Assembly: GCF_001546855.1 (NCBI RefSeq)
Contig: NZ_KQ958210.1
Coordinates: forward strand, 1-64,000
DNA from: Megasphaera sp. MJR8396C
Lineage (GTDB): Bacteria > Bacillota > Negativicutes > Veillonellales > Megasphaeraceae
DNA: 64,000 bases
Direction of reading: 5' to 3'
The number at the start of each line of letters is the position of its first letter. Positions within the stretch are counted from its first letter, which is position 1. The position numbers and the translations under genes were made by a program. Under the pieces are notes generated by a model that was not told the origin of the DNA, did no database searches, and was given only the letters and a program-made list of their open reading frames with translations. Of the stretch, positions 1 to 64,000 are shown in pieces.

Positions 1-29
1 CCACCAGTTAAACTGGTGGTTTTGATTTG
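1..29 (+). terminator. Probable terminator of the gene upstream of the window
   Basis: A 7-9 bp hairpin (CCACCAG...CTGGTGG) opens the window and is followed by a T-rich run (TTTTGATTTG). It probably ends a gene lying to the left. The left flank is cut off, so the full stem cannot be judged. Confidence 0.55.
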
Positions 30-78
30 TCAGGCGCGGGACAGATACTTTATCTGTTCTTTTCCAGTGGAAATCGGG

Positions 79-84
79 TATAAT
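79..84 (+). promoter_or_regulatory. Putative -10 box for addB
   Basis: A perfect TATAAT lies 36 bases before the addB start. The matching -35 (around 56-61) is poor, so the promoter call rests on the -10 box and its position just after the upstream terminator. A strong SD (TAAGGAGG, 105-112) precedes the ATG at 120. Confidence 0.45.
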
Positions 85-119
85 AAGGGTAGATCAGATT
101 GGCGTAAGGAGGCACTTTT

Positions 120-3100
120 ATGGCAGTTACCATTTTAATGGGCAAGGCCGGAAACGGTAAGTCATCCCAATGTTTTAATGAACTGCAGGCTTGGGAAGCG
201 GCCGGCGGCAAGGCGATGCTCCTGGTCCCGGACCAGGCGACATACGGCGCTGAACGGCGGTTGGCAGAACACGCTAAAGGCCGTGGTTTTGTCGGAACGC
301 AGGTCGTCGGTTTTTCCCGCCTGGCCTATAATGTGTTCCAAGAGCAGGGACTTTCTCATGCCTCGTTGTCGGAATTGGCCCGGAAGATTATTTTACAGCG
401 CCTGCTCCATAAGGGCGAAAAGGATTTTTCCCTGCTGCAGACGGCAGCCAGACAGCCGAATTTTGCCGATACGGCTGGCCGGTTTCTAGGGGAATGCCGT
501 TCTTTCTGTGTGTCTTCCGATACGCTTCGCAAGGCGGCTGACGCTGTTTCTAGTACGACCTTGTCCCATAAATTGCAGGATATGGCCTTATTATATGATA
601 TGTATCAGGCCTTTTTAAGCGACCATTTTGGCTCGGCCGATGATACCATGACCCTGTTGGCCAAGGCCGTTGACAAGGATCCTTTTTTACAGGGAGCCCG
701 CGTTTGGGTTGATGGTTTTCAATGGTTTACGCCGCAGCAGATGAATATCTTACAACAAATCGAGGCGGTGACCGATCATTTAACGATTACCCTGACTATT
801 GATGCCGACCACCTGTTGCAGCAGCGGCGGGAAACGGCACTCTTCCATCGGGCGTATGAGGTATACCGTGATTTACAGCGCCTCTTTCCGCACTTGGAAA
901 CGGCCGTCGTTCCCGAGCCGCCGCCGACGGCTTTGACGGCCTTCCAGCGTGATTTCTTCCAGGTTGTCCCAGCGGAACAGTCGCACCCGGTATCGGCCCT
1001 CTCTGTGTGGGAATGTCAGGATAAGGACGGCGAAATCGAAAGTATCGCCTGGGAAATCCTCCGCCAGTGCCGTAAAGGGCGGCGGTTCCGTGATTTTCTC
1101 ATCCTGGCCCGGTCGAGTGAAATGTACCATAATCGGATGGAACGCATCTTTCGCCGCTACGGGATTCCCTGTTTCAGCGATTATCGGAGACCGATGACAA
1201 GTCATCCCGCAGCGGAAGCCATTTCGGCCCTGCTCAGTGTCTTTCGTACACGCTGGTCTCATGAGGCCTTGTTCCGCCTGCTCAAAAGCGACCTCTTTCC
1301 CATCAGCCGTCACGACGTCGATGATTTGGAAAACTATTGTCTGGCCTACGGCATTCAGGGCTATCATTGGCTGAGTGGAAAGACGTGGAATTATGGCCGC
1401 CGCCATGAAGGTCAGGCCATCATTGAAGAGCGGGAAGAAGCTCAGCTGCAACGGATCCAGGATATTTGCCAAGCTGTTCGGGATATTTTGATGCCGGCCT
1501 GGGAGGAAGCCCAAGACGTACATAGTCTTCGCGACTGGTGTACCTTGCTGTACCAATGGCTGCGGACGCTCGGTGTTCCGGAGGCCCTGGCCCGCTGGCA
1601 GGAAGACGATGAAGCCGCAGGGCAGACCGAAGCCGGAAAAGAACACGAACAGGTGTGGAAGCGCATCATGGACTTTCTCACGGAAATCGTCGACTTCTGC
1701 GGCGACGATGTGACCGATATCGACGAATTTTCTCAGATCATTGAAGGCGGGTTGGCGACGCTCAAATTCAGCCTCATCCCGCCGACCTTGGATCATGTAA
1801 CCCTTACGTCCGTCGAACGAGGCTATACGATGCAGGCGCCGGTCGTCTTTTTATGCGGCGTCAACGACGGGATTTTTCCCCAGCACAGTAGTGAAGAAGG
1901 GCTGTTCAGTGATAAGGAACGGCGCAGTCTGGCGGACCTCGGTATCGTTCTCGGGCCGGGCAGCCGGTTCCGCTCTTTCCAGGAACGGTTCCTGTTCTAT
2001 TTGGCCGCCACACGGGCCAGTGAAAGCTTCGTCCTTTCCTATATGGTCGCCGACGATGACGGCAGTGCCGTGGAAAAATCGTCATGGATTCATCAGCTCT
2101 GTGATAAAGGCTATGTGGCGGATATCCTTCGTCGCGATGATGCGATGGATTTTTCTAAGGAGGAAAAGCCTGTCCTGGCTCTGCCGGCAGGACTTCATTA
2201 CTTGCCCGGTCAACTGCGTCCGGCCCTCGACGGTCAGACCGTAGACGATACCTGGTGGGCCCTCTACGATTGGGCTTGGCAAAAGGGCTGGCGTCACCAG
2301 GCCGTACGGGCTGTGCAGGGCCTCTTCCATACGAATTTACCGGTTACCCTGCCAGCCAACCTCGTACGCCGCTTATTTGCACCCGACGGCGTGCTGCGAG
2401 GGTCGGTTACGAAATTTGAACAGTACCGGAACTGTCCCTTTGCTTATTTTTCCCGCTATGGACTCAATCTGGAAGAACGGCGCCGATATCAGTTTGCGGC
2501 GCCTGATCTGGGGATGCTCGTCCATGGGGCGCTGCGCATCATCGGTGAAAAGCTGCTTCGGGAAAAGAAGCAGTGGCAGGATATTCCTGATGACGAGGTG
2601 CCGGTTATTTGCCGCCAGGCGACGGATGAGCTGGCGCCGCAGGTTCAGCATGACATCCTGATGTCGAACGCCTACTTTTCGCAGATTAAAGAACGGCTCA
2701 TTCAAACCCTGACTCGTACGGTCCGCCATCTCTGTGCCTTCAGTGCCGCTTCGGGATTCCGGATGACGGGCCTTGAAAAATCCTTCGGCCGGCCCGGAAG
2801 TCCTTGGGAAGCCCTTCATTTTACCTTAAAAAGTGGTCTCGACGTCGTCGTTACCGGCCAGATCGACCGCATCGATATGCTGCGTCAGGACGATCGGACC
2901 TACGTCGTCGTCATCGATTATAAATCGGGGCGGAAACAGCTCGATATCAGTCAGATTTTTATGGGCCTTGAACTGCAGCTCTTGACCTACATGTTCGTCG
3001 CCCTCCTCAATATTGGCGACGGTGCCGTTCCGGCGGCTGTACTCTACTGTTACGTCCGCAATGATAAAGTGTCGTTGTCGTACCGCATCGACGAGGCCGA

Positions 3101-3527
3101 TAAGAAGAAGCAGTACGATGCCAAAGGCAAGCTGACTGGGTTTTACCTCAATGATGGCGACGTCATGAAAGAGTTGGATCGCTCCATGGAGGGCTTTTCG
3201 GACTTTTTGAACTTACGATTGAAGAAAGACGGGACCTTAAGTGATCAGTCGAAGTCGATTTACGACGAAGCCGGTTGGAGCCACCTCCTGACCTGGGCTT
3301 CTCAAAAGCTGCAGGAACTGGCCGGCGGCATCGGCGATGGCGATATTTCCATTCATCCGGTCATGCTGAAACAGCAGACGCCTTGCCAGTACTGCCCGTA
3401 TCGGGCCGTCTGCCGCTTCGATCTTTCCATGACCGGCAATACCTACGATGCTGCCGAGAAGGAAGATACGGATGAGATGATACGTACTATTTTTGACAGA
3501 GGAGGTGAGGACCATGGCATGGACTGA
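120..3527 (+). CDS. addB: ATP-dependent helicase/nuclease subunit B (AddB/RexB)
   Basis: AddB is the partner of AddA in the Firmicute equivalent of RecBCD, which processes double-strand DNA ends for recombination and recognises Chi. The 1135-residue protein has the family's usual size. It has a Walker A motif (GKAGNGKS, residues 8-15) and a C-terminal nuclease core VVIDYKSG near residue 930. The cysteines of the Fe-S cluster domain are visible: one near residue 772 (NCPFAYF) and three in the C-terminal CQYCPYRAVC near 1090. The ATG at 120 follows a strong SD at a good distance. The end overlaps the addA start by 14 bases, as expected for translational coupling of the two subunits. Confidence 0.95.
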   Translation: MAVTILMGKAGNGKSSQCFNELQAWEAAGGKAMLLVPDQATYGAERRLAEHAKGRGFVGTQVVGFSRLAYNVFQEQGLSHASLSELARKIILQRLLHKGEKDFSLLQTAARQPNFADTAGRFLGECRSFCVSSDTLRKAADAVSSTTLSHKLQDMALLYDMYQAFLSDHFGSADDTMTLLAKAVDKDPFLQGARVWVDGFQWFTPQQMNILQQIEAVTDHLTITLTIDADHLLQQRRETALFHRAYEVYRDLQRLFPHLETAVVPEPPPTALTAFQRDFFQVVPAEQSHPVSALSVWECQDKDGEIESIAWEILRQCRKGRRFRDFLILARSSEMYHNRMERIFRRYGIPCFSDYRRPMTSHPAAEAISALLSVFRTRWSHEALFRLLKSDLFPISRHDVDDLENYCLAYGIQGYHWLSGKTWNYGRRHEGQAIIEEREEAQLQRIQDICQAVRDILMPAWEEAQDVHSLRDWCTLLYQWLRTLGVPEALARWQEDDEAAGQTEAGKEHEQVWKRIMDFLTEIVDFCGDDVTDIDEFSQIIEGGLATLKFSLIPPTLDHVTLTSVERGYTMQAPVVFLCGVNDGIFPQHSSEEGLFSDKERRSLADLGIVLGPGSRFRSFQERFLFYLAATRASESFVLSYMVADDDGSAVEKSSWIHQLCDKGYVADILRRDDAMDFSKEEKPVLALPAGLHYLPGQLRPALDGQTVDDTWWALYDWAWQKGWRHQAVRAVQGLFHTNLPVTLPANLVRRLFAPDGVLRGSVTKFEQYRNCPFAYFSRYGLNLEERRRYQFAAPDLGMLVHGALRIIGEKLLREKKQWQDIPDDEVPVICRQATDELAPQVQHDILMSNAYFSQIKERLIQTLTRTVRHLCAFSAASGFRMTGLEKSFGRPGSPWEALHFTLKSGLDVVVTGQIDRIDMLRQDDRTYVVVIDYKSGRKQLDISQIFMGLELQLLTYMFVALLNIGDGAVPAAVLYCYVRNDKVSLSYRIDEADKKKQYDAKGKLTGFYLNDGDVMKELDRSMEGFSDFLNLRLKKDGTLSDQSKSIYDEAGWSHLLTWASQKLQELAGGIGDGDISIHPVMLKQQTPCQYCPYRAVCRFDLSMTGNTYDAAEKEDTDEMIRTIFDRGGEDHGMD

Positions 3528-6500
3528 TGAACAGCAGGAGGCCATTGACAGCCGAAAACAAACGCTGCTCCTGTCGGCAGCTGCCGGCTCGGGGAAGACG
3601 GCCGTCCTGGTCGAGCGCATTATCCGCCGCCTGTTGGATAAGACGTATCCCATCGACATTACGGAACTCTTGGTCGTTACCTTCACCAACGCGGCGGCGG
3701 CCGAAATGCGGGACCGTGTCGGACAGGCATTGATGAAGGCTTTGTCAGAGACCAAGGATCCGCGTATCGAACGGCAGCTGGCCTTATTGCCGTCGGCTCA
3801 CATTTCGACCCTTCATTCCTTCTGTCAGTACGTCATTCGCAAATATTTCTATACCATTGACCTGGACCCGACCTTTTCCATTGCTGGTCAGGAAGAATTG
3901 AACCTCCTGCGCCGTCAAGTACTGTCCGATGTCTTTTTGTCGTACTACGAAGACGAGGAAAAAGCTTCCATCCTCTATCCCTTGGCCGATATGTTCGGCA
4001 GTGACCGCGGCGATGATGTCCTGATGGATACGGTGAGCCGCATGTATACCTATGCCCGGAGCCTGGCCTGGCCGGAACATTGGTTGAAATCGTCGGCCAT
4101 GGCCTATGAAACGGGGCCTGACACGACGATCGATGACCTTCCCTGGGTACAGCCGGTCAAAGATTTCGTGCAGCGAATCCTTAAAAAAGATATCGCCCTC
4201 TATGAAAGAGCTTTGTATCATCTGCGCCAACGGGATGATTTTTCGGCGGCTTGTGACCAGTTTTCAGCGGAACAGGTAGCGTTAAAAGCGGCTGCTGGTG
4301 AAAAGCGTTGGGATGATCTGAGATGCCGCATCAATGCCGTTGAATTTTCCCGTTTAAAGACGCTGCGCGGCTTAGATGACGACGACAAGGCCATTTGGGA
4401 GCAGTGCAAGGCCCTTCGGGACAGCGTCAAGAAAGACCTTACGAAAACGCTGCAGCCCGTCTATTTTTCGGCGTCGTCTGAAGAGTGGCTCGATGGAATC
4501 CGGGCCATGAAAACGATCATGGATGGACTGGTCACCCTGACTTTAGATTTTGCCCAGGCCTTTTCGAAGGCGAAACGGGAAAAGGGCTGGATTGACTTCA
4601 GTGATCTCGAGCACCTGTGCTTAAAAATCCTCCTCAGCCCCGAGGCAACGCCGGATAACCCCGTGCGTTCGGCGGCAGCCGAAGAACTGAGAAGCCAGTA
4701 TGAGGAAGTCCTCATCGACGAGTATCAGGATACGAACGGCGTACAGGAATTGATTGCCCGCCTCGTTTCATCCGACGACAATCGCTTCATGGTAGGCGAT
4801 ATCAAGCAGAGTATCTATCGCTTCCGCCTGGCCGATCCGACGCTGTTCATGGATAAATACCGCACCTTCAGCCGCGAGGCCGAGGCCCATCAGCGCTGTA
4901 TCGACTTAGGACGGAACTTCCGCAGTGTACCACTTGTTCTCGATGCCGTAAACGACGTCTTTTCCCGGGCCATGACGATGGATGCAGCCGGGATGGATTA
5001 TGGAGAAAGGGAAAGGCTCTATGCCGGTCGGACGGCACCCGATGATCCATCCTGGCTGGGCGGCCCGACGGAAGTCGACCTGGTCGATACATCCGGCGAC
5101 AATGAAGGCTTGACGGCCTTTGAACAAGAGGCCCGTTTTGTGGCTTCCCGCATCGGCGAACTCTTGGAAAGCGGAAAGATGGCCGCCCGAAAAGACGGGA
5201 CCTTGGAACCCTTATCCTATCGCCATATCGTCATCCTCGTCCGGTCCATGAAAAATAAAGCCGATAAATTGATTCAGGCCTTGCAGGAACGAGGGATTCC
5301 GTCCTATGCCGAGCAGCGAGGCGGCTATTTTGCCGCCGTTGAAGTCCAGGTCATGCTGGCCCTTCTGCGCTGCATCGATAATCCGGAGCAGGATTTGCCC
5401 ATGGCCGCCGTCCTGCGTTCACCTCTGGTCGGTCTCGATGAGACGGCCTTAGCCGAACTGCGCCTCTGTGGCGACGGGACACTGTGGCAGAATCTGCCGG
5501 TCTTTTCCGATTCCCTTGACGATTCGGATCCCTTAAAAGAAGATATCGACGATTTTATAAGTCATTTTGAAGAATGGCGCACGTACAGCCGCCGTCAAGG
5601 CGTGGCGGAACTCATTCAGCGGCTCTATGCCGATACGGCTTACGTCGACTTCGTCGCGGCCATGCCCGGCGGTGACCTTCGTCAGGCTAACCTGAAAGCC
5701 CTCTATGATCGGGCGCAGCAATATGAAGATGCCGGGTTCCGCGGCCTGTTCCGCTACTTACAGCTCATCGATAAGATGATGGAAGACGGCCTCGACCTGG
5801 CACCGGCCAAGGTAGTCAGTGAAAAAGAAGACGTCGTCCGCATCATGAGCATTCATCAGAGCAAAGGCCTCGAGTTTCCCGTCGTCATCGTCGCCGATAT
5901 GGGGAAAGAATTCAACCGCATGGATCTTCATGAACCGATCCTCTTTCACAATGAGCTGGGCATCGGCCTTAAACAGTACGATTCGGCGTGGCGAATGTTT
6001 TATCCGACCCTCATCTGGAGCGGTATCGAAGCCAAACTCCGCTGGGAAGGAACGGCCGAGGAAGAACGGGTGCTCTATGTAGCCATGACCCGGGCTCGGG
6101 ATCAACTGATCTTGATCGGTCACGATTCCAAAGCGGCCGATCATTGGAGCCGCTGGGCTGACGGACTCGATCCGGCCCAGGGGAATTCATACTTTGACTG
6201 GGTCATGCCGACGGTGGCAGCCTACTTTGGAAATGAGGTCAATGCCGAAACGATCCGAGCCGGCGCGTCCTGGCAGGGCGACCGCTGGAAGCTTCGCATC
6301 GTCTCGCCGGAACCGGCTCCTGGACTGACAGCAGAAGTGCTGTCCGGGGAACCTAGGTTAGAAGCTCTGCGGCGCGGTGATATGACCGATACGGCCATTC
6401 CCGATTGGCTCGATCGCCAGTTATCCTGGCAGTATGCCTTCCCAAAGGCCGTCACGACAGCTGCCAAGTTTTCAGTATCTGAAGTAAAGCGCAAGTACCA

Positions 6501-7155
6501 CGAACTGCAGAGCGAAGAACTGGCGGAAGAAAAGGGCTTGGCCCTTTCACCGGAAGCCATTCTTCCGCCGGAAGCCATTCTTCCGCCGGAGACAGCGGTC
6601 GAGAATCCCTTTGAAGACCTGCCGCCATGGCTGGCCTCCGATGAAGATCACGTCAGCGGAGCTCAGCGTGGTACGGCCCTTCATAAAGCGATGCAGTACA
6701 TCACGCCGGCTGCCGATCATACGGAAGGGTCCCTTCGCCGGGAACTGGCGGCCTTTGTGCAGCGAGGGACCTTCAGTCCGGAAGAATCGTCACTGATATA
6801 TATTCCAGTCTTAGCTTCTTTTTGGCGGTCTGAACTGGGACGACGGATGGCGGCTTCACCGGAGCTGCATCGTGAATATCCCTTTACGGTCCTGTTAGCC
6901 GGCGGCGCCCTGCCGGACATCGAAGACGGGGAACGCTTTTTGATTCAAGGCATCATCGACTGTTTATTCCGTGAAGACGACGGCTGGGTTCTCGTCGACT
7001 ATAAGTCGGACCGGTTGGAAAGCGATCGTGACTTTAAAGAACGCTATGCCATCCAGCTGGATTTGTATAAACAAGCTGTGGAGCAGATTACCGGGATTCC
7101 CGTCCGGGAAACCTATATCTATAGTTTTCATTTACAGCGTGAAATTATGATTTAA
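3514..7155 (+). CDS. addA: ATP-dependent helicase/nuclease subunit A (AddA)
   Basis: This is a UvrD-like superfamily 1A helicase with a C-terminal RecB-type nuclease, acting with AddB at DNA ends. Visible motifs are Walker A (AAAGSGKT, residues about 23-30), the Walker B/motif II stretch LIDEYQDTN near residue 400, a late helicase motif VLYVAMTRAR near 860, and the nuclease core VLVDYKSDR near 1160. I chose ATG 3514 because GAGGAGGTGAGG sits just before it. A TTG in frame at 3493 lies upstream of that SD and is unlikely. An 18-base unit is duplicated in tandem at 6551-6586, giving PEAILP twice in the linker before the nuclease domain. The next gene follows after 14 bases, so sdaAB may be co-transcribed. 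Confidence 0.95.
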   Translation: MAWTDEQQEAIDSRKQTLLLSAAAGSGKTAVLVERIIRRLLDKTYPIDITELLVVTFTNAAAAEMRDRVGQALMKALSETKDPRIERQLALLPSAHISTLHSFCQYVIRKYFYTIDLDPTFSIAGQEELNLLRRQVLSDVFLSYYEDEEKASILYPLADMFGSDRGDDVLMDTVSRMYTYARSLAWPEHWLKSSAMAYETGPDTTIDDLPWVQPVKDFVQRILKKDIALYERALYHLRQRDDFSAACDQFSAEQVALKAAAGEKRWDDLRCRINAVEFSRLKTLRGLDDDDKAIWEQCKALRDSVKKDLTKTLQPVYFSASSEEWLDGIRAMKTIMDGLVTLTLDFAQAFSKAKREKGWIDFSDLEHLCLKILLSPEATPDNPVRSAAAEELRSQYEEVLIDEYQDTNGVQELIARLVSSDDNRFMVGDIKQSIYRFRLADPTLFMDKYRTFSREAEAHQRCIDLGRNFRSVPLVLDAVNDVFSRAMTMDAAGMDYGERERLYAGRTAPDDPSWLGGPTEVDLVDTSGDNEGLTAFEQEARFVASRIGELLESGKMAARKDGTLEPLSYRHIVILVRSMKNKADKLIQALQERGIPSYAEQRGGYFAAVEVQVMLALLRCIDNPEQDLPMAAVLRSPLVGLDETALAELRLCGDGTLWQNLPVFSDSLDDSDPLKEDIDDFISHFEEWRTYSRRQGVAELIQRLYADTAYVDFVAAMPGGDLRQANLKALYDRAQQYEDAGFRGLFRYLQLIDKMMEDGLDLAPAKVVSEKEDVVRIMSIHQSKGLEFPVVIVADMGKEFNRMDLHEPILFHNELGIGLKQYDSAWRMFYPTLIWSGIEAKLRWEGTAEEERVLYVAMTRARDQLILIGHDSKAADHWSRWADGLDPAQGNSYFDWVMPTVAAYFGNEVNAETIRAGASWQGDRWKLRIVSPEPAPGLTAEVLSGEPRLEALRRGDMTDTAIPDWLDRQLSWQYAFPKAVTTAAKFSVSEVKRKYHELQSEELAEEKGLALSPEAILPPEAILPPETAVENPFEDLPPWLASDEDHVSGAQRGTALHKAMQYITPAADHTEGSLRRELAAFVQRGTFSPEESSLIYIPVLASFWRSELGRRMAASPELHREYPFTVLLAGGALPDIEDGERFLIQGIIDCLFREDDGWVLVDYKSDRLESDRDFKERYAIQLDLYKQAVEQITGIPVRETYIYSFHLQREIMI

Positions 7156-7169
7156 AAGGAGGTTTTTTC

Positions 7170-7829
7170 ATGGGTGTTTTTGATGTTGTCGGGCCGGTTA
7201 TGATCGGACCCTCCAGCTCCCATACGGCCGGGGCTGCCCGCATCGGTCTCATGGCCCGGGAGATTTTGAAAGACGAGCCGAAAAAAGCCGTCATTACCGT
7301 CTACGGTTCCTTTGCCAAAACCTACAAAGGCCATGGCACGGATAGGGCCCTCGTCGCCGGCCTGCTCGGCTTTTCGGCAGACGATGTTCGCTTGCGTACG
7401 TCCTTCGAACTGGCCAAAGAAGCGGGACTCGATATCGATTTTCATCGTTCCGATGAAGAGGTCCACCACCCGAATACGGTGCGCATTGCCATGACCGGGG
7501 CCTCGGGACGACAGGTCGAAGTCCTTGGCGTCTCTCTCGGCGGCGGCAAAATCGAAATTCGTGAAATAAACAGAGCCGACGTCGCTTTAAATGGGGAAGA
7601 ACATACCTTGATTACGGTCCATCGCGACCAGCCGGGCATCATCGCCCAGGCGACGACGGTCCTGGCCATCGGCCATATCAACGTATCGAATATGCGCGTG
7701 TTCCGCAGTGCCAAGAATGCAACGGCGGTCATGATTGTCTGCACCGATAGTGCCGTACCGCCGGAAATCGTGCATATGATTGAAAACATTACGGCCATTG
7801 AAAGCGTCGTGACCTTGCGGCCTATTTAG
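7170..7829 (+). CDS. sdaAB: L-serine dehydratase, iron-sulfur-dependent, beta subunit
   Basis: This is the beta subunit of the two-chain, oxygen-sensitive L-serine deaminase that converts serine to pyruvate and ammonia. The N-terminal half has the family signature GPSSSHTAGAARIG (residues about 11-24). The C-terminal part, from about residue 148, is an ACT domain (ITVHRDQPGIIAQ), a likely amino-acid-binding regulatory module. At 219 residues it matches Firmicute SdaAB. An AAAGGAGG SD precedes ATG 7170. The alpha subunit follows 10 bases downstream, forming a clear sdaAB-sdaAA pair. Confidence 0.95.
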   Translation: MGVFDVVGPVMIGPSSSHTAGAARIGLMAREILKDEPKKAVITVYGSFAKTYKGHGTDRALVAGLLGFSADDVRLRTSFELAKEAGLDIDFHRSDEEVHHPNTVRIAMTGASGRQVEVLGVSLGGGKIEIREINRADVALNGEEHTLITVHRDQPGIIAQATTVLAIGHINVSNMRVFRSAKNATAVMIVCTDSAVPPEIVHMIENITAIESVVTLRPI

Positions 7830-7839
7830 GAGGGATAAG

Positions 7840-8724
7840 ATGTATAAATATGAATACAACAGCCTTCATGACCTGCTGTCCCTGGCTGAAAAGGAACAGA
7901 CGACGCTGTCGGACATCGTCGTCCGCCATGAAGTGGAATCATCGGAAGTAGTGGAAGAAAAAGTACGGGCTATGATGGACAGCCGCCTCGATGTCTTTCA
8001 AGAGTCCATCGATGCCGGCATGAGTGATCCGGGAAAATCGGTCAGCGGCCTCGTCGGCGGCGATGCCCATAAGCTGGCTGAAAGCACGCCGACCCTCTTG
8101 GGGCCCTTGGCCCACAAGGCGGCTATCTATGCCCTGGCGGTCAGTGAAGCCAATGCCAAGATGTTTAAAATCGTCGCCTGCCCGACGGCCGGTTCCTGCG
8201 GCATCGTTCCGGCGGTCATGATGGCTGCCGCTGAGACCCTCGACGTATCGCGCGAAGCCATGGTAAATGCCTTGTTTATCGCGTCGGGTATCGGCGCCGT
8301 CGTCTCTCATAATGCGACTGTTGCCGGCGCCGTCGGCGGCTGTCAGGCTGAATGCGGTACGGCAGCAGGCATGGCCGCTGCGGCCGTGACCTCGATGGCC
8401 GGCGGCAGCAACGACATGATTTTACAGGCCTTCGCCCTCTGCTTGAAAAATACCTTGGGCCTGGCCTGTGACCCCGTTGCCGGGCTCGTAGAGGTTCCCT
8501 GCGTCAAGCGAAATGCCGTCTTTGCCGTGGAAGCCCTGGCGGCTGCTGAAATGGCCTTGGCCGGTATCAAGAGCGTCATTCCTCCGGATGAAGTCATTTC
8601 GGCGATGGCTGAAATCGGCCGGATCATGCCGGTGGCCTTAAAAGAAACGTCCGACGGCGGCCTGGCTCGGACGGAAACGGGAAAAGCTATTGCGGCCCGG
8701 CTGGAAAAGGCCATGGAAGCATAA
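7840..8724 (+). CDS. sdaAA: L-serine dehydratase, iron-sulfur-dependent, alpha subunit
   Basis: This catalytic subunit binds the [4Fe-4S] cluster that activates the serine hydroxyl for dehydration. Conserved cysteine regions are visible: CPTAGSCGIVP near residue 108 and two further cysteines in LACDPVAGLVEVPC near residue 210. Glycine-rich stretches (SGIGAVVSHNATVAGAVGGC) are typical of the family. The length of 294 residues is normal. A TAGGAGG SD lies just after the beta-subunit stop. In an amino-acid-fermenting anaerobe this enzyme feeds serine carbon to pyruvate and so to the pyruvate:ferredoxin oxidoreductase encoded at 41.5-45.0 kb. Confidence 0.95.
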   Translation: MYKYEYNSLHDLLSLAEKEQTTLSDIVVRHEVESSEVVEEKVRAMMDSRLDVFQESIDAGMSDPGKSVSGLVGGDAHKLAESTPTLLGPLAHKAAIYALAVSEANAKMFKIVACPTAGSCGIVPAVMMAAAETLDVSREAMVNALFIASGIGAVVSHNATVAGAVGGCQAECGTAAGMAAAAVTSMAGGSNDMILQAFALCLKNTLGLACDPVAGLVEVPCVKRNAVFAVEALAAAEMALAGIKSVIPPDEVISAMAEIGRIMPVALKETSDGGLARTETGKAIAARLEKAMEA

Positions 8725-8754
8725 AAAAGAGTGTTGGCAGGGATTTTTGGGCAA

Positions 8755-8785
8755 TGAAAAAAGACTGCCCATACGGCAGTCTTTC
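8755..8785. terminator. Bidirectional terminator between sdaAA and the small minus-strand gene
   Basis: A perfect 9-bp stem (AAGACTGCC/GGCAGTCTT, 8761-8783) with a 5-base loop is preceded on the plus strand by an A-run, which becomes a T-tract on the minus strand. It is therefore strongest for minus-strand transcription (the gene at 8800-8973) and weaker for sdaAA. Confidence 0.75.
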
Positions 8786-8799
8786 CGGCCCTCCCTGTA

Positions 8800-8973
8800 C
8801 TACTCCTTTTCCCTGATATCTGCTCGGTTTTGTGCAAGTGCCGGCTGTCCCTCGAGACGGCGGTAAATCATACGGCATAGGCTGGCAGAAATGGGAGCAT
8901 CCTTAGGCTGACAGGTAAATTCAACGATCAATTCAGCTTCGAAACGATTCAGTTCTACCCAGCGTACCTTCAA
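8800..8973 (-). CDS. Small conserved-looking hypothetical protein (57 aa, TTG start)
   Basis: I do not recognise the family. The reading frame starts at TTG 8973 (MKVRWVELNRFEAELIVEF...) with an AAAGGG SD about 10 bases upstream and ends at TAG 8800. It is followed at once by a good terminator for this strand. The 57 residues read like a folded, charged cytoplasmic protein with two cysteines, not random sequence, and there is no signal peptide or membrane segment. It is below common ORF length cut-offs and has a non-ATG start, so automatic callers may miss it. Confidence 0.55.
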   Translation of the reverse strand: MKVRWVELNRFEAELIVEFTCQPKDAPISASLCRMIYRRLEGQPALAQNRADIREKE

Positions 8974-9070
8974 TGTAAGTCATCCCTTTGCGGTTAATAT
9001 AGTTCGGTTCGTTACTTCCTATTTTACTATACCGTCCAGCCTTTTACAAGACAGTTTGCGTCCCTCTGAG

Positions 9071-9099
9071 TTGACAATTTTGAGGTTTATTGCTATGAT
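9071..9099 (+). promoter_or_regulatory. Consensus sigma-A promoter of a short leader or small RNA
   Basis: TTGACA (9071-9076), a 17-base spacer and TATGAT (9094-9099) form one of the best promoters in the window. Transcription should start near 9106, 90 bases before a terminator and 187 bases before the next start codon. Confidence 0.8.
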
Positions 9100-9105
9100 A
9101 TATGC

Positions 9106-9226
9106 CGTCAATTGAACAGGCGATACGGTCCGCAGGGAATCTCTCCGACAAGGAGACTGGCGACTCTGAAACGGTTATCGTCATAATCGTGAAAGAGGGG
9201 CTTCGCATTTGCGGGGCCCCTTTTTT
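9106..9226 (+). ncRNA. Structured, terminated RNA of about 120 nt: unassigned riboswitch or small RNA candidate
   Basis: The RNA from the promoter at 9071-9099 can close a 7-bp stem GGCGATA (9119-9125) with TATCGTC (9176-9182). This encloses an inner hairpin TCTCC/GGAGA (9142-9156). An alternative hairpin (9172-9178 with 9183-9189) uses the 3' strand of the closing stem, so the two folds exclude each other. A terminator follows at 9196-9226. A closed aptamer-like domain, a mutually exclusive fold and a terminator suggest a riboswitch. The second -10 box downstream equally allows an independent small RNA. It does not match the consensus of any riboswitch class I can recall. Confidence 0.55.
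9196..9226 (+). terminator. Intrinsic terminator of the 9.1-9.2 kb RNA
   Basis: The stem AGGGGC (9196-9201)/GCCCCT (9216-9221), with an inner CGC/GCG pairing, is followed by six Ts. It lies between the consensus promoter and the first start codon of the downstream operon. Confidence 0.8.
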
Positions 9227-9228
9227 GG

Positions 9229-9259
9229 TTGCCAAAAGACGGAATATTTATGTTATAAT
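9229..9259 (+). promoter_or_regulatory. Possible second promoter for the 9293 gene
   Basis: A perfect TATAAT (9254-9259) lies after the terminator and 33 bases before the ATG at 9293. The best -35 is TTGCCA (9229-9234) with a long 19-base spacer, so strength is uncertain. If it works, the downstream operon can be expressed without read-through of the terminator. Confidence 0.4.
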
Positions 9260-9292
9260 GAAGTTGAGTATAACGCAAAGGGGGGAGATTCC

Positions 9293-10021
9293 ATGAATAC
9301 CTTACCGTTACAGACAGCCTGTCGGCCCCGCTTTTTTTCCTTAACGGATACGAAAAAGATCAAAGGGCTGCACCATGAATACGGACAGGCCGTCCAGCAG
9401 TATTTCCACCGCCTTTTTCCTCACCGTCGCTGGCAGGTTTTCCGAGATCCCGTCGGCACGCCGCTGGCCATCGATGTAGAAATCTTGTATCCGACGGAGG
9501 AAGAGCCTTTTTACCTGCTTCATACCATGGGCATGAGTGCGTCGCCCATGCGCTATCCGTCGGGAGCTTTTTCGGCGAACGAAGGCTATAGTGAACTGTG
9601 TCTCATCTTGCCGGCCCGGTGGCCGTTTCGACGAGAGCGGGGACTGTCACTGAACGATAAGGCGGCCTGGCCGATTTGGCTGCTCATGGAATTGGGGCGC
9701 TTTCCCCACGTTCACGACGTGTGGATGGGGTATGGCTTTTTATTGCCCAATCGGGAAAAACCGGAGTCTTTTGCTGAGGATACGGCGCTGTCCGGCGTGG
9801 TCATCGTTCAGTTTGAAGGACAGCTGGGAGGCGTGAAGATGCCCGATGGGACGACTGTGGAACTTCTCATGCCCATCCTTTTATACAAAGAGGAAATGGA
9901 CCTGTGCAGCGACATTGGTATCGATAGTTTAGTCGATGCTGTGCTCGATGAATGCGGCGGTTCTTTCCTGCTCAATAAAGATCGGCCGAATATCGCCCTT
10001 GAGGACGATTGGGGGCCTTAA
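9293..10021 (+). CDS. Suppressor-of-fused (SUFU) domain protein
   Basis: The 242-residue protein resembles bacterial proteins with the suppressor-of-fused domain (SUFU family), cytoplasmic proteins whose biochemical role is mostly unknown. Typical features are the central IDVEILYPTEEEPFYLLHTMGMSASPM region (about residues 60-85) and the GYSELCLILPARWPF strand (about 98-112), followed by a WPIWLLMELGRFP helix. ATG 9293 has a strong SD (AAAGGGGGGAG). It heads a group with a molybdenum-hydroxylase-type FAD protein and yqeC, starting 20 bases or fewer apart, but no direct functional link is obvious. Confidence 0.7.
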   Translation: MNTLPLQTACRPRFFSLTDTKKIKGLHHEYGQAVQQYFHRLFPHRRWQVFRDPVGTPLAIDVEILYPTEEEPFYLLHTMGMSASPMRYPSGAFSANEGYSELCLILPARWPFRRERGLSLNDKAAWPIWLLMELGRFPHVHDVWMGYGFLLPNREKPESFAEDTALSGVVIVQFEGQLGGVKMPDGTTVELLMPILLYKEEMDLCSDIGIDSLVDAVLDECGGSFLLNKDRPNIALEDDWGP

Positions 10022-10041
10022 AGAAAGGTGGATTGGACGAT

Positions 10042-10851
10042 TTGATTACCAGTACGACGACGCTCGTTCCCGACAGTCCGGCTGCTGCCTATGATGCCTA
10101 TCGTCAGGCTGCGTCCGCTGTTTTTCTGGCGGGAGCGCAGGGGTTGAAATATAGAAAAGAGCATTATGAGCTGGTCGTTGATTTATCAAAAGCCGGGCTC
10201 AGCTACATTGAAGATGAAGGCGATGAAATCGTCATCGGTGCCATGACGCCCTTATGGCAGCTTAAGATTTCTTCGGTCATTCAAAAATTGGCCGGTGGAG
10301 CCGTCAGTCGAGCCATCAGTGATATTGCCGATAAGGATGTTCAGCGTTACGGTACCCTTGGCGGCGTCATTTCAGGGAAAGGGGCTTTTTCCGTGCTGCT
10401 GCCGATTTTCCTGTCGCTGCACGTCGACGTCCTGCTTCAGGATAAGGGGCGTATGAGTTTGGAAGACTACCTGCAGTGCCCGCCGATGGGAGAATTGGTT
10501 ACGGGTATTTCCATTGCCCGGGAAGAAGTGTATACTGCTTATAAGGCCTATCGCCGGCTGCCGTCGGACGAACCTTATTTGGTCGGTGCGGCGTCTTTGC
10601 GGGATGATTCCTGGCGCATCGTCGTCGGCGGTCGTCCCGGGGCAGCGGCCATTGCCTGGTCAGCCAGTGATGAATTGACGGAAAAGGGCATGGCTGTTAA
10701 GGAAAATGTAGCTCATTTAGCCAGTGAAGAATTGGATTTTGGAAATTTCGGAACCTGCTCGGAAGCCGAACGGCGGAGTTTGACGATTGAAATGGTTCGC
10801 GGTCTTATTAAAGCGGCTTCGAAGGGATACAGCCGTCATATTGCAAATTAG
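10042..10851 (+). CDS. Orphan FAD-binding subunit of the xanthine dehydrogenase/molybdenum hydroxylase family
   Basis: This 269-residue protein looks like the medium FAD subunit (XdhB/CoxM type) that passes electrons between the Fe-S and molybdenum subunits. The second FAD loop is recognisable as RYGTLGGVISGKGAF near residue 112. The first FAD loop is poorly conserved, so cofactor binding is likely but not certain. No Fe-S or molybdopterin subunit lies beside it, which is unusual. The start is uncertain: TTG 10042 has AAAGGTGG at a good distance, while TTG 10009 and TTG 10033 are in frame but badly placed. Neighbouring yqeC points to selenium-dependent molybdenum hydroxylase maturation. Confidence 0.7.
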   Translation: MITSTTTLVPDSPAAAYDAYRQAASAVFLAGAQGLKYRKEHYELVVDLSKAGLSYIEDEGDEIVIGAMTPLWQLKISSVIQKLAGGAVSRAISDIADKDVQRYGTLGGVISGKGAFSVLLPIFLSLHVDVLLQDKGRMSLEDYLQCPPMGELVTGISIAREEVYTAYKAYRRLPSDEPYLVGAASLRDDSWRIVVGGRPGAAAIAWSASDELTEKGMAVKENVAHLASEELDFGNFGTCSEAERRSLTIEMVRGLIKAASKGYSRHIAN

Positions 10852-10873
10852 GCGTATAAAAGGGGGTTCATTC

Positions 10874-11662
10874 ATGTTTAAAGATAATCGTTGGCGGCGT
10901 ATGCTGCAGCCTGGCATTACGGCCATTGTAGGCGCCGGTGGAAAGACGACGGTATTAGAGCGTCTCGGTACGTATGGCCACGGCGGCCATCTGCCTATGA
11001 TGGTCAGCAGCATCGTGCCCATGGACAGCACGCGCGTCGACAATGTCGAACCGTTTGACGTCATCTGCACCGAAGATGTAGAAAAGGGCGAGGCTTTTTG
11101 TGCTGAACGAATTGCGTCCGGCCACGTTCCGGCTTGGTTTGCCGGCCTTGATGACCAGGACTGCTATATCGGTCTTGATCCTAAGGTCATCGATGAAATC
11201 AAGCAGCGCCATCCGGCTTGGTATATCCTCATCGAAGGCGATGCCGGCCGCGATAAATGGCTCAAGGCGCCTCTGGCTGACGATATCCCCCTTCCGGACA
11301 GCTGCGATACGGTCATCGGTGTCCTCAATCTGCAAATGTTAGGCAATGTCATCAGTGGTGAAAAAATAGAAGGCGTCGAAACGGCGGCGGCTATCATGGG
11401 ACGTCCCTGCGGTGCCGTCATTACGCCGGCCATGCTGGCCAAGCTCATCCAGCACCCGCGCGGCTTATTCCGTGGGACGCGCTGTACGCGCATCCTCTTC
11501 TGCACAGGCTATAATTCCGTTCAACACCGCATGACCGAAGCCCTCCTCGACGATCTCGAAGACTTCGACCTTACGGCCAGTGTCCTGGCTGACGGCTATC
11601 GAGAAACCTGCACGATACGACAGTATATCAATTACGATAATGTAAGAAAGAAACGGATGTAA
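10874..11662 (+). CDS. yqeC: Putative selenium-dependent hydroxylase accessory protein YqeC
   Basis: YqeC proteins co-occur with selenium-dependent molybdenum hydroxylases and are thought to help mature them. The 262-residue protein begins with a P-loop-like segment ITAIVGAGGKTT (residues about 14-25), includes the EGDAGRDKWLKAP stretch (about 122-134) typical of the family, and ends without a membrane segment. ATG 10874 follows an AAAGGGGG SD. It sits 22 bases after the FAD subunit, supporting a shared pathway. The molybdenum subunit itself must be encoded elsewhere if this system is functional. Confidence 0.75.
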   Translation: MFKDNRWRRMLQPGITAIVGAGGKTTVLERLGTYGHGGHLPMMVSSIVPMDSTRVDNVEPFDVICTEDVEKGEAFCAERIASGHVPAWFAGLDDQDCYIGLDPKVIDEIKQRHPAWYILIEGDAGRDKWLKAPLADDIPLPDSCDTVIGVLNLQMLGNVISGEKIEGVETAAAIMGRPCGAVITPAMLAKLIQHPRGLFRGTRCTRILFCTGYNSVQHRMTEALLDDLEDFDLTASVLADGYRETCTIRQYINYDNVRKKRM

Positions 11663-11666
11663 ACGA

Positions 11667-12572
11667 ATGAAACAAAAAGGAAGATTATTTTTTGGTTGTG
11701 TTTTGTGTGCTGCCCTGGTTACCCTGGGCTTTCTATTGAATGTCGACCGCGATGAAGTCATTGCTGCGGCGGAAGAAAGTCACGTTCCTCCGGTAAAAGA
11801 AGTCTTTTCTTCTAAACCCGACGTGGCCTTTGTCGGCGACGATTTTTCGTTGCCCTCTGTCGATAATGATAAACCGGTTTATGATAAATATACGACTCGC
11901 CAGCGCCAGGAAAAAGGCCTGCCGACGACGTACGGTGGGACGCGGGATTATTACTATGGCGACAACGTCGTGTATCTGACCTTTGATGACGGACCGAACG
12001 ATAAGAATACACCTCGTATCCTGGAAATCCTGAAAAAGGAAAATATAAAGGCTACTTTTTTCCTGACCGGTCAAAATGTCGCTCGCTATCCCGATGTGGT
12101 CAAGCAGATCTATCAATCAGGAAATGCCATGGGCCTTCATTCTTATACCCATGATTATAAAAAATTATACCAGTCTCCGACGGCGTACATCGATGAAATG
12201 ATGCAGACCGAAGAGGCGATTTATAACGTCATCGGCGTCCGGCCGATTATTTCCCGCGCGCCGGGCGGAACGAAAGGTCACTTTACCGATGCTTTCTGGC
12301 CGGCCATTGAACAGCTGGGCTACGTTGAAGTCGGTTGGAATGCCTTGACCGGCGATGCCGACGGGACCGGAAAATCTGCCGGCAAAGCCGTTGAGAACAT
12401 TAAACAGCAGCTCGAACTGCGGCCGTACCTTCACCGCCATCTGGTCATCCTCATGCATGATGCCTCCGGCCACGGTGCAACCGTTGACGCCCTGCCGGCT
12501 ATCATTAAGCTTTTAAAAGACCGCGGTTATACCTTCCGCGTCGTCACGACAGCCATCCCGCCATCTTGGTAG
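11667..12572 (+). CDS. Polysaccharide (peptidoglycan) deacetylase, membrane-anchored
   Basis: This is a NodB-type carbohydrate esterase of family 4, probably acting on peptidoglycan or a surface glycan outside the cytoplasmic membrane. Residues 6-24 form one hydrophobic signal/anchor segment. The catalytic domain starts near residue 100 with LTFDDGPN (metal/catalytic Asp pair), followed by ATFFLTGQN, the metal-binding HSYTHDY motif (about 154-160) and the RAPGG motif (about 197). Length is 301 residues. It begins 4 bases after yqeC but may simply share its transcript; a strong terminator follows. Confidence 0.9.
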   Translation: MKQKGRLFFGCVLCAALVTLGFLLNVDRDEVIAAAEESHVPPVKEVFSSKPDVAFVGDDFSLPSVDNDKPVYDKYTTRQRQEKGLPTTYGGTRDYYYGDNVVYLTFDDGPNDKNTPRILEILKKENIKATFFLTGQNVARYPDVVKQIYQSGNAMGLHSYTHDYKKLYQSPTAYIDEMMQTEEAIYNVIGVRPIISRAPGGTKGHFTDAFWPAIEQLGYVEVGWNALTGDADGTGKSAGKAVENIKQQLELRPYLHRHLVILMHDASGHGATVDALPAIIKLLKDRGYTFRVVTTAIPPSW

Positions 12573-12629
12573 AGCATGCAAGGTATGTGTATAAAGTATG
12601 TAAAATAACGGCTAGTTAAACGATTATCT

Positions 12630-12670
12630 ACAAGGATTCTCATATCTATACAGAGAATCCTTGTTTTTTT
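12630..12670 (+). terminator. Terminator after the deacetylase gene
   Basis: A perfect 12-bp stem (ACAAGGATTCTC/GAGAATCCTTGT) is followed by a run of Ts. It separates the deacetylase transcript from the aromatic operon promoter only 5 bases further on. Confidence 0.9.
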
Positions 12671-12674
12671 AGCC

Positions 12675-12703
12675 TTGACAACTATCTCGTTGAGGTATAC
12701 AAT
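12675..12703 (+). promoter_or_regulatory. Promoter of the aromatic amino acid operon
   Basis: TTGACA (12675-12680), a 17-base spacer and TACAAT (12698-12703) form a near-consensus promoter. Transcription should start near 12710, giving a leader of about 287 bases before aroF. This leader contains the aromatic leader peptide and an intrinsic terminator. Confidence 0.85.
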
Positions 12704-12736
12704 GACGACAACGAATTTTTAAATGAGGAGATCATT

Positions 12737-12904
12737 ATGAACATGCCATGCTTACGTCAGGCAATTGAATACGTCTTTACTTATTTTGGCTGGGGCTACC
12801 TGTATTTTAGCGCTGGCTATTTTTGGTACAACGAATTCAATATGACCGATGTAGACATGAGGAGACTTCCATCTGTTCCGTTAAAGCCGGCTCTAGCCGG
12901 ATAA
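12737..12904 (+). CDS. Aromatic-rich leader peptide of the aro operon (55 aa)
   Basis: ATG 12737 with a good SD (TGAGGAG, 12724-12730) opens a 55-codon frame ending at TAA 12904. Thirteen of the 23 residues from 12 to 34 are aromatic: six Tyr, five Phe and two Trp, including a YFWY run. The frame sits between a near-consensus promoter and a terminator directly ahead of the chorismate/Phe/Tyr operon. That arrangement is what a ribosome-sensed attenuator for aromatic aminoacyl-tRNA supply would look like. The control codons are about 110-170 bases before the terminator, further than in the classic trp leader. It could alternatively be a small membrane-associated peptide. Confidence 0.75.
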   Translation: MNMPCLRQAIEYVFTYFGWGYLYFSAGYFWYNEFNMTDVDMRRLPSVPLKPALAG

Positions 12905-12944
12905 GCAAGGCGCGGATAACAGGCGAGAAATAAAGCTTTTTAGA

Positions 12945-12972
12945 AGCAGGCTCATGGGAGCCTGCTTTTTTT
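12945..12972 (+). terminator. Attenuator-type terminator ahead of aroF
   Basis: The stem AGCAGGCTC/GAGCCTGCT with a 4-base loop is followed by eight or more Ts. It lies 40 bases after the leader peptide stop and 24 bases before the aroF ATG, so it should stop transcripts before the operon unless antitermination occurs. A short hairpin CCGGC/GCCGG (12887-12899) overlaps the end of the leader peptide and carries GGCTC, which could also pair with the 3' strand of the terminator. Confidence 0.85.
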
Positions 12973-12996
12973 TATGGAAAGGGAGGAGACACGCCA

Positions 12997-14019
12997 ATGA
13001 TTATTGTGTTGAAAGCAAATACGACAAAAGAAGAAGTAAAACCATTAATGGACAGTCTGAAAGCCAAGGGAATGCAGATCGATATCAGTAAAGGCACCCG
13101 ACAGACGGTGATGGGCCTTGTCGGCAATACGGCCGTCATCGATGTGGAACAAGTCCAAAGCTATGAATTCGTTGATAAAGTCATGCGTGTCGAAGTCCCA
13201 TATAAAAGAGCCAGCCGTGCCTTCCATCCTCAAGATTCGGTTATCCCGATCGGCAATAGCGGCGTGACCATTGGTGGTAAAAAACTGGCCGTCATTGCCG
13301 GTCCCTGCTCGATTGAAACGCCGGAACAGATCGAAGGCGTCGCTTGTGACGTAGCTAAATCCGGAGCCGCTGTCCTTCGCGGCGGCGCTTTTAAACCGCG
13401 GACGTCGCCGTACTCTTTCCAGGGGCTGGGCAACAAGGGCCTCGATATGCTGAGAAATGCCGGTCGTAAGGCTAAACTTCCGGTCATTACCGAAATCATG
13501 TCGGCCGACAAACTGCCGGTATTCCTGGAAGACGGCGTCGATATCATCCAGATCGGGGCCCGCAATATGCAGAACTTCGACCTCCTTCGGGAAGTCGGCA
13601 AGACGAGAAAACCGGTCTTATTAAAAAGAGGACTCAGCGCGACCATCGAAGAATGGCTCATGTCCGCGGAATACATCATGGCTGAAGGCAACCGCAACGT
13701 CATCCTCTGTGAACGCGGCATTCGGACCTTTGAGACCTACACCCGCAATACGCTGGATTTAAGCGCCGTCCTTGCCGTCAAGCGGCAAAGCCATTTGCCT
13801 ATCGTCGTCGATCCCAGTCATGCGACAGGGAAACGCTGGATGGTGGCTGATTTAGCCAGAGCGGCCGTGGCTGCTGGTGCTGACGGACTGATGATTGAAG
13901 TACACAATAATCCCGACAAGGCGTTGTGTGACGGGGCTCAGTCGATTACGCCGGCCATGTTTACGGATCTGATGGATTCGCTTCGTAAATTAGCGCCCAT
14001 TGTCGGACGAGAATTATAA
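12997..14019 (+). CDS. aroF: 3-deoxy-7-phosphoheptulonate (DAHP) synthase, type I-beta with N-terminal regulatory domain
   Basis: This enzyme condenses phosphoenolpyruvate and erythrose 4-phosphate, the first step of the shikimate pathway. Residues 1-70 form the ferredoxin-like (FL/ACT-like) regulatory domain seen in Thermotoga- and Bacillus-type enzymes. The TIM barrel follows, with AGPCSIE (about residues 101-107), RGGAFKPRTSPYSFQG (about 128-143) and VDPSHATGKR (about 270). At 340 residues it matches the type I-beta class. It is the first gene of an eight-gene operon and a natural target for both feedback inhibition and attenuation by the leader upstream. Confidence 0.95.
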   Translation: MIIVLKANTTKEEVKPLMDSLKAKGMQIDISKGTRQTVMGLVGNTAVIDVEQVQSYEFVDKVMRVEVPYKRASRAFHPQDSVIPIGNSGVTIGGKKLAVIAGPCSIETPEQIEGVACDVAKSGAAVLRGGAFKPRTSPYSFQGLGNKGLDMLRNAGRKAKLPVITEIMSADKLPVFLEDGVDIIQIGARNMQNFDLLREVGKTRKPVLLKRGLSATIEEWLMSAEYIMAEGNRNVILCERGIRTFETYTRNTLDLSAVLAVKRQSHLPIVVDPSHATGKRWMVADLARAAVAAGADGLMIEVHNNPDKALCDGAQSITPAMFTDLMDSLRKLAPIVGREL

Positions 14020-14036
14020 GGAAAGCAGGGAGTGTA

Positions 14037-14924
14037 ATGGATACGGAAGCTAGTGGTTTTAATACGAACGAGACGGTGGCCATCATCGGACTGGGCCTCA
14101 TGGGCGGCTCCTTCGCCCGGGGCCTGCGGCGCATCGGAACGAAGCATATCATCGCTGTCGATACCGATGAAAAGGCCCTTCAAAAAGCCAAGCAGGAAGG
14201 GATGGTCGACGAGGTGTATACGACGGGGAGTACAGCTTTGCGGCGGGCCAGGATGATTATTTTCTGTACGGCGACAGCCGTCATGATTCGCTTTTTGGCG
14301 GAGCATAAGACTTGCTTTGCTCCCGGGACGATCGTAACCGACGTGGCTGGCATCAAGGGCGATACGGCCGATGCCATTAAGGCGCTGTTACCGGAAGGCG
14401 TCGACTTCATTCCCGGTCATCCCATGGCCGGTCGGGAAGGGAAAGGCTATGCCATGGCCAGTGCCGATATTTTTAATAATGCCAATTATATCCTCGTGCC
14501 TATGCCGGAGAACAAGGAAAACCACCTTCTGGCCGTTACCAGTATGGCCATGGCCCTTGGCTGTGCCCATGTCGTTCGCGTATCGCCGGAAAAACACGAT
14601 CGATTCATTGCCTATACCAGCTGCCTGCCCCACGTCTTGGCGACGGCCCTGGTCAACAGCGAATCGATGGATCCGATGACCAAATACTTCGTGGCCGGCA
14701 GTTTTCGCGACGGCACCCGCGTAGCCGATATCAATGCCGCCTTGTGGACCAGCCTGTTCTTGGCCAATAAAGAGAACCTCGTACATGAAATCGATTGCTT
14801 CCGGAAGGCCTTAACTGATTTTTCGACGATGTTGTCCGATGAAGATGCCGAAGGGATGACCCGATTTTTACAGCAAGCCGCTGCGCGGAGAAGGGACTTA
14901 GTTTATGAAACACATTCACGTTGA
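14037..14924 (+). CDS. tyrA: Prephenate dehydrogenase
   Basis: TyrA oxidatively decarboxylates prephenate to 4-hydroxyphenylpyruvate for tyrosine. The N-terminal NAD-binding fold shows VAIIGLGLMGGSFARGL (about residues 13-29), and the catalytic region includes GHPMAGREGKGY (about 128-139) with the conserved His. The 295-residue protein has no C-terminal ACT domain, so allosteric control may be weak. It starts 17 bases after aroF and its end overlaps aroB by 20 bases. Confidence 0.93.
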   Translation: MDTEASGFNTNETVAIIGLGLMGGSFARGLRRIGTKHIIAVDTDEKALQKAKQEGMVDEVYTTGSTALRRARMIIFCTATAVMIRFLAEHKTCFAPGTIVTDVAGIKGDTADAIKALLPEGVDFIPGHPMAGREGKGYAMASADIFNNANYILVPMPENKENHLLAVTSMAMALGCAHVVRVSPEKHDRFIAYTSCLPHVLATALVNSESMDPMTKYFVAGSFRDGTRVADINAALWTSLFLANKENLVHEIDCFRKALTDFSTMLSDEDAEGMTRFLQQAAARRRDLVYETHSR

Positions 14925-15978
14925 ATTAGGAAAAGATTCGTATGATATTCATATTGAAAATGGACTCCTCGACCGGGCCGGTGATTACATCCGCAGCCTG
15001 ACCAAGTCAAAGACCTTGGCGGTCATTACCGATTCTCACGTCGACGCCCTCTATGGAAAGCGCCTGGAAAATTCCCTGCAGACGGCAGGCTTTCGGGTCC
15101 ATCGCTTGGTATTTCCGGCTGGAGAAGAACATAAATGTGCCTCTTCGCTCCTCGACTTATATCAGTCCCTGTCCGATTCGGGGATTACCCGCAGCGACTA
15201 TGTCATCGCCTTTGGCGGCGGCGTCGTCGGCGACTTAGGAGGCTTTGCGGCAGCGACCTTTTTGCGGGGCATTCCTTTCATCCAGATTCCGACGACCATC
15301 ATTTCCCAGGTCGACAGCAGCGTCGGCGGGAAGGTCGGCATCGACTTGCCGAGCGGCAAGAACCAGGCCGGTAACTTTTATCAGCCCAAAGGCGTTCTCA
15401 TCGACCCGACCCTGCTGCAGACGCTGCCGAAACGATTTATCCACGACGGCATGGGGGAAGTCATTAAATACGGCTGCATCCGCGATTTAGAACTCTTCGA
15501 ACTCCTCGAAGGTCTCGATGATGAAGGGATTTTTGACCACTGGGAAGAAATCATCGAACGTTGCTGTAAGAGTAAAGCCGACCTCGTCGAACGAGACGTC
15601 CTCGACATGGGGGAACGCATGATTTTAAACTTCGGCCATACCATTGGCCATGCCATCGAAGGCTGTTACGGTTTTGGCCGTTATACTCACGGCGAAGGCG
15701 TCGCTGCTGGCATGTCGATGCTGACCGGCGTCACCGAAGCGATGGGCCTTACGAAAGAGGGTACGACGGCACGGCTGCGCAAGCTCCTTATCCGCTACGG
15801 CCTGCCCGTCGACGTCGATGCCTCGGCAGAAGACCTCATCCCCTATATCAGTAATGACAAGAAGATGCGGGGCAATCACATGACGCTCATCATTTTGAAA
15901 GAAATCGGCAAGGGAAGACTGCTTCCCCTCGAGGCAGAAGAACTGCCGAAATACATCCGAAAGAAGGTCGCTCCATGA
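14905..15978 (+). CDS. aroB: 3-dehydroquinate synthase
   Basis: AroB cyclises DAHP to 3-dehydroquinate using NAD and a divalent metal. The hallmark stretches are present: FGGGVVGDLGGFAA (about residues 101-114), PTTIISQVDSSVGGKVGID (about 127-146) and the metal-binding GHTIGHAIE (about 245-253). Length is 357 residues, normal for the family. ATG 14905 lies inside the end of tyrA, and the stop overlaps aroA as ATGA, so the three genes are translationally coupled. Confidence 0.96.
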   Translation: MKHIHVELGKDSYDIHIENGLLDRAGDYIRSLTKSKTLAVITDSHVDALYGKRLENSLQTAGFRVHRLVFPAGEEHKCASSLLDLYQSLSDSGITRSDYVIAFGGGVVGDLGGFAAATFLRGIPFIQIPTTIISQVDSSVGGKVGIDLPSGKNQAGNFYQPKGVLIDPTLLQTLPKRFIHDGMGEVIKYGCIRDLELFELLEGLDDEGIFDHWEEIIERCCKSKADLVERDVLDMGERMILNFGHTIGHAIEGCYGFGRYTHGEGVAAGMSMLTGVTEAMGLTKEGTTARLRKLLIRYGLPVDVDASAEDLIPYISNDKKMRGNHMTLIILKEIGKGRLLPLEAEELPKYIRKKVAP

Positions 15979-17261
15979 ATGTAACCATTAAACCACAGGC
16001 CTTGCAAGGGACGGTAGAAGCTCCGTCTTCCAAGAGCATCGGTCATCGCGACCTCATTTGCGCAGCCCTGGCAGACGGTGAGAGCCTGGTCGACAATATC
16101 TCCTTATCTCAGGATATCGAAGCGACGTGCCATATCTTGAACGCCCTCGGCGCCAAGATTACACCAGCGCCTTCGGCCCATCCCGGAAGATCGGCGTACC
16201 TCGTGCAGGGGGGATTACAGAAACGGCCCGGAACCTTAGCCGTCGACGCCAACGAATCGGGGTCGACCCTGCGATTCCTGGTTCCCGTCGCTGTATTAAG
16301 TGGTAACCGCTGTACTTTTTCCGGGCGAGGCCGATTAGCCAAACGGCCGCTGACCCCGTATTACAACCTCTTTGATGAAAAGAGCATTGCCTATGAGACG
16401 ACCGAAGGCGGCCTACCCCTCACCGTAGAAGGTCGCCTTGAAGCTGGAACCTACGCCCTGCAAGGCGATGTGAGCTCTCAGTTTTTTTCGGGCCTGCTCA
16501 TGACCTTGCCCCTCCTCGACGGCGATTCGCGCCTTCGCAGCACGACGCCGCTGGAATCGGCGAGCTACGTCGACATGACCATCGATTGCCTGCGCCAGCA
16601 CGGCGTCGTCATCGATAAAGAATGGGACGGTTCGTACCGCATCGCCGGCAATCAGTCCTACCGGCCGGGAACGTACACCGTCGAAGGGGATTACTCTCAA
16701 GCCGCCTTCTGGCTCTCGGCAGGGACCTTGGGCAGGGCCGTCTGCTGCACCGGCCTTCGCCAGCACTCTTCTCAGGGCGATGAAGTCATCGTATCCCTCA
16801 TCCGCGACATGGGCGGCCAAATCGAGGGCAAGACGGAATTGACGGCCTGCCCGTCGGACCTCGTCGGCCGGGTCATCGACGTCCAGGACTGCCCGGATCT
16901 GGTGCCGGTCCTGACCGTACTGGCCTCTTGTGCCAAAGGGATTACCCGCATCGTTCACGCCGGCCGGGTTCGCCTTAAAGAATGTGACCGCCTGCACGCC
17001 ATGGCCACAGAGCTTAATAAAATCGGCGGCGACGTCGAAGAAGAAGCAGAAGGCCTCATCATTCACGGCGTCGACGGCTTTACCGGCGGCACCGTCAGCG
17101 GCTGGAATGACCACCGCATCGCCATGGCCCTGGCCGTGGCCTCCCAGCGCTGCCGTCAGCCCCTGCGTATTGAAGGCGCCGAATGCGTCCGTAAATCTTA
17201 TCCTGACTTCTGGAAGGATTTCGAGACCTTGGGCGGTATGATTGAAAAGGAGGAAGGATAA
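15975..17261 (+). CDS. aroA: 3-phosphoshikimate 1-carboxyvinyltransferase (EPSP synthase)
   Basis: This enzyme transfers the enolpyruvyl group from phosphoenolpyruvate to shikimate 3-phosphate. The protein has 428 residues in the usual two-domain form. Visible family motifs are PSSKSIGHRDL (about residues 16-26), DANESGSTLRFLVP (about 90-103, the PEP-binding loop equivalent) and RLKECDRLHAMATELNKIGG (about 333-352), with a C-terminal DHRIAMALAV. The catalytic Arg/Lys/Asp positions appear intact. Confidence 0.95.
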   Translation: MNVTIKPQALQGTVEAPSSKSIGHRDLICAALADGESLVDNISLSQDIEATCHILNALGAKITPAPSAHPGRSAYLVQGGLQKRPGTLAVDANESGSTLRFLVPVAVLSGNRCTFSGRGRLAKRPLTPYYNLFDEKSIAYETTEGGLPLTVEGRLEAGTYALQGDVSSQFFSGLLMTLPLLDGDSRLRSTTPLESASYVDMTIDCLRQHGVVIDKEWDGSYRIAGNQSYRPGTYTVEGDYSQAAFWLSAGTLGRAVCCTGLRQHSSQGDEVIVSLIRDMGGQIEGKTELTACPSDLVGRVIDVQDCPDLVPVLTVLASCAKGITRIVHAGRVRLKECDRLHAMATELNKIGGDVEEEAEGLIIHGVDGFTGGTVSGWNDHRIAMALAVASQRCRQPLRIEGAECVRKSYPDFWKDFETLGGMIEKEEG

Positions 17262-17262
17262 G

Positions 17263-18354
17263 ATGAATACCTTTGGACAGACCCTCGGACTTACGATTTT
17301 CGGGGAATCCCATGGCGTCTCTATCGGAGCCGTCCTGGACGGACTTCCGGCGGGCGTCGCCATCGACTGGGATGCCGTCAACCAGGAAATGGCCCGGCGG
17401 GCACCGGGGAAGAATAAACTGTCGACGACGCGTTCGGAAAAAGATGCCTTTGAAATCCAAAGCGGATTTTTTAACGGTCATACGACGGGGACGCCTTTAT
17501 GTGCCATGATCCGCAACGGCGACCAGCATTCCCAGGATTACGATCAGCTGCGCCACATCATGCGCCCCGGCCATGCCGATTATTCCGGAAAAATCCGCTA
17601 TGGCGGCTTCAATGACTACCGTGGCGGCGGTCACTTTTCCGGTCGCTTGACGGCGCCCTTGGTCTTTGCTGGTGCCATCGCCTCCCAGATTCTGGCCAGT
17701 CAAGGTGTCGTCATCGGATCCCATATCCTGCACCTGGCCGACGTCACCGACAAGGGCTTTTCGCCTCTCGGGGAATCGACGGCTACCCTGCAGGCCTTAA
17801 AAGGGGAAACCCTTCCCGTCCTCGATAAGGAACAGGCGGCGAAGATGGAGGAACGAATCGTGGCTGCGAAAAACGACCTCGATTCCGTCGGCGGCGTCAT
17901 CGAATGCATGGTCACCGGCCTTCCGGCGGGCCTCGGCGATCCCTTTTTCGATTCTGTCGAAAGCTGTATCAGTCACATGATGTTCTCCGTTCCGGCCGTA
18001 AAAGGCATCGAGTTTGGCGACGGTTTTGCTTTGACCGGCCTTCGAGGCTCACAGGCCAACGATGCTTTCTATTACGATGATGGCGTCGTAAAGACCAAGA
18101 CCAATCACAACGGCGGCATTAACGGCGGCATTACCAACGGCATGCCCCTTATCTTCCGCCTGGCCGTTAAACCGACGTCGTCCATCAGTCAGAGCCAGGA
18201 TACCATCGATACGGATACGCAGGAAAACTGCCAATTGGTCATCAAAGGGCGCCACGATCCGTGCATCGTCCAACGGGCCGTTCCCGTCGTCGAAGCGGCT
18301 GCGGCCTGGGCCATTCTCGACGTCTGGCTGTCGGCGAAAGGGCGGTGTCTGTAA
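17263..18354 (+). CDS. aroC: Chorismate synthase
   Basis: AroC eliminates phosphate from EPSP to give chorismate, using reduced FMN. The N-terminus carries FGESHGVSIGAVLDGLP (about residues 14-30) and the middle RPGHADYSGKIRYGGFNDYRGGG (in two parts, about 104-127), both diagnostic. ATG 17263 is preceded by AAAGGAGGAAGG. An in-frame TTG at 17242 lies before that SD and is not the start. The 363-residue length is normal. The stop TAA shares its last base with the pheA ATG. Confidence 0.95.
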   Translation: MNTFGQTLGLTIFGESHGVSIGAVLDGLPAGVAIDWDAVNQEMARRAPGKNKLSTTRSEKDAFEIQSGFFNGHTTGTPLCAMIRNGDQHSQDYDQLRHIMRPGHADYSGKIRYGGFNDYRGGGHFSGRLTAPLVFAGAIASQILASQGVVIGSHILHLADVTDKGFSPLGESTATLQALKGETLPVLDKEQAAKMEERIVAAKNDLDSVGGVIECMVTGLPAGLGDPFFDSVESCISHMMFSVPAVKGIEFGDGFALTGLRGSQANDAFYYDDGVVKTKTNHNGGINGGITNGMPLIFRLAVKPTSSISQSQDTIDTDTQENCQLVIKGRHDPCIVQRAVPVVEAAAAWAILDVWLSAKGRCL

Positions 18355-19205
18355 TGGAGGATGCAGGGGAGGAGAAGCTGGGTATCGCTTGTTTCGGAAG
18401 GCCCGGATCCTATACGGATGAAGCCATGAATCTCTATTTCCATGACCGGGAGTTTGAGGCGGCCTATTACCCTCATTTTGAAGACGTCGTCCAAGCCGTG
18501 TCCTCGAGGAAGGTCCGCTACGGCGTCTTGCCCATTGAAAATTCCTCGACGGGCGGCATCACCGATGTCTATGATTTTATCCATCGCTATGACTGCTGTA
18601 TCGTCGGAGAAAAATACGTCAAGATAGACCATTGCCTGCTCGGATTGCCGGGGACATCCATTGACGAGCTCCGCGAGGTTTACTCCCATATCCAGGGCTT
18701 TCATCAGTGTCGGAATTATCTAAAGCGCCATGAAGATTGGCAGCTTCACCCTTATTTCAGCACGTCAGAGAGTGCCGAAAAGGTCCGGGAAATGAAAAAT
18801 CCCCACATTGGGGCCATTGCCAATCGGACGGCAGCCGGGATGTACGGCCTCGACGTGCTGGCCGAATCGATCAATGACAATAGGCAGAACTATACTCGTT
18901 TTTTCATCATTACTTCTGACCGGGAAGAAGTGCCGGGCGCCGATAAAATCACTTTGGTCCTGACGACCCAGCACCGCCCCGGGGCCTTGTATCACGTCTT
19001 GGGCTACTTTTTCTACAACGGCATGAATATGACGCACTTGGAGTCGCGGCCCCTTAAAGGCAGGCCCTTTGAATACTTTTTCCATATCGATGTCATGGGA
19101 AATCTAAGCGATCCGGCAACGGCTCGGGTGCTTCGCAATCTGGCAGAAAACTGTAACTACTTTAAAATTCTAGGGAATTATGTATCCGACCGAGGAGGGA
19201 TTTAG
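18354..19205 (+). CDS. pheA: Prephenate dehydratase with C-terminal ACT domain
   Basis: PheA converts prephenate to phenylpyruvate for phenylalanine. The catalytic domain shows FGRPGSYTDEA (about residues 14-24), LPIENSSTGGITDVYD (about 59-75) and the catalytic TRF motif in NYTRFFII (about 178-185). The ACT domain (ITLVLTTQHRPGALYHVLG, about 198-216, and LESRPLKGRPFEYFF) is the site of feedback by phenylalanine in relatives. There is no chorismate mutase domain. ATG 18354 overlaps the aroC stop; longer in-frame extensions lie inside aroC and lack a better start. The length is 283 residues. Confidence 0.93.
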   Translation: MEDAGEEKLGIACFGRPGSYTDEAMNLYFHDREFEAAYYPHFEDVVQAVSSRKVRYGVLPIENSSTGGITDVYDFIHRYDCCIVGEKYVKIDHCLLGLPGTSIDELREVYSHIQGFHQCRNYLKRHEDWQLHPYFSTSESAEKVREMKNPHIGAIANRTAAGMYGLDVLAESINDNRQNYTRFFIITSDREEVPGADKITLVLTTQHRPGALYHVLGYFFYNGMNMTHLESRPLKGRPFEYFFHIDVMGNLSDPATARVLRNLAENCNYFKILGNYVSDRGGI

Positions 19206-20039
19206 ATGAAGTTAGGCGTCATCGGAGCCAAGCTGGGCCATACGGCTTCTCCGGCAATCCACGACAAACTGTTTCGCATCTTACAAGTTCAGGACCGATC
19301 TCGCTACGGCGTCTTAGAAATGGACCGCAACGACATCCCCAATGAACTGCAGCGCCTTCGCCGTGAAGGTTATACCGGGGCCAATGTCACCATTCCGTAT
19401 AAACTCGACGTCATGCCTTATTTGACGGATATTTCTCGGGAAGCCCGCATCATCGGCGCCGTCAATACGATTCATTTTACGGACCACGGTACCTTCGGAT
19501 ACAATACAGATTACTGCGGTTTCGGCCGGTCGTTGGCTCATGCCGGCATCTCCGTAAAAGATAAGGACTGTGTCGTCCTCGGGTCCGGCGGAGGGGCCCG
19601 GGCCATCATTCAGTATCTCTTCGATTACGGGGCGAAATCCATCGTCGTCGTATCGAGGCATCCCCACTCGAAGTCGGAATTCGAGGCTTTTACGAAACAC
19701 ATCGGGGTCAACATCATCGATTATCATACCTTTGAACTGTCTGGTCGCGGTGATCTCCTGGTCAACTGTACGCCTGTCGGCATGTTTCCCAATATTGACG
19801 GCTGTCCCATATCGGAAGGGGCTATCGCCCGATTCCCGGCCGTCGTCGATATCGTGTACAACCCGAAAGATACCTGCATCCTGCAGGCTGCCAAACGCCA
19901 CGGGGCCAGGACCTTGAACGGCATGTACATGCTCGTCGCTCAGGCCATTGGTTCTGAAGAAATTTGGATGGATCAGGATATTGCATCGAACGTGATTGAA
20001 CAAATTGCAAGGGAGATGGAACATTATTATGAAAAATAA
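19206..20039 (+). CDS. aroE: Shikimate dehydrogenase (NADP+)
   Basis: AroE reduces 3-dehydroshikimate to shikimate in the biosynthetic direction. The substrate loop GAKLGHTASPAIHDK (about residues 6-20), NVTIPYK with the catalytic Lys (about 60-66), NTDYCGF (about 99-105) and the dinucleotide loop VLGSGGGARAI (about 121-131) are all present. The 277-residue length is typical. A second paralogue is encoded on the other strand at 22617-23495, so this in-operon copy is probably the biosynthetic one. Confidence 0.93.
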   Translation: MKLGVIGAKLGHTASPAIHDKLFRILQVQDRSRYGVLEMDRNDIPNELQRLRREGYTGANVTIPYKLDVMPYLTDISREARIIGAVNTIHFTDHGTFGYNTDYCGFGRSLAHAGISVKDKDCVVLGSGGGARAIIQYLFDYGAKSIVVVSRHPHSKSEFEAFTKHIGVNIIDYHTFELSGRGDLLVNCTPVGMFPNIDGCPISEGAIARFPAVVDIVYNPKDTCILQAAKRHGARTLNGMYMLVAQAIGSEEIWMDQDIASNVIEQIAREMEHYYEK

Positions 20040-20532
20040 ACAGAACATCATTATCATCGGCATGCCCGGCAGCGGCAAGACGACTTTCGGACAGGCCTTA
20101 GCCCAGCGGCTGGGGCGGAAATTTTACGATGCCGACGACGTCATCGTGGCCCAAGAAGGAAAAACGATTCCCGAACTCTTTGCTGTCAGTGAAGACTGCT
20201 TCCGCGATGCCGAAGTACGGGCCAGCAAAGCTTTAGCAGCCAAAGAAGGGACGGTCGTCGCCTGCGGCGGCGGCGTCATCAAGCGCTCGGAAAATATTGA
20301 GATATTTAAACAGACGGGGATCGTCTTTTTTCTCGATCGTTCTCCCGATGACATCGTCAGCGACGTTGATGTCTCGACGAGACCCCTCTTAAAAGACGGC
20401 AAGAAGAAAGTGTACGACCTCTACGACGAACGCATTTCCTTATACCGACAGGCGGCTGACTATCACATTGCCAACGATAGGACGATCGAAGAAGTTCTCG
20501 ATGATTTTGAAGCCTTGATCGAAAATATTTAA
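20029..20532 (+). CDS. aroK: Shikimate kinase
   Basis: AroK phosphorylates shikimate at the 3-hydroxyl. The P-loop GMPGSGKTTFG (about residues 11-21), DADDVI (substrate-binding Asp, about 34-39) and CGGGVI (about 80-85) identify it. ATG 20029 overlaps the last 11 bases of aroE and is preceded by AAGGGAGATGG; the in-frame TTG at 19996 lies before that SD. The 167-residue length is standard. It is the last gene of the operon. Confidence 0.94.
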   Translation: MKNKQNIIIIGMPGSGKTTFGQALAQRLGRKFYDADDVIVAQEGKTIPELFAVSEDCFRDAEVRASKALAAKEGTVVACGGGVIKRSENIEIFKQTGIVFFLDRSPDDIVSDVDVSTRPLLKDGKKKVYDLYDERISLYRQAADYHIANDRTIEEVLDDFEALIENI

Positions 20533-20540
20533 TAAATAGA

Positions 20541-20585
20541 AAACAGCGGTCCCTCATGAATCTGATTCATGAGGGACCGCTGTTT
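20541..20585. terminator. Bidirectional terminator between aroK and aroD
   Basis: A perfect 21-bp inverted repeat with a 3-base loop separates the convergent aroK and aroD genes. The arms begin AAACAGCGGT and end ACCGCTGTTT, so each orientation has a short T-run. It probably terminates both operons. Confidence 0.9.
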
Positions 20586-20622
20586 ATAGAGGTTGTTGGA
20601 AATTTTGTTTACGATACCGCTA

Positions 20623-21369
20623 TTAGTGAAGCGTCCGTAAGATTTGCTGCAGCATGGTGACTTCAATCTGGCCCGGAGCCGATGCTTTTTTGGCAGAGCC
20701 AAAGGTCAGGGCTGAGCCGAAGATTTCACCGCTAATACGGCTGACGGCACCGAGTTTACCCATGGACATGGTGATGATCGGTTCATCCGGATACTGCGAT
20801 TTTACGGCTTCCGTTGCCGACAAAAGGGTCAGGACGTCTTTTGCAGAATTCGGCATGCAGGCCAATTTTGCGACGTCGGCGCCGATCTTTTTCATGCCGA
20901 TTAAACGTTCGGTGATTTCATCGAAGGACGGCGTCTTGTCGAAGTCATGGTTGCTCATGACGACCGTGACGCTGTGGGCTTTGGCGACGGCCAACGTTTT
21001 TTCGATGCTTTCGCGGCTGCGGAAGTATTCGATGTCGACGGCATCGACTTTACCGCTTTCGATGGCGTAGTTGATGAGGTCGAAGTAGTACGCTTCCGGA
21101 ACGGCTGTTTCACCGCCTTCCTCCTTGGTACGGAAGGTGAACAGGATGGCGCCGTTGGGAAGTTCCCGACGGACAGCGGAAAGTGCTTCGCCGACGGCGT
21201 CGAGGGACGTTACGTCCTTTAAGAAGTCGATACGGAGTTCGACGACGTCGTAAATTTTATCTTGGAGATAGCGGCATTCTTGAACGAGTTCGTCGACGGT
21301 GTGGCCGACGATGGGAACGCAGATTTTAGGCATTCCGTTATCGAGGTTGACATTGCCAATTTTAACCAT
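20623..21369 (-). CDS. aroD: 3-dehydroquinate dehydratase, type I
   Basis: Type I enzymes dehydrate 3-dehydroquinate to 3-dehydroshikimate through a Schiff base. The catalytic His is in MSNHDFDKTP (about residues 139-148) and the Schiff-base Lys in GADVAKLACMPNS (about 165-177). Other type I motifs are VELRIDFLKD and VDAVDIEYF. Length is 248 residues. It is the only 3-dehydroquinate dehydratase in the window and so probably serves biosynthesis too, even though it is last in a separate operon with a reductase, a quinate/shikimate dehydrogenase paralogue and a transporter. An SD (AGGAGG) precedes the ATG. Confidence 0.95.
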   Translation of the reverse strand: MVKIGNVNLDNGMPKICVPIVGHTVDELVQECRYLQDKIYDVVELRIDFLKDVTSLDAVGEALSAVRRELPNGAILFTFRTKEEGGETAVPEAYYFDLINYAIESGKVDAVDIEYFRSRESIEKTLAVAKAHSVTVVMSNHDFDKTPSFDEITERLIGMKKIGADVAKLACMPNSAKDVLTLLSATEAVKSQYPDEPIITMSMGKLGAVSRISGEIFGSALTFGSAKKASAPGQIEVTMLQQILRTLH

Positions 21370-21381
21370 ATTTAAATCCTC

Positions 21382-22590
21382 CTATGCAGTGGCTTTTTCT
21401 TTCATGACACTATTGTAGCGTACGTAGATGATGCAGGCAATGATGAAGCCTGCCAGAGCGATGGCGGCATCGAGGCCCATGATGCTGTTGATGCCGCTGT
21501 CAGCCATATAGCCGGTGATGACGGGAATCGTAAAGGAAGCAATGGAGCCTGTGGTGTAGAAGATACCGGTCATCGTGCCTTTTCCCTTGGGGAACATTTC
21601 GGTCATCATGACCAGGCCGAGCTGCATGACGCCGCCAGCAGCCGAAAAGCCGACGATGAACGACAGAATCGGAGCTAACGTGCTCGAAGGCATGAAGTAG
21701 AGACCGCTGATGGAAAGGGTAGAAATGAAGGTATAGGCGACGAGCAGGGTAATCGGACGAATCCCTTTCTTGGTGATGATGGCCGTGAAGAAGACGCAGG
21801 CCAGGGAGCCGACGGAATAATAACTCATGAGCGAACGGGCAGCCATGTCCGACATCTGAGCAACAGCGGCGCCGTATTTGGTGAGCCACTGGCTGATGAG
21901 GTAGAACGTAGCCTGCGAGATATAACCGTAGAGGACGAAGCAAATGCCTTCGAGGTACCACTTGGATTTAGGAATCCAAGAAGCAGCTGCCGTATCCTTG
22001 CCTTCTTCCTGTGCTTCTTTTACAGGATTCATAGACGGAAAGCTCAGTTTCATCATGACCGGGATGTTGAGGGCCAAGATAACGGCGGCGACAATGAAGG
22101 ACCAGCCGTACCAAGCGTGCATAGAAACTAAGATGCCGATGAACAGGGGCAGGAGGAATTGGCCTGCCGAAATGAAGGCTTTCAAGAGAACCGTAACCGT
22201 GCTGGCGCTTTCCGGATAGGATTCGATGAGGGCTGGATAGGTCCCGGCATCGAGGAAGGAGTTGGCGATCCCGGCGAGAATGCCGAAGACGCAGGCGACA
22301 GCCGATGTCGGACTGAGCAGGATGCCGACGAAGAAGGCAGCGTAGGTAACCATGCCCAAGAGGACAAAGGGCTTGCGGCCGTATTTATCCGATAATTTGC
22401 CCGATACGAATAAGACGATGAGGCGGCCGATGCCGAGCATAGAAATGACCCAGGCGACGTCGGCAATGCTGCCCCAGCGAGCTGCCAGGGCATCCATATT
22501 TTGGGCGAGTACGATGACGCCAATGCCGTGTACAAAGTAGTTCAGATACAGGCTAAGGCATAAGGGGCGATAGGAATGTGTCTGTTCCAT
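21382..22590 (-). CDS. MFS transporter, YdiM/YdiN-like (candidate shikimate/quinate carrier)
   Basis: This 402-residue protein has about 12 hydrophobic segments and the MFS loop 2-3 signature GKLSDKYGRKP (about residues 63-73). A central hydrophilic loop (about 187-205) separates the halves. It resembles YdiM/YdiN of E. coli, which lie next to ydiB and aroD, the same neighbours as here. It is the third gene of a four-gene operon, 12 bases before aroD and after the aroE paralogue. Uptake of quinate, shikimate or a related acid is inferred from context only. Confidence 0.8.
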   Translation of the reverse strand: MEQTHSYRPLCLSLYLNYFVHGIGVIVLAQNMDALAARWGSIADVAWVISMLGIGRLIVLFVSGKLSDKYGRKPFVLLGMVTYAAFFVGILLSPTSAVACVFGILAGIANSFLDAGTYPALIESYPESASTVTVLLKAFISAGQFLLPLFIGILVSMHAWYGWSFIVAAVILALNIPVMMKLSFPSMNPVKEAQEEGKDTAAASWIPKSKWYLEGICFVLYGYISQATFYLISQWLTKYGAAVAQMSDMAARSLMSYYSVGSLACVFFTAIITKKGIRPITLLVAYTFISTLSISGLYFMPSSTLAPILSFIVGFSAAGGVMQLGLVMMTEMFPKGKGTMTGIFYTTGSIASFTIPVITGYMADSGINSIMGLDAAIALAGFIIACIIYVRYNSVMKEKATA

Positions 22591-22616
22591 GAATAGATGT
22601 CTCCTTTACCTGATGA

Positions 22617-23495
22617 TTAGAAAAGAACGTCTTTAATGAAGTCTACCGGCATTTCTTTGCCTGTCCAAAGTTTGAAGGCAGCGGCGCCCTGATAAAGCAT
22701 CATGCCCAGGCCGTTGAAGTTTTTGCAGCCGACTTCGTCGCACCATCTCATCAATTTCGTCTGACGCGGAGCATAGACCGTATCCATGACGACCAGATCC
22801 GGGCGGAGGTAGGATTTATCCGGAAGAGCGACGACGTCTTCGAGGGGTTTCATGCCGCACGAAGAGCTGTCGATGAGGATGTCGGCGCTGTCCAATTCTT
22901 CTTTCAATTTCGCATGGTCTTCGAGGTGGTAAATGTTGACGATGCAGTCCGTCCGTTCGCGGAGTTTTTTGACCGTTTCTTCGCCGCGGGCAAAGAATTC
23001 ATCGTCGAGGTTGAAAATCGTCAGTTCACGAACGCCGTCGAGGGCTGCCTGAACCTGGATAGCCGTTGCAGCGCCGCCGGCACCGATGACGACCATTTTT
23101 TTGCCGACGTATTCAACGCCTTCATCTTTGAGGGCCTGCATAGCGCCGATACCGTCGGTGATGGTACCGGTCAGGACGCCGTTATCGTTGACGACGGTAT
23201 TGCAGGCACCGATGATCTGTGAAGCCGGCGACAATTTGTCGAGGTACTTCGTGATCGGTCCCTTGTTGGGCATGGAAACGTTCCAGCCGCGGACTTTCAT
23301 GGCACGAAGGCCTTTTACCGTATCTTCCAGCGTCGAGTTGTCGACTTCAAAGCAGACATAGACATAATCGAGGCCCAATTTTTTGAAAGCTTCATTATGC
23401 ATTGTCGGCGACATGCTGTGGCGAATCGGATAAGCGATGAGACCGATTAATTCCGTATGACCTGTAACTCGTTCTGTAACTGCAATTTTACCCAT
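22617..23495 (-). CDS. Second shikimate/quinate dehydrogenase (YdiB/AroE family)
   Basis: This AroE-family protein (292 residues) has the substrate motif AYPIRHSMSPTMHNEAF (about residues 17-33), WNVSMPNKGP with the conserved Lys (about 71-80), and the dinucleotide loop VVIGAGGAATAI (about 136-147). It differs from the in-operon AroE, with MPNK in place of the usual TIPYK/MPHK context, and resembles YdiB-type enzymes that accept quinate or shikimate with NAD or NADP. ATG 23495 has an AGGAGG SD; an in-frame upstream extension to 23603 has no SD. It follows the reductase gene in the minus-strand operon and is probably catabolic. Confidence 0.85.
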   Translation of the reverse strand: MGKIAVTERVTGHTELIGLIAYPIRHSMSPTMHNEAFKKLGLDYVYVCFEVDNSTLEDTVKGLRAMKVRGWNVSMPNKGPITKYLDKLSPASQIIGACNTVVNDNGVLTGTITDGIGAMQALKDEGVEYVGKKMVVIGAGGAATAIQVQAALDGVRELTIFNLDDEFFARGEETVKKLRERTDCIVNIYHLEDHAKLKEELDSADILIDSSSCGMKPLEDVVALPDKSYLRPDLVVMDTVYAPRQTKLMRWCDEVGCKNFNGLGMMLYQGAAAFKLWTGKEMPVDFIKDVLF

Positions 23496-23638
23496 GATAA
23501 AAATCCTCCTGTTGTTTATAGATAATGGAATAAGGTATTTAAAACACATGTGTTTATTTTCACATGTAGTTGTATAAAAAGATAAGCAGCAGGATACTGT
23601 CACTTGAAAAGGCGGCAGTATCCTGTTTTTCTGCTCAT

Positions 23639-25645
23639 TTAATCATCAAAACCACCGATCATGTCGATCGTAGCGACGATGTCGCGGCCGAGTTCCGTGC
23701 CGTGAATAATTTGGCCCGTCTTACGGCTGTTGCCGAAGTTGCAGAAAGGAATTCCCTGTTCTTTGGCATAGGTTTCAAAGGGATTGTCCGCCGGGATGTC
23801 GGGAACGAGGCCCATGCAGATGAAACCATAATCGAAGGGGTACTCGGCAGATTCACCGTTGTGGGATGCGATGAATTTATCCGGGCAAACCTTTTCTAAC
23901 GCCGTGCTGAGGTGCATGTCGACGGGGTGTTTTTCTAAGAGTTCTTTGAATGTCGACTTGGAAACGATATCGGCGTCTTTCCCGAAGGAAGGCATCATTT
24001 CGATCATCGTGACTTCAGCTTTTCGCAGGGTAAAGAATTCCATGACGTCCAGACCGACGGCACCACAGCCGATGACGACGACTTTTTTGCCTTCTGCATT
24101 GGCTTCGTAGTAAGGAATGTTGTCCATGAAGCCATAGATGGAACGGATGTTGGAACCTTCGGCATCGGTCAGTTCACGAAGTCCTTCGATAGGCGGAAGC
24201 ATCGGACGAGAGCCTGTTGCGGCATAGAGGATATCCGGCTTTAATTCTGCCAGGAGTTCTTTCGTTGCCGTCGTGTTCAAGCGAATCGTAAGGTTCGGCA
24301 GTTTGGCTGCGCGGTGTTCGAGGTAAGCCGGGAAATCTTCGATACGGCTCTTTTCCGGGAACAAGGCAATCTTACGGGTCAAGCCGCCCAGTTTATCTTC
24401 TCGTTCGAGAAGGGTGACCCGACAGCCGACTTCTGCTGCCGAGCAAGCTGCTTCTAAACCAGACGTACCGCCGCCAATGACGACAACGTGAATGTCGCGG
24501 GTGACCTGCTGTTTCTTATACTGATCGCCGCCGGTGACGTCGGGATTGACGGTGCAACGGATGGGCTGTGATTTTGAAATGCGGTGATCGGCACAGCCGA
24601 TGTTGCAGGAAATACACTGACGGATACAGTCCGTACGGCCGTATTGCGCTTTGCGAGCCCAGTCGGGATCGGCGATGAGGCCGCGGCCGATAGCGATGAA
24701 GTCGGTCTTGCCTTCAGCGATGACCTGGTCGGCAATCTGCGGATTGCGGATGTTGCCGGAGGCGATGACTGGTTTGTTGAATTTCTTTTTAACGGCTTCG
24801 GCCAAGTAGACACGCCAAGCATCGGGCATGTCGCATTTGTCAATCTGGTACTGGATGGAATCGTTGACGGCAGCCGAGACGTTGATAATGTCGACTTCCG
24901 GTTCGATGTATTCGAGGAGTTTCAGCGTATCTTCTAAGGTGTTGCCACCTTCGATGAATTCATCGGCCGAAATACGGAAGGAAATGGGAACCCAAGGACC
25001 GACAGCTTTGCGGACGGCTTCGACGACGAGACGGGCAAAGCGGGCGCGGTTTTCATAGGAACCGCCGAATTCATCGGTACGTTTATTATACAGAGGAGAT
25101 AAGAACTGGTCCAGCAGATACGAATGGCCACCGTGGATTTCTACCATGTCGAAGCCGGCCTGAATGGCGTGCTGAGCGGCGATGGCATATTTCTGGACAA
25201 TGTTGAGAATTTCACATTTGTCGAGTGGACGCGGTGCCGGGTTGCCTTCTTTTGAAGGAATCGACGAGGACGATACCGACTGGAGTCCATTCAGCCGTTC
25301 CGGGTAGGCCGAAGCGCCGGCATGATTGAGCTGGATCGATGCCAAAGCACCGTATTTGTGAATCCGTTCGGTCAATTCATAGAGGCCGGGGATGAACTGC
25401 TTCTTGTCGATGCGCAGCTGTTTCGTCCCGTTGGTTGCTAAGGGATAGTCGATACAGGCGTTTTCGACGGTGATCAAGGCCGTGCCGCCGCGGGCGCGAA
25501 GACCGTAGTAATTCTTCATTTCTTCCGATACTTCGCCGGTGAATGTAGCGAGGTTAGAACCCATCGGGGGCATGATGACGCGGTTGCGGAAGGTGGTCCG
25601 CTTGACCGTGAAGGGTTCAAAAATATGTGGATACTGCTGGCTCAT
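23639..25645 (-). CDS. Old-yellow-enzyme-type NADH:flavin oxidoreductase (2-enoate/2,4-dienoyl-CoA reductase family)
   Basis: This 668-residue protein has the full three-part family architecture. An FMN TIM barrel (about residues 1-340) is followed by a 4Fe-4S site with spacing C-x2-C-x3-C-x12-C (CISCNIGC, near 343) and then FAD/NAD-binding Rossmann domains (VVIGGGTSGLEAA near 388; VVIGCGAVGLDV near 520). Relatives reduce activated C=C bonds: 2-enoates, dienoyl-CoAs or bile acid enones. It is the first gene of an operon with a shikimate/quinate dehydrogenase, a carrier and aroD. An enone or enoate derived from shikimate is therefore a plausible substrate, by inference. The ATG has a GGAGGG SD. 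Confidence 0.85.
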   Translation of the reverse strand: MSQQYPHIFEPFTVKRTTFRNRVIMPPMGSNLATFTGEVSEEMKNYYGLRARGGTALITVENACIDYPLATNGTKQLRIDKKQFIPGLYELTERIHKYGALASIQLNHAGASAYPERLNGLQSVSSSSIPSKEGNPAPRPLDKCEILNIVQKYAIAAQHAIQAGFDMVEIHGGHSYLLDQFLSPLYNKRTDEFGGSYENRARFARLVVEAVRKAVGPWVPISFRISADEFIEGGNTLEDTLKLLEYIEPEVDIINVSAAVNDSIQYQIDKCDMPDAWRVYLAEAVKKKFNKPVIASGNIRNPQIADQVIAEGKTDFIAIGRGLIADPDWARKAQYGRTDCIRQCISCNIGCADHRISKSQPIRCTVNPDVTGGDQYKKQQVTRDIHVVVIGGGTSGLEAACSAAEVGCRVTLLEREDKLGGLTRKIALFPEKSRIEDFPAYLEHRAAKLPNLTIRLNTTATKELLAELKPDILYAATGSRPMLPPIEGLRELTDAEGSNIRSIYGFMDNIPYYEANAEGKKVVVIGCGAVGLDVMEFFTLRKAEVTMIEMMPSFGKDADIVSKSTFKELLEKHPVDMHLSTALEKVCPDKFIASHNGESAEYPFDYGFICMGLVPDIPADNPFETYAKEQGIPFCNFGNSRKTGQIIHGTELGRDIVATIDMIGGFDD

Positions 25646-25679
25646 AAAGAGAGACCCTCCTTCTATATAGGACTGAAAT

Positions 25680-25694
25680 CTATGTGAAACATAG
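25680..25694. promoter_or_regulatory. Palindrome at the start of the reductase operon, candidate operator
   Basis: CTATGT-GAA-ACATAG is a perfect 6-bp inverted repeat with a 3-base centre. It lies between the predicted transcription start of the minus-strand operon (near 25711) and its first gene. It could be the binding site of the divergent LysR protein or of another repressor. Confidence 0.4.
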
Positions 25695-25717
25695 AACTAT
25701 ATTTTTGATACGCCCTT

Positions 25718-25746
25718 ATTATACGAACAAAATACTGATAACACAA
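25718..25746 (-). promoter_or_regulatory. Promoter of the reductase-ydiB-MFS-aroD operon
   Basis: On the minus strand, TTGTGT (25741-25746), a 17-base spacer and TATAAT (25718-25723) form a good sigma-A promoter about 70 bases upstream of the reductase start codon. Confidence 0.65.
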
Positions 25747-25792
25747 TTTCTTAAAATACGGAGAAACAATTCAAAAAAGCTATTGAAAATGA

Positions 25793-25798
25793 TATAAT
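25793..25798 (+). promoter_or_regulatory. Putative -10 box for the LysR gene
   Basis: A perfect TATAAT lies in the divergent gap between the reductase (25645) and lysR (26039). No good -35 is present, which is common for activator-dependent promoters. The implied 5' leader is about 235 bases, is AT-rich and holds no convincing ORF. Confidence 0.35.
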
Positions 25799-26038
25799 AA
25801 GCCTAGGATATGTCGAGAAAAGGAGGTCAAAACAAAAAGAAATATCCTTGAAAAGAATGTAATTTCGGCATAACTATGCGACTATACAGGATTCGATGCG
25901 GCTTTTTACAAACGTTATGATTTATAAACGATTGCATCTTATTGATAGAAAATGAGATGAGAGTGATAAATAATAAGCTATCGATCTATTGGCTTTTGCC
26001 ACGTGATTTGAGCAAAAGGTATACGTAAGGAGTGTATT

Positions 26039-26932
26039 ATGAACTTAAAGCAACTTCAATATTTTTTGAAACTAGCTGAAACCGAGCATTATCGAAAGGC
26101 GGCAGAAGCCTTGTTCATTACCGAGCCGAGTCTTAACCGTGCCGTTCGGGAAATGGAAAAAGAGCTGGGAATCCAGCTCTTTGAGAAACGGGGACGAAAT
26201 ATTTATTTGAATAAGTATGGCCATCTTTTTTTGCCTTATGTGAAACGGTCCCTGCAGGAGCTAGAACGCGGTGTTGACTTGATGAAAGCCTATACGCGTC
26301 CCGATCAGGGCAAGATCACCTTGGGGTTTATCTATACCATGGGATACACTTTGGTGCCGGAGATGATCACCCAGTTTCAGGCCGCTGAAGGCAACGACCG
26401 CATTACCTTTGACTTTCACCAAGGGACGACAGCGGCTTTGATAAAGGAGTTAAAAGAAGAGAAAATCGACGCGGCCCTCTGCTCGTCTGTTGAGAATGAA
26501 CCGGACGTTCTCTTTTATCCTGTTGCCGAAGAAGAACTGGTCGTCGCCGTCCCTAAGGGACACCCCTTGAGCAACCGCGGCTCCGTCTCCTTAAAGGAAC
26601 TTGAACCGTACCCCATCATTGCCTTCGATAAGAGCAGTGGTTTAAACGAGATGATCAATAAGCTCCTCGAACAGGCTCAGGTTCACTTGAAGACGGCCTG
26701 CCATGTAGAAGAAGACAACGCCATGGCCGGCTTTGTTGCGGCCGGCTATGGCGTTGCCATTTTACCTGATTTTTATACACTTCAATACTATAATCTCGAT
26801 CGGATTCCCATTGCCGATTCCTTTGAACGCCGCTATCTGTTTTTGGCGCTCCTTCGTCAATCCCAAGTATTGCCGGTGGTAGAACGATTCCGGAATTTCC
26901 TCTTGTCCCGATGGCAAAGGGGTTCCTTATAA
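26039..26932 (+). CDS. LysR-family transcriptional regulator of the reductase/ydiB/aroD cluster
   Basis: The 297-residue protein has an N-terminal winged helix-turn-helix (MNLKQLQYFLKLAETEHYRK, with AEALFITEPSLNRAVREME, residues 1-40) and a C-terminal periplasmic-binding-like effector domain. It is divergent from the reductase operon and its stop lies one base before the end of the convergent MFS gene. LysR proteins usually control the divergent operon and sense its substrate or an intermediate. A shikimate, quinate or related acid ligand is inferred. ATG 26039 has a TAAGGAG SD. Confidence 0.9.
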   Translation: MNLKQLQYFLKLAETEHYRKAAEALFITEPSLNRAVREMEKELGIQLFEKRGRNIYLNKYGHLFLPYVKRSLQELERGVDLMKAYTRPDQGKITLGFIYTMGYTLVPEMITQFQAAEGNDRITFDFHQGTTAALIKELKEEKIDAALCSSVENEPDVLFYPVAEEELVVAVPKGHPLSNRGSVSLKELEPYPIIAFDKSSGLNEMINKLLEQAQVHLKTACHVEEDNAMAGFVAAGYGVAILPDFYTLQYYNLDRIPIADSFERRYLFLALLRQSQVLPVVERFRNFLLSRWQRGSL

Positions 26933-26933
26933 G

Positions 26934-28214
26934 TTATTCTTCGATGCGGTGAAGATCGCCGACGATAAAGATGAAAGAGAAGACGCCGATGGCGGCGATG
27001 CAGCCGACAAAAATCATGGCACCTACGAAAGAGCCTGTGGCTTGGACGATAACGCCGATGGCAATGGGGGTGATGATGCCGGCTAAGTTGCCGATGAAGT
27101 TGAAGACGCCGCCGGCAAGACCGACGGAATGAGCCGGAGCGACGTCGCCGACGGTACTCCAAACGATGGCGGCCATGCCTTGACCTAAAAAGGCTAAGGC
27201 CATGACGGCGATGATGGCGTTCAGGGAATCGAAGTAGTTGGCTGCCATAATGGTCATCGAACAGAGGAGACCACAGATGATGGGCAGCTTACGGGCTTTG
27301 GAAAGGGAACTGCCGCGGCGCAGCATCAAGTCGGACCAATAGCCGCCGAGGAGGACGCCGATTAAGGCGCCGACATAGGGGATGATGGCGTAGATGCCGG
27401 CCTTTAATAAGGGAAGATTTTTGGACATGACCAGATACGTCGGAAACCAGGTCAGGAAGAAAAACATCGTACTCGTATTTGCGAATTGACCTAAGTAAAT
27501 GCCTAACAGTTGGCGATGTTTAAATAATTCTGCAATTTGAGACCAGGTGATCTTTTGTTTTTCCGCTGTTTGGCCACCTAAGCCGCCTCCTTGGCGGATG
27601 TAGTCCAGTTCGGCTTGGTTGGCACCAGATTCGGGACCGGGTTCACGGTAGAGAAAGAACCAAAAGAGGCTGGCGACGATGCCGATAAAGCCGGTGATAT
27701 AGAAAATTTCCCGCCAACCGTAGGTTTCTAAAATCCAAAATAAAACAGGCGTTAAAAATGCCAGTCCGATGAATTCGCCGGCCGTGTAGATGGACGTGGC
27801 AGTCGCCCTTTCGTGAGACGGGAACCAGGCGGCAACGACGCGGCTGTTGGTAGGAAAGGCGGGAGCTTCGGCGGCCCCGATAGCCATTCGGATGCCGAAG
27901 AGGGAAGCGAAGGACTTCCCAAGGCCCATGAACATTGTGAATAAGGACCATAGGAATAAGGAGGCCGTATAGACGATACGAGAACCGAAGCGTTCGATGA
28001 ACCAGCCGCCGGGGATCTGCATCAGTCCGTAGGACCAGGAAAAGGCTGAAAATAAGAGTCCCATCGTGGCTGCGCTGAATCCGAGTTCGTCACTCATACT
28101 GGAGGCGGCAACGGCCATGTTGGTCCGGTCCAGGTAGTTGATGGCCGTGAGGATAAATAAGAGAAACAGCATAAACCACCGCTTCTTCGTTTTCTTAGCA
28201 CTTGAACGAATCAT
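26934..28214 (-). CDS. MFS transporter, anion:cation symporter (ACS) family
   Basis: A 426-residue, 12-segment carrier. The N-terminal TM1 context AINYLDRTNMAVAASSM (about residues 22-38) is characteristic of the ACS family, which includes hexuronate, glucarate, galactonate and other organic-acid carriers. The MFS loop near residue 75 is RFGSRIVY. It ends tail-to-tail with lysR and could be a second importer of the same pathway. The substrate cannot be assigned from sequence. An AGGAAAGGAAG SD precedes the ATG at 28214. Confidence 0.85.
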   Translation of the reverse strand: MIRSSAKKTKKRWFMLFLLFILTAINYLDRTNMAVAASSMSDELGFSAATMGLLFSAFSWSYGLMQIPGGWFIERFGSRIVYTASLFLWSLFTMFMGLGKSFASLFGIRMAIGAAEAPAFPTNSRVVAAWFPSHERATATSIYTAGEFIGLAFLTPVLFWILETYGWREIFYITGFIGIVASLFWFFLYREPGPESGANQAELDYIRQGGGLGGQTAEKQKITWSQIAELFKHRQLLGIYLGQFANTSTMFFFLTWFPTYLVMSKNLPLLKAGIYAIIPYVGALIGVLLGGYWSDLMLRRGSSLSKARKLPIICGLLCSMTIMAANYFDSLNAIIAVMALAFLGQGMAAIVWSTVGDVAPAHSVGLAGGVFNFIGNLAGIITPIAIGVIVQATGSFVGAMIFVGCIAAIGVFSFIFIVGDLHRIEE

Positions 28215-28403
28215 ATGTTCATCTTCCTTTCCTGACTTGTTCTAATATTCACATGCAATGATAGCTTTATAATATGGATGAATAATTTTATTGTAACTAA
28301 GATTATAGATAGATACTATTACCTATTTCGCATAAATCGATACGTATTTTTTATTGATCTTTTAAAAGCATTTCTCTCTGTGGCGATGGATCGTTATAAT
28401 TTG

Positions 28404-28457
28404 CATCCAAAAAAAACAGGTATACGAAGGATTACGCTTCGCATACCTGTTTTTTTG
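28404..28457. terminator. Terminator after glnK (bidirectional)
   Basis: Arms AACAGGTAT-ACGAAG and CTTCGC-ATACCTGTT form a long hairpin flanked by A-runs on the left and T-runs on the right. On the minus strand it lies directly downstream of glnK. The rest of the 28215-28464 gap shows nothing convincing apart from the MFS gene's own upstream region. Confidence 0.85.
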
Positions 28458-28464
28458 AATCTCT

Positions 28465-28830
28465 TTATTTTTCATCCATAATGGCTTCGGGACCGCGGTC
28501 ACCGGTACGAATACGGACGGCGTCTGATAAGGGGTAGATGAAAATCTTGCCATCACCGGGACGGCCTGTTTGGCAGACCTTTTCGGCGACTTCGACGACC
28601 TGATCGACGGGGACTTCGCAGACGACGGTTTCTACCTTGATGCCCGGCAGCAAATTGATGTTGTATCGCTGGCCGCGATAGACTTCGACGTAGCCCTTTT
28701 GGAGGCCGCAGCCAAAGACCTGGCTGACAGTCATGCCCATGACGCCGATCTTGTTCAGGGCTTCCTTCAATTCTTCCAGTTTACTGGGACGGGTAATGAT
28801 TTCTATTTTGGTAAGTGTATGTTCTTCCAT
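28465..28830 (-). CDS. glnK: Nitrogen regulatory protein P-II
   Basis: P-II proteins are trimeric sensors of ATP/ADP and 2-oxoglutarate that gate AmtB. The 121-residue protein has the T-loop with the modifiable Tyr (GQRYNINLLPG, about residues 48-58), the B-loop TGRPGDGKIFI (about 83-93) and the C-terminal RIRTGDRGPEA. ATG 28830 is preferred over GTG 28839 because the GAGGTG SD overlaps the latter. It follows amtB by 11 bases, the classic amtB-glnK arrangement. Confidence 0.93.
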   Translation of the reverse strand: MEEHTLTKIEIITRPSKLEELKEALNKIGVMGMTVSQVFGCGLQKGYVEVYRGQRYNINLLPGIKVETVVCEVPVDQVVEVAEKVCQTGRPGDGKIFIYPLSDAVRIRTGDRGPEAIMDEK

Positions 28831-28841
28831 CTCGATCACCT

Positions 28842-30254
28842 CTATATCGTGTGACTGTTCATGTCGGTTTGATGGATGACGGCAGCATGGTTCAAGGCCG
28901 TATTTTCTAAGGGTAAGGCTGCCGTTTCTTCAAGGGGACTGCCGGCAGTGATGGCGTAATTGTACCCCTGTTCGCCGTGTTCTCCAATGTCGAGTCCGGT
29001 GATTTCTTCGTCCCTATCGGTGCGGACCGTCATGAACAGGCTGATGACTTTAAAGATGATGAAGGTACCGACGATGGCCAGCATATAGGCGACGGCCGTA
29101 GAAATGAGCTGAGCGACGAGGAGGTGGCTGCTGCCGTAGAAGAGGCCGTTGGCACCGGCGGGATTGACGTCGGTCGTCGCCCAGAGGCCGGTGGCGATGG
29201 ATCCCCAGGTACCGCCGATGCCGTGAATCCCGAAGGCGTCGAGAGAATCGTCATAGCCGATCTTGGTCTTGACGACGGCGACGGCGACGTAGCAGATGAC
29301 ACCGCCGATGGCGCCGATGAGAAGGGCCGGAAGGGGTGTGACGAAGCCTGCTGCCGGGGTAATGGCGACTAAGCCTGCAATACAGCCGGAAGCGGCTCCG
29401 AGGATAGTCGGTTTGCCTTGAACCTTCCATTCTACGACGACCCAGGAGACGGTGGCGGCGGCAGCGGCGGCCTGAGAGGCGATAAAGGCACTGGCAGCCA
29501 GTTCATTGGCGCCGAGAGCGCTGCCGGCGTTGAAACCGAACCAGCCAAACCAAAGCAGGGCGGCGCCGAGGACGGTCATGGGAAGATTATGAGGGACCAT
29601 GGGACTCTTTCCGTATCCGTAGCGACGGCCTAAGAGGACGCAGAGGGTCAGACCGGAAACGCCAGATAGGATATGAATGACCAGGCCGCCGGCAAAGTCG
29701 AGGGCGCCGAGCTTGGCCAAGAAGCCGCCGCCCCAGACCCAGTGGGCCATGGGATTATAAATAAAGAGCGCCCAAATAAGGATGAAGGTGACAAAGGCAT
29801 GAAACTTCATGCGTTCGGCAAAGGCGCCGGTAATCAGGGCCGGCGTGATGACGGCAAACATGCACTGGAAGGCGACGAAGGCCAGTTCCGGAATCGTTCC
29901 GTTGTCGAGGACGGCCATGCCGACACCGGTAAGGCCTATTTTATCAAGAGACCCGATGAAACCGTGAATGTCGGTACCGAAGGTCATGGCATAGCCGATG
30001 AGAATCCATTCGACGGAAATCATGGCGACGATGAAGAAGCTCTGCATAATCGTTGCCAATACGTTTTTATTGCGGACCATGCCGCCGTAGAAGAAGCCCA
30101 GTCCCGGTGTCATGAGAAATACCAAGGCCGCACTGATGAGCACCCAGGCGGTATCGCCTGGATCTATCGTTCCCGGGGAAGACGCAAAAACGGAAGGCGC
30201 TGCTGCGAAAAGACAAGGCAGCAGGACCGATAAACGAGATCCTAATTGTTTCAT
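28842..30254 (-). CDS. amtB: Ammonium transporter
   Basis: AmtB forms the trimeric ammonium channel of the cytoplasmic membrane. Residues 1-25 are a cleavable-type signal peptide (VLLPCLFAAAPSVFAS), followed by eleven membrane segments. The twin pore histidines are recognisable in NPMAHWVWGGG and DAFGIHGIGG. The start is ATG 30254, with AGGAGG 8 bases before it; an in-frame extension to 30275 lies across that SD. It is preceded by its own consensus promoter and a 166-base structured leader with a terminator, and is co-transcribed with glnK. Length is 470 residues. Confidence 0.94.
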   Translation of the reverse strand: MKQLGSRLSVLLPCLFAAAPSVFASSPGTIDPGDTAWVLISAALVFLMTPGLGFFYGGMVRNKNVLATIMQSFFIVAMISVEWILIGYAMTFGTDIHGFIGSLDKIGLTGVGMAVLDNGTIPELAFVAFQCMFAVITPALITGAFAERMKFHAFVTFILIWALFIYNPMAHWVWGGGFLAKLGALDFAGGLVIHILSGVSGLTLCVLLGRRYGYGKSPMVPHNLPMTVLGAALLWFGWFGFNAGSALGANELAASAFIASQAAAAAATVSWVVVEWKVQGKPTILGAASGCIAGLVAITPAAGFVTPLPALLIGAIGGVICYVAVAVVKTKIGYDDSLDAFGIHGIGGTWGSIATGLWATTDVNPAGANGLFYGSSHLLVAQLISTAVAYMLAIVGTFIIFKVISLFMTVRTDRDEEITGLDIGEHGEQGYNYAITAGSPLEETAALPLENTALNHAAVIHQTDMNSHTI

Positions 30255-30275
30255 ATTCGTAGCCTCCTGACCCAT

Positions 30276-30319
30276 AAAAAAAGATGCCTGTCCTGATAGA
30301 TACTATCAAGAGAGACATC
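30276..30319 (-). terminator. Leader terminator (attenuator) ahead of amtB
   Basis: On the minus strand, GATGTCT ... AGGCATC (30313-30319/30283-30289) closes a hairpin whose upper stem is CTTGATAG/CTATCAGG, followed by seven Ts (30276-30282). It ends only 7 bases before the amtB SD, so read-through must be regulated for amtB to be made. Confidence 0.7.
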
Positions 30320-30360
30320 ATTGTCTATCGTTCGATTGTGATTATCCTCAGAATATGAAA

Positions 30361-30394
30361 AGCCCAAGGGATAGAAAGACTATCACCTTGGGCT
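30361..30394 (-). promoter_or_regulatory. Upstream hairpin of the amtB leader
   Basis: On the minus strand, AGCCCAAGG-TGATAG and (T)CTATC-CCTTGGGCT form a strong 9+5 bp hairpin about 25 bases after the predicted start. Together with the terminator hairpin 40 bases downstream it gives a two-hairpin leader. Both hairpins carry a TGATAG...CTATC upper stem. This could be an antiterminator-protein target or part of a metabolite-sensing RNA. Confidence 0.55.
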
Positions 30395-30426
30395 TCATTG
30401 CCGGCGTCTATTCTGTTGATGAATTT

Positions 30427-30455
30427 ATTATAAAAGCAAAACGTTAAGTTGTCAA
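30427..30455 (-). promoter_or_regulatory. Consensus promoter of amtB-glnK
   Basis: On the minus strand TTGACA (30450-30455), a 17-base spacer and TATAAT (30427-30432) match the sigma-A consensus perfectly. With such a strong promoter, control is more likely to act after initiation, in the leader. Confidence 0.9.
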
Positions 30456-30527
30456 CAGAATGGAGGTAATTTATTTTACAAAACTCATAATTTACCTAAA
30501 ATATATAATATTATAATGGGAATCATC

Positions 30528-31502
30528 CTAAACAAATAAAATATGGCCCAGGAAAATATAAAAGGTCAGTGATATGGCGCTGAGGGCCGTCGTGTTCATG
30601 ACAATCTGTGTCGCATAGTCGGGATTGTTGTCGAATTCGATGGCAAACAAGGCTGTATTGACGGCTGTCGGAATGGCGCAATAAATGAGAAAGACCGTCG
30701 CACTGACGGCTGTAAACGTGCCCGGGCGAAAGGCGTTGGCTCCGTAAATCATGGCCAGCCCCAATAAGGGGAGAAGGGTCATCTTTAGGATGCTGACGAT
30801 CCAGACGTCCTTATCGAGCCAGTGGATCTTCGTCTGTGACAGCTGGGCACCGATGCTGACCATGGCCAAGGGGAGAAGGGCTTTGCTGGCCATGCCCATG
30901 ATGGGCCATAAGAAGAAGTTTTCTGCATCCCAGCCCACGTTTCGGGCTAACAGGGAAGCGGCTAAGACGTACAGTAAGGGCATGCGAAGCATGACGGCCA
31001 AGGTGTCCCTCGCCGCTAATTTGCCGCGGCCGGCCTGATAGAGACCAAGGGTATTGAGGGCGACGCTTTGAATCATAAAGATGATGATTTGTACGACCAT
31101 GGCTTCGGCAAGGTAGGGTGTCTGCCCGTTTACGACGAAGGGATCGTGAGAAAAGACGAGGATAATCAAGGCGACGCCGAGATTGCCAGTATTATTGAAC
31201 ATAAAGGCGTTGCGGCATGATTCCAGCATGGCGGCATCATAGTGACGGATACGGCCGACGATATTGGCGATGACGAAACAGAGCACCATGAAGATGGCGA
31301 TGGCCGCGATGATATTAACGCTTGTTTCGGGAAACTGGGTCGTATAGATATTGGTAAAAAGGAAGCTGGGAATGACCAAGTAGAACATCAGTTTCGATAA
31401 GGTTTTTACGTCGAGATGGAATTTCTTATCGAGAAAATATCCTAAGAGGACGAGGGCGAAAATCGGAAGCATCGTATGTTCAATGATGAACCAGAAGACC
31501 AT
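30528..31502 (-). CDS. Auxin efflux carrier (AEC) family transporter
   Basis: This 324-residue protein has about ten hydrophobic segments in two halves, starting MVFWFIIEHTMLPIFALVLLG, which is typical of the AEC family. The family moves organic acids, malate or amino acid derivatives in bacteria. It lies 70 bases downstream of an M20 amidohydrolase on the same strand, which suggests export or import of a product of that enzyme. The substrate is unknown. Confidence 0.85.
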   Translation of the reverse strand: MVFWFIIEHTMLPIFALVLLGYFLDKKFHLDVKTLSKLMFYLVIPSFLFTNIYTTQFPETSVNIIAAIAIFMVLCFVIANIVGRIRHYDAAMLESCRNAFMFNNTGNLGVALIILVFSHDPFVVNGQTPYLAEAMVVQIIIFMIQSVALNTLGLYQAGRGKLAARDTLAVMLRMPLLYVLAASLLARNVGWDAENFFLWPIMGMASKALLPLAMVSIGAQLSQTKIHWLDKDVWIVSILKMTLLPLLGLAMIYGANAFRPGTFTAVSATVFLIYCAIPTAVNTALFAIEFDNNPDYATQIVMNTTALSAISLTFYIFLGHILFV

Positions 31503-31572
31503 GAGTCATATCACTCCTTATTATATGGATACTCCCTCATTATACTATGGATATGCAATTATACAATGCCAC

Positions 31573-32763
<1,191 letters not shown>

Positions 32764-32962
32764 AAGCCGCTCCTCCTTCCGGTTTTCTATATATATGTAT
32801 ATAATTCTATAATAAAGCTTGAAATCCTGCCATTGGGGCCGATTTTTTGGCTCATTCTGTTTCGAAGGGTCTCTTTATATATATTATATATATCCTTATT
32901 ATACGAAACAACCGACTCCTGTGGTATAATTTTCACAGTGAGTCAGAAAGGAATGTGAGCAT

Positions 32963-34546
32963 ATGCATGGTGATACACGGTTGGAAGCGGTTCTTCGCGT
33001 TTTGAACCATTGGCCTCGATTTCGGCTGCAGCTTTTTTTGGAAGGCATCTTAGTCGGTTTGTTGTCGGGAACGGTCATCAGCTTTTTTCGCTGGGGACTC
33101 GAAACAGGATCTGTTTGGCGCCAGTGGTTTTATGCCAACGTCTTGAGTGGTGGCAGCCTCGTTGTAAATGGCTTATGGTTTGCCCTGTTACTGGCGGCAG
33201 CCCTTATTCTATGGCTTCTCGGTCGTTATGAGCCGCAGGCCGGCGGCAGCGGGATACCTCAGATCAAAGGGGTCATCTTGGGGGCCATTCGCCTCCGCTG
33301 GTTTCGCGTCCTTTGGGTCAAGTTAGTCGGTGGGATACTCGGCATCGGATTAGGCTTATCCTTAGGTCGGGAAGGGCCGTCGATTCAGATCGGTGCCGTC
33401 GCGGCTCAAGGGATGAGTCGTCTGTTCGGACGGACGCGGATGGAGGAGCGATACCTTATCACAGCCGGGGCCAGTGCCGGGTTAGCGGCGGCATTTAACG
33501 CGCCCCTGGCAGGCGTCATGTTTGCCTTGGAAGAGCTGCACCGCAATTTTTCCGGTGTCGTCCTGGCACCGGCCATGGCAGCGGCTTTGATGGCGACCAT
33601 GGTCAGTCGTTACCTTTTTGGACGGGAACCGGTTTTTCATTTCGGCATCTTGCCGCACTTTCCTCTGCGGTATATGTGGCTGGCCGTAATTTTGGGAATC
33701 ATTGTCGGAATTGCCGGGGTGATTTTTAATAAAGGATTGCTAAATATACATTATTTCTATGAGCTTCCGGTATTTCGCAATCGCTATATGCCCATCGCCT
33801 TTGCCATGAGCATGGCCGGCGTCTTAGGCTATGTTTTTCCCGACGTCCTAGGCGGTGGCAATGAGCTGGTTAACGCTTTGTACACCCTGCCGCTGTCCCT
33901 TCAGCTGTTTGCCCTCTTGTTGGTCGGAAAATTTCTCTTCACTCTTATCAGTTACGGCTGCGGCGTTCCTGGCGGCTTCTTTTTGCCCATGCTGGTACTA
34001 GGGGCGCTGACTGGCGGCATGGTGGGAATTATTTTCATTCAGATGGGCCTTATTTCATCGTATTATCTATCGAATATCGTCGTCCTTTCCATGGCCGCTT
34101 TTTTTGCCGCTTCCGTTCAATCTCCGGTTACGGGGACCATCCTCATTATGGAAATGACCGGTTCCTATGAACACCTGTTGGCTTTGTGTACGGTCTCTTT
34201 GGTAGCCCTCGTCGTGGCCCAGCTCTTTCGGGGCGAACCGATTTATGAAGTACTGCTCCAGCGCAGTCTGGCCAAGCATAAACCTGCCTTATCGTCGAGT
34301 GAACGGCGAAACCTCTTAGAATTGACCGTCGTCAGTGGAAGTCAGGCTGACGGCAAGTATATCGGACGCATTGCCTGGCCCTCTCATACGGCCATCGTTG
34401 ACGTAAAACGCGGCAGTGGCGACATCATCCCTGATGATGAGACTTGTCTTCGAGCGGGAGACTACCTCTATGTACTGACCGACTCCATTGAAGGGGCCGA
34501 AGCGATAAGAAATATTGTGGAGAGAACAGGCGACGAGAACATGTAA
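32963..34546 (+). CDS. ClC-type chloride channel/antiporter with C-terminal RCK_C (TrkA-C) domain
   Basis: The 527-residue protein has the ClC core with selectivity-filter motifs GSGIPQIKG (about residues 95-103), GREGPSIQIGA (about 133-143; the gating Glu is present, so H+/Cl- or F- exchange is likely) and GVPGGFFLPML. Residues from about 450 form a soluble TrkA-C/RCK_C domain (GKYIGRIAWPSH ... LRAGDYLYVLTD). The combination suggests ligand-controlled anion transport or acid resistance. The ATG at 32963 has an AAAGGAA SD and a TATAAT at 32925-32930. Confidence 0.9.
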   Translation: MHGDTRLEAVLRVLNHWPRFRLQLFLEGILVGLLSGTVISFFRWGLETGSVWRQWFYANVLSGGSLVVNGLWFALLLAAALILWLLGRYEPQAGGSGIPQIKGVILGAIRLRWFRVLWVKLVGGILGIGLGLSLGREGPSIQIGAVAAQGMSRLFGRTRMEERYLITAGASAGLAAAFNAPLAGVMFALEELHRNFSGVVLAPAMAAALMATMVSRYLFGREPVFHFGILPHFPLRYMWLAVILGIIVGIAGVIFNKGLLNIHYFYELPVFRNRYMPIAFAMSMAGVLGYVFPDVLGGGNELVNALYTLPLSLQLFALLLVGKFLFTLISYGCGVPGGFFLPMLVLGALTGGMVGIIFIQMGLISSYYLSNIVVLSMAAFFAASVQSPVTGTILIMEMTGSYEHLLALCTVSLVALVVAQLFRGEPIYEVLLQRSLAKHKPALSSSERRNLLELTVVSGSQADGKYIGRIAWPSHTAIVDVKRGSGDIIPDDETCLRAGDYLYVLTDSIEGAEAIRNIVERTGDENM

Positions 34547-34688
34547 AATTGTATAATAATTATAGAAAAATAAGACTAGGTGCTAAAAAATATCTGTCAT
34601 ACTTGAGTATTAAGGCATATATGATGTTTCGAAAGTAATCAGAACAGAGAATAAAACAATCAAAAAGTAGGTTTAACTATCCATTTTT

Positions 34689-34717
34689 TTGACTTATGGT
34701 GATGAGTTTGCTATAAT
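34689..34717 (+). promoter_or_regulatory. Promoter of the 3D-domain protein gene
   Basis: TTGACT (34689-34694), a 17-base spacer and TATAAT (34712-34717) form a strong promoter. The AT-rich gap 34547-34688 shows no terminator or ORF. Confidence 0.85.
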
Positions 34718-34760
34718 TCAGGACGTACTTGAGATTGTATTCATTCGAAGAGGTGGTTTT

Positions 34761-35369
34761 TTGCGAAATCGTATTTTGAAACATCGTATGTTAATCTTAG
34801 TGACAATGATCTTTGTATTTGCATTTTCGTCTTTGGCTTGTGCAAGTGTACAAATGGGAATGAAGGGCTCTCTTGTTCAGAGCGTTCAATATATGCTTCA
34901 AGATGCGGGCTACTTGTCCGGTAGTGCAGATGGTGATTTTGGTGCTCAGACGCAGCAGGCTGTCGTACAATTCCAGACAGACCATGGTCTGTCTGCCGAC
35001 GGTATCGTCGGCTCGCAGACGATGGAAGCGCTCTCTGAAGCCAGTGGCCGTCCGGTTCCGGAAGAAGCTGCGTCGGCGACGGAAGGTCATCAGCGTCGGT
35101 TGGTTATGGAAGCTACGGCTTATACGGCTCAAGATGGCGGTGGCAGCGGTTATACGGCTACCGGCCAGTATCTCCAGCGTGGGATGGTTGCCGTTGACCC
35201 GTCGGTTATTCCCCTTGGCTCACAGCTTTACATCGAAGGTTACGGCTATGCCGTGGCTGCCGATACCGGTGGAGCTATCGTAGGTGACCGTATTGACTTG
35301 GCTATGGACTCCACGAGTGAAGCCCTCAATTTTGGCCGTCAAGACGTCGTCGTTTATGTATTAGGTTAA
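34761..35369 (+). CDS. Secreted cell wall protein: peptidoglycan-binding domain plus 3D (Asp-Asp-Asp) domain
   Basis: The 202-residue protein starts at TTG 34761 with a GAGGTGG SD; the frame extends further upstream only through the promoter. Residues 1-30 are a signal peptide (LVTMIFVFAFSSLACAS). A peptidoglycan_binding_1 repeat (about 35-87; VQSVQYMLQDAGYLSG, AVVQFQTDHGL) precedes the 3D domain (about 112-202), whose three acidic residues are in ADTGG and GDRIDLAM. Relatives are lytic transglycosylase-like or Rpf/YabE-type cell wall hydrolases. It is a single gene with its own promoter and terminator. Confidence 0.88.
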   Translation: MRNRILKHRMLILVTMIFVFAFSSLACASVQMGMKGSLVQSVQYMLQDAGYLSGSADGDFGAQTQQAVVQFQTDHGLSADGIVGSQTMEALSEASGRPVPEEAASATEGHQRRLVMEATAYTAQDGGGSGYTATGQYLQRGMVAVDPSVIPLGSQLYIEGYGYAVAADTGGAIVGDRIDLAMDSTSEALNFGRQDVVVYVLG

Positions 35370-35399
35370 TCTCAAGTTGATGCTAGGATATCAATTAGC

Positions 35400-35446
35400 T
35401 GAAAAGGGGCTGTTGTACAGTAAGTTGTGCAACAGCCTTTTTTTTC
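35400..35446 (+). terminator. Terminator after the 3D-domain gene
   Basis: GGCTGTTG(T)AC ... (G)TGCAACAGCC forms a hairpin flanked by AAAA and eight Ts. Confidence 0.9.
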
Positions 35447-35454
35447 GCCCCGTT

Positions 35455-35484
35455 TTGTGGTATCCTTAAAAGGATTTATATAGT
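35455..35484 (+). promoter_or_regulatory. Putative promoter of glmU-prs-pth
   Basis: TTGTGG (35455-35460), an 18-base spacer and TATAGT (35479-35484) lie 28 bases before the glmU ATG. The match is moderate. Confidence 0.5.
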
Positions 35485-35511
35485 GATGTAATTCAGGGAG
35501 GCTATTGCTGA

Positions 35512-36885
35512 ATGAAAAATACTATTGCACTTATCCTCGCTGCCGGCAAAGGGACTCGGATGAAATCGAAGCTCCCCAAGGTTTTGCACAAAGTCGGCGG
35601 CGTTCCGATGGTGGAACAGGTGCTTCGGGCTGTTAAGACAGCCGGAACGACGCGCCAAATTGTTGTTGTCGGTTTTGGCGGGGAAACGGTCCGCGATTAC
35701 CTCGGTGATCAGGCCGAAACGGTCGTACAGCAGGAACAGCTCGGTACGGGTCATGCCGTACTTCAGGCAGAACCGCTGTTAAACGGCGTTTCCGGTACCC
35801 TTTTAGTCACTTGCGGTGATACGCCGCTGGTAACGACAGAGACCTTTACGGCCCTCGTCGACTGCCATGAAAAAAGCGGTGCTGCGGCAACGGTACTGAC
35901 GGCGCATATGCCGGATCCTACGGGGTATGGCCGTGTCATCCGCGATGATAAAGGGCAGGTCGTCAAAATTGTCGAACAGAAAGACGGCACGCCGGAAGAA
36001 CTCCTTGTCGACGAAGTAAACGCCGGCATTTACTGCTTTGATATGCCCCTTTTGTGGGATATGCTGCATAACGTTACCAATGACAATGCCCAGGGCGAGT
36101 ATTATCTGACCGATATCATCGGCATGCTCGTATCGTCGGGCCACATTGTCAGCGCCTTTGCGGCACCGTCTTATGACGAAACGCTGGGCGTCAATTCCCG
36201 CCAGCAAATGGCCGAAGCCGAACAGATTTTGCGCCGTCGCAAGCTTCAGCAGCTCATGGCTGACGGCGTTTCGATCATCGATCCCAATAATACCTATGTC
36301 GATACGACCGTTACCATCGGCCGCGATACGGTACTTTATCCGGGGACGATCCTCGAGGGCCATACGGTCATCGGCGAAGACTGCCACATCGGACCCTATG
36401 TCCGCATGACCAATGTACAGATGGGCGACGATGACCATGTCCAATTCATGTACGCCCACGACTGCCAGATCAAAAATGGCTGTGAAGTCGGACCCTTCGT
36501 CCACTTCCGACCCGATACGGTCATCGGCAATCACGTAAAAGTCGGAAATTATATGGAAGTCAAAAACTCGACGATCGGTGACGGCACGAAACTGCCCCAT
36601 CTCAGCTATATCGGGGACAGCGATGTCGGTCAGAACGTCAATATCGGCTGTGGGACGATTACCGTCAATTACGACGGCAAGATCAAACACCGTACGACCA
36701 TCGGCGACCATGCCTTTGTCGGCTGCAACAGCAACCTCGTGGCCCCGGTTACGGTCGGTGATTATGCCTATGTCGGTGCCGGATCTACGATTACCAAAGA
36801 CGTACCGGCAAAATCCTTATCCGTTGCCCGTGCACGGCAGCGCAATATCGAAGGCTGGGTTAAAGACGATACATATAAGAAATAA
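35512..36885 (+). CDS. glmU: Bifunctional UDP-N-acetylglucosamine diphosphorylase/glucosamine-1-phosphate N-acetyltransferase
   Basis: GlmU makes UDP-GlcNAc for peptidoglycan and lipid A. The N-terminal pyrophosphorylase has the LAAGKGTRMKSKLPKVLH loop (about residues 10-27). The C-terminal half is a left-handed beta helix built of hexapeptide repeats (from about 255), with the acetyltransferase motif NYDGKIKHRT (about 386-395). The 457-residue length is standard. It is followed by prs and pth, a common Firmicute order. Confidence 0.97.
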   Translation: MKNTIALILAAGKGTRMKSKLPKVLHKVGGVPMVEQVLRAVKTAGTTRQIVVVGFGGETVRDYLGDQAETVVQQEQLGTGHAVLQAEPLLNGVSGTLLVTCGDTPLVTTETFTALVDCHEKSGAAATVLTAHMPDPTGYGRVIRDDKGQVVKIVEQKDGTPEELLVDEVNAGIYCFDMPLLWDMLHNVTNDNAQGEYYLTDIIGMLVSSGHIVSAFAAPSYDETLGVNSRQQMAEAEQILRRRKLQQLMADGVSIIDPNNTYVDTTVTIGRDTVLYPGTILEGHTVIGEDCHIGPYVRMTNVQMGDDDHVQFMYAHDCQIKNGCEVGPFVHFRPDTVIGNHVKVGNYMEVKNSTIGDGTKLPHLSYIGDSDVGQNVNIGCGTITVNYDGKIKHRTTIGDHAFVGCNSNLVAPVTVGDYAYVGAGSTITKDVPAKSLSVARARQRNIEGWVKDDTYKK

Positions 36886-36960
36886 TACTTTCTCCACCTA
36901 GCGTTTATCGGTTTTTATATCGAATCATATATTACAATATTCATATCAGGGAGGCTCACT

Positions 36961-37926
36961 ATGAGTTACGAAGACGGGAAAAAGCTGAAGATTTTTACGG
37001 GGAACGCCAATCCGGAATTGGCCAAAGAAATTGTTGAGTACCTTGGCTTAGAATTAGGCAAGGCCTTTGTCGGCAAGTTCAATAATGGTGAAATTCAGGT
37101 CATGATCGATGAAAGCGTTCGCGGTAAGGATGTATTCGTCATTCAGCCGACCTGCCAACCGGCTAACGATACCCTTATGGAACTGCTGATCATGGCAGAT
37201 GCCTTGAAACGCGCTTCGGCAAAACACATCACCGCCGTTGTTCCGTACTATGGTTACGCTCGTCAGGACCGCAAGACCCGCGGCCGTGAACCGATTACGT
37301 CTAAATTGGTCGCTGATTTAATGACCAGAGCGGGCATTACCCGCGTCGTTACGATGGACCTCCATGCCGGTCAGATCCAGGGCTTCTTTGACATCCCTGT
37401 CGATCACCTCGGCTCGGCTTCCATCATTGCTCGGTATATTAACCAGAAAAAAGAAGAAACGGATTTGGGCGACCTCGTCGTCGTATCTCCGGATCTCGGT
37501 GGCGTAACCCGTGCCCGTGACTTGGCTGACCGGGTCAGTGCACCTATCGCCATCATTGAAAAACGCCGTCCTCGTCCGGGCGTCGCTGAAGTCATGAATA
37601 TCATTGGCGACATCAAAGGCAAGACTTGTATCCTCGTCGACGACATCGTCGATACGGCAGGTTCCTTGTGCGGCGGTGCTAAGGCCTTGAAAGAAATGGG
37701 AGCTTCCCGCGTCTTTGCTGCCTGCGCTCATGCCGTCCTCACCGATCCGGCTGTCGAACGGATTCAGAAATCGGTCATCTCCGAATTGATCATTACCAAT
37801 ACGATTCCCTTGCCGCCGGAAAAGAAGAGCGACAAGATCAAAGTCCTTTCCGTAGCACCTCTCTTAGGGGAAGCTATCATGCGCATCTTCCATGACGTCT
37901 CTGTCAGCCGTCTTTTCGATAAATAA
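36961..37926 (+). CDS. prs: Ribose-phosphate pyrophosphokinase
   Basis: Prs makes PRPP for nucleotides, histidine and, through trpD at 50.8 kb, tryptophan. The 321-residue protein shows the ATP-binding [17 protein letters not shown] (about residues 99-115), the PRPP loop [12 protein letters not shown] (about 223-234) and the metal-binding [16 protein letters not shown] (about 129-144). It has a GGGAGG SD and lies 75 bases after glmU with no terminator between. Confidence 0.97.
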
Positions 37927-37938
37927 GGAAACTGCACC

Positions 37939-38511
37939 GTGCATATGATCGTAGGCCTGGGCAATCCGGGCCGCCAATATGAACAATCAAAACATAATAC
38001 GGGATTCGATGTCATCGATGAACTGGCCAAGCGCTGGGAAGTTACGTCCTGGCAGGAGCGGATGGACGCTCTCGTCGCCCAGGTGACCGTTGACGATGAA
38101 AAAATCATCCTGGTCAAGCCCCAGACCTTCATGAATGACAGCGGCCGGGCTGTCGGCCCTTTGATGCGTTGGTATAAGGTAGAGCAGCCTGACGTCTACG
38201 TCGCTTATGACGACATGGATCTGGCTGTCGGCCGCCTGCGCATTCGCAAAAACGGTAGTGACGGCGGGCACAATGGCATTAAGAGCCTGTTTGCCAACGG
38301 CTGTACCGATTTTACCCGATTCCGCGTCGGCATTGGCCGCCCGCTGCCTCATCACGATGTCATCGACCATGTCTTGACGCCGTTTCCGGAAGAACTTCGC
38401 GAAAAGTATCATCAGGGAATCGAAGACGCGGCGACGGCCATTGAAGGCTGCCTGCGCCTCGGTGTCGATAAAGGCATGAACCGCTATAACCCGCGGAAAA
38501 AGAAACAATGA
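37939..38511 (+). CDS. pth: Peptidyl-tRNA hydrolase
   Basis: Pth recycles peptidyl-tRNAs dropped from ribosomes. Motifs: VGLGNPGRQYEQSKHNTGF with the catalytic His (about residues 5-23), KPQTFMNDSG (about 66-75) and GGHNGIKS (about 111-118). GTG 37939 has an AAGGAAA SD; ATG 37945 two codons later is an equally possible start. Length is 190 residues. Confidence 0.95.
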   Translation: MHMIVGLGNPGRQYEQSKHNTGFDVIDELAKRWEVTSWQERMDALVAQVTVDDEKIILVKPQTFMNDSGRAVGPLMRWYKVEQPDVYVAYDDMDLAVGRLRIRKNGSDGGHNGIKSLFANGCTDFTRFRVGIGRPLPHHDVIDHVLTPFPEELREKYHQGIEDAATAIEGCLRLGVDKGMNRYNPRKKKQ

Positions 38512-38517
38512 GATAAG

Positions 38518-38547
38518 AGGCTGCCGCGTCTGCGGCAGTCTTTTTTT
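38518..38547 (+). terminator. Terminator after pth
   Basis: The stem CTGCCGC/GCGGCAG with a short loop is followed by seven Ts. Confidence 0.9.
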
Positions 38548-38572
38548 CTACGTACCTTTCAGGAGGAACCCT

Positions 38573-39592
38573 ATGATTGAGAAACTGCATACGTCGCCGG
38601 ACGTATACCGTATCCGCGTCGTGTTACCGGATAATCCGCTCCAATATTTAAATGCCTATGTCATCAAGGGCAAGACCGAGAATTTGGTCATCGATACGGG
38701 CTTCAATCGTCCGGAATGTCAGGATGCCCTGTGCCGTGGTTTGGAAGAACTGGGCATCGAGTTCCGACACACGTCCCTCTTTTTGACCCATCTCCATGCC
38801 GATCACACGGGCCTTGTCGGCCTGTTTGCCAAAGAAGGCTGCCCGATTTACATGCACCCCGTCGACTATCAATACCTCGTCGACTCTGAAGACGGCTCGA
38901 CCTGGAAGGCGGCCGAAGATAATTTCATGCGTGAAGGGATGCCGCCGGAAGAAATTAAAAGCCAATTTTCCAACCAGGCCCGGACCTTTTCGCCGGATCC
39001 GCACTTCCCGATTCAAGCCGTCGGCGATGGGGACGTCCTGCACCTGGCAGATTGTGAACTCACGGTCATCCATACGCCGGGCCATACACCGGGCCTGTGC
39101 TGCCTCTATATGCCCTGTGAAGGCCTTTTCTTTACGAGTGACCATATTCTCTTCGATATTACGCCCAACATCCAAGTCTGGTATCATATGAAGCATGCCC
39201 TGCGGCGGTACTTGGAAAGTTTGCAAAAAGTGAAGAAACTTCCCGTCCGCCTGGCCCTGCCAGCTCACCGGGAAGGGGATACTGCTATTACCGGCCGCAT
39301 TGATGAACTCTTGGCTCATCATGACCGACGCCTGCGGGAAGTCCTGCGTTTGGCCGGAGACTATCCTCACAGCACGGCCTATGAAATTGCCCCTCATATG
39401 ACCTGGTCCATGCGCGGCAAGCCCTGGCATGAATTCCCGCCGACGCAGAAGTGGTTTGCCTTAGGGGAAACCTTGTCTCATATCGAATACCTCATGGATA
39501 AGGGCCTTCTCCGATGCACGGAAGAAGGGGGCGTCCGCCGGTATGACGTCGTCCCCGGGATGGACGTCGCTCATCTCGTTGACGGCGTGTAA
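38573..39592 (+). CDS. Metallo-beta-lactamase-fold hydrolase (unknown substrate)
   Basis: The MBL fold is clear from the metal-binding motif THLHADHTGL (about residues 64-73), IHTPGHTPGL (about 166-175), SDHIL (about 190) and a late LPAH (about 226). The 339-residue protein has a C-terminal extension of about 100 residues with a winged-helix-like region (SHIEYLMDKGLLRCTEEGG). This extension is typical of the LACTB2-like/YobT-type group. Substrate unknown. An SD (CAGGAGGA) precedes ATG 38573; it is a single-gene unit between terminators. Confidence 0.88.
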   Translation: MIEKLHTSPDVYRIRVVLPDNPLQYLNAYVIKGKTENLVIDTGFNRPECQDALCRGLEELGIEFRHTSLFLTHLHADHTGLVGLFAKEGCPIYMHPVDYQYLVDSEDGSTWKAAEDNFMREGMPPEEIKSQFSNQARTFSPDPHFPIQAVGDGDVLHLADCELTVIHTPGHTPGLCCLYMPCEGLFFTSDHILFDITPNIQVWYHMKHALRRYLESLQKVKKLPVRLALPAHREGDTAITGRIDELLAHHDRRLREVLRLAGDYPHSTAYEIAPHMTWSMRGKPWHEFPPTQKWFALGETLSHIEYLMDKGLLRCTEEGGVRRYDVVPGMDVAHLVDGV

Positions 39593-39612
39593 TTAATTAT
39601 CTTTTGTTTATC

Positions 39613-39653
39613 GAAACGCACTGCGATATTTCACCTTCGCAGTGCGTTTTTTT
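39613..39653 (+). terminator. Terminator after the MBL-fold gene
   Basis: Arms AACGCACTGCGA/TCGCAGTGCGTT form a 12-bp stem followed by seven Ts. Confidence 0.9.
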
Positions 39654-39903
39654 ACCCTTTTTCGTTTTACGGGCCGTTTTTTTGGCAAGACAGGTGGCCC
39701 CTAAAAAGCTCATGTTGTCTAACCTGATGGAGAACGATTTGTGATGAACGCGGCGTAATCCGAGCGGATGAAAAAATTATGGAACTGATTTGTCTTTTTG
39801 TAAAGGGCGGCAAAGCCCGTAAATACTGCATAAAATCATACAAACTGGAACTATGTAAGGTCTTCCTTCATTTACTTATATAAAGAATAATAATTCTCCG
39901 TTA
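39654..39903. other. Intergenic stretch without a confident gene
   Basis: About 250 bases between the terminator and the next promoter hold only a 34-codon frame (39779-39883) without a clear SD. Its translation (IRADEKIMELICLF and KARKYCIKSYK) reads a little like the end of a protein, so a gene remnant is possible. Nothing else is recognisable. Confidence 0.4.
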
Positions 39904-39932
39904 TTGACAAATATGACAATTTGACCTATAAT
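39904..39932 (+). promoter_or_regulatory. Consensus promoter of the superoxide reductase gene
   Basis: TTGACA (39904-39909), a 17-base spacer and TATAAT (39927-39932) match the consensus exactly. Transcription should start near 39939, leaving a leader of about 107 bases. Confidence 0.9.
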
Positions 39933-40045
39933 AGTCACATAAGAAAAAGTATTAATTAGGAAGCAAATGCTTATAATTTATTTAGATTATATAGCTTATT
40001 TTTATTTTTGATTGAGGGGTACAATCCCCTGGAGGAGGAATTGAT

Positions 40046-40498
40046 ATGAAGCATGTTGAATTTTACCGCAATGATGCAGATGGTAAAGTTTTGGTCGTCG
40101 TCGGCGCACAGGCACCGGAAGAAGTCATTTATGCAGGCCAAAAATTGACGCATCTCGTCGCTGGCTCTGTTGATGCAGCACAGGAAAAACACGTACCGTG
40201 TATCCAGAAGATTGACAACCATTTGGAAGTTCAGGTCGGCTCTGTCATTCATCCGATGGAAGAAAAACACTATATTGAATGGATTGCCCTGGTCGATGAT
40301 AAAGGCGTAGATATCCGTTATCTCAAACCGGGTGAAGAACCGAAGGCTCATTTCGAAACTGGTGATAATGGCGAAGTTTATGCATACTGCAACCTCCACG
40401 GCCTGTGGAAAGAAACTTTCTCCGTTAAAGAAGCTCCGGCCCTTGACAGCGCAATGTGTTCACCGGAATTTGGTGGCTGCGTAATTCACGACGTCTAA
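40046..40498 (+). CDS. Superoxide reductase (desulfoferrodoxin family) lacking the N-terminal iron site
   Basis: This enzyme reduces superoxide to hydrogen peroxide in the cytosol of anaerobes. All ligands of the catalytic Fe(His4Cys) centre are visible: EKHVP (about residues 47-51), HPMEEKHYI (about 71-79) and CNLHG (about 114-118). Residues 1-42 align by eye with the desulforedoxin-like domain of class I enzymes, but its four Cys are replaced (YRNDADGK and IYAGQK in place of the CxxC and CC pairs). This is the class III pattern, as in Treponema. An extra C-terminal CSPEFGGC pair is present. The SD is GGAGGAGG. A peroxidase gene follows by 22 bases and could remove the product peroxide. Confidence 0.9.
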   Translation: MKHVEFYRNDADGKVLVVVGAQAPEEVIYAGQKLTHLVAGSVDAAQEKHVPCIQKIDNHLEVQVGSVIHPMEEKHYIEWIALVDDKGVDIRYLKPGEEPKAHFETGDNGEVYAYCNLHGLWKETFSVKEAPALDSAMCSPEFGGCVIHDV

Positions 40499-40520
40499 GA
40501 GAAACAGGAGGAATAACACC

Positions 40521-41066
40521 ATGAAAGTATTTGATTTTACCGTTAAAGATATCCGCGGCGGTGACGTTGCCCTGAGCCAGTACGAAGGCAAATTGCTGCT
40601 CATCGTCAACACGGCCAGCAAATGCGGATTTACGCCGCAGTACGACGGCCTGGAAGCCCTTTATAAAAAATATAAAGACAAAGGCTTAGTCATCCTCGGT
40701 TTCCCGTGCAATCAGTTCTTGGAACAGGATCCGGAAGATAATAAACATATCGAAGATTTCTGCCGCCTGAACCACGGCGTTACCTTCCCGCTCTTCGCTA
40801 AGATCGACGTTCGCGGCGAAAAAGCAGATCCCCTTTACAAATATCTCACCGAAGCAGCTCCCTTCAAAGGTTATGAAACGGATAAAGACAGCGGCCGCCT
40901 GATTCAGCAGGTCGTAGCTGAACACTATCCGGACAATGCCGAAGGCAACGGCATTAAATGGAATTTCACGAAATTCCTCGTCAGCCGTGACGGCAGCCAG
41001 GTTCAGCGTTTTGAACCGAGCACGACTCCGGAAGAATTAGATCCCATTATCGAAAAGGCTCTCTAA
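40521..41066 (+). CDS. Glutathione peroxidase-family peroxidase (Cys type)
   Basis: The 181-residue protein has the family active site NTASKCGFTPQYDGLEALY with the peroxidatic Cys at about residue 35, the FPCNQF motif with a second Cys near 66, and the conserved KWNFTKFLV (about 144-152). Bacterial members with Cys generally use thioredoxin rather than glutathione. It follows the superoxide reductase gene by 22 bases, so the pair forms a superoxide-to-water detoxification unit. Electron donor is not visible here. Confidence 0.93.
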   Translation: MKVFDFTVKDIRGGDVALSQYEGKLLLIVNTASKCGFTPQYDGLEALYKKYKDKGLVILGFPCNQFLEQDPEDNKHIEDFCRLNHGVTFPLFAKIDVRGEKADPLYKYLTEAAPFKGYETDKDSGRLIQQVVAEHYPDNAEGNGIKWNFTKFLVSRDGSQVQRFEPSTTPEELDPIIEKAL

Positions 41067-41078
41067 TCTCTAAGAATC

Positions 41079-41125
41079 GAAGCCCTACATTACACTTTGT
41101 GTTGTAATGCAGGGCTTCTTTTTTT
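41079..41125 (+). terminator. Terminator after the peroxidase gene
   Basis: A long hairpin (GAAGCCCT-ACATTACA with TGTAATG-C-AGGGCTTC) is followed by seven Ts. Confidence 0.9.
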
Positions 41126-41215
41126 GTTTGTTGTATTGACTTTTGATGGGAAAACTTTCACAAATTTAAGACAGTCTTGTTTTTCAGAACCTTTACGGAT
41201 TCTTTTCTTTATAAA

Positions 41216-41273
41216 ATGTAATCGTCGTCACGATGAATCTTTGCTCCTTGAAAAGGCCATGCGACGATTACAT
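41216..41273. repeat. 12-bp inverted repeat upstream of the pyruvate:ferredoxin oxidoreductase promoter
   Basis: ATGTAATCGTCG (41216-41227) and CGACGATTACAT (41262-41273) are perfectly complementary and 34 bases apart. They lie between the peroxidase terminator and the downstream promoter, in the otherwise unassigned stretch 41126-41330. A frame through this stretch ends in a helical-looking sequence (LLLEKAMRRLHKYV) but has no start site, so a gene remnant is possible. Confidence 0.5.
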
Positions 41274-41330
41274 AAATATGTATGCGTTTAGACAGAATCG
41301 GCATAAGATGAACGTTTTACTGGAAAGCTC

Positions 41331-41359
41331 TTGCGTAAAATTTTTATAAATAGTACAAT
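41331..41359 (+). promoter_or_regulatory. Promoter of pyruvate:ferredoxin oxidoreductase
   Basis: TTGCGT (41331-41336), a 17-base spacer and TACAAT (41354-41359) lie 144 bases before the ATG. The leader is about 137 bases and AT-rich. Confidence 0.65.
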
Positions 41360-41502
41360 GAGGATAACAAATAGTCATCTAGTTAATACCATAGCTACAT
41401 AGCTTATAGTGATTATTTTGTCCTTGCAATGTAATGGGATGACTCCAATGTGTACACGGATTCTTTCAAGTTACGATGTTTTACAGAAAGGGGAACAGTA
41501 TT

Positions 41503-44500
41503 ATGACACAGAAAGTTTTTAAGACAATGGATGGCAACGAGGCAGCCGCCCATATCGCCTATGCCTTTACGGAACTGGCATCCATCTTCCCGATCACGCC
41601 GTCGTCGCCGATGGCTGAACACGTTGATGAATGGGCTGCTCATGGCCGTAAAAACCTGTTTGGCGCTACCGTACAGGTTCAGGAAATGCAGTCTGAAAAA
41701 GGTGCTGTCGGCGCGATGCACGGTGCTTTGAATACCGGTGCCCTCACGACGACTTTCACGTCCTCCCAGGGCATGATGATCATGCTCAGCAATATGTTCA
41801 AGATTTCCAGCGAATTGCTGCCGGGCGTTTTCCACGTCGCTTCTCGTACGGTTGCTACCAACGGCTACACGATTTTTGCCGGCCACGACGATGCGATGGC
41901 TATGCGCGGCACGGGCATCAGCATGATGTGTGAATCCAGTGTTCAGGAAATCATGGACCTGGCTGCTGTCGTCCATGCGACGGCCATTACCTGTCGTATT
42001 CCTATTATCAACTTCTTCGATGGTTTCCGTACGTCTCACGAAATCCAGAAAATCGAAGTTATTCCTTATGAAAAACTCCGTCCGATGCTCGATATGGATG
42101 CCGTTCGCGAATTCCGTAAACGCGGCATGAACCCGGACAATCCGGAAGCTATTTCCTTCTGCGAACCGGCTGAAGTCTTTATGCAGCATCGTGAATCTTT
42201 GAACAAATTCTATGACCGCGTTCCTGAAGTTGCTGAAGGCTACATGAAGCAGATCAGCGAAATCACGGGCCGTGAATACCACCTCTTCAACTACACTGGC
42301 GCTCCCGATGCTGAACTCGTTCTCGTCGCTATGGGTTCCGGCGCACAGACCATTGAAGAAACGGTTAAACTGCTTGTCGAAAAAGGCGAAAAAGTCGGCT
42401 GTATCAACGTTCACATGTTCCGTCCCTGGTCGGAAAAACACTTCTTGGCAGCCGTTCCCGATACCGTTAAGAAAATTGCCGTCTTAGACCGTACGAAAGA
42501 AACGGGCGCTAACGGCGAACCTCTGTACCACAGCGTAGCTGCTTCCTTCGCGGCTGCTGACGTAGCTCCGAAAGTTTACCACGGCCGTTATGGCATCGCT
42601 TCGAAAGAATTCTTACCGGGCGACGTCGTTGCTGCTTTTGACAACTTGAAAGCCTTCGAACCGAAGAACGACTTCACCTTGAGCATCGTCGACGATGTTA
42701 CCCATAAATCCCTGCCGCGCGTCCAGAACGTCGATACGGCTGGTGAAGGCCTGAAAGCTTGTAAGTTCTGGGGCTTCGGTTCCGACGGTACGGTTGGCGC
42801 TAACAAGAGCGCTATCAAGATCATCGGCGATAACACCGATATGTACGCTCAGGCATACTTTGCTTATGACTCGAAAAAATCCGGCGGCGTTACCGTATCG
42901 CACCTGCGCTTTGGCGATACGCCGATCAAGATGCCGTACCTCATCAATGACGCAGACTTCATCGCATGTCATCGTCAGTCCTATACGCACGGCTTCGACC
43001 TCCTGCGGGGCATCAAGAAGGGCGGTACTTTCCTGCTGAACACCGTATGGAAACCGGAAGAACTCGATGAAAAATTACCGGCTAAAATTAAACGCTCCAT
43101 CGCCCGCAACGACGTCCAGTTCTACATCATCGACGCCGTCGGCATTGCACAGAAAATCGGTCTTGGCGGCCGCATCAACATGATCATGCAGTCGGCCTTC
43201 TTTAAACTGGCTGACGTCATTCCCCTTGACTTGGCTATCTCTAAATTGAAAGAATCCGTTGTCGAATCGTACGGCAAAAAAGGTCAGAACATCGTTGATA
43301 TGAACAACGAAGCCATTGACCAGGGCTTGTCTGCTATCGTCAAAGTTAATGTTCCGGCCGCTTGGGCTGATGCTGTTGACGAACCGGTCGACATGTCGAA
43401 ACACACGCAATTCTTCCGTGACTTCTCCATTCCTGTCAACGCTCTCGAAGGCGACGACCTCCCGGTCAGCGCTTATGACGGCTTTGAAGACGGCCGTTGG
43501 CCGACGGGCACGGCTGCTGAAGAAAAACGCGGTGTTGCCATGTTCGTACCAAGCTGGGATGCTGAAAAATGTATCGGCTGTAACCAGTGTTCCTTCGTAT
43601 GTCCTCACGCTGCTATCCGTCCCTTCCTCATGACGCCGGAAGAAGCTGCTAAAGCTCCGAAAGGCTATCAGGACAAGGAAATCAAAGCAGCTCCAGAATA
43701 CAAATACAATATCGTCGTATCGGTCATGGACTGCCTCGGCTGCGGAAGCTGTACTCATGTCTGCCCGAAACAGGCCTTGACGATGAAACCCTTCGACGAA
43801 GAAGAATACAGAGCAGATCTCTGGGATTACGTCATCAACCTGCCGATTAAACCGAATCCGATGGATAAGAACACCGTCATCGGCAGCCAGTTCGAACAGC
43901 CCTTGCTCGAATTCACCGGCGCTTGCGCAGGCTGTGCTGAAACCCCGTATTGTAAAGTCATTACCCAGCTCTATGGCGACCGCATGATCATTGCCAATGC
44001 TCATGGCTGCTCCAGCGTTTGGGGCGGCAGTGCACCGGACTGCGGCTACACCAAGAACGAACAGGGTCACGGCCCAGCTTGGTCGACGTCCCTCTTCGAA
44101 GACAATGCTGAATACGGCTTTGGCATGATGCTGGCTGAAAAGACGGAACGGAAACTCCTGGCTCAGTACGTTGACGCTGCTATGGAAGTTGCCAGCCCTG
44201 AACTTCAGGCTGCATTGAAAGAATGGAAAGACAACATGGCTAAGAGTGAAGGCACGCGCGAACGGTCCGATAAGGTCATCGCCCTCCTCGAAGCTGAAAA
44301 AGACGGCAAACCTGAATTGGAACAGGTTTACGATATGAAACAGTTCCTCGTTAAACGCAGCCAGTGGATCTTCGGCGGTGACGGCTGGGCTTATGATATC
44401 GGTTACGGCGGCTTGGACCATGTCCTCGCTCAGGGTGAAGATATCAACGTCCTCGTATTCGATACCGAAGTTTACTCCAACACGGGCGGCCAGGCTTCCA

Positions 44501-45012
44501 AAGCTACGCCGACGGCAGCCGTTGCTCAGTTCGCCGCAGCTGGTAAGAAGACCCGTAAGAAAGACCTCGGCATGATGCAGGCTCAGTACGGCTACATCTA
44601 CGTCGCACAGGTCGCTATGGGCGCCGATAAGAACCAGTTCATGAAAGCCCTCAAAGAAGCTGAAGAATACGATGGCCCGTCCCTCATCATCGGTTATGCA
44701 CCGTGCATCAACCACGGCCTCAAGATCGGTCAGGGTCAGAGCCAGCTCGAAGAAAAACGTGCTGTCGATGCAGGTTACTGGCATCTCTGGCGCTACAATC
44801 CGGAATTGAAGAAACAGGGTAAGAATCCGTTCATCCTCGATTCCAAGCCGCCGAAAGATAACTTCCGCGAATTCCTCATGGGCGAAACTCGCTTCTCGTC
44901 CTTGCAGCGCACCTTCCCGGAAATTGCCGAAGCTCTCTTTGAAAAGACCGAAGAAGACGCTAAGGATCGTTATGAAGGCTATGTACGCTTAGAAAAAGCA
45001 TACGATAAGTAA
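41503..45012 (+). CDS. nifJ: Pyruvate:ferredoxin (flavodoxin) oxidoreductase
   Basis: This homodimeric enzyme splits pyruvate to acetyl-CoA and CO2 with ferredoxin as acceptor, the central reaction of lactate and serine fermentation. The 1169 residues follow the family order: the PYR-type domain starts AAAHIAYAFTELASIFPITPSSPM, and a ferredoxin-like insert has two 4Fe-4S motifs (CIGCNQCSFVCP and CLGCGSCTHVCP, about residues 687-760). A further Cys pair is CAGCAETPYC (about 808), and the TPP domain has GGDGWAYDIGYGGLDHV (about 958). ATG 41503 has an AAAGGGGA SD; an in-frame ATG at 41476 lacks one. Codon use is strongly biased, consistent with high expression. Confidence 0.97.
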   Translation: MTQKVFKTMDGNEAAAHIAYAFTELASIFPITPSSPMAEHVDEWAAHGRKNLFGATVQVQEMQSEKGAVGAMHGALNTGALTTTFTSSQGMMIMLSNMFKISSELLPGVFHVASRTVATNGYTIFAGHDDAMAMRGTGISMMCESSVQEIMDLAAVVHATAITCRIPIINFFDGFRTSHEIQKIEVIPYEKLRPMLDMDAVREFRKRGMNPDNPEAISFCEPAEVFMQHRESLNKFYDRVPEVAEGYMKQISEITGREYHLFNYTGAPDAELVLVAMGSGAQTIEETVKLLVEKGEKVGCINVHMFRPWSEKHFLAAVPDTVKKIAVLDRTKETGANGEPLYHSVAASFAAADVAPKVYHGRYGIASKEFLPGDVVAAFDNLKAFEPKNDFTLSIVDDVTHKSLPRVQNVDTAGEGLKACKFWGFGSDGTVGANKSAIKIIGDNTDMYAQAYFAYDSKKSGGVTVSHLRFGDTPIKMPYLINDADFIACHRQSYTHGFDLLRGIKKGGTFLLNTVWKPEELDEKLPAKIKRSIARNDVQFYIIDAVGIAQKIGLGGRINMIMQSAFFKLADVIPLDLAISKLKESVVESYGKKGQNIVDMNNEAIDQGLSAIVKVNVPAAWADAVDEPVDMSKHTQFFRDFSIPVNALEGDDLPVSAYDGFEDGRWPTGTAAEEKRGVAMFVPSWDAEKCIGCNQCSFVCPHAAIRPFLMTPEEAAKAPKGYQDKEIKAAPEYKYNIVVSVMDCLGCGSCTHVCPKQALTMKPFDEEEYRADLWDYVINLPIKPNPMDKNTVIGSQFEQPLLEFTGACAGCAETPYCKVITQLYGDRMIIANAHGCSSVWGGSAPDCGYTKNEQGHGPAWSTSLFEDNAEYGFGMMLAEKTERKLLAQYVDAAMEVASPELQAALKEWKDNMAKSEGTRERSDKVIALLEAEKDGKPELEQVYDMKQFLVKRSQWIFGGDGWAYDIGYGGLDHVLAQGEDINVLVFDTEVYSNTGGQASKATPTAAVAQFAAAGKKTRKKDLGMMQAQYGYIYVAQVAMGADKNQFMKALKEAEEYDGPSLIIGYAPCINHGLKIGQGQSQLEEKRAVDAGYWHLWRYNPELKKQGKNPFILDSKPPKDNFREFLMGETRFSSLQRTFPEIAEALFEKTEEDAKDRYEGYVRLEKAYDK

Positions 45013-45053
45013 GATTTGACTGTTAGGCGGGGCTGTCCCGGGAGGACGGCCTC

Positions 45054-45100
45054 ATGAAAAAAACGGACTACCATAGGTATCTATGGCAGTCCGTTTTTTT
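45054..45100 (+). terminator. Terminator after pyruvate:ferredoxin oxidoreductase
   Basis: AACGGACT-A-CCATAG and CTATGG-C-AGTCCGTT form a hairpin flanked by A-runs and seven Ts. Confidence 0.92.
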
Positions 45101-45422
45101 GTATGCTATCAGAAATAAGAGTCCTGCGGCCTGGCGACTCACAGGCTATTTATTGACCCCATAAGATTTGGCAGAGGAGGGGACTTGTCGGTCACCAAGG
45201 CTCCTGGGCGGCCGTGTATCGATGTAGGGCGATTGGGAGGCTGGTGGTGACCGAAACGTCTATCAGGACGGAAATGGGCCTTGATCGTCGCTGTAAAGGC
45301 TTTTTATCCCTTGAGACTTTATGTTGCCCGGAGATGTATATCGAAGCAGAGCCGCCTTTTTTCGTCATCAGAAGACATCCTGTACGCCCTCGGCCTTCTT
45401 TTGGAGGAACGGGGATAAACGT
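45101..45422. other. Unassigned intergenic region with a long imperfect inverted repeat
   Basis: About 320 bases without a convincing gene. CGGTCACC...GGCTCC and GGAGGCT...GGTGACCG (45188-45250) can form a long imperfect hairpin. A GGAGGGG motif precedes a TTG-started 21-codon frame (45187-45252) ending Trp-Trp-stop, which overlaps the whole hairpin. No promoter is seen upstream. It might be a regulatory RNA, a leader whose gene has been lost, or chance. Confidence 0.35.
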
Positions 45423-45473
45423 AACAAAGACTCGGAGTTCACGAATCTTTTTCGTGAACTCCGAGTCTTTGTT
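45423..45473. terminator. Terminator after the LysR gene (bidirectional)
   Basis: A perfect 23-bp inverted repeat with a 5-base loop, flanked by T-rich sequence, lies just downstream of the minus-strand lysR gene. Being symmetrical it could also stop plus-strand transcripts. Confidence 0.9.
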
Positions 45474-45488
45474 TTTGTCCGGATAGCC

Positions 45489-46409
45489 TTACTCGCGGCC
45501 CGTAAGCAGTCCCGACAGGATGTCGATGTACAGGAGGGCTTCCGGCGGCAGGGATTCCTCTTTTATCTTGATCCAGCCGACGGTCATCGTATCTAAGGGA
45601 TTGGCAATGGGAATGGCCGTAATGTGGCGGCCGATGATGGCTGGGGCGATATGGCCCGTGCCGATGGTGTAGGCATCGGTAGCGCGGATGACGCTGAACA
45701 GCGTCGACCGGTCGGTGACGTAGATACTTTGACGGCTCGATGGGTCCGACAGGAGCAGCTCTTCGGAAAACTGCGAGCGGTCGTGACCTTGTTCGAAGCG
45801 GACGCAGGGGTAGTCCTTCAGCTTACTGGGAGCGATGCTTTGACTCTCTGCCAGGGGATGGTCCAGGCGGACGTAGAGACAGGGCGTGAAGGTGCAGAGA
45901 GACGTAAATTCCAGCTTGTTTTTTTGGAACAGGTCCTGCAAAAAATTTTCGTTCATGTGCGATAAAAAGAGGATGCCCAGTTGACTTTCGCGGGTGACGA
46001 CGTCGTGGATGACCTGCGATGTCCGCCCCTCACGCAGGGTGAAGGTGTAAGCCGATGTCGGAGAAATACGCTGCAGGGCATGGATGAAGGCTTCGTCGGC
46101 AAAGGGGTAGTGCTGGGATGAAATGGTCAGGGTATGCGAGGCTTCCTGGCCGATTTCAGGGTGAAAATGGTCATGCATTTCGTCGGCATGAGTCAAGATG
46201 TGGTCGGCATAGTGCAAGAACTCTAATCCGGCGGACGTGAAGGTGATGCCGTGACGGTTTCGCTTGACCAGGGTTAGGGCAAATTCCGTTTCCAAATCTT
46301 TGATAGCCGCACTGAGACTGGGCTGAGCGATGTTCAGGGCTTGGGCGGCGGCGGAAATGGAATTGTGCTTAGATAACTCGAGGATATAACGTAATTGTTG
46401 TAAAGTCAT
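45489..46409 (-). CDS. LysR-family transcriptional regulator
   Basis: The 306-residue protein has the N-terminal helix-turn-helix (MTLQQLRYILELSKHNSIS, with AAQALNIAQPSLSAAIKDLE) and a type 2 periplasmic-binding-like effector domain. It is divergent from an amino acid permease gene 600 bases away, its most likely target. The ligand is unknown. It ends 16 bases before a strong terminator. Confidence 0.9.
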   Translation of the reverse strand: MTLQQLRYILELSKHNSISAAAQALNIAQPSLSAAIKDLETEFALTLVKRNRHGITFTSAGLEFLHYADHILTHADEMHDHFHPEIGQEASHTLTISSQHYPFADEAFIHALQRISPTSAYTFTLREGRTSQVIHDVVTRESQLGILFLSHMNENFLQDLFQKNKLEFTSLCTFTPCLYVRLDHPLAESQSIAPSKLKDYPCVRFEQGHDRSQFSEELLLSDPSSRQSIYVTDRSTLFSVIRATDAYTIGTGHIAPAIIGRHITAIPIANPLDTMTVGWIKIKEESLPPEALLYIDILSGLLTGRE

Positions 46410-47007
46410 AGTAAAACCACCTCAAATATAAACCGTACCTATAGAGACGCCCTTATTGTCTTTATTGTATCAAAATAAGCAAAGTTGGGAAAGTTATGAT
46501 TTTTTGACACAGTAAAGAAAGTTTTAAAATGAAAATTTTGATCTCGAAACAGCAAAAATGAAAAAAGAAAAATCCCACTTAAAAATTTAAATTATAAAGA
46601 AAAGTTAACCAAATTTGGCTTTTTGAAAAAGACAAATGTTCGTGAAATTTGGCCTACAGTGATAATGATTCATTTTTAAATCCGATATATTTCCTGTTTG
46701 CCTGACAAAAAAGTAAGGAATAACGACCTATTCCATAGATAAATACTATGAATGCAAATTGCACAATGAATATTTTACAGCCAATACCTTTCATGATATA
46801 CTTTAACCATAGAATAGAACGTTTAAGTAAAAGGTAAAACCCCGACGTGTACATTAAAATTTACGGTTTTAAGAAAAATGATAAAAAACGACATAGGTAA
46901 AAAGTATATACACTGAAGTTGAGAAAGGAGAGCCGCATCAGGGGATAAAATGTAAGTGTCGAGGGGACATCATTCATTCAATCTATTCACCATAGGAGGT
47001 CTTTGAT
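46410..47007. other. AT-rich divergent control region between lysR and the permease
   Basis: This 598-base gap is far richer in A/T than its flanks. AAATTTGGC occurs twice in direct orientation (46611-46619 and 46645-46653), 34 bases apart, near a GATAAT -10-like box (46663-46668). These could be regulator sites. A 66-codon minus-strand frame (46654-46854) has no SD and biased AT-rich composition, and I do not call it. No tRNA or other RNA gene is recognisable. Confidence 0.4.
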
Positions 47008-48303
47008 ATGAATTCATCAGCAGCACTGGCCCGCCAAGCGGGAATGACAGATGCACAATGGAAAGCAGCCGTCAAGTTCGACAGTACGGACTGGGGCTGG
47101 ATTATTATGAGTATCGGCATGGCTATCGGTGCCGGTATCGTGTTCTTACCGGTTCAGGTCGGCTTAGTCGGCGTATGGGTCTACTTATTCTCCGCTATCA
47201 TCGCTTACCCTGCCATTTATCTTCTGCAGCGCTTGTTCATCAATACCCTGGCCGATTCGCCGCGGTGTGAAGACTATCCCAGCGTTATCAGCGGTTACCT
47301 CGGTAAAAACTGGGGCTTCCTGCTGGGCATCCTTTACTTCCTCAGTATTCTCATCTGTGTTTTCATGTATTCGACGGCACTGACTAATGACAGTGCATCC
47401 TTCCTCTATTCCTTCGGCGTCACCGATACGCTCCTGTCCGACAACCCCTTCTATGGACTGGCTATCATCTGTGCCATGGTCGTTCTCGCGTCTCGCGGCG
47501 AACAGCTCTTGTTCCGGATTTCGACGCTGATGGTCCTGACGAAATTGTTAGTCGTCATCTGCTTGGGCGGCATCATGATCCAGCACTGGAACATCGCCAA
47601 TATCGGTGTATTCCCCGATTTAGGCTACCTCGTGAAAAACACGATTGCCATGCTGCCTGTAACCTTGACCTCGATCCTGTTTATCCCCAGCATCAGCCCC
47701 ATGGTCATTTCTTACCGCTCTCATAACAAATCGATCCACGTCGCTCGCTACAAAGCCATGCGGGCTATGAAAATCGCTTTCTCGGTCTTGTTCATTACGA
47801 TCTTCTCGTATGCGATGTCCTTTAACCTGGCACTCGGCCACGACCAAGCCGTTCTCGCTTATTCCCAGAACATTTCTGCCTTGGCCATCGTCGCCAGAGG
47901 TTTTGACGGCAGCGCTGTTAAAATCTTCAGCCTGGTACTCAACGTATTCGCCGTTATGACTGCTTTCTTCAGCGTTTTCCTCGGCTTCCGCGAAGCCTGC
48001 CAGGGTATCGCCATGAACATCCTGCACCGCTTCATGCCGGAAGACAAGATCAATAAGAAAATGGTCAGCTTCGGCATCCTCATCTTCGCCGTTGCCGTTG
48101 CCTGGGGCGCTATCGTCCTCAATGCACCGGTCTTGAAGCTCCTGACCCTCCTCGGTCCGATCTTCGGTATCATCGCCTGCCTTATCCCGGCGTACTTGGT
48201 CTACAAAGTCAATGCCCTTCACAAATACAAGGGAATTTCGCTGGTCCTCATCGTCTTCGCCGGTATCCTCTTGATCATCTCGCCGATCATCGCCATGATG
48301 TAA
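47008..48303 (+). CDS. Hydroxy/aromatic amino acid permease (HAAAP family)
   Basis: The 431-residue protein has eleven or so membrane segments, beginning with DWGWIIMSIGMAIGAGIVFLP (in two parts, about residues 30-50), the unwound-TM1 motif of this family. Members (SdaC, DlsT/YhaO, TdcC, TyrP) import serine, threonine or aromatic amino acids with protons. Overall the sequence is closer to the serine/threonine branch, which would suit the sdaAB/sdaAA genes in this window; an aromatic substrate would suit the neighbouring trp operon. The SD is TAGGAGG. The divergent LysR gene is the likely regulator. Confidence 0.85.
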   Translation: MNSSAALARQAGMTDAQWKAAVKFDSTDWGWIIMSIGMAIGAGIVFLPVQVGLVGVWVYLFSAIIAYPAIYLLQRLFINTLADSPRCEDYPSVISGYLGKNWGFLLGILYFLSILICVFMYSTALTNDSASFLYSFGVTDTLLSDNPFYGLAIICAMVVLASRGEQLLFRISTLMVLTKLLVVICLGGIMIQHWNIANIGVFPDLGYLVKNTIAMLPVTLTSILFIPSISPMVISYRSHNKSIHVARYKAMRAMKIAFSVLFITIFSYAMSFNLALGHDQAVLAYSQNISALAIVARGFDGSAVKIFSLVLNVFAVMTAFFSVFLGFREACQGIAMNILHRFMPEDKINKKMVSFGILIFAVAVAWGAIVLNAPVLKLLTLLGPIFGIIACLIPAYLVYKVNALHKYKGISLVLIVFAGILLIISPIIAMM

Positions 48304-48381
48304 GACGAAACTTTCTCAACAAAAAAGTCTGTGCTTAAAAGTAAGTAAAACGATTATCTTAAAAATTATACAAAAACTACC

Positions 48382-48410
48382 TTGACAGTTTAAATCATGC
48401 GGTGTATCAT
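48382..48410 (+). promoter_or_regulatory. Promoter of the trp operon
   Basis: TTGACA (48382-48387), a 17-base spacer and TATCAT (48405-48410) place the start near 48417, directly ahead of the T-box leader. Confidence 0.85.
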
Positions 48411-48417
48411 ACAAACA

Positions 48418-48709
48418 TCAATTGAACATCGTCCATGAAACCATTGAGGCGGAAGTAAAAACGATGACGTGCACGTACAGAGAGCCGGGGGGCTGAGAGC
48501 CGGCCGACGCAGCTCGTTAAATGGACCGCTGAGGGCGCAGTCAAAGGCCGCAAGGCTGAGTATCCTGCGACGTGTTGGTATACGTCAGTTACCGGGAATA
48601 TGTTGGTATTCCGTCGAGAGTAGGGATCAAACCCTAAAACAAGGTGGCACCGCGGAACTTAAATCCGTCCTTGACAAATCGTATTGTCATGGACGGATTA
48701 TTTTTTTTT
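48418..48709 (+). promoter_or_regulatory. T-box riboswitch, tryptophan type
   Basis: The roughly 290-base leader has the T-box hallmarks: an early AGAGAG motif (48479-48484), a long stem I, the conserved T-box sequence AAGGTGGCACCGCGG (48641-48655), and a terminator. The probable specifier loop contains TGG (48522-48524, in AAATGGACC), matching tRNA-Trp and the downstream genes. Uncharged tRNA should pair with both specifier and T-box sequence and favour the antiterminator. Confidence 0.9.
48662..48709 (+). terminator. T-box terminator
   Basis: AATCCGTCC...TGACAA and TTGTCA...GGACGGATT form a strong hairpin followed by nine Ts. The 5' arm directly follows the T-box sequence, allowing the usual antiterminator alternative. 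Confidence 0.92.
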
Positions 48710-48720
48710 AGGAGGTTTGT

Positions 48721-50190
48721 ATGGAAACGCTCAGCTTAGAACAGGTAAAAGCCTACCAGGATCAATATAAGGTCGTTCCTGTCGGCGTCAGCTTGTATGC
48801 CGACAGTTGTACGCCCATTGAAGTCTTGCGAACGGTCAAGCATATCAGCTCTCACTGCTATATCTTGGAAAGTATGGAAGACTCCCAGCGTTGGGGCCGA
48901 TACACCTTCATCGGCTACGATCCGCAGATGGGAATTTTCTGCAAAGACGGGACGGTTACTCTCAAAACCGGCGCTGAAGTTAAAATCCATACGGATCATC
49001 CGGAACAACTCATTTCCCAGATTTTAGCCGACAACAAGGCGCCCCGCCTTGAAGACTTACCGCCCTTTACGGGCGGGTTGGTAGGCTACTTCTCGTACGA
49101 CTTCATTAAATATGCCGAACCGTCCCTGAAACTCAACGCCGCCGATGACGATGGCTTTAACGATTTCGACCTCATGCTCTTTGACAAGGTCATCGTCTTC
49201 GACAATTTAAAGCAGCAGATGTACCTCATCGTCAACGTCCGCCTCGATGGGGTAGAAGAAAACTATCATCGGGCTATGTTGGAATTACAGCGCATGGAAG
49301 ATTTGATCCGCTATGGCGAAAAGGCACCGGCTCAGCCCCTCCAGTTAAAAAGCGATTTCAAGCCCCTCTTTAATGAACAGGAATACTGTGAAATGGTTGA
49401 AAAGGGGAAACATTACATCCGCGAAGGGGATATCTTTCAAGTCGTCTTAGCCAATCGCCTTCAGGCTGAGGCCGAAGGCAGCCTCCTCGATACGTACCGC
49501 GTGCTGCGGACGATCAACCCGTCGCCGTACATGTTCTTCTTCTCCGGAGACGATATCGAATTGGCCGGTTCTTCACCGGAAACGCTGATCCGCCTCGAAG
49601 GGCGGGACCTCTTCACCTTTCCGTTGGCAGGCTCGCGGCCGCGGGGAAAGACGGTGGAAGAAGATCACCAGTTGGAAGATGAACTCCTTCACAATACGAA
49701 GGAACTGGCCGAGCACAATATGCTCGTCGACTTAGGCCGAAACGACTTGGGACGCATCAGCGAATTTGGCAGCGTTCACGTCGAACGCTATCTCAACGTC
49801 CTGCGCTTTTCCCACATCATGCATATCGGTTCCACCGTACACAGTACGATCCGGGAAGATAAGACGGCCGTCGATGCCATTGCCGCCGCTTTGCCGGCCG
49901 GCACCTTGTCCGGGGCTCCTAAGATCCGGGCCTGTGAAATCATCGACGAATTGGAAGGCCACAAGCGCGGCGTTTACGGCGGCGCCATCGGCTACATCGA
50001 TTTTACCGGCAATATGGATTGCTGCATCGGCATCCGCCTGGCCTATAAGAAAGGAAATCACGTCTTCGCCTGCTCCGGTGCCGGCATCGTCGCCGACAGC
50101 GTACCGCAGCAGGAACACCAGGAATGCCTGAATAAAGCCAAGGCCGTCGTCATCGCCTTGAAGCGGGCCAATGGAGGGATTGACAAATGA
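48721..50190 (+). CDS. trpE: Anthranilate synthase component I
   Basis: TrpE converts chorismate and ammonia to anthranilate with TrpG supplying ammonia. The 489-residue protein has the chorismate-binding domain with NPSPYMFF (about residues 261-268), the SSPETLIRLEGR stretch (about 280) and ALPAGTLSGAPK (about 390-401). The LESMED motif near the N-terminus (about 42-47) corresponds to the conserved feedback (LLES) site. TAGGAGG precedes the ATG. It overlaps trpG by 4 bases. Confidence 0.96.
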   Translation: METLSLEQVKAYQDQYKVVPVGVSLYADSCTPIEVLRTVKHISSHCYILESMEDSQRWGRYTFIGYDPQMGIFCKDGTVTLKTGAEVKIHTDHPEQLISQILADNKAPRLEDLPPFTGGLVGYFSYDFIKYAEPSLKLNAADDDGFNDFDLMLFDKVIVFDNLKQQMYLIVNVRLDGVEENYHRAMLELQRMEDLIRYGEKAPAQPLQLKSDFKPLFNEQEYCEMVEKGKHYIREGDIFQVVLANRLQAEAEGSLLDTYRVLRTINPSPYMFFFSGDDIELAGSSPETLIRLEGRDLFTFPLAGSRPRGKTVEEDHQLEDELLHNTKELAEHNMLVDLGRNDLGRISEFGSVHVERYLNVLRFSHIMHIGSTVHSTIREDKTAVDAIAAALPAGTLSGAPKIRACEIIDELEGHKRGVYGGAIGYIDFTGNMDCCIGIRLAYKKGNHVFACSGAGIVADSVPQQEHQECLNKAKAVVIALKRANGGIDK

Positions 50191-50753
50191 TTGTACTCAT
50201 CGATAATTACGACAGTTTTTCCTATAATCTCTACCAGCTCATCGGGCAGCTGAATCCGGACATTAAGGTCATCCGCAACGATGAAATGACGGTGGAAAGC
50301 CTCGAAGCCTTGCATCCGGATCACCTGATCATTTCGCCGGGACCGGGCCGGCCGTCGGAAGCCGGAATTTGCGAACAGGCCATCCGTTATTTTGAAGGAA
50401 AAGTTCCTATCCTCGGCGTCTGCCTGGGCCATCAGGCCATTTGTGAAGTCTACGGCGGTACCATTACCTACGCCAAGGAATTGATGCACGGCAAACAGTC
50501 CGTCGTCACCCTCGACCGGGACAATCCGCTCTTTAAGGGCCTTCCCGAAACGGTTGACGTCGGCCGCTACCATTCGCTGGCCCTGGACCCCGATACCCTG
50601 CCCGATGCGCTCCGCGTCCTGGCTCGGACCGATGACGGCGAAATCATGGCCGTCGCCCATAAAGACTATCCGATCTACGGCCTGCAGTTCCATCCGGAAT
50701 CGATACTGACGCCGACGGGACCGATGATGGTCGAAAATTTCTTGAAATTATAA
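50187..50753 (+). CDS. trpG: Anthranilate synthase component II (glutamine amidotransferase)
   Basis: The 188-residue class I glutamine amidotransferase releases ammonia for TrpE. The catalytic Cys lies in GVCLGHQAI (about residues 76-84), and the His-Glu pair in [11 protein letters not shown] (about 168-178). The N-terminal [12 protein letters not shown] is typical. There is no fused phosphoribosyltransferase. It starts with an ATGA overlap with trpE. Confidence 0.96.
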
Positions 50754-50784
50754 TAGACAGACTGCTTACGAGGAGGTAACGACG

Positions 50785-51807
50785 ATGATTAAAGATGCGA
50801 TTATTAAGATTGTAAATAAAGGTGATTTGACCTATGACGAAGCCAAGACGGTCATGCTGGAAATCATGAACGGCCAGACGACGCCGACCCAGAATGCCGC
50901 TTTTTTGGCAGCCCTTTCGACAAAGAGCACCAAAGCCGAAACGATCGATGAAATCTCAGGCTGTGCCGAAGCCATGCGCTCCATGGCGACACCCGTTCCT
51001 CATCCGGGCATGGAGGTCCTGGAAGTCGTAGGGACCGGCGGTGACGGCGCTCATTCCTTCAATATCTCGACGACGTCGGCCATGGTCATCGCCTCGGCCG
51101 GCGTGAAAGTAGCCAAGCACGGTAACCGCGCTGCTTCGTCCCTGTGCGGTACGGCAGACTGCCTGGAAACACTGGGCGTCAATATCGAACAGGATCCGAA
51201 ATTGGCCCTTAAAATGTTAGAAGAAACGAACTTCTGCTTCCTCTTTGCCCAGAAATATCACGCCGCCATGAAATATATCGGACCCATTCGCAAGGAACTG
51301 GGCTTCCGGACGGTATTCAACATCCTCGGCCCTTTGACCAGCCCGGCGAAGCCGACCATGATTCTCCTCGGTGTCTACGATGAATACTTGGTTGAACCCC
51401 TGGCCAAAGTCCTGTCGACGCTCGGCGTCAAACGCGGCGTCGTCGCCTATGGCCAGGAAAAACTCGACGAAATTTCGCCGAACGGACCGACGACGATTTG
51501 TGAACTCCGCGACGGCTATTATCGGACCTCCATCCTGCGTCCGGAAGACTTCGGCATGGTACCGGGGACAAAAGAAGACCTCGTCGGCGGCACGCCGGAA
51601 GAAAATGCCGACATCACGCGAGGCATCCTGAACGGTAAGGTTCAGGGACCTAAACGAAACGCCGTTCTCTTAAACGCCGGGACCGCTTTGTTCATTGCCG
51701 GAAAAGCTGATTCCATCGGCGACGGTATTAAGATGGCAGCCGACCTCATCGACAGCGGCAAGGCCATGGAAACACTGAACCGCTGCATTGCCGTCAGCAA
51801 CGCGTAA
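50785..51807 (+). CDS. trpD: Anthranilate phosphoribosyltransferase
   Basis: TrpD joins anthranilate to PRPP. The 340-residue protein has the PRPP loop [16 protein letters not shown] (about residues 79-94), KHGNRAASS (about 111-119) and the GPLTSPAKP region (about 182). The SD is GAGGAGG, and the gene lies 31 bases after trpG. Confidence 0.96.
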
Positions 51808-51819
51808 GAAGGTGGACCC

Positions 51820-52608
51820 ATGATACTCGACGATTTAACGGCGGCAGTGGCGAAACGGCTCGTCGAAGATAAGGAACGGGTTTCCATATCGGACATGAAA
51901 GAGCGAGCCCTGGCTGCGCCGAAAAAAGAAGATTTCCCTTTTGAAAAGAACCTCAAACAACCGGGCCTTTCCTTTATCTGCGAAGTAAAGAAAGCATCGC
52001 CGTCTAAAGGCCTGATTGCTCCGGATTTTCCCTATGTGGCCATTGCCAAGGAATATGAACAGGCCGGTGCGGCTGCCATTTCCGTCTTGACCGAGCGGGA
52101 TTACTTCTTAGGGAGTCCCCAGTATTTACAGGACATTGCAGCGGCTGTTACGACGCCGGTCCTGCGTAAGGATTTCATCATCGATGAATATCAGATCTAT
52201 GAAGCTAGGGCCATCGGCGCTTCGGCCATCCTGTTGATCTGCGCCATCCTCGATGATGCGCAATTGAAACGATTCTTTGAACTGGCCGATTCCTTGGGGC
52301 TCTCGGCACTGGTCGAAGCTCACGATGAAACGGAGGTCCTTCGGGCCATCAAGGTCGGCGCCCGTATCATCGGCGTCAACAACCGGAATTTAAAGGATTT
52401 TACGGTCTCCCTCGATACCAGCTTTCGCCTGCGTACCCTCGTTCCCGAAGACATCCTCTTTGTGGCTGAAAGCGGCATCAAGACGAGCGATCATACGCAG
52501 AGCCTCTATGATCATGGCGCCGACGCCGTCCTGATCGGCGAGACGCTGATGCGCAGCCCCGACAAGAAGGCGGCCCTGGAAGCCCTGGCTGCCGGAACTC
52601 GTGGTTAA
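51820..52608 (+). CDS. trpC: Indole-3-glycerol phosphate synthase
   Basis: TrpC closes the indole ring. The 262-residue TIM-barrel protein has EVKKASPSKG (about residues 51-60), the RKDFIIDEYQ stretch (about 115-124), VGVNNRNL equivalent (GVNNRNLKDF, about 185-194) and AESGIKT (about 216). It is separate from trpF, unlike the fused enteric form. It overlaps trpF by 8 bases. Confidence 0.96.
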   Translation: MILDDLTAAVAKRLVEDKERVSISDMKERALAAPKKEDFPFEKNLKQPGLSFICEVKKASPSKGLIAPDFPYVAIAKEYEQAGAAAISVLTERDYFLGSPQYLQDIAAAVTTPVLRKDFIIDEYQIYEARAIGASAILLICAILDDAQLKRFFELADSLGLSALVEAHDETEVLRAIKVGARIIGVNNRNLKDFTVSLDTSFRLRTLVPEDILFVAESGIKTSDHTQSLYDHGADAVLIGETLMRSPDKKAALEALAAGTRG

Positions 52609-53203
52609 GGTAAAGTTCTGCGGCCTCAAGCGGCCTTGTGACATCGCCTGGGCCAATGAACTACATCCCGACTACGCGGGCTTCGTCTTTGCCGGGACGA
52701 AACGCCGCGTGTCTGACGAGACGGCAGCCGCCCTTCGACGCGAGTTGGATCCGTCGATACCGGCCGTCGGCGTCTTCGTCGACGACGAGCTGCCGCACAT
52801 GGCGTCGCTGGTAAAAAAAGGCGTCATCCAACTCATTCAGCTCCACGGACAGGAAGAAGACGCCCTTGTCCAGCAGCTTCAGACCGAGTTGGGCGTTCCC
52901 GTCATCAAGGCCTTTTCTATCGCCAATCAAGACGATATAAAACGGGCCTTGGAAAGCCGTGCTGACTACATCCTCCTCGATCAGGGGAAAGGCGGTACGG
53001 GGAAGGCCTTTGACTGGTCCTTATTAAAAGAAATCGACAGGCCGTATTTTTTAGCAGGCGGCCTTACGCCGCAAAATGCAGCCCAAGCGGCAAAACTCCG
53101 ACCCTACGCCCTCGATGTCAGCAGCGGCATCGAAACGGATGGGGTGAAAGATAGAGACAAGATGACATTATTTATGACCACACTAGGTGTTTACAGGAGG
53201 TAA
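52601..53203 (+). CDS. trpF: Phosphoribosylanthranilate isomerase
   Basis: TrpF performs the Amadori rearrangement before TrpC. The 200-residue protein begins [11 protein letters not shown] (catalytic Cys at about residue 7) and ends with the phosphate-binding [10 protein letters not shown] (about 149-158) and [13 protein letters not shown] (about 169-181). The start is GTG 52601 inside trpC. Confidence 0.95.
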
Positions 53204-53207
53204 ACAG

Positions 53208-54392
53208 ATGAGTACAGGAAGATTCGGCTCCTTTGGCGGCCAATATATACCGGAAACGCTGATGAATGAAATTCAGCGCTTGGAAAAAGCCTACGACCAT
53301 TATAAGCATGACCCGGCCTTTCAGGCAGAATTAAAAGAACTCCTCGATAACTATGCCAATCGGCCGTCGCTCCTTTACTATGCTGAACGGATGACGAAAG
53401 ATTTGGGCGGTGCGAAAGTCTATTTGAAGCGCGAAGATTTGAACCACACCGGGGCTCATAAGATCAACAACGCCTTAGGGCAGTGCCTGCTGGCTAAAAA
53501 GATGGGCAAGACCCGGGTCATTGCCGAAACCGGTGCCGGTCAGCACGGCGTAGCGACGGCGACGGCAGCCGCCTTTTTAGGCCTTGAATGTGAAGTCTTC
53601 ATGGGGGAAGAAGATACGATCCGTCAGGCTTTGAACGTATACCGCATGGAACTCTTAGGGGCTAAGGTCCACGCCGTTACCTCCGGTTCCCGGGTCCTTA
53701 AAGACGCTGTCAACGAAGCCATGCGCGAATGGGTCAGCCGCGTCGACGATACGCATTACGTCATCGGTTCGACCATGGGTCCCCATCCCTTCCCGATGAT
53801 GGTTCGCGATTTCCAGGCCGTCATCAGTAAGGAAGCTCGTCAGCAGATCCTCGATAAAGAAGGTAAATTACCGGCAGCGGTCCTGGCCTGTGTTGGCGGT
53901 GGCAGCAATGCCATGGGTATGTTTTATAATTTCATCGACGATACGGATGTCCGCCTCATCGGCTGCGAAGCTGCCGGCAAGGGCATCGATACCAAACTCC
54001 ATGCGGCAACGATTGCCAAGGGCGAAGTCGGTATCTTCCATGGCATGAAGTCGATCTTCTGCCAGAATGAAGACGGTCAGATCGACGAAGTCTATTCCAT
54101 TTCAGCCGGCCTTGACTATCCCGGTATCGGGCCGGAACACGCCTACTTGAACGAAACGGGCCGGGCTCAATACGTTCCGGTCAAAGACGATGAAGCCGTA
54201 GAAGCCTTTGAATATTTGGCTCGTACGGAAGGCATCATCTGCGCCATTGAAAGCGCCCATGCTGTCTATGAAGCCATGCAGCTGGCACCGACGCTGAGTC
54301 ATGATGACAGCATCATCGTTTGCTTATCCGGCCGCGGCGATAAAGACGTCGCCGCTATTGCAAGATATAAGGGGAGGGATTTACATGAGTAA
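53208..54392 (+). CDS. trpB: Tryptophan synthase beta chain
   Basis: The PLP-dependent beta chain joins indole to serine. The 394-residue protein has the PLP lysine in HTGAHKINN (about residues 78-86), [12 protein letters not shown] (about 106-117) and [10 protein letters not shown] (about 227-236). ATG 53208 follows CAGGAGG; the extension to 53187 is within trpF and lies before that SD. It overlaps trpA by 8 bases, which suits the alpha-beta complex. Confidence 0.97.
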
Positions 54393-55167
54393 GATTGGCC
54401 AGGCCTTTAAAAAGGGCAAAGCCTTTATCGGATTTTTGACGGCAGGTGACCCGTCGATGGAAAAGACCTATGAATACATTCTGACGATGGAAAAAGCCGG
54501 TGCCGATTTGATTGAAATCGGAATTCCCTTTTCCGATCCCATTGCCGAAGGCATCGTCATCCAGGAAGCGGATCTGCGAGCCTTGAAACAAGGGACACGC
54601 ATTGATGACGTCTTTGATCTGGTAAAGCGCGTTCGTAAGGAAACGCAGATTCCCTTGGTCTTTTTGACCTACCTCAATCCCGTCTTCCATTATGGTGTCG
54701 ACGCCTTCTTTACTCGTTGCCAGGAAGCCGGTCTCGACGGCATCATCATTCCTGACATGCCCTTTGAAGAACGGGGGGAATGCGCAGCTGCCGCCAAGGC
54801 TCACGGCATCGACATCATTTCCATGATCGCCCCGACTTCAAAAGACCGGATCCAGACCATTGCCAAGGCTGGCGAAGGCTTCTTATACATCGTATCTTCT
54901 TTAGGCGTTACCGGGACGCGTACGGAAATCAAGACCGACCTCAAGGATATCATCGATACGGCTAAAGCGGTGACCGACGTTCCCTGCGCCGTCGGCTTTG
55001 GCATCAATACGACGGAACAGGCCGAAGCCATTGGCCGCGACGCCGATGGGGTCATCGTCGGCAGTGCCATCGTCAAACTGATTGCCAAGTACGGCGACGA
55101 TGCAGGACAGGCTATTTTTGACTACGTCAAAGGCATGAAAGAAGCGGCCATGCGCAGCCTTTCCTAA
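54385..55167 (+). CDS. trpA: Tryptophan synthase alpha chain
   Basis: The alpha chain cleaves indole-3-glycerol phosphate and channels indole to TrpB. The 260-residue TIM barrel has the catalytic Glu in [15 protein letters not shown] (about residues 43-57) and a catalytic Asp in [11 protein letters not shown] (about 120-130); the phosphate site is near VGFGINT. ATG 54385 has a GGGGAGG SD inside trpB. Last gene of the trp operon. Confidence 0.96.
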
Positions 55168-55191
55168 AACGAAAAATCTATCTATTACATA

Positions 55192-55231
55192 AAATCCGAA
55201 TGACAACTCAGGTCTGTCATTCGGATTTTTT
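55192..55231 (+). terminator. Terminator of the trp operon
   Basis: AAATCCGAATGACA/TGTCATTCGGATTT forms a 14-bp stem followed by Ts. Confidence 0.92.
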
Positions 55232-55301
55232 ATTATAAAGAATCGTTATTTATTGCGAATAGGGGTATGAAGAATTGGTCTATAATAATATACCTATTTG
55301 G

Positions 55302-55331
55302 TTGACTTTAGACTTTTTTTCATGATATTAT
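55302..55331 (+). promoter_or_regulatory. Promoter of the acyl-CoA dehydrogenase gene
   Basis: TTGACT (55302-55307), an 18-base spacer and TATTAT (55326-55331) precede a leader of about 90 bases. Confidence 0.7.
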
Positions 55332-55426
55332 GTTGGAAAGATATTTCTCTTAACGAAATGTTTATATGACTAAGACATATAGTAACCCCTATGGGGATTT
55401 TCAGTTTAACAGAAGGAGTGACGACC

Positions 55427-56569
55427 ATGGATTTTGAAATCACGAAACAACAGCAAGCAATTGTCGACCAAGTACGCGATTTTACAGCCAAACGATTACG
55501 GCCCGGTGTGGTAGAACGCGATGAAGCTTCGGAATTCCCCCTCGAAGCCTTTAAAGAATTTGGTAAGATGGGCATGTTCGGCCTCTGCTATCCGAAAGCA
55601 TTCGGCGGCAGCGACGTCGGTTATCTGCCCTATATCCTGGCTGTCGAAGAAGTCTCCAAGGTAGATGCCTCCTTTGGCATCGGTTTTTCCGTCAACACGT
55701 CTCTCTACGGTGGCAGCGTCATGTATTCGTCGGCGACGGATGAACAGAAAAAACGCTTTTTAGCCCCCATTGCATCGGGTCAGGCTATCGGTTCCTTTGG
55801 ACTTACTGAAGAAACCGCCGGCTCTGATGCTGCCGGCCAGCAGACGATTGCCACCAAAGACGGTGACGGCTATATCTTAAACGGCACTAAGATCTTTAAT
55901 ACCAACGGCCCTATTGCCGATTATACGGTCATCTATGCCCTGACTGACCCGGCACTCGGCATCAAGGGCATGTGCGCCTTCGTCTTGGAAAAGGGGATGG
56001 AAGGCTTCCACATCGGCCGACTGGAAAATAAGATGGGCATCCGTTCGGCCCAGGTTTCGGAAATGGTCTTAGAGAACGTTCGCGTTTCAGCCGACCGCAT
56101 GATTGCTAAGCCCGGCGAAGGTTTTAAACTGGCCATGAAGACCCTCGACGGTGGCCGTATCGGCGTCGGCGCTCAGGCTTTGGGCCTGGCAGAAGGGGCC
56201 TTTGACATCGCTGTCGAACACTTGAAAAAACGCGAACAGTTCGGTAAACCGCTGTATAAGCAGCAGTACCTGGCCTTTAAGATGGCCGAACTCTACGCCG
56301 ACATTGAAAAGGCACGCCTGGTCCTTTATAAGGCAGCCTGCCTCAAAGAAGCAGGCAAACCCTTTACGATGGAAGCGGCTGTGGCGAAACTGACCTGCAC
56401 CGATGTGGCCATGAAAGTGACGACGGAATGCGTTCAGATGCTGGGCGGCAACGGCTATATGAAAGAATACCATGTTGAACGCATGATGCGCGATGCCAAG
56501 ATTACCCAGATTTACGAAGGGACCAATGAAATTCAAAAACTCGTCATTTCCGGCGGCTTATTCCGATAA
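55427..56569 (+). CDS. Acyl-CoA dehydrogenase (short-chain/butyryl-CoA type)
   Basis: This 380-residue FAD enzyme oxidises or, in butyrate-forming anaerobes, reduces a short acyl-CoA C=C bond. Visible motifs are FGLTEETAGSDA (about residues 125-136), the C-terminal QMLGGNGYMKEYHVERMMRD (about 342-362) and the catalytic Glu in IYEGTNEIQKL (about 367-377). ATG 55427 has an AGAAGGAG SD; the in-frame extension to 55391 lies before it. No etfAB genes are adjacent, so it may be one of several paralogues sharing electron-transfer flavoprotein encoded elsewhere. Substrate chain length is not proven. Confidence 0.9.
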   Translation: MDFEITKQQQAIVDQVRDFTAKRLRPGVVERDEASEFPLEAFKEFGKMGMFGLCYPKAFGGSDVGYLPYILAVEEVSKVDASFGIGFSVNTSLYGGSVMYSSATDEQKKRFLAPIASGQAIGSFGLTEETAGSDAAGQQTIATKDGDGYILNGTKIFNTNGPIADYTVIYALTDPALGIKGMCAFVLEKGMEGFHIGRLENKMGIRSAQVSEMVLENVRVSADRMIAKPGEGFKLAMKTLDGGRIGVGAQALGLAEGAFDIAVEHLKKREQFGKPLYKQQYLAFKMAELYADIEKARLVLYKAACLKEAGKPFTMEAAVAKLTCTDVAMKVTTECVQMLGGNGYMKEYHVERMMRDAKITQIYEGTNEIQKLVISGGLFR

Positions 56570-56605
56570 GATACGTTTTTTGAAAAGTTATGAAACCATC
56601 ATAGG

Positions 56606-56656
56606 AAAAGGGAGGCTGACCGATAGCACGGCTATCGGATCAGTCTCCCTTTTTAG
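56606..56656. terminator. Bidirectional terminator between acyl-CoA dehydrogenase and symporter genes
   Basis: GGGAGGCTGA-CCGATAG and CTATCGG-ATCAGTCTCCC form a long stem, flanked by AAAA on the left and TTTTT on the right. It serves the two convergent genes. Confidence 0.88.
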
Positions 56657-56682
56657 GTACTATATAAGGTTTTTAAAGAATC

Positions 56683-57996
56683 TTAGTGACCGGCAACGAC
56701 GCTTTCTTTGGCGTTGGCGTCGAGAGTGTGTGCCAGGTCATGGTCAGTCATGGCGCAGACAGCTGCATCAGACCAAACGTTTTCTGCCGTTTCGACCATA
56801 TCGATGATGGTGTAAATCGGCAGGATAATGCCCATGATGCCGATCGGAGCTCCGATACTGGACATGAGGGACAAGGTCAGGAAGTAGCATCCCATAGGAA
56901 CACCGGCGTTGCCGATGGCTGCCAAAACGGCGATGAAGAGCCAGGCAATCATCGTACCCATGGTCAATTCCGTACCACCGTTTTGCATGAGGAACAGGGA
57001 CGTGACCAGGATGAAGGCTGCGCAGCCATTCATGTTGATTGTCGTGCAGATCGGCAGGACGAAGCGCGATACCTGAGGATGAACGTTGAGGCGCTGTTCA
57101 GCCGAGGCCAGGGTGACCGGCAGGGTGCCGGCAGAGCTCTTGGTGAACAAGGCGACGGCAATGGCCGGAGCCATTTTGCGGAAGACGTGAATGGGGTTTA
57201 AACCGCGGACGGCCAAGAAAATCGGCAGGACGATGAAGAACTGAATGAGATTGCCGCCGAGGATGACCAAGGTGTATTTCCCCAAGGCACTGACGATGAT
57301 GCCGGCTTCAATCTGTGCGGACAGCTGAGCCGAAAAGGCCAGGATGCCGAGCGGTAAGATCCAAAGCAGGGCCCGAATCAGGGCGAAGAGGACTTCCTGC
57401 AGGCCTAAGAGGCCTTTGAGCAGGACGGCGCGGTTTTCGGTCTTGGGCATGAAGGCTAAAGCGAGGCCCACAGCAGCTGCGATGAGCATGACCGAAAGGA
57501 CGTTGCCCGATAAGAAGGGCTGGAGTATATTATTCGGGATAACCGACAGGAAATGATCGTAGTAGGTGACCGATTCGAGTTTCTGCGGAACGCTGGAAAC
57601 GCCGGAGCTGATCATTTCCATGGGCAGATTGCCCGGAGCGATCCAGATGTAGAGTGCCAAACCGATGGCGGCGGCACAAATCGTCGTCAGCAGGGTGTAG
57701 GTAACGGCGTGGGCAAAGATGCGCCCCGTTTCTTTTTTAGCACCCAGTGCCGACAAGGTAGTAATGACGGCTAAGGCGATGGTCGGTATAGCGATGAACT
57801 GGAATAAGCGCGTGAAAACCGTTGCGATAAAATCGAATAATTGGTTTAATACCGGAATACCGATCCAGCCTAAGATAGCACCGAGGATTAAGGCCCCGAT
57901 CCATAAGATGAATTGACGGCCCTGATGGCGATTGCGATTGTTGCGCATCGCTTCCCGGGCTTGTTCTTGTACTCCGTCTCGTGATTCATTTGACAT
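56683..57996 (-). CDS. Dicarboxylate/amino acid:cation symporter (DAACS family)
   Basis: The 437-residue protein has the GltPh-like fold. The first re-entrant hairpin has the serine-rich motif TKSSAGTLPVTL (about residues 290-301), TM7 has NMNGCAAFI (about 326-334, the NMDGT-equivalent with Gly-Cys), and the second hairpin is GNAGVPMGCY (about 370-379). The replacement of NMDGT by NMNGC and the later composition fit the SstT/TcyP-like or uncharacterised subgroup, so the substrate could be serine, cystine or a dicarboxylate. Residues 1-30 are a charged cytosolic tail. Confidence 0.88.
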   Translation of the reverse strand: MSNESRDGVQEQAREAMRNNRNRHQGRQFILWIGALILGAILGWIGIPVLNQLFDFIATVFTRLFQFIAIPTIALAVITTLSALGAKKETGRIFAHAVTYTLLTTICAAAIGLALYIWIAPGNLPMEMISSGVSSVPQKLESVTYYDHFLSVIPNNILQPFLSGNVLSVMLIAAAVGLALAFMPKTENRAVLLKGLLGLQEVLFALIRALLWILPLGILAFSAQLSAQIEAGIIVSALGKYTLVILGGNLIQFFIVLPIFLAVRGLNPIHVFRKMAPAIAVALFTKSSAGTLPVTLASAEQRLNVHPQVSRFVLPICTTINMNGCAAFILVTSLFLMQNGGTELTMGTMIAWLFIAVLAAIGNAGVPMGCYFLTLSLMSSIGAPIGIMGIILPIYTIIDMVETAENVWSDAAVCAMTDHDLAHTLDANAKESVVAGH

Positions 57997-58365
57997 GAGT
58001 ATCTTCCCCCTTTGAGAAATATGGACGGCAGTAATAAACTACCGTTTCAGTATATTATAGAAGAGGGCAGGCATTCTGTCAATGAAAGAGGCCTTCACAT
58101 TGTAAAAAAAGACACGTAAAAGGATCGGCACACAAGCGACATATGTATACCGATCCTCACGTTATAGGATTCATATTCATTTAGTTTTTGATTCTGCTTT
58201 CGCTAAAACTCAAAACGTTAAAACAGTCATCGTTCGTTACAACTTGCTTAGACTAACCTATTTGAAACACATCACACCCATTCGAAAAGTTCGAAGCACT
58301 TTAGATCAAGATAAGTTAATTCGTAATGTTCATCGACGAACTCGTGTTAATCCTATAGACATTAT
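57997..58365. other. AT-rich gap with a possible gene remnant
   Basis: The gap is clearly richer in A/T than its flanks. A plus-strand frame without ATG runs open from about 58105 to the TAG at 58366-58368, reading in part KTVIVRYNLL and VHRRTRVNPIDII. This looks protein-like and basic, but there is no start, SD or promoter. It might be the tail of a decayed mobile or phage gene. A 7-bp inverted repeat GGATCGG/CCGATCC (58120-58156) lies before it. Confidence 0.3.
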
Positions 58366-58692
58366 TTAGTTGTTCATGATCAACGCAATGAAAACCAAGT
58401 CGGAATCGCTTTTGTTTTCCAAGCCGTGACCCTTACCGTCTGATGTGTATGTAACGTCTCCTCGTTTAACGGTCCGGATTACTCCGTTGTCGTCATATTC
58501 TCCCTCACCGGAAAGGATATAATATGCTTCTGCGTTGTCAGTGTGAGCATGAAAACCTAAGGAACATCCAGGTTTCAAGGTGATTTCTGCGAACATACCA
58601 ACGTCTCCTCGCAGTTCGGTGGCGCTCAGAAGCTGTCTCTTCAAGATGAACCCCTTACCGCCAGCGGCATGTTCGACCTTCTCTACTTCCAC
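58366..58692 (-). CDS. Small cupin-domain protein
   Basis: The 108-residue single-domain cupin has motif 1 GFHAHTDNAEAYYILSGEGEY (split around residues 52-72) with metal-ligand His/His/Glu positions and motif 2 with VKRGDVTYTSDGKGHGLEN (about 79-97). Such proteins bind metals or small ligands, and the function is not assignable. I chose GTG 58692 because AAAGGGG lies about 9 bases before it; GTG 58701 is possible but overlaps the SD. Base composition is less GC-rich than its neighbours, and it stands alone with its own promoter, hinting at later acquisition. Confidence 0.8.
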   Translation of the reverse strand: MEVEKVEHAAGGKGFILKRQLLSATELRGDVGMFAEITLKPGCSLGFHAHTDNAEAYYILSGEGEYDDNGVIRTVKRGDVTYTSDGKGHGLENKSDSDLVFIALIMNN

Positions 58693-58763
58693 TGGACTCA
58701 CCCCTTTCTAATGCACTTGCAAGGAATGACTTGCTTTCAATTCCTTTTGCATTTCTTGGCTAT

Positions 58764-58792
58764 ATTATAGCATAGAATTTCATGATTGTCAT
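58764..58792 (-). promoter_or_regulatory. Promoter of the cupin gene
   Basis: On the minus strand ATGACA (58787-58792), a 17-base spacer and TATAAT (58764-58769) form a near-consensus promoter. Confidence 0.75.
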
Positions 58793-58871
58793 GATGTAAA
58801 CGTAAGTATGTTATGTTATTTATGAATATATCTAAGAATAAACATATCCAAAACGAATGGATTTTTGTTTT

Positions 58872-60173
58872 CTATCCCTGTAAAATCGGAACGATTTTAG
58901 TGCAGTGGGGCATGACATTGATCGTGTAGTCTTCGTTACCCAGTTCTTTTAATGTCTGCTGGGCCAGCTTCCACGCTTCTTCAACGGTGGCTACCGGAAT
59001 TTGGCCGGTCCGGCGGATATCGTTGAAGTTTTCCGGCCGTGTGACTAAGATGACGGTATTCTTATGAGCCAGGCAGAACAGGTTGAAGGCGACGAAGAAG
59101 GGGATGGTGAAGTGAGCCCGCAGGGCCGTTTCCATTTCTTCCATCGTATCGTATTTGAAACTATCGAGGTAGATGGCTGGTTCTCTAATGTCGCGGGCCT
59201 CCATGATGGCGATGACGATGCCCCCTTCTTTGACGGCCATTTCTGCCGGATCGTAGCACTTGCTGCCCTGGTAGAGGCTGACGTCGCTAGGGTAGCCGCC
59301 GGCGCAGGCAAAGACGACGTCGGTTTTCTGCTTCATGGGAACGCGCTGGATATCGAGGACGGCTTCCGTGCCGGCATGCCAGGCTTCATACCAGTCGCCA
59401 CCGACCATGCGGCAGATTTCGCCGTCGGCATTGATGATGGAATGGACGAGGAAGCAGGGATTGATCTTGCTGCAGGCTTCGACCATGTCATCGTTTAAGG
59501 GATTGTCTTCAATCATGAGCGAGCGGGTCTTGGGATTGACGCCGTGACCGAATTCATCGGCCAGGGCATGGCAGTGATTGCGCTGAATCGTTTCAAAGCC
59601 CGATACGCCGGGCAGGATGAGTTTGCGACCGCCGCCAAAACCGGCGAAGAGGTGGGTCGTAATGCCGTCGATGATGATGACCTTGTCGGCGTCGACGACG
59701 TGTTTATTCAGCTTCAGCGGTGTGCCCAGCTTGGTTGTGCCGCAGTCGACGAGGGTCGGATCCATGCAGTCGTGCTGATAGGTCTTGATGCGGTCGATGA
59801 CGTCCTGACCGCAGACGGCGACGTCTTCTTCCGGCGTCTGGGCCCGGTGGGAGCCCTGGGAAAAGACGATGTAAATGTCGTCGTCGGGAATGCCCGCTAG
59901 ATTCAATTCATCGACGACGTAGATGAGGAACTGGTTGGAACGGTTCCAGGTACGGGTAATATCGGCGACGACCAGGCAGACCTTGTCGCCGGGCTGTACC
60001 TTTTCGCGCAGAGGGGCGCTGCCGATGGGGTGGCGCATACAGTCGATGGTCGCCTGTTTTACGTCGACGGCGGGAACGTGCTTTCCCTCCATGACGTCGG
60101 AAATATGTTCTTCCGGCAGTTTTACCGTTTGTGTCGTTTCACCAATGCTGAAAGTAAATTCTTTTAATGCCAT
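58872..60173 (-). CDS. larA: Lactate racemase-family protein (LarA, nickel-pincer enzyme)
   Basis: LarA interconverts L- and D-lactate with a nickel-pincer nucleotide cofactor; lactate use is a known trait of Megasphaera. The 433-residue protein keeps the key histidines and lysine by motif: GSHRAQTPEE (about residues 105-114), ITTHLFAGFGGGRKLILPGVSG (in two parts, about 170-191, His and pincer Lys) and NHCHAL (about 199-204). ATG 60173 is preferred over GTG 60185. No larB, larC or larE cofactor genes are adjacent. Related LarA homologues act on other 2-hydroxyacids, so the substrate is likely but not certain. Confidence 0.88.
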   Translation of the reverse strand: MALKEFTFSIGETTQTVKLPEEHISDVMEGKHVPAVDVKQATIDCMRHPIGSAPLREKVQPGDKVCLVVADITRTWNRSNQFLIYVVDELNLAGIPDDDIYIVFSQGSHRAQTPEEDVAVCGQDVIDRIKTYQHDCMDPTLVDCGTTKLGTPLKLNKHVVDADKVIIIDGITTHLFAGFGGGRKLILPGVSGFETIQRNHCHALADEFGHGVNPKTRSLMIEDNPLNDDMVEACSKINPCFLVHSIINADGEICRMVGGDWYEAWHAGTEAVLDIQRVPMKQKTDVVFACAGGYPSDVSLYQGSKCYDPAEMAVKEGGIVIAIMEARDIREPAIYLDSFKYDTMEEMETALRAHFTIPFFVAFNLFCLAHKNTVILVTRPENFNDIRRTGQIPVATVEEAWKLAQQTLKELGNEDYTINVMPHCTKIVPILQG

Positions 60174-60219
60174 GCCTATCACCACTTCTTTTTTAAAATT
60201 AATTATCGAGTTGTAACTT

Positions 60220-60247
60220 ATTATATCATGATAAACCTGGCATGCAA
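60220..60247 (-). promoter_or_regulatory. Promoter of larA
   Basis: On the minus strand TTGCAT (60242-60247), a 16-base spacer and TATAAT (60220-60225) lie about 47 bases before the larA start. Confidence 0.65.
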
Positions 60248-60288
60248 GATAAAAGTTAAAACAATTGGGAATATTAACAGGCCATCGG

Positions 60289-61140
60289 TCATACGTTTCC
60301 GATATAGACGTGGCGCAGGTACTTCCCGGCAGTGACGGCCAGCCGCTGAAGGGTATCGATGGGCGTCATAGGCGTCGTATCCCGGTAGCGGGGAAAGTAG
60401 CGGGTGAGGTGGAGGGGCATCGTTTCATCGATGGCAGCCAGCCAGCGGGCTTCGCCGTCCATCGGCTCTTCATCGTCGTTTTTCCCGGGAATGATGAGGG
60501 TCGTCACTTCGACGTGACTTGCGGCAGCGGCGGCGGTAATCGTCTCTAAGACCGGCTTTAGCGAAGCGCCACATTGGGATCGATAGAAATCCTCGGAAAA
60601 CCCTTTGAGGTCGATATTCCAGGCATCGATATAGGGCAGGAGGGCTTGGAGAGGGCCTTTTTCGATATAGCCGTTGCTGACCATGACGTTGAACAGGCCG
60701 CGCTCTTTCATCAGCCTTGCCGTCTGGAGGATAAATTCATAGCTGAGGGTCGGCTCATTGTAGGTATAGGCCAGGCCGATATTGCCCTGAGGGACGTATT
60801 TTTCAGCCAAGGCGACGACCTCTTCCGGCGTCAGGTCCCGGGACGAGGCCGGCTGCTGGGAGATCTGCCAGTTCTGGCAGAAGGGACAAGTGAAGTTACA
60901 GCCCCAGGAACCGAGGGACAAGATGGCTGCGCCGCCGTGAAAATGATAGAGCGGCTTTTTTTCAATGGGATCCAAGGCGATGGCCGTTACTTTTCCGTAG
61001 TTTAAGGCTGACAGGGTCGTGCCGTCGAAATAGCGCGTCTGGCAGCGACCGTAATGGCCCTTTTCGATGCGGCAGCGATGAGGGCAGAGGCCGCAGACGG
61101 CCCTGCCGGTCCCATCGAGGGTATAAAAGGCTGCTTCCAT
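60289..61140 (-). CDS. amrS: AmmeMemoRadiSam system radical SAM enzyme
   Basis: The 283-residue radical SAM protein resembles pyruvate formate-lyase activating enzymes but belongs to the AmmeMemoRadiSam group. The N-terminus has extra cysteines CGLCPHRCRIEKGHYGRC (in residues 16-33), and the cluster motif is CNFTCPFCQNW (about 79-89, CxxxCxxC). It ends near residue 283 without a C-terminal extension. It follows, by 9 bases on the same strand, a gene combining the other two parts of the system. The biochemical reaction of the system is not established to my knowledge. Confidence 0.88.
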   Translation of the reverse strand: MEAAFYTLDGTGRAVCGLCPHRCRIEKGHYGRCQTRYFDGTTLSALNYGKVTAIALDPIEKKPLYHFHGGAAILSLGSWGCNFTCPFCQNWQISQQPASSRDLTPEEVVALAEKYVPQGNIGLAYTYNEPTLSYEFILQTARLMKERGLFNVMVSNGYIEKGPLQALLPYIDAWNIDLKGFSEDFYRSQCGASLKPVLETITAAAAASHVEVTTLIIPGKNDDEEPMDGEARWLAAIDETMPLHLTRYFPRYRDTTPMTPIDTLQRLAVTAGKYLRHVYIGNV

Positions 61141-61149
61141 AGGCGACTC

Positions 61150-62511
61150 CTACTTGTAACGATCGACGGTGAAACGGTAGAGGTCGGGCTGTATCTGCGG
61201 AGGGATGCCGGCCTTTTCTTTGGCGATGCTGATCTGCTGCTCTACCGTGTCTACGCCTTCGAGGTCGGGCAATAAGAGGCCAGTCCGGGCGTGGCTCATG
61301 ACGATGACGCCGTACTTTTTAGGATTGAGTTCACTGGCCGAAGCGACGGCTTCTGGTTTTCCCAAGACGTCGACGGAGATGTCGATATCTTCGAGTTCTT
61401 CTAAGCTGACCGGCGAGAATCGCGGGTCCCGGGTTGCTGCCGAGACGGCGTTGTGGATGATTTCACTGGCTGTATTCAGATGCATGGGCAGGAAGGTGCC
61501 GATGCAGCCGCGCAGACGGCTTCCCTTATGAAGGGATACGAAGGTGCCAGCTTGATCCTGCAGTTCTTCCGGCAGATCTCTGGGGACGGCCATCAAAGCG
61601 TGATGCTGCAGGTAGTAGGTAATGCTTTCGCGGGCCAGGCGGACGCGGATGTCCGAAGGCGCCCTTTTTTCGACCTGATCTTCCTGTCCTTCCGGAAGGT
61701 AGAGGGCGACGCCGTAGCCGACGCCGAAGGGGGCTTCATAGGCATAGACCGGCATGACCGGGCGGAAGTGGCGCAGGACGCCGAAGAGAAAGTAGACCGA
61801 CGGCAGGCCGCAGGTGGCGATTTCATCGATGAAGCTGCGGCTGAGGTCGCTGAGGCCTGAAAGATTTTGTTTGAGCAGGGCTTCCATGACCAGCTTATCG
61901 AAGACGGCGCCGTTCGGTGTATAGCCATTGGGAGAGCCCTGAAGGAGTCGGTGTGACAAGTCGCCCGAGGCGATGACGGCAATGCGCCGGCCCAGGGTTT
62001 TCGCGGCCTTTATAACGATGTCGCCTAAGCGGGTCATGCTGTCGTAATCGTCAAAGCGGGGCGCCATGAGGACGATGGGCCCGGTGAAGCCGGCTTTACG
62101 AAGGTAATATAAGGGGACGAAAGTGCCCTGGTCGACGCTGAGGGGATGGCCGAATCGGTCGCTCCAAGCGGCGTCGAGGCGATAGACATCGGTCTGTTGG
62201 CTGGCCTGATGGACGATTTCTTCGACAAGGTCCATGTCGGTCCGGACATCCATCGAAAGCTCCGGATAGCCGAAGGCGGCCAGGTTGCCGTAGAGGCGGG
62301 GCGCGGCGATGATGGCGGCGCCGTCGGGAAATACGTAATTATGGGGCGATACGATGACCAGTGTTTCCGGTTTTTGACTGACGATCAATGCCGAAGCCGC
62401 TTCGACGGCCTCGACGGTGGCGGCCATTTTGGACAATTCCGGGCCGCCTATTTCGGGCAGCATGATGGGCGGATGGGGAAAGAATCCGGCTGCTGCACAG
62501 ACGTGTTCCAT
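61150..62511 (-). CDS. Fused MEMO1-family/AMMECR1-domain protein (AmmeMemoRadiSam system B-A fusion)
   Basis: The 453-residue protein joins two modules. Residues about 1-270 are MEMO-like, related to the class III extradiol dioxygenase LigB fold, starting AAAGFFPHPPIMLPEIGG and containing VIASGDLSHRL (about 175-185). Residues about 285-453 are an AMMECR1 domain with its hallmark LRGCIGTFLP (about 337-346) and TRDPRFSPVSLEEL (about 367-380). Both occur with the radical SAM enzyme encoded next. The trio is found in bacteria, archaea and, as separate genes, in animals, yet its reaction is unknown. Confidence 0.88.
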   Translation of the reverse strand: MEHVCAAAGFFPHPPIMLPEIGGPELSKMAATVEAVEAASALIVSQKPETLVIVSPHNYVFPDGAAIIAAPRLYGNLAAFGYPELSMDVRTDMDLVEEIVHQASQQTDVYRLDAAWSDRFGHPLSVDQGTFVPLYYLRKAGFTGPIVLMAPRFDDYDSMTRLGDIVIKAAKTLGRRIAVIASGDLSHRLLQGSPNGYTPNGAVFDKLVMEALLKQNLSGLSDLSRSFIDEIATCGLPSVYFLFGVLRHFRPVMPVYAYEAPFGVGYGVALYLPEGQEDQVEKRAPSDIRVRLARESITYYLQHHALMAVPRDLPEELQDQAGTFVSLHKGSRLRGCIGTFLPMHLNTASEIIHNAVSAATRDPRFSPVSLEELEDIDISVDVLGKPEAVASASELNPKKYGVIVMSHARTGLLLPDLEGVDTVEQQISIAKEKAGIPPQIQPDLYRFTVDRYK

Positions 62512-62607
62512 CGTGATTACCTCCTTTGCTGTGATGGATAGTTAGAGTCAACTTTATTATACCCCAATCGGGCAGGGCCTCATAGACCGGGGCCCGTTCT
62601 AAGCACG

Positions 62608-62636
62608 AAAAAAGGACTATCTAGTGATAGTCCTTT
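62608..62636 (-). terminator. Terminator after the phosphoethanolamine transferase gene
   Basis: AAAGGACTATC/GATAGTCCTTT forms an 11-bp stem with a 4-base loop and, on the minus strand, a T-tract. Confidence 0.9.
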
Positions 62637-62639
62637 GAA

Positions 62640-64000
62640 TCAATATTCCTTATCTTCCAAGAGGCTGGTCTGCCCGAAGCGGGTCACCAGATCCTTGCGT
62701 TCCATCTTCCACTTGGACGAGGCGATGGACATGGTAGGATCGTAATTGGGCGACTGCATGTTGAGGATGCCGCAGATAAATTCGTATTCCAGGTCATTGG
62801 TAAAGAACTTGTCTTTATTGGCTTTGACGGCGGAGACGACGTCGGGATTTCGCTGTTGATAGCCTTCGGACAAGTAGACGAACATGGGGATGCGCAGGAC
62901 TTTGAAGCTGGCGCTGTCCGGCTGACGGGCTACGTCGGGATCGCTGCCGTGATCGGAGAAGTAAACCATGGCGTCGAGGTTGAGGTTTTCCCGGGCGTAG
63001 TCAAAAATCTGGGACAAGACCCAGTCCGTGTAGAGGACGGTGTTGTCGAAGTCGGCGGCGCGGTTCAGATGGCCGTCGTCAAACTTCTGGAACTCCTTGG
63101 GGTAGCGGTTTCGGTATTCGATATGGCTGCCCATGAGATGGAGGACGACGAAGTTCTTTTCCTTGGGGTTGACGCGCTTTAAGAACTGTAAGAGGGCACC
63201 GTCCTGTGTCGATTCCTTCAAATCGCGGTCGACCCATTCCGAAACGTCGGCCGTATTGGCGACTAAGGTGATCGGTGTATCGGCGACGCCGACCGAACCC
63301 TGGTTGCTGAACCAGTACGTCTTATAGCCGGCTTTTTTGGCCATGTCGATGATGGAAATCGATTCGTTGAAAGGCTTGTTATTATAGAAATTCGACTCCG
63401 TCAAGGCGTGCTCGAGGACCGGGACGGTGTACCAAACGCTGCTGTAAGCGTTGGTGAACAAGGTAAAGTCGGGATTGGCCTTCATGGCGGTCAGCCACGG
63501 CGTATTGGGGACGTGGTCGGGATTATAGGCGTTCATCAAGGTTCGCGTTTCCGATTCGCCGATGACGACGACGACCGTATTGGGATAATCGGCCGGATTC
63601 AGTTGGACGGCCTGTAAATTGGCGAATTTAGAATCATGGTTTTCGGCATATAAGGCCGAACGCTGCATGTAATCGTGGGTATCGAGGAAGGTCCGGACCG
63701 GGAACGATTCCGGCAGGATTTCTTCCCCTAAGGCGACGATGGACGGGGCGATGATGAATAGGACCGATAAAATCGGAATCAGTTTGCGGTACGTTTCCGT
63801 CCGGGGCAGGACGTCCTGACGATAATTTAGCAGGAACAAGGCGCTGAGGAGGGCGGCCAGACTGACGACGATGGTTGCAATCTTAGTCACGCCCAGGGAC
63901 TGGAAGTATTCCAGCGTTTCGGCCGGCCCGGTCTGAAAGATGAGCAAAGCCCCCGACGTCGTGATCGACGAGTGGTACAGGGCGTAGTAAGCCCATTGGA
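62640..64000 (-). CDS. Phosphoethanolamine transferase (sulfatase superfamily), 5' end outside the window
   Basis: The visible part (453 codons) runs without a stop or good start off the right edge of the window, so the N-terminal membrane domain is incomplete. Two hydrophobic segments remain (TKIATIVVSLAALLSALFLL and the one after it). The periplasmic catalytic domain has the nucleophile motif VIGESETRTLMNAYN (Thr), a LMGSHIEYRNRYP stretch and the metal-binding FSDHGSD. EptA/EptC/CptA-like enzymes decorate lipid A or core sugars, which implies an LPS-bearing outer membrane. Confidence 0.85.
   Translation of the reverse strand, partial: QWAYYALYHSSITTSGALLIFQTGPAETLEYFQSLGVTKIATIVVSLAALLSALFLLNYRQDVLPRTETYRKLIPILSVLFIIAPSIVALGEEILPESFPVRTFLDTHDYMQRSALYAENHDSKFANLQAVQLNPADYPNTVVVVIGESETRTLMNAYNPDHVPNTPWLTAMKANPDFTLFTNAYSSVWYTVPVLEHALTESNFYNNKPFNESISIIDMAKKAGYKTYWFSNQGSVGVADTPITLVANTADVSEWVDRDLKESTQDGALLQFLKRVNPKEKNFVVLHLMGSHIEYRNRYPKEFQKFDDGHLNRAADFDNTVLYTDWVLSQIFDYARENLNLDAMVYFSDHGSDPDVARQPDSASFKVLRIPMFVYLSEGYQQRNPDVVSAVKANKDKFFTNDLEYEFICGILNMQSPNYDPTMSIASSKWKMERKDLVTRFGQTSLLEDKEY

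Follow-up and report, generated by a model that had tools for sequence, protein, structure and literature searches.

Small RNAs of the RsaE/RoxS kind, known from Staphylococcus and Bacillus, direct C-rich seeds against Shine-Dalgarno sequences (PMC4409812), while the riboswitch candidates described in the Negativicutes, such as the gltD, ldh2, ilvD and potE motifs, are described as lying in front of defined genes (PMC8632094); the main text of the latter report does not mention Megasphaera. A third point of comparison is 6S RNA (RF00013), which is free-standing and has a closing stem. Our literature searches found no described small RNA from Megasphaera. This genus is common in the gut and the rumen.

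Here, we analysed a window of 64,000 nt of Megasphaera DNA in which an RNA unit stands upstream of a three-gene operon led by a gene for a SUFU-domain protein. The unit resembles RsaE and RoxS in being compact, in being bounded by a promoter and a terminator at a length of roughly 100-120 nt, and in carrying a C/U-rich segment that can pair with a ribosome-binding site, but it matches neither the RsaE family nor any other family in Rfam, has one CU-rich segment, is confined to one clade, and has a neighbouring operon as its predicted target. It shares with the Negativicutes riboswitch candidates the bacterial class and the placing of a structured RNA upstream of an operon; unlike those motifs, however, it precedes an operon that has its own promoter and does not need the RNA. 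It is also shorter than 6S RNA, with which it has a free-standing gene and a closing stem in common, and has no match to RF00013. We regard it as a candidate for a new, lineage-restricted sRNA gene of a known general kind.

A promoter- and terminator-bounded RNA unit

The first-pass annotation of this locus described a consensus promoter, an RNA of about 120 nt and a terminator, and all three, with the promoter near-consensus and the terminator strong, are present at 9071-9226 of the window (plus strand, as are all features below unless stated otherwise). The promoter (9071-9099) consists of TTGACA at 9071-9076, a 17-nt spacer and TATGAT at 9094-9099, agreeing with the consensus at 11 of 12 positions in a scan of 750 bp that returned two promoter-like sites where 0.5 would be expected, and both its -35 and its -10 element are retained by each of the five carriers of the unit. 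The predicted sRNA gene of about 120 nt (9105-9226) would start at about 9105-9106 and end in the T run of an intrinsic terminator, whose GC-rich hairpin (9191-9226) proved to be real and is likewise kept in five of five carriers. These predicted ends were placed by the anatomy of promoter and terminator together with the homologues in five Megasphaera genomes. A simple terminator scan did not list the hairpin at 9191-9226, probably because its stem runs into the T run.

The unit matches no Rfam family, as had been suspected: a scan of the whole window against 4227 Rfam families gave no match at the gathering score, and a search of 9000-9300 up to E = 10 returned chance-level matches only. Identity with 6S RNA was rejected, the single RF00013 match of this genome being on another contig (G000:C36, E 7e-20). 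We also rejected a coding reading, because 2-nt indels shift the frames between lineages and the copies in two of the genomes, G003 and G007, have stops in every frame; a 64-codon frame at 9102 fell as well, its ATG being changed to ATC in G012 and G013 and the frame being interrupted in G003 and G007. In being non-coding and in having its own promoter and terminator, the unit shows two of the features expected of a trans-acting sRNA gene.

Occurrence in one Megasphaera clade

The unit is single-copy and present in five of the 15 Megasphaera genomes examined, that is, in the window genome G000, in G012 and G013 (97%), in G003 (78%) and in G007 (72%), so that identities in BLAST span 72-97% over 231 bp. 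We take G013 to be M. massiliensis NP3 and G003 to be Megasphaera sp. NM10, and the window genome to be close to M. massiliensis; G007 is, at a guess, M. elsdenii-like. In every carrier the unit lies directly upstream of the SUFU gene, and the five carriers form one clade with a support of 100/100 in a tree of the SUFU protein. Since it is conserved in five genomes, with its first 20 nt identical in all of them, the unit is more than a chance arrangement.

Homologues in other genera of the order or class, which the first-pass annotation had envisaged for Dialister and Veillonella, were not found by covariance models: with models built with and without the terminator, no further copies held up among 62 genomes of the order and 201 of the class. 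The full-length model gave many additional short matches, seemingly driven by the terminator and often on both strands, and the best of them (in G002) was rejected because a coding gene ends there and an ordinary terminator comes after it. The terminator-less model recovered only the five copies plus weak matches, of which the one that was examined, in G000:C3, falls within a coding gene. BLAST matches to query positions 93-125 in G044 and G055 were discarded because on reading the unit was not there. The exact 5'-end pattern was found in three Megasphaera records and in three unrelated chance matches in genome contigs, and had no match in viral contigs.

Conservation is unevenly spread along the unit. 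Between lineages, the first 20 nt of the predicted RNA (CCGUCAAUUGAACAGGCGAU, 9105-9124) are 100% identical (20 of 20 positions). Identity drops to 55-57% in the middle of the RNA and is 79% for the promoter, 80-87% for the terminator and 81% for the 3' arm of the closing stem. By this measure the 5' end is the most constrained part of the putative RNA. The same 20 nt include the palindrome TCAATTGA. This segment may serve for a second pairing, bind a protein, or act as a DNA operator immediately downstream of the start; no clear candidate target for the invariant 5' end emerged among the sampled genes.

The SUFU operon and its own promoter element

The operon downstream comprises the SUFU-domain protein gene (9293-10021; Pfam PF05076, E 5e-27), a FAD_binding_5 protein gene (10009-10851; PF00941, E 1.6e-15) and a YqeC-like gene (10874-11662; PF19842, E 2.9e-22), in this order. 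A second TATAAT had been noted before the next gene, and it is there as part of a separate extended -10 element, TGTTATAAT (9251-9259), 33 nt before the SUFU ATG at 9293. We found the operon in 16 Megasphaeraceae genomes, 11 of them without the RNA, and the operon sequences that were read, including those of the 11 RNA-less genomes, have TATAAT or a close variant, mostly with the extended TG, near the SUFU start. Because this promoter element near the SUFU start is the operon's own and also occurs in genomes lacking the RNA, the operon does not depend on the RNA promoter.

In the carriers, the RNA unit sits between the SUFU -10 element and a small gene of 57 codons (8800-8973) that runs divergently on the minus strand. 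The small gene, which starts with TTG in the window lineage and with ATG in G008, also occurs in G003, G007 and G008, and gave no Pfam match up to E = 1. In G008, the region upstream of SUFU (L053) holds the divergent gene and no RNA, together with a small GGCCTCGAAAGGCC hairpin that lacks a T run and might be an origin or a relic of the RNA. In G013 (M. massiliensis), the SUFU gene (L049) appears as two matching pieces in different frames near the N-terminus, covering residues 1-26 and 12-242, which suggests a frameshift or an assembly error.

YqeC marks the trait of selenium-dependent molybdenum hydroxylases, but a yqeC deletion in C. difficile had no clear effect on growth (PMC11448449). 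The window genome encodes a second YqeC-family protein (G000:C28:9410-9823), which scores 113 bits against 81 for the protein encoded at 10874-11662, so it is uncertain whether the operon is linked to selenium or molybdenum. Such a link would be the sole basis for an RNA that senses purines, molybdate or selenium.

Folding of the RNA and the riboswitch alternative

The proposed 7-bp closing stem, P1 (5' arm 9119-9125, 3' arm 9176-9182), can form with one G-U pair among its seven, and its inner six pairs are invariant in all five carriers; the inner hairpin was also confirmed, as UCUCC/GGAGA. P1 had further been described as mutually exclusive with an alternative hairpin at 9172-9189 (arms 9172-9178 and 9183-9189). 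Both structures can indeed form, and in the window lineage they lie within about 1 kcal/mol of each other, but a conserved two-state switch did not survive comparison: the near-equality is restricted to the window lineage, and in G003 and G007 the alternative hairpin takes another register and is about 5-7 kcal/mol less stable than P1.

Relative to shuffled sequence, the folding z score was -4.8 for 9100-9235, -3.0 for 9106-9224 and -0.04 for 9106-9192, in which the terminator is left out. Nearly all of the excess folding stability is thus supplied by the terminator, and the inner part has no more structure than its composition accounts for. RNAalifold returned three pairs with two-sided change, two of them in an extension of P1, from five sequences that represent essentially three types. 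Slid controls scored below the aligned P1 covariation, and the register in which the P1 extension is aligned is not the most favourable one by energy in G003 and G007. The search for covariation in the closing stem thus produced two to three pairs from essentially one lineage contrast, which lends weak support to P1 and none at all to a two-state switch.

These observations bear on the first of the two readings originally offered, a new riboswitch for molybdenum-hydroxylase-associated genes. As a transcription-attenuation riboswitch or leader of the SUFU operon, the unit would set read-through of the terminator by switching between P1 and the alternative hairpin, a design that agrees with the order of promoter, structured RNA and terminator, with their position, and with the small energy difference in the window lineage. 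However, the promoter element of the operon lies downstream of the terminator and recurs in the 11 RNA-less genomes, P1 and the alternative hairpin both lie clear of the terminator, and the 5' arm of the terminator, when deprived of its 3' arm, finds no strong antiterminator partner. Moreover, the RNA body folds no better than shuffled sequence, the alternative hairpin is weaker and out of register in G003 and G007, and the RNA is confined to one clade, whereas riboswitches are usually widespread. The unit was thus found neither in the 5' leader of the mRNA that it would control nor with an expression platform competing with the terminator, and we consider a riboswitch highly improbable. The second reading, a free-standing small RNA, fits the unit's own promoter and terminator, the lack of a conserved reading frame and the separate promoter of the operon, and judged by these features the unit is very likely an sRNA gene of this kind.

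Such a gene could in principle produce a short non-coding transcript with no pairing role; its promoter might, for example, influence supercoiling at the divergent and downstream promoters or the polymerase traffic there, or the transcript might be a protein-binding decoy. The location between two promoters agrees with this idea, as does the drift of the RNA middle while promoter, 5' end and terminator stay. It is less easily reconciled with the invariant inner pairs of P1, the few compensating changes in the outer stem, or the GAAUCYCUCCG motif that is kept in the middle of the RNA in all lineages, and we judge it unlikely.

Complementarity to the SUFU ribosome-binding site

We then considered a free-standing sRNA that pairs with mRNA. 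A CU-rich candidate seed, GGAAUCUCUCC (9136-9146), is complementary to the ribosome-binding site of SUFU, GGGGAGAUUCC (9282-9292), a predicted target that runs from the Shine-Dalgarno sequence through the base before the AUG. The two can form an 11-bp contiguous pairing of -17.2 kcal/mol. The ranks below rest on contiguous-helix energies from a home-made script. Among genes called by a simple home-made gene caller in about 0.98 Mb (about 40%) of the 2.45-Mb window genome, SUFU ranked second of 359 sampled genes, and third of 740 in a larger sample of genes with a Shine-Dalgarno-like motif. It ranked second of 325 in G003 and 43rd of 337 in G007; the ranks in the window lineage (type A) and in G003 (type B) are not independent, since the two share ancestry. 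Shuffled RNAs paired as well in 7 of 3000 cases for type A, 26 of 3000 for type B and 182 of 3000 for G007.

In the sister lineage, that of G003, an 11-bp pairing is kept with changed letters, the type A seed AAUCUCUCC matching GGGGAGAUU and the type B seed AAUCCCUCC matching GGGGGGAUU, and the RNAs pair better with their own sites (A-A -17.2 and B-B -17.5 kcal/mol) than in crossed combinations (A-B -13.2 and B-A -11.7 kcal/mol); where the letters of the ribosome-binding site change between A and B, the change spans a difference of 2 nt in length. The pairing in G007 comes to just 8 bp plus mismatches. The GAUUC of the target is rare just before start codons: among genes with a Shine-Dalgarno-like motif, and with SUFU itself counted, it was found in 4 of 262, 2 of 215 and 5 of 236 (1-2%). 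Each of the three carrier types has it in front of SUFU, and the SUFU leaders of the 11 RNA-less genomes lack it. Folding predictions for all three types leave GAAU of the RNA free and place the remainder, which is most of the seed, in the stem of the inner hairpin.

A CU-rich segment is complementary to many Shine-Dalgarno sequences in general, and other genes scored nearly as well as SUFU. The RNA might accordingly be a free-standing trans-acting sRNA that has its main targets elsewhere and meets them with either its CU-rich seed or its unvarying 5' end, the SUFU match being a by-product of a general anti-Shine-Dalgarno character. AAUCYCUCC pairs with several ribosome-binding sites of the GGAGGGAUU type, such as that at L218:11929 and those of a carA-like gene (L211) and a glpX-like gene (L192), both named by their first residues only. 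The strong conservation of a 5' end that does not pair with SUFU also fits targets elsewhere, and comparable sRNAs known from Firmicutes act on many targets (PMC4409812). Against this stand the adjacency of SUFU to the RNA, its high rank in two of the three lineages, and the presence of GAUUC before SUFU in carriers but not in relatives without the RNA. We hold main targets elsewhere to be possible but rather unlikely, and put a direct action on SUFU, as suggested by the complementarity, at slightly under an even chance.

Proposed mode of action

Taken as a whole, our best explanation is a free-standing sRNA whose most likely effect is to reduce translation of the SUFU/FAD/YqeC-like operon, a proposal that we hold with about even confidence. 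The promoter, the terminator, the conservation, the separate operon promoter element and the complementarity are all seen in the sequence; that the unit is transcribed, where its RNA begins and stops, and that this RNA pairs and represses in the cell are inferred, as follows. RNA polymerase would start near 9105 and stop at the terminator near 9226, releasing an RNA of about 120 nt with the closing stem, the inner hairpin bearing the CU-rich seed, and the 3' terminator hairpin. The unpaired GAAU beside the inner hairpin would contact AUUC between the SUFU Shine-Dalgarno sequence and the AUG, after which the helix would spread into the hairpin, joining UCUCUCC with GGGGAGA. The ribosome-binding site of SUFU would then be covered and translation of the operon lowered. 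The most conserved part of the RNA, its 5' 20 nt, has no role in this SUFU-pairing model.

More tentatively, the sRNA may have been born within one Megasphaera clade by insertion between the old divergent gene and the old SUFU promoter, with the adjacent operon as its only or main target and with seed and target site changing together. We regard this full scenario as doubtful; if true, it would give an sRNA-target pair whose birth can be placed on a tree.

These analyses remove one riboswitch candidate from consideration. If the sRNA gene is confirmed, Megasphaera would have one with a predicted target and with a gain that can be placed on the tree. As the SUFU/FAD_binding_5/YqeC-like operon is without known function, such a regulator would provide a handle on when the operon is used.

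Follow-up and report, generated by a model that had tools for sequence, protein, structure and literature searches.

The 64-kb stretch of Megasphaera DNA analysed here (the window) contains an eight-gene aro operon that is preceded by a promoter, a short open reading frame (ORF) rich in aromatic codons, and an intrinsic terminator (Table 1). The NCBIfam models assign the operon genes, in order, to DAHP synthase, prephenate dehydrogenase, aroB, aroA, aroC, prephenate dehydratase, aroE, and shikimate kinase; the scores of tyrA, aroE, and aroK fall below the curated cut-offs, but their best families nonetheless agree. Within the leader ORF, codons 12, 14, 16, 17, 19, 21, 23, 24, 28, 29, 30, 31, and 34 are aromatic. 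Thus, 13 of the 23 residues from codon 12 to codon 34 are Phe (five), Tyr (six), or Trp (two), and no other 23-codon stretch in the six frames of the window holds 13 aromatic residues. A preliminary description of this DNA had listed the promoter, the Shine-Dalgarno sequence (SD), the 55-codon ORF with its aromatic stretch, the terminator, and the operon, and all of them lie where it placed them. The upstream gene, for a polysaccharide deacetylase, is followed by a separate terminator-like hairpin (AAGGATTCTC...GAGAATCCTT plus a T-run, 12632-12671), which gives the aro leader the look of a transcription unit of its own.

Table 1. Positions of the leader elements and the aro operon in the window.
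Feature	Position	Strand	Details and basis
Sigma-70-type promoter, TTGACA-17-TACAAT	12675..12703	+	TTGACA 12675-12680, 17-nt spacer, TACAAT 12698-12703 (11/12 consensus); sequence, with similar elements visible in leaders of relatives
Shine-Dalgarno GAGGAGA of leader ORF	12725..12731	+	
Leader ORF, 55 codons, MNMPCLRQAIEYVFTYFGWGYLYFSAGYFWYNEFNMTDVDMRRLPSVPLKPALAG	12737..12904	+	ATG 12737, stop TAA 12902-12904
Putative control codons (Phe, Tyr, possibly Trp)	codons 12-34 of leader ORF	+	
Segment 1, 5' side of ORF hairpin	12747..12774	+	CAUG 12747-12750, UUACGUC 12752-12758, AUUGAAU 12764-12770, CGU 12772-12774; fold and swap test
Core hairpin, codons 17-29, FGWGYLYFSAGYF	12785..12823	+	stems 12787-12793/12813-12819 and 12795-12798/12808-12811; conserved core, RNA stem
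Segment 2, 3' side of ORF hairpin	12831..12861	+	ACG 12831-12833, AUUCAAU 12835-12841, GAUGUAG 12848-12854, CAUG 12856-12859; fold and swap tests
Antiterminator strand CAUGAG, within leader ORF	12856..12861	+	pairs with CUCAUG 12951-12956
Segment 3, terminator 5' arm (12942-12953) and loop	12942..12956	+	contains CUCAUG 12951-12956
Segment 4, intrinsic terminator 3' arm and U-tract	12958..12973	+	12-bp stem 12942-12953/12958-12969, then U-tract
aroF-tyrA-aroB-aroA-aroC-pheA-aroE-aroK operon	12997..20532	+	NCBIfam

The only noteworthy Rfam match in the window is a T-box before the trp genes (48435-48675; E = 8e-17; 84.3 bits, below the Rfam gathering score of 93), which shows that the trp T-box noted in the preliminary description is real. 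The same covariance model search (RF00230) found no T-box upstream of the window's aroF, and T-box control of this aro operon was therefore rejected.

Relatives of the leader were gathered by DNA search, with a peptide HMM, and then with a covariance model of the core hairpin. By DNA search and HMM, the leader was found across the genus of the window and in numerous families of its class. Named matches include Megasphaera massiliensis, M. cerevisiae, and M. micronuciformis among the Negativicutes, as well as Clostridium magnum, C. carboxidivorans, C. drakei, C. thailandense, and C. muellerianum; C. magnum accounts for three leader copies in the named matches, and a fourth was also found. The covariance model matched 107 of 381 class genomes, representing 46 of 102 genera, and 18 of 21 newly fetched sites lie within aromatic-rich short ORFs, each with an aro gene downstream. 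At least one leader was inspected in each of 17 families of the class (f1, f2, f5, f7, f8, f10, f11, f15, f20, f25, f27, f28, f29, f31, f32, f34, and f35). Further Firmicutes families were added from a 399-genome sample of the phylum, which, with the named matches, also provided the sampling inside the Clostridia. In Negativicutes, Clostridium, and other Firmicutes alike, the leader stands almost always ahead of an aro gene; in the fetched Negativicutes loci, aroF, tyrA, aroA, or aroK lies 3' of it.

The fetched loci share a short ORF, mostly preceded by an SD (an SD-like motif lies ahead of 63 of 77 ORFs, whose starts were partly chosen by SD score), and a core of the form F[SGNDT][WQRL][GS]Y-(x)-[FY]S[AVFT]G[YF]F. 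A terminator was detected 56-139 nt 3' of the core in 60 distinct leaders. The 12-13 residue core is much better conserved than the rest of the peptide, both ends of which vary freely in sequence and length. Comparison across Negativicutes, as the preliminary description had proposed, shows a recurring frame, aromatic core, and terminator with drifting peptide ends. These elements recur across the class and the phylum, which is more than chance would give. Nor is the leader a local oddity: many Negativicutes use it regularly at aro, and it is also present in Clostridium and further Firmicutes.

The peptide core, FSWGY-FSAGYF, doubles as an RNA hairpin of 36-39 nt, which RNAalifold predicts unaided. 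Its common form, UAGCUGG.GCUA-loop-UAGC.CCGGCUA, is one hairpin with a simple 11-12 bp stem and a loop of variable length; the idea of a UAGC..GCUA mini-hairpin within each FSxGY repeat was dropped, as the two repeats pair with each other. Changes in the peptide follow this stem. When the core Trp (UGG) is replaced by Gln (CAA), Ala (GCC) is replaced by Val (GUU), and further paired states are Tyr/Tyr (UAU/UAU), Leu/Ala (UUG/GCA), Arg/Ala, and Gln/Phe. Overall, 87.9% of the core stem cells are paired, versus 23-45% when the partners are slid, and changes on both sides of the stem occur in 34 cells, versus 8.8 ± 4.1 in shuffled data (0 of 500 shuffles). The count obtained before members from the hairpin model were added, 20 versus 8.5 (0 of 500), is the cleaner one, because some later members were found with that model itself. 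Codon choice in the core is also far from background, with Phe encoded by TTT in 38 of 38 cases at two positions and Ser by AGY in 65 of 65. Leader ORFs fold better than their synonymous recodings (mean z of -2.15, n = 77), compared with -0.03 for control segments of aro genes, and the window leader RNA folds far better than its dinucleotide shuffles (z of -4.6). Thus, the core amino acids covary in a way that keeps base pairs, and Trp at this place is not necessarily a control codon.

Most plausibly, the core hairpin would act as a pause and nucleation hairpin that synchronises the polymerase with the ribosome. A signature at fixed distance 3' of the hairpin, comprising ca. 4 U-rich nt, a U at +8 in 91% of leaders, and G and C at +9 and +10 in ca. 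60%, is suggestive of a polymerase pause signal. In the window (12820-12845) and in relatives, the RNA 3' of the core hairpin is unusually conserved, with a U-run, UGC, and an A-rich stretch; this could reflect a site of polymerase pausing or a longer stem.

To describe the switch, we refer to the segments of Table 1 by number. The ribosome-free window RNA is predicted to form both the terminator and a helix between segment 1 (12747-12774) and segment 2 (12831-12859), so that without a stalled ribosome CAUG 12856-12859 is sequestered in the long ORF hairpin. When stalls were simulated at codons 24-34 with the polymerase at the terminator loop, CAUGAG was predicted to pair with CUCAUG, and 4 bp were added beside it by CUUC 12866-12869 and GAAG 12943-12946. 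The preliminary description had suggested folding with ribosomes stalled at codons 12, 19, and 31, and the antiterminator formed in each case; a stall at codon 17 gave a competing structure from which it was absent. With the full terminator included, the minimum-energy fold was always the terminator. The 2:3 helix of the window has only 6 bp plus 4 bp to set against the 12 bp of the terminator, so antitermination must be kinetic.

The alternative helices were also assessed with swap tests, in which the duplex energy of cognate partners was compared with that of partners exchanged between families in 40 dereplicated leaders. Segment 2 favored the 5' arm and loop of the terminator from the same leader (mean rank 0.29, p = 6e-5), whereas two control pairings were null (p = 0.38 and 0.39). 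For the 1:2 helix, cognate partners averaged -28.1 kcal/mol and swapped partners -18.8 kcal/mol (p = 1.7e-8), again with null controls (p = 0.21 and 0.28). The antiterminator pair, CAUGAG:CUCAUG in the window, is AUUAAUGAGUU:GACUCAUUAAU in L058, GAGAACCUUU:AAGAGGUUCUU in L091, and CGUAA..AGA.GCC:GGC.UCU.UUACG in L062. The 2:3 partners are thus wholly different between families, which amounts to large-scale covariation. The segment 2 element is conserved as RNA, because it is kept in L009 (ACAUGGG) though out of the Met-Arg frame and is placed 3' of the stop codon in L082 and L087 (CGUAAACAG). Under simulated stall, at least 5 bp of pairing between the downstream RNA and the terminator arm was predicted in 58 of 60 leaders; in the same simulation, many ribosome-free transcripts likewise paired with that arm before the 3' arm existed. 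Both the window fold and the covariation indicate that the 2:3 helix and the terminator are mutually exclusive. The 1:2 helix, in turn, sequesters the antiterminator strand and overlaps the control codons, and a ribosome located at those codons would be expected to disrupt it. The preliminary description, which had not located an antiterminator strand, held that the mechanism may differ from the textbook one. With the strand found and its pairing covarying across families, the arrangement instead follows the textbook 1:2 / 2:3 / 3:4 logic.

As to the amino acids that are sensed, the 77 distinct peptides contain on average 6.3 Phe, 5.0 Tyr, and 1.1 Trp codons. The proposal that all three aromatic amino acids are read has to be narrowed, because Phe and Tyr dominate and the core Trp belongs to the RNA stem. 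Sensing of Trp is possible, given that many lineages retain Trp elsewhere in the peptide and that the window leader has two, at codons 19 and 30. These two codons, and the presence of at least one Trp in 64 of the 77 peptides, could also be taken to mean that the attenuator senses tryptophan alone, as enteric trpL does. We consider this very unlikely, because Trp is absent from 13 of the 77 peptides while Tyr is absent from none and Phe from one, Gln, Arg, Leu, or Tyr can stand in place of the core Trp with matching substitutions across the stem, and the trp genes of the window have their own T-box.

The strong conservation of the 12-13 residue core relative to the remaining peptide would also suit an arrest peptide, in which an aromatic amino acid or metabolite is recognised by nascent FSWGYFYFSAGYF within the ribosome tunnel, much as tryptophan is by TnaC, and arrest rather than hungry codons drives antitermination. 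The Phe/Tyr pattern fits either an RNA or an arrest-peptide role; however, substitutions of the core Trp and of the non-aromatic core residues track the base pairs through all of the paired states given above, and, together with the biased codons, this points to a constraint at the RNA level. An arrest motif made of the core Trp, Ser, Ala, and Gly was dropped, since the hairpin accounts for these residues, and the arrest peptide as a whole seems to us improbable. A covarying hairpin that can be found by covariance model alone might instead be a riboswitch aptamer or a protein-binding site with the ORF incidental to it, but a simple stem with a variable loop, crossed in the leaders examined by an aromatic-rich frame with a start codon and matching no Rfam class, makes a poor candidate, and we give this reading very little credence. 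Least probable of all is that the product of the ORF is a functional small (membrane) protein, with the terminator doing no more than trimming operon expression. Its 55 codons, aromatic richness, and own promoter and SD are compatible with such a protein; its freely varying ends and its near-constant position before aro genes with a covarying terminator and antiterminator speak against it. The preliminary description had named a stable protein with its own role as a finding that would overturn its reading, and the peptide matches no Pfam or NCBIfam family and has core residues that follow base-pairing.

We conclude that the leader in the window very probably attenuates transcription of the common aromatic pathway by a ribosome-mediated mechanism. 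Peptide-based attenuation of this pathway, as first proposed in the preliminary description, is strongly supported by comparative evidence, namely the ORF, the terminator, three covarying helices, and gene linkage; the starvation response, the stalling, the pausing role of the core hairpin, and the amino acids that count are what we infer from it. Transcription would start just 3' of the promoter, and a ribosome would begin translating the 55-codon leader, to stall among codons 12-34 whenever charged tRNA-Phe or tRNA-Tyr (perhaps tRNA-Trp as well) is scarce. The stall would open the 1:2 hairpin, freeing CAUGAG to capture CUCAUG in the nascent terminator arm. With segments 2 and 3 paired, the terminator (3:4) would be blocked and aroF-aroK transcribed. 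If aromatics were plentiful, or no ribosome were present, segment 2 would be translated through or would re-pair with segment 1; with segment 2 so occupied, the terminator would form and transcription would stop. Against the attenuation reading we count the short 2:3 helix of the window, the competing fold at codon 17, the arm pairing of many ribosome-free transcripts, and the codons 3' of segment 2, which have no clear role. A broader proposal, which we offer tentatively and would not put at even odds, is that the leader is an ancient Firmicutes-wide attenuator in which one stretch of RNA is both a Phe, Tyr, and Trp codon sensor and a structured pause or switch element, with a peptide that evolves to preserve base pairs. 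Such a leader would bring the three aromatic signals together where the shikimate pathway begins and would trade places with T-boxes over evolution.

The trpL, pheL, pheST, and hisL leaders of enteric bacteria are ribosome-mediated attenuators. The element described here resembles them in its short ORF rich in end-product codons, its 1:2, 2:3, and 3:4 helices, and its intrinsic terminator before a biosynthetic operon. It departs from them in that the ORF is longer (36-57 codons) and as a rule contains segment 2, that control codons, for two or three amino acids, are spread over ca. 23 codons within a hairpin of the coding sequence, and that its target takes in the entire chorismate pathway as well as tyrA and pheA; we do not claim that the sequences are related. 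Neither the leader RNA (searched against Rfam) nor the peptide (against Pfam and NCBIfam) matched a family. A full-text search, which covers subscription journals thinly so that an earlier report is possible, found no published description of the aro leader. The closest published elements differ in several respects. The uORFC-13-1 motif, known from 24 examples in Acholeplasma and environmental sequences, has a predicted uORF with at least one Phe codon, a terminator before aroF, and another paired substructure, but its published description, on which our comparison is based, mentions no FSWGY-FSAGY core (PMC8632094). Leader peptides with runs of His codons and a terminator are reported to replace T-boxes at histidine genes in narrow lineages of Firmicutes, and the available portions of these reports mention no conserved coding-region hairpin (PMC2965389, PMC9413887). 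A gbs2033-type candidate cis-element with attenuation upstream of aroFBC-tyrA in another Firmicute, E. faecium, was proposed to be a riboswitch, and the wording 'leader peptide' is absent from that paper (PMC4448216). Thus, the mechanism is of a known kind, while the element is apparently an undescribed and widespread variant in which the coding region does double duty. It fills a gap in our view of chorismate pathway control in Firmicutes without an aro T-box, makes peptide attenuation a regular system in Firmicutes rather than an enteric speciality, and is a clear example of amino acid changes in a coding sequence that track RNA base pairs (Trp/Ala with Gln/Val). The covariance model and HMM that detect it are easily rebuilt from the loci given.

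In sister families of the Negativicutes, the same gene, aroF, is controlled by T-boxes, which also respond to uncharged tRNA but read it directly, without translation. Among 16 aroF loci searched in other families of the class, a T-box adjoins aroF in 10. The leader is present in two loci of family f29. Judging from these sequences, the leader exchanges with T-boxes at aroF, and the occurrence of both in one class makes the exchange of two tRNA-charging sensors directly testable. In f3 genomes, which by kinship are probably Veillonella, a divergent aromatic leader precedes aroF (L115, L118, L119, and L120). That of L115 (1100-1530) is MTNQISLTAKQYFYWFFIQRTGKELFVMR, an example of the peptide in the f3 set is QYFYWFFIQRTGKELF, and in L115 and L118 UACGGGUA faces UACCCGUA in the terminator by eye; this leader is either a shorter cousin or an independent invention. 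No clear aroF was found in four f4 and two f2 genomes, which gave only weak KdsA-like matches or nothing.

Six matches to the hairpin model (L207, L213, L215, L225, L227, and L228) were set aside as unconvincing leaders, chance or degenerate. In one of these, L207 (700-900, genome G131), a degenerate core hairpin has a CoA-transferase-like gene nearby but no detected aro gene, and is possibly a relic or a chance match. Several loci carry more than one leader. Copies occur before aroF or a shikimate-kinase-like gene in Clostridium (L103, L105, L106, L108, L109, and L111), and one copy in L108 precedes a different, AroG-like DAHP synthase. L058 (1-9001, genome G123) has three leaders in series, each before an aroF-type DAHP synthase gene or fragment. 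In a genome of the window's own genus (G006, L014:1-6001), a second leader stands immediately 5' of the aro leader and its operon. It precedes a gene whose product is ACT-domain-like, and the element may control an additional aromatic-related gene there.
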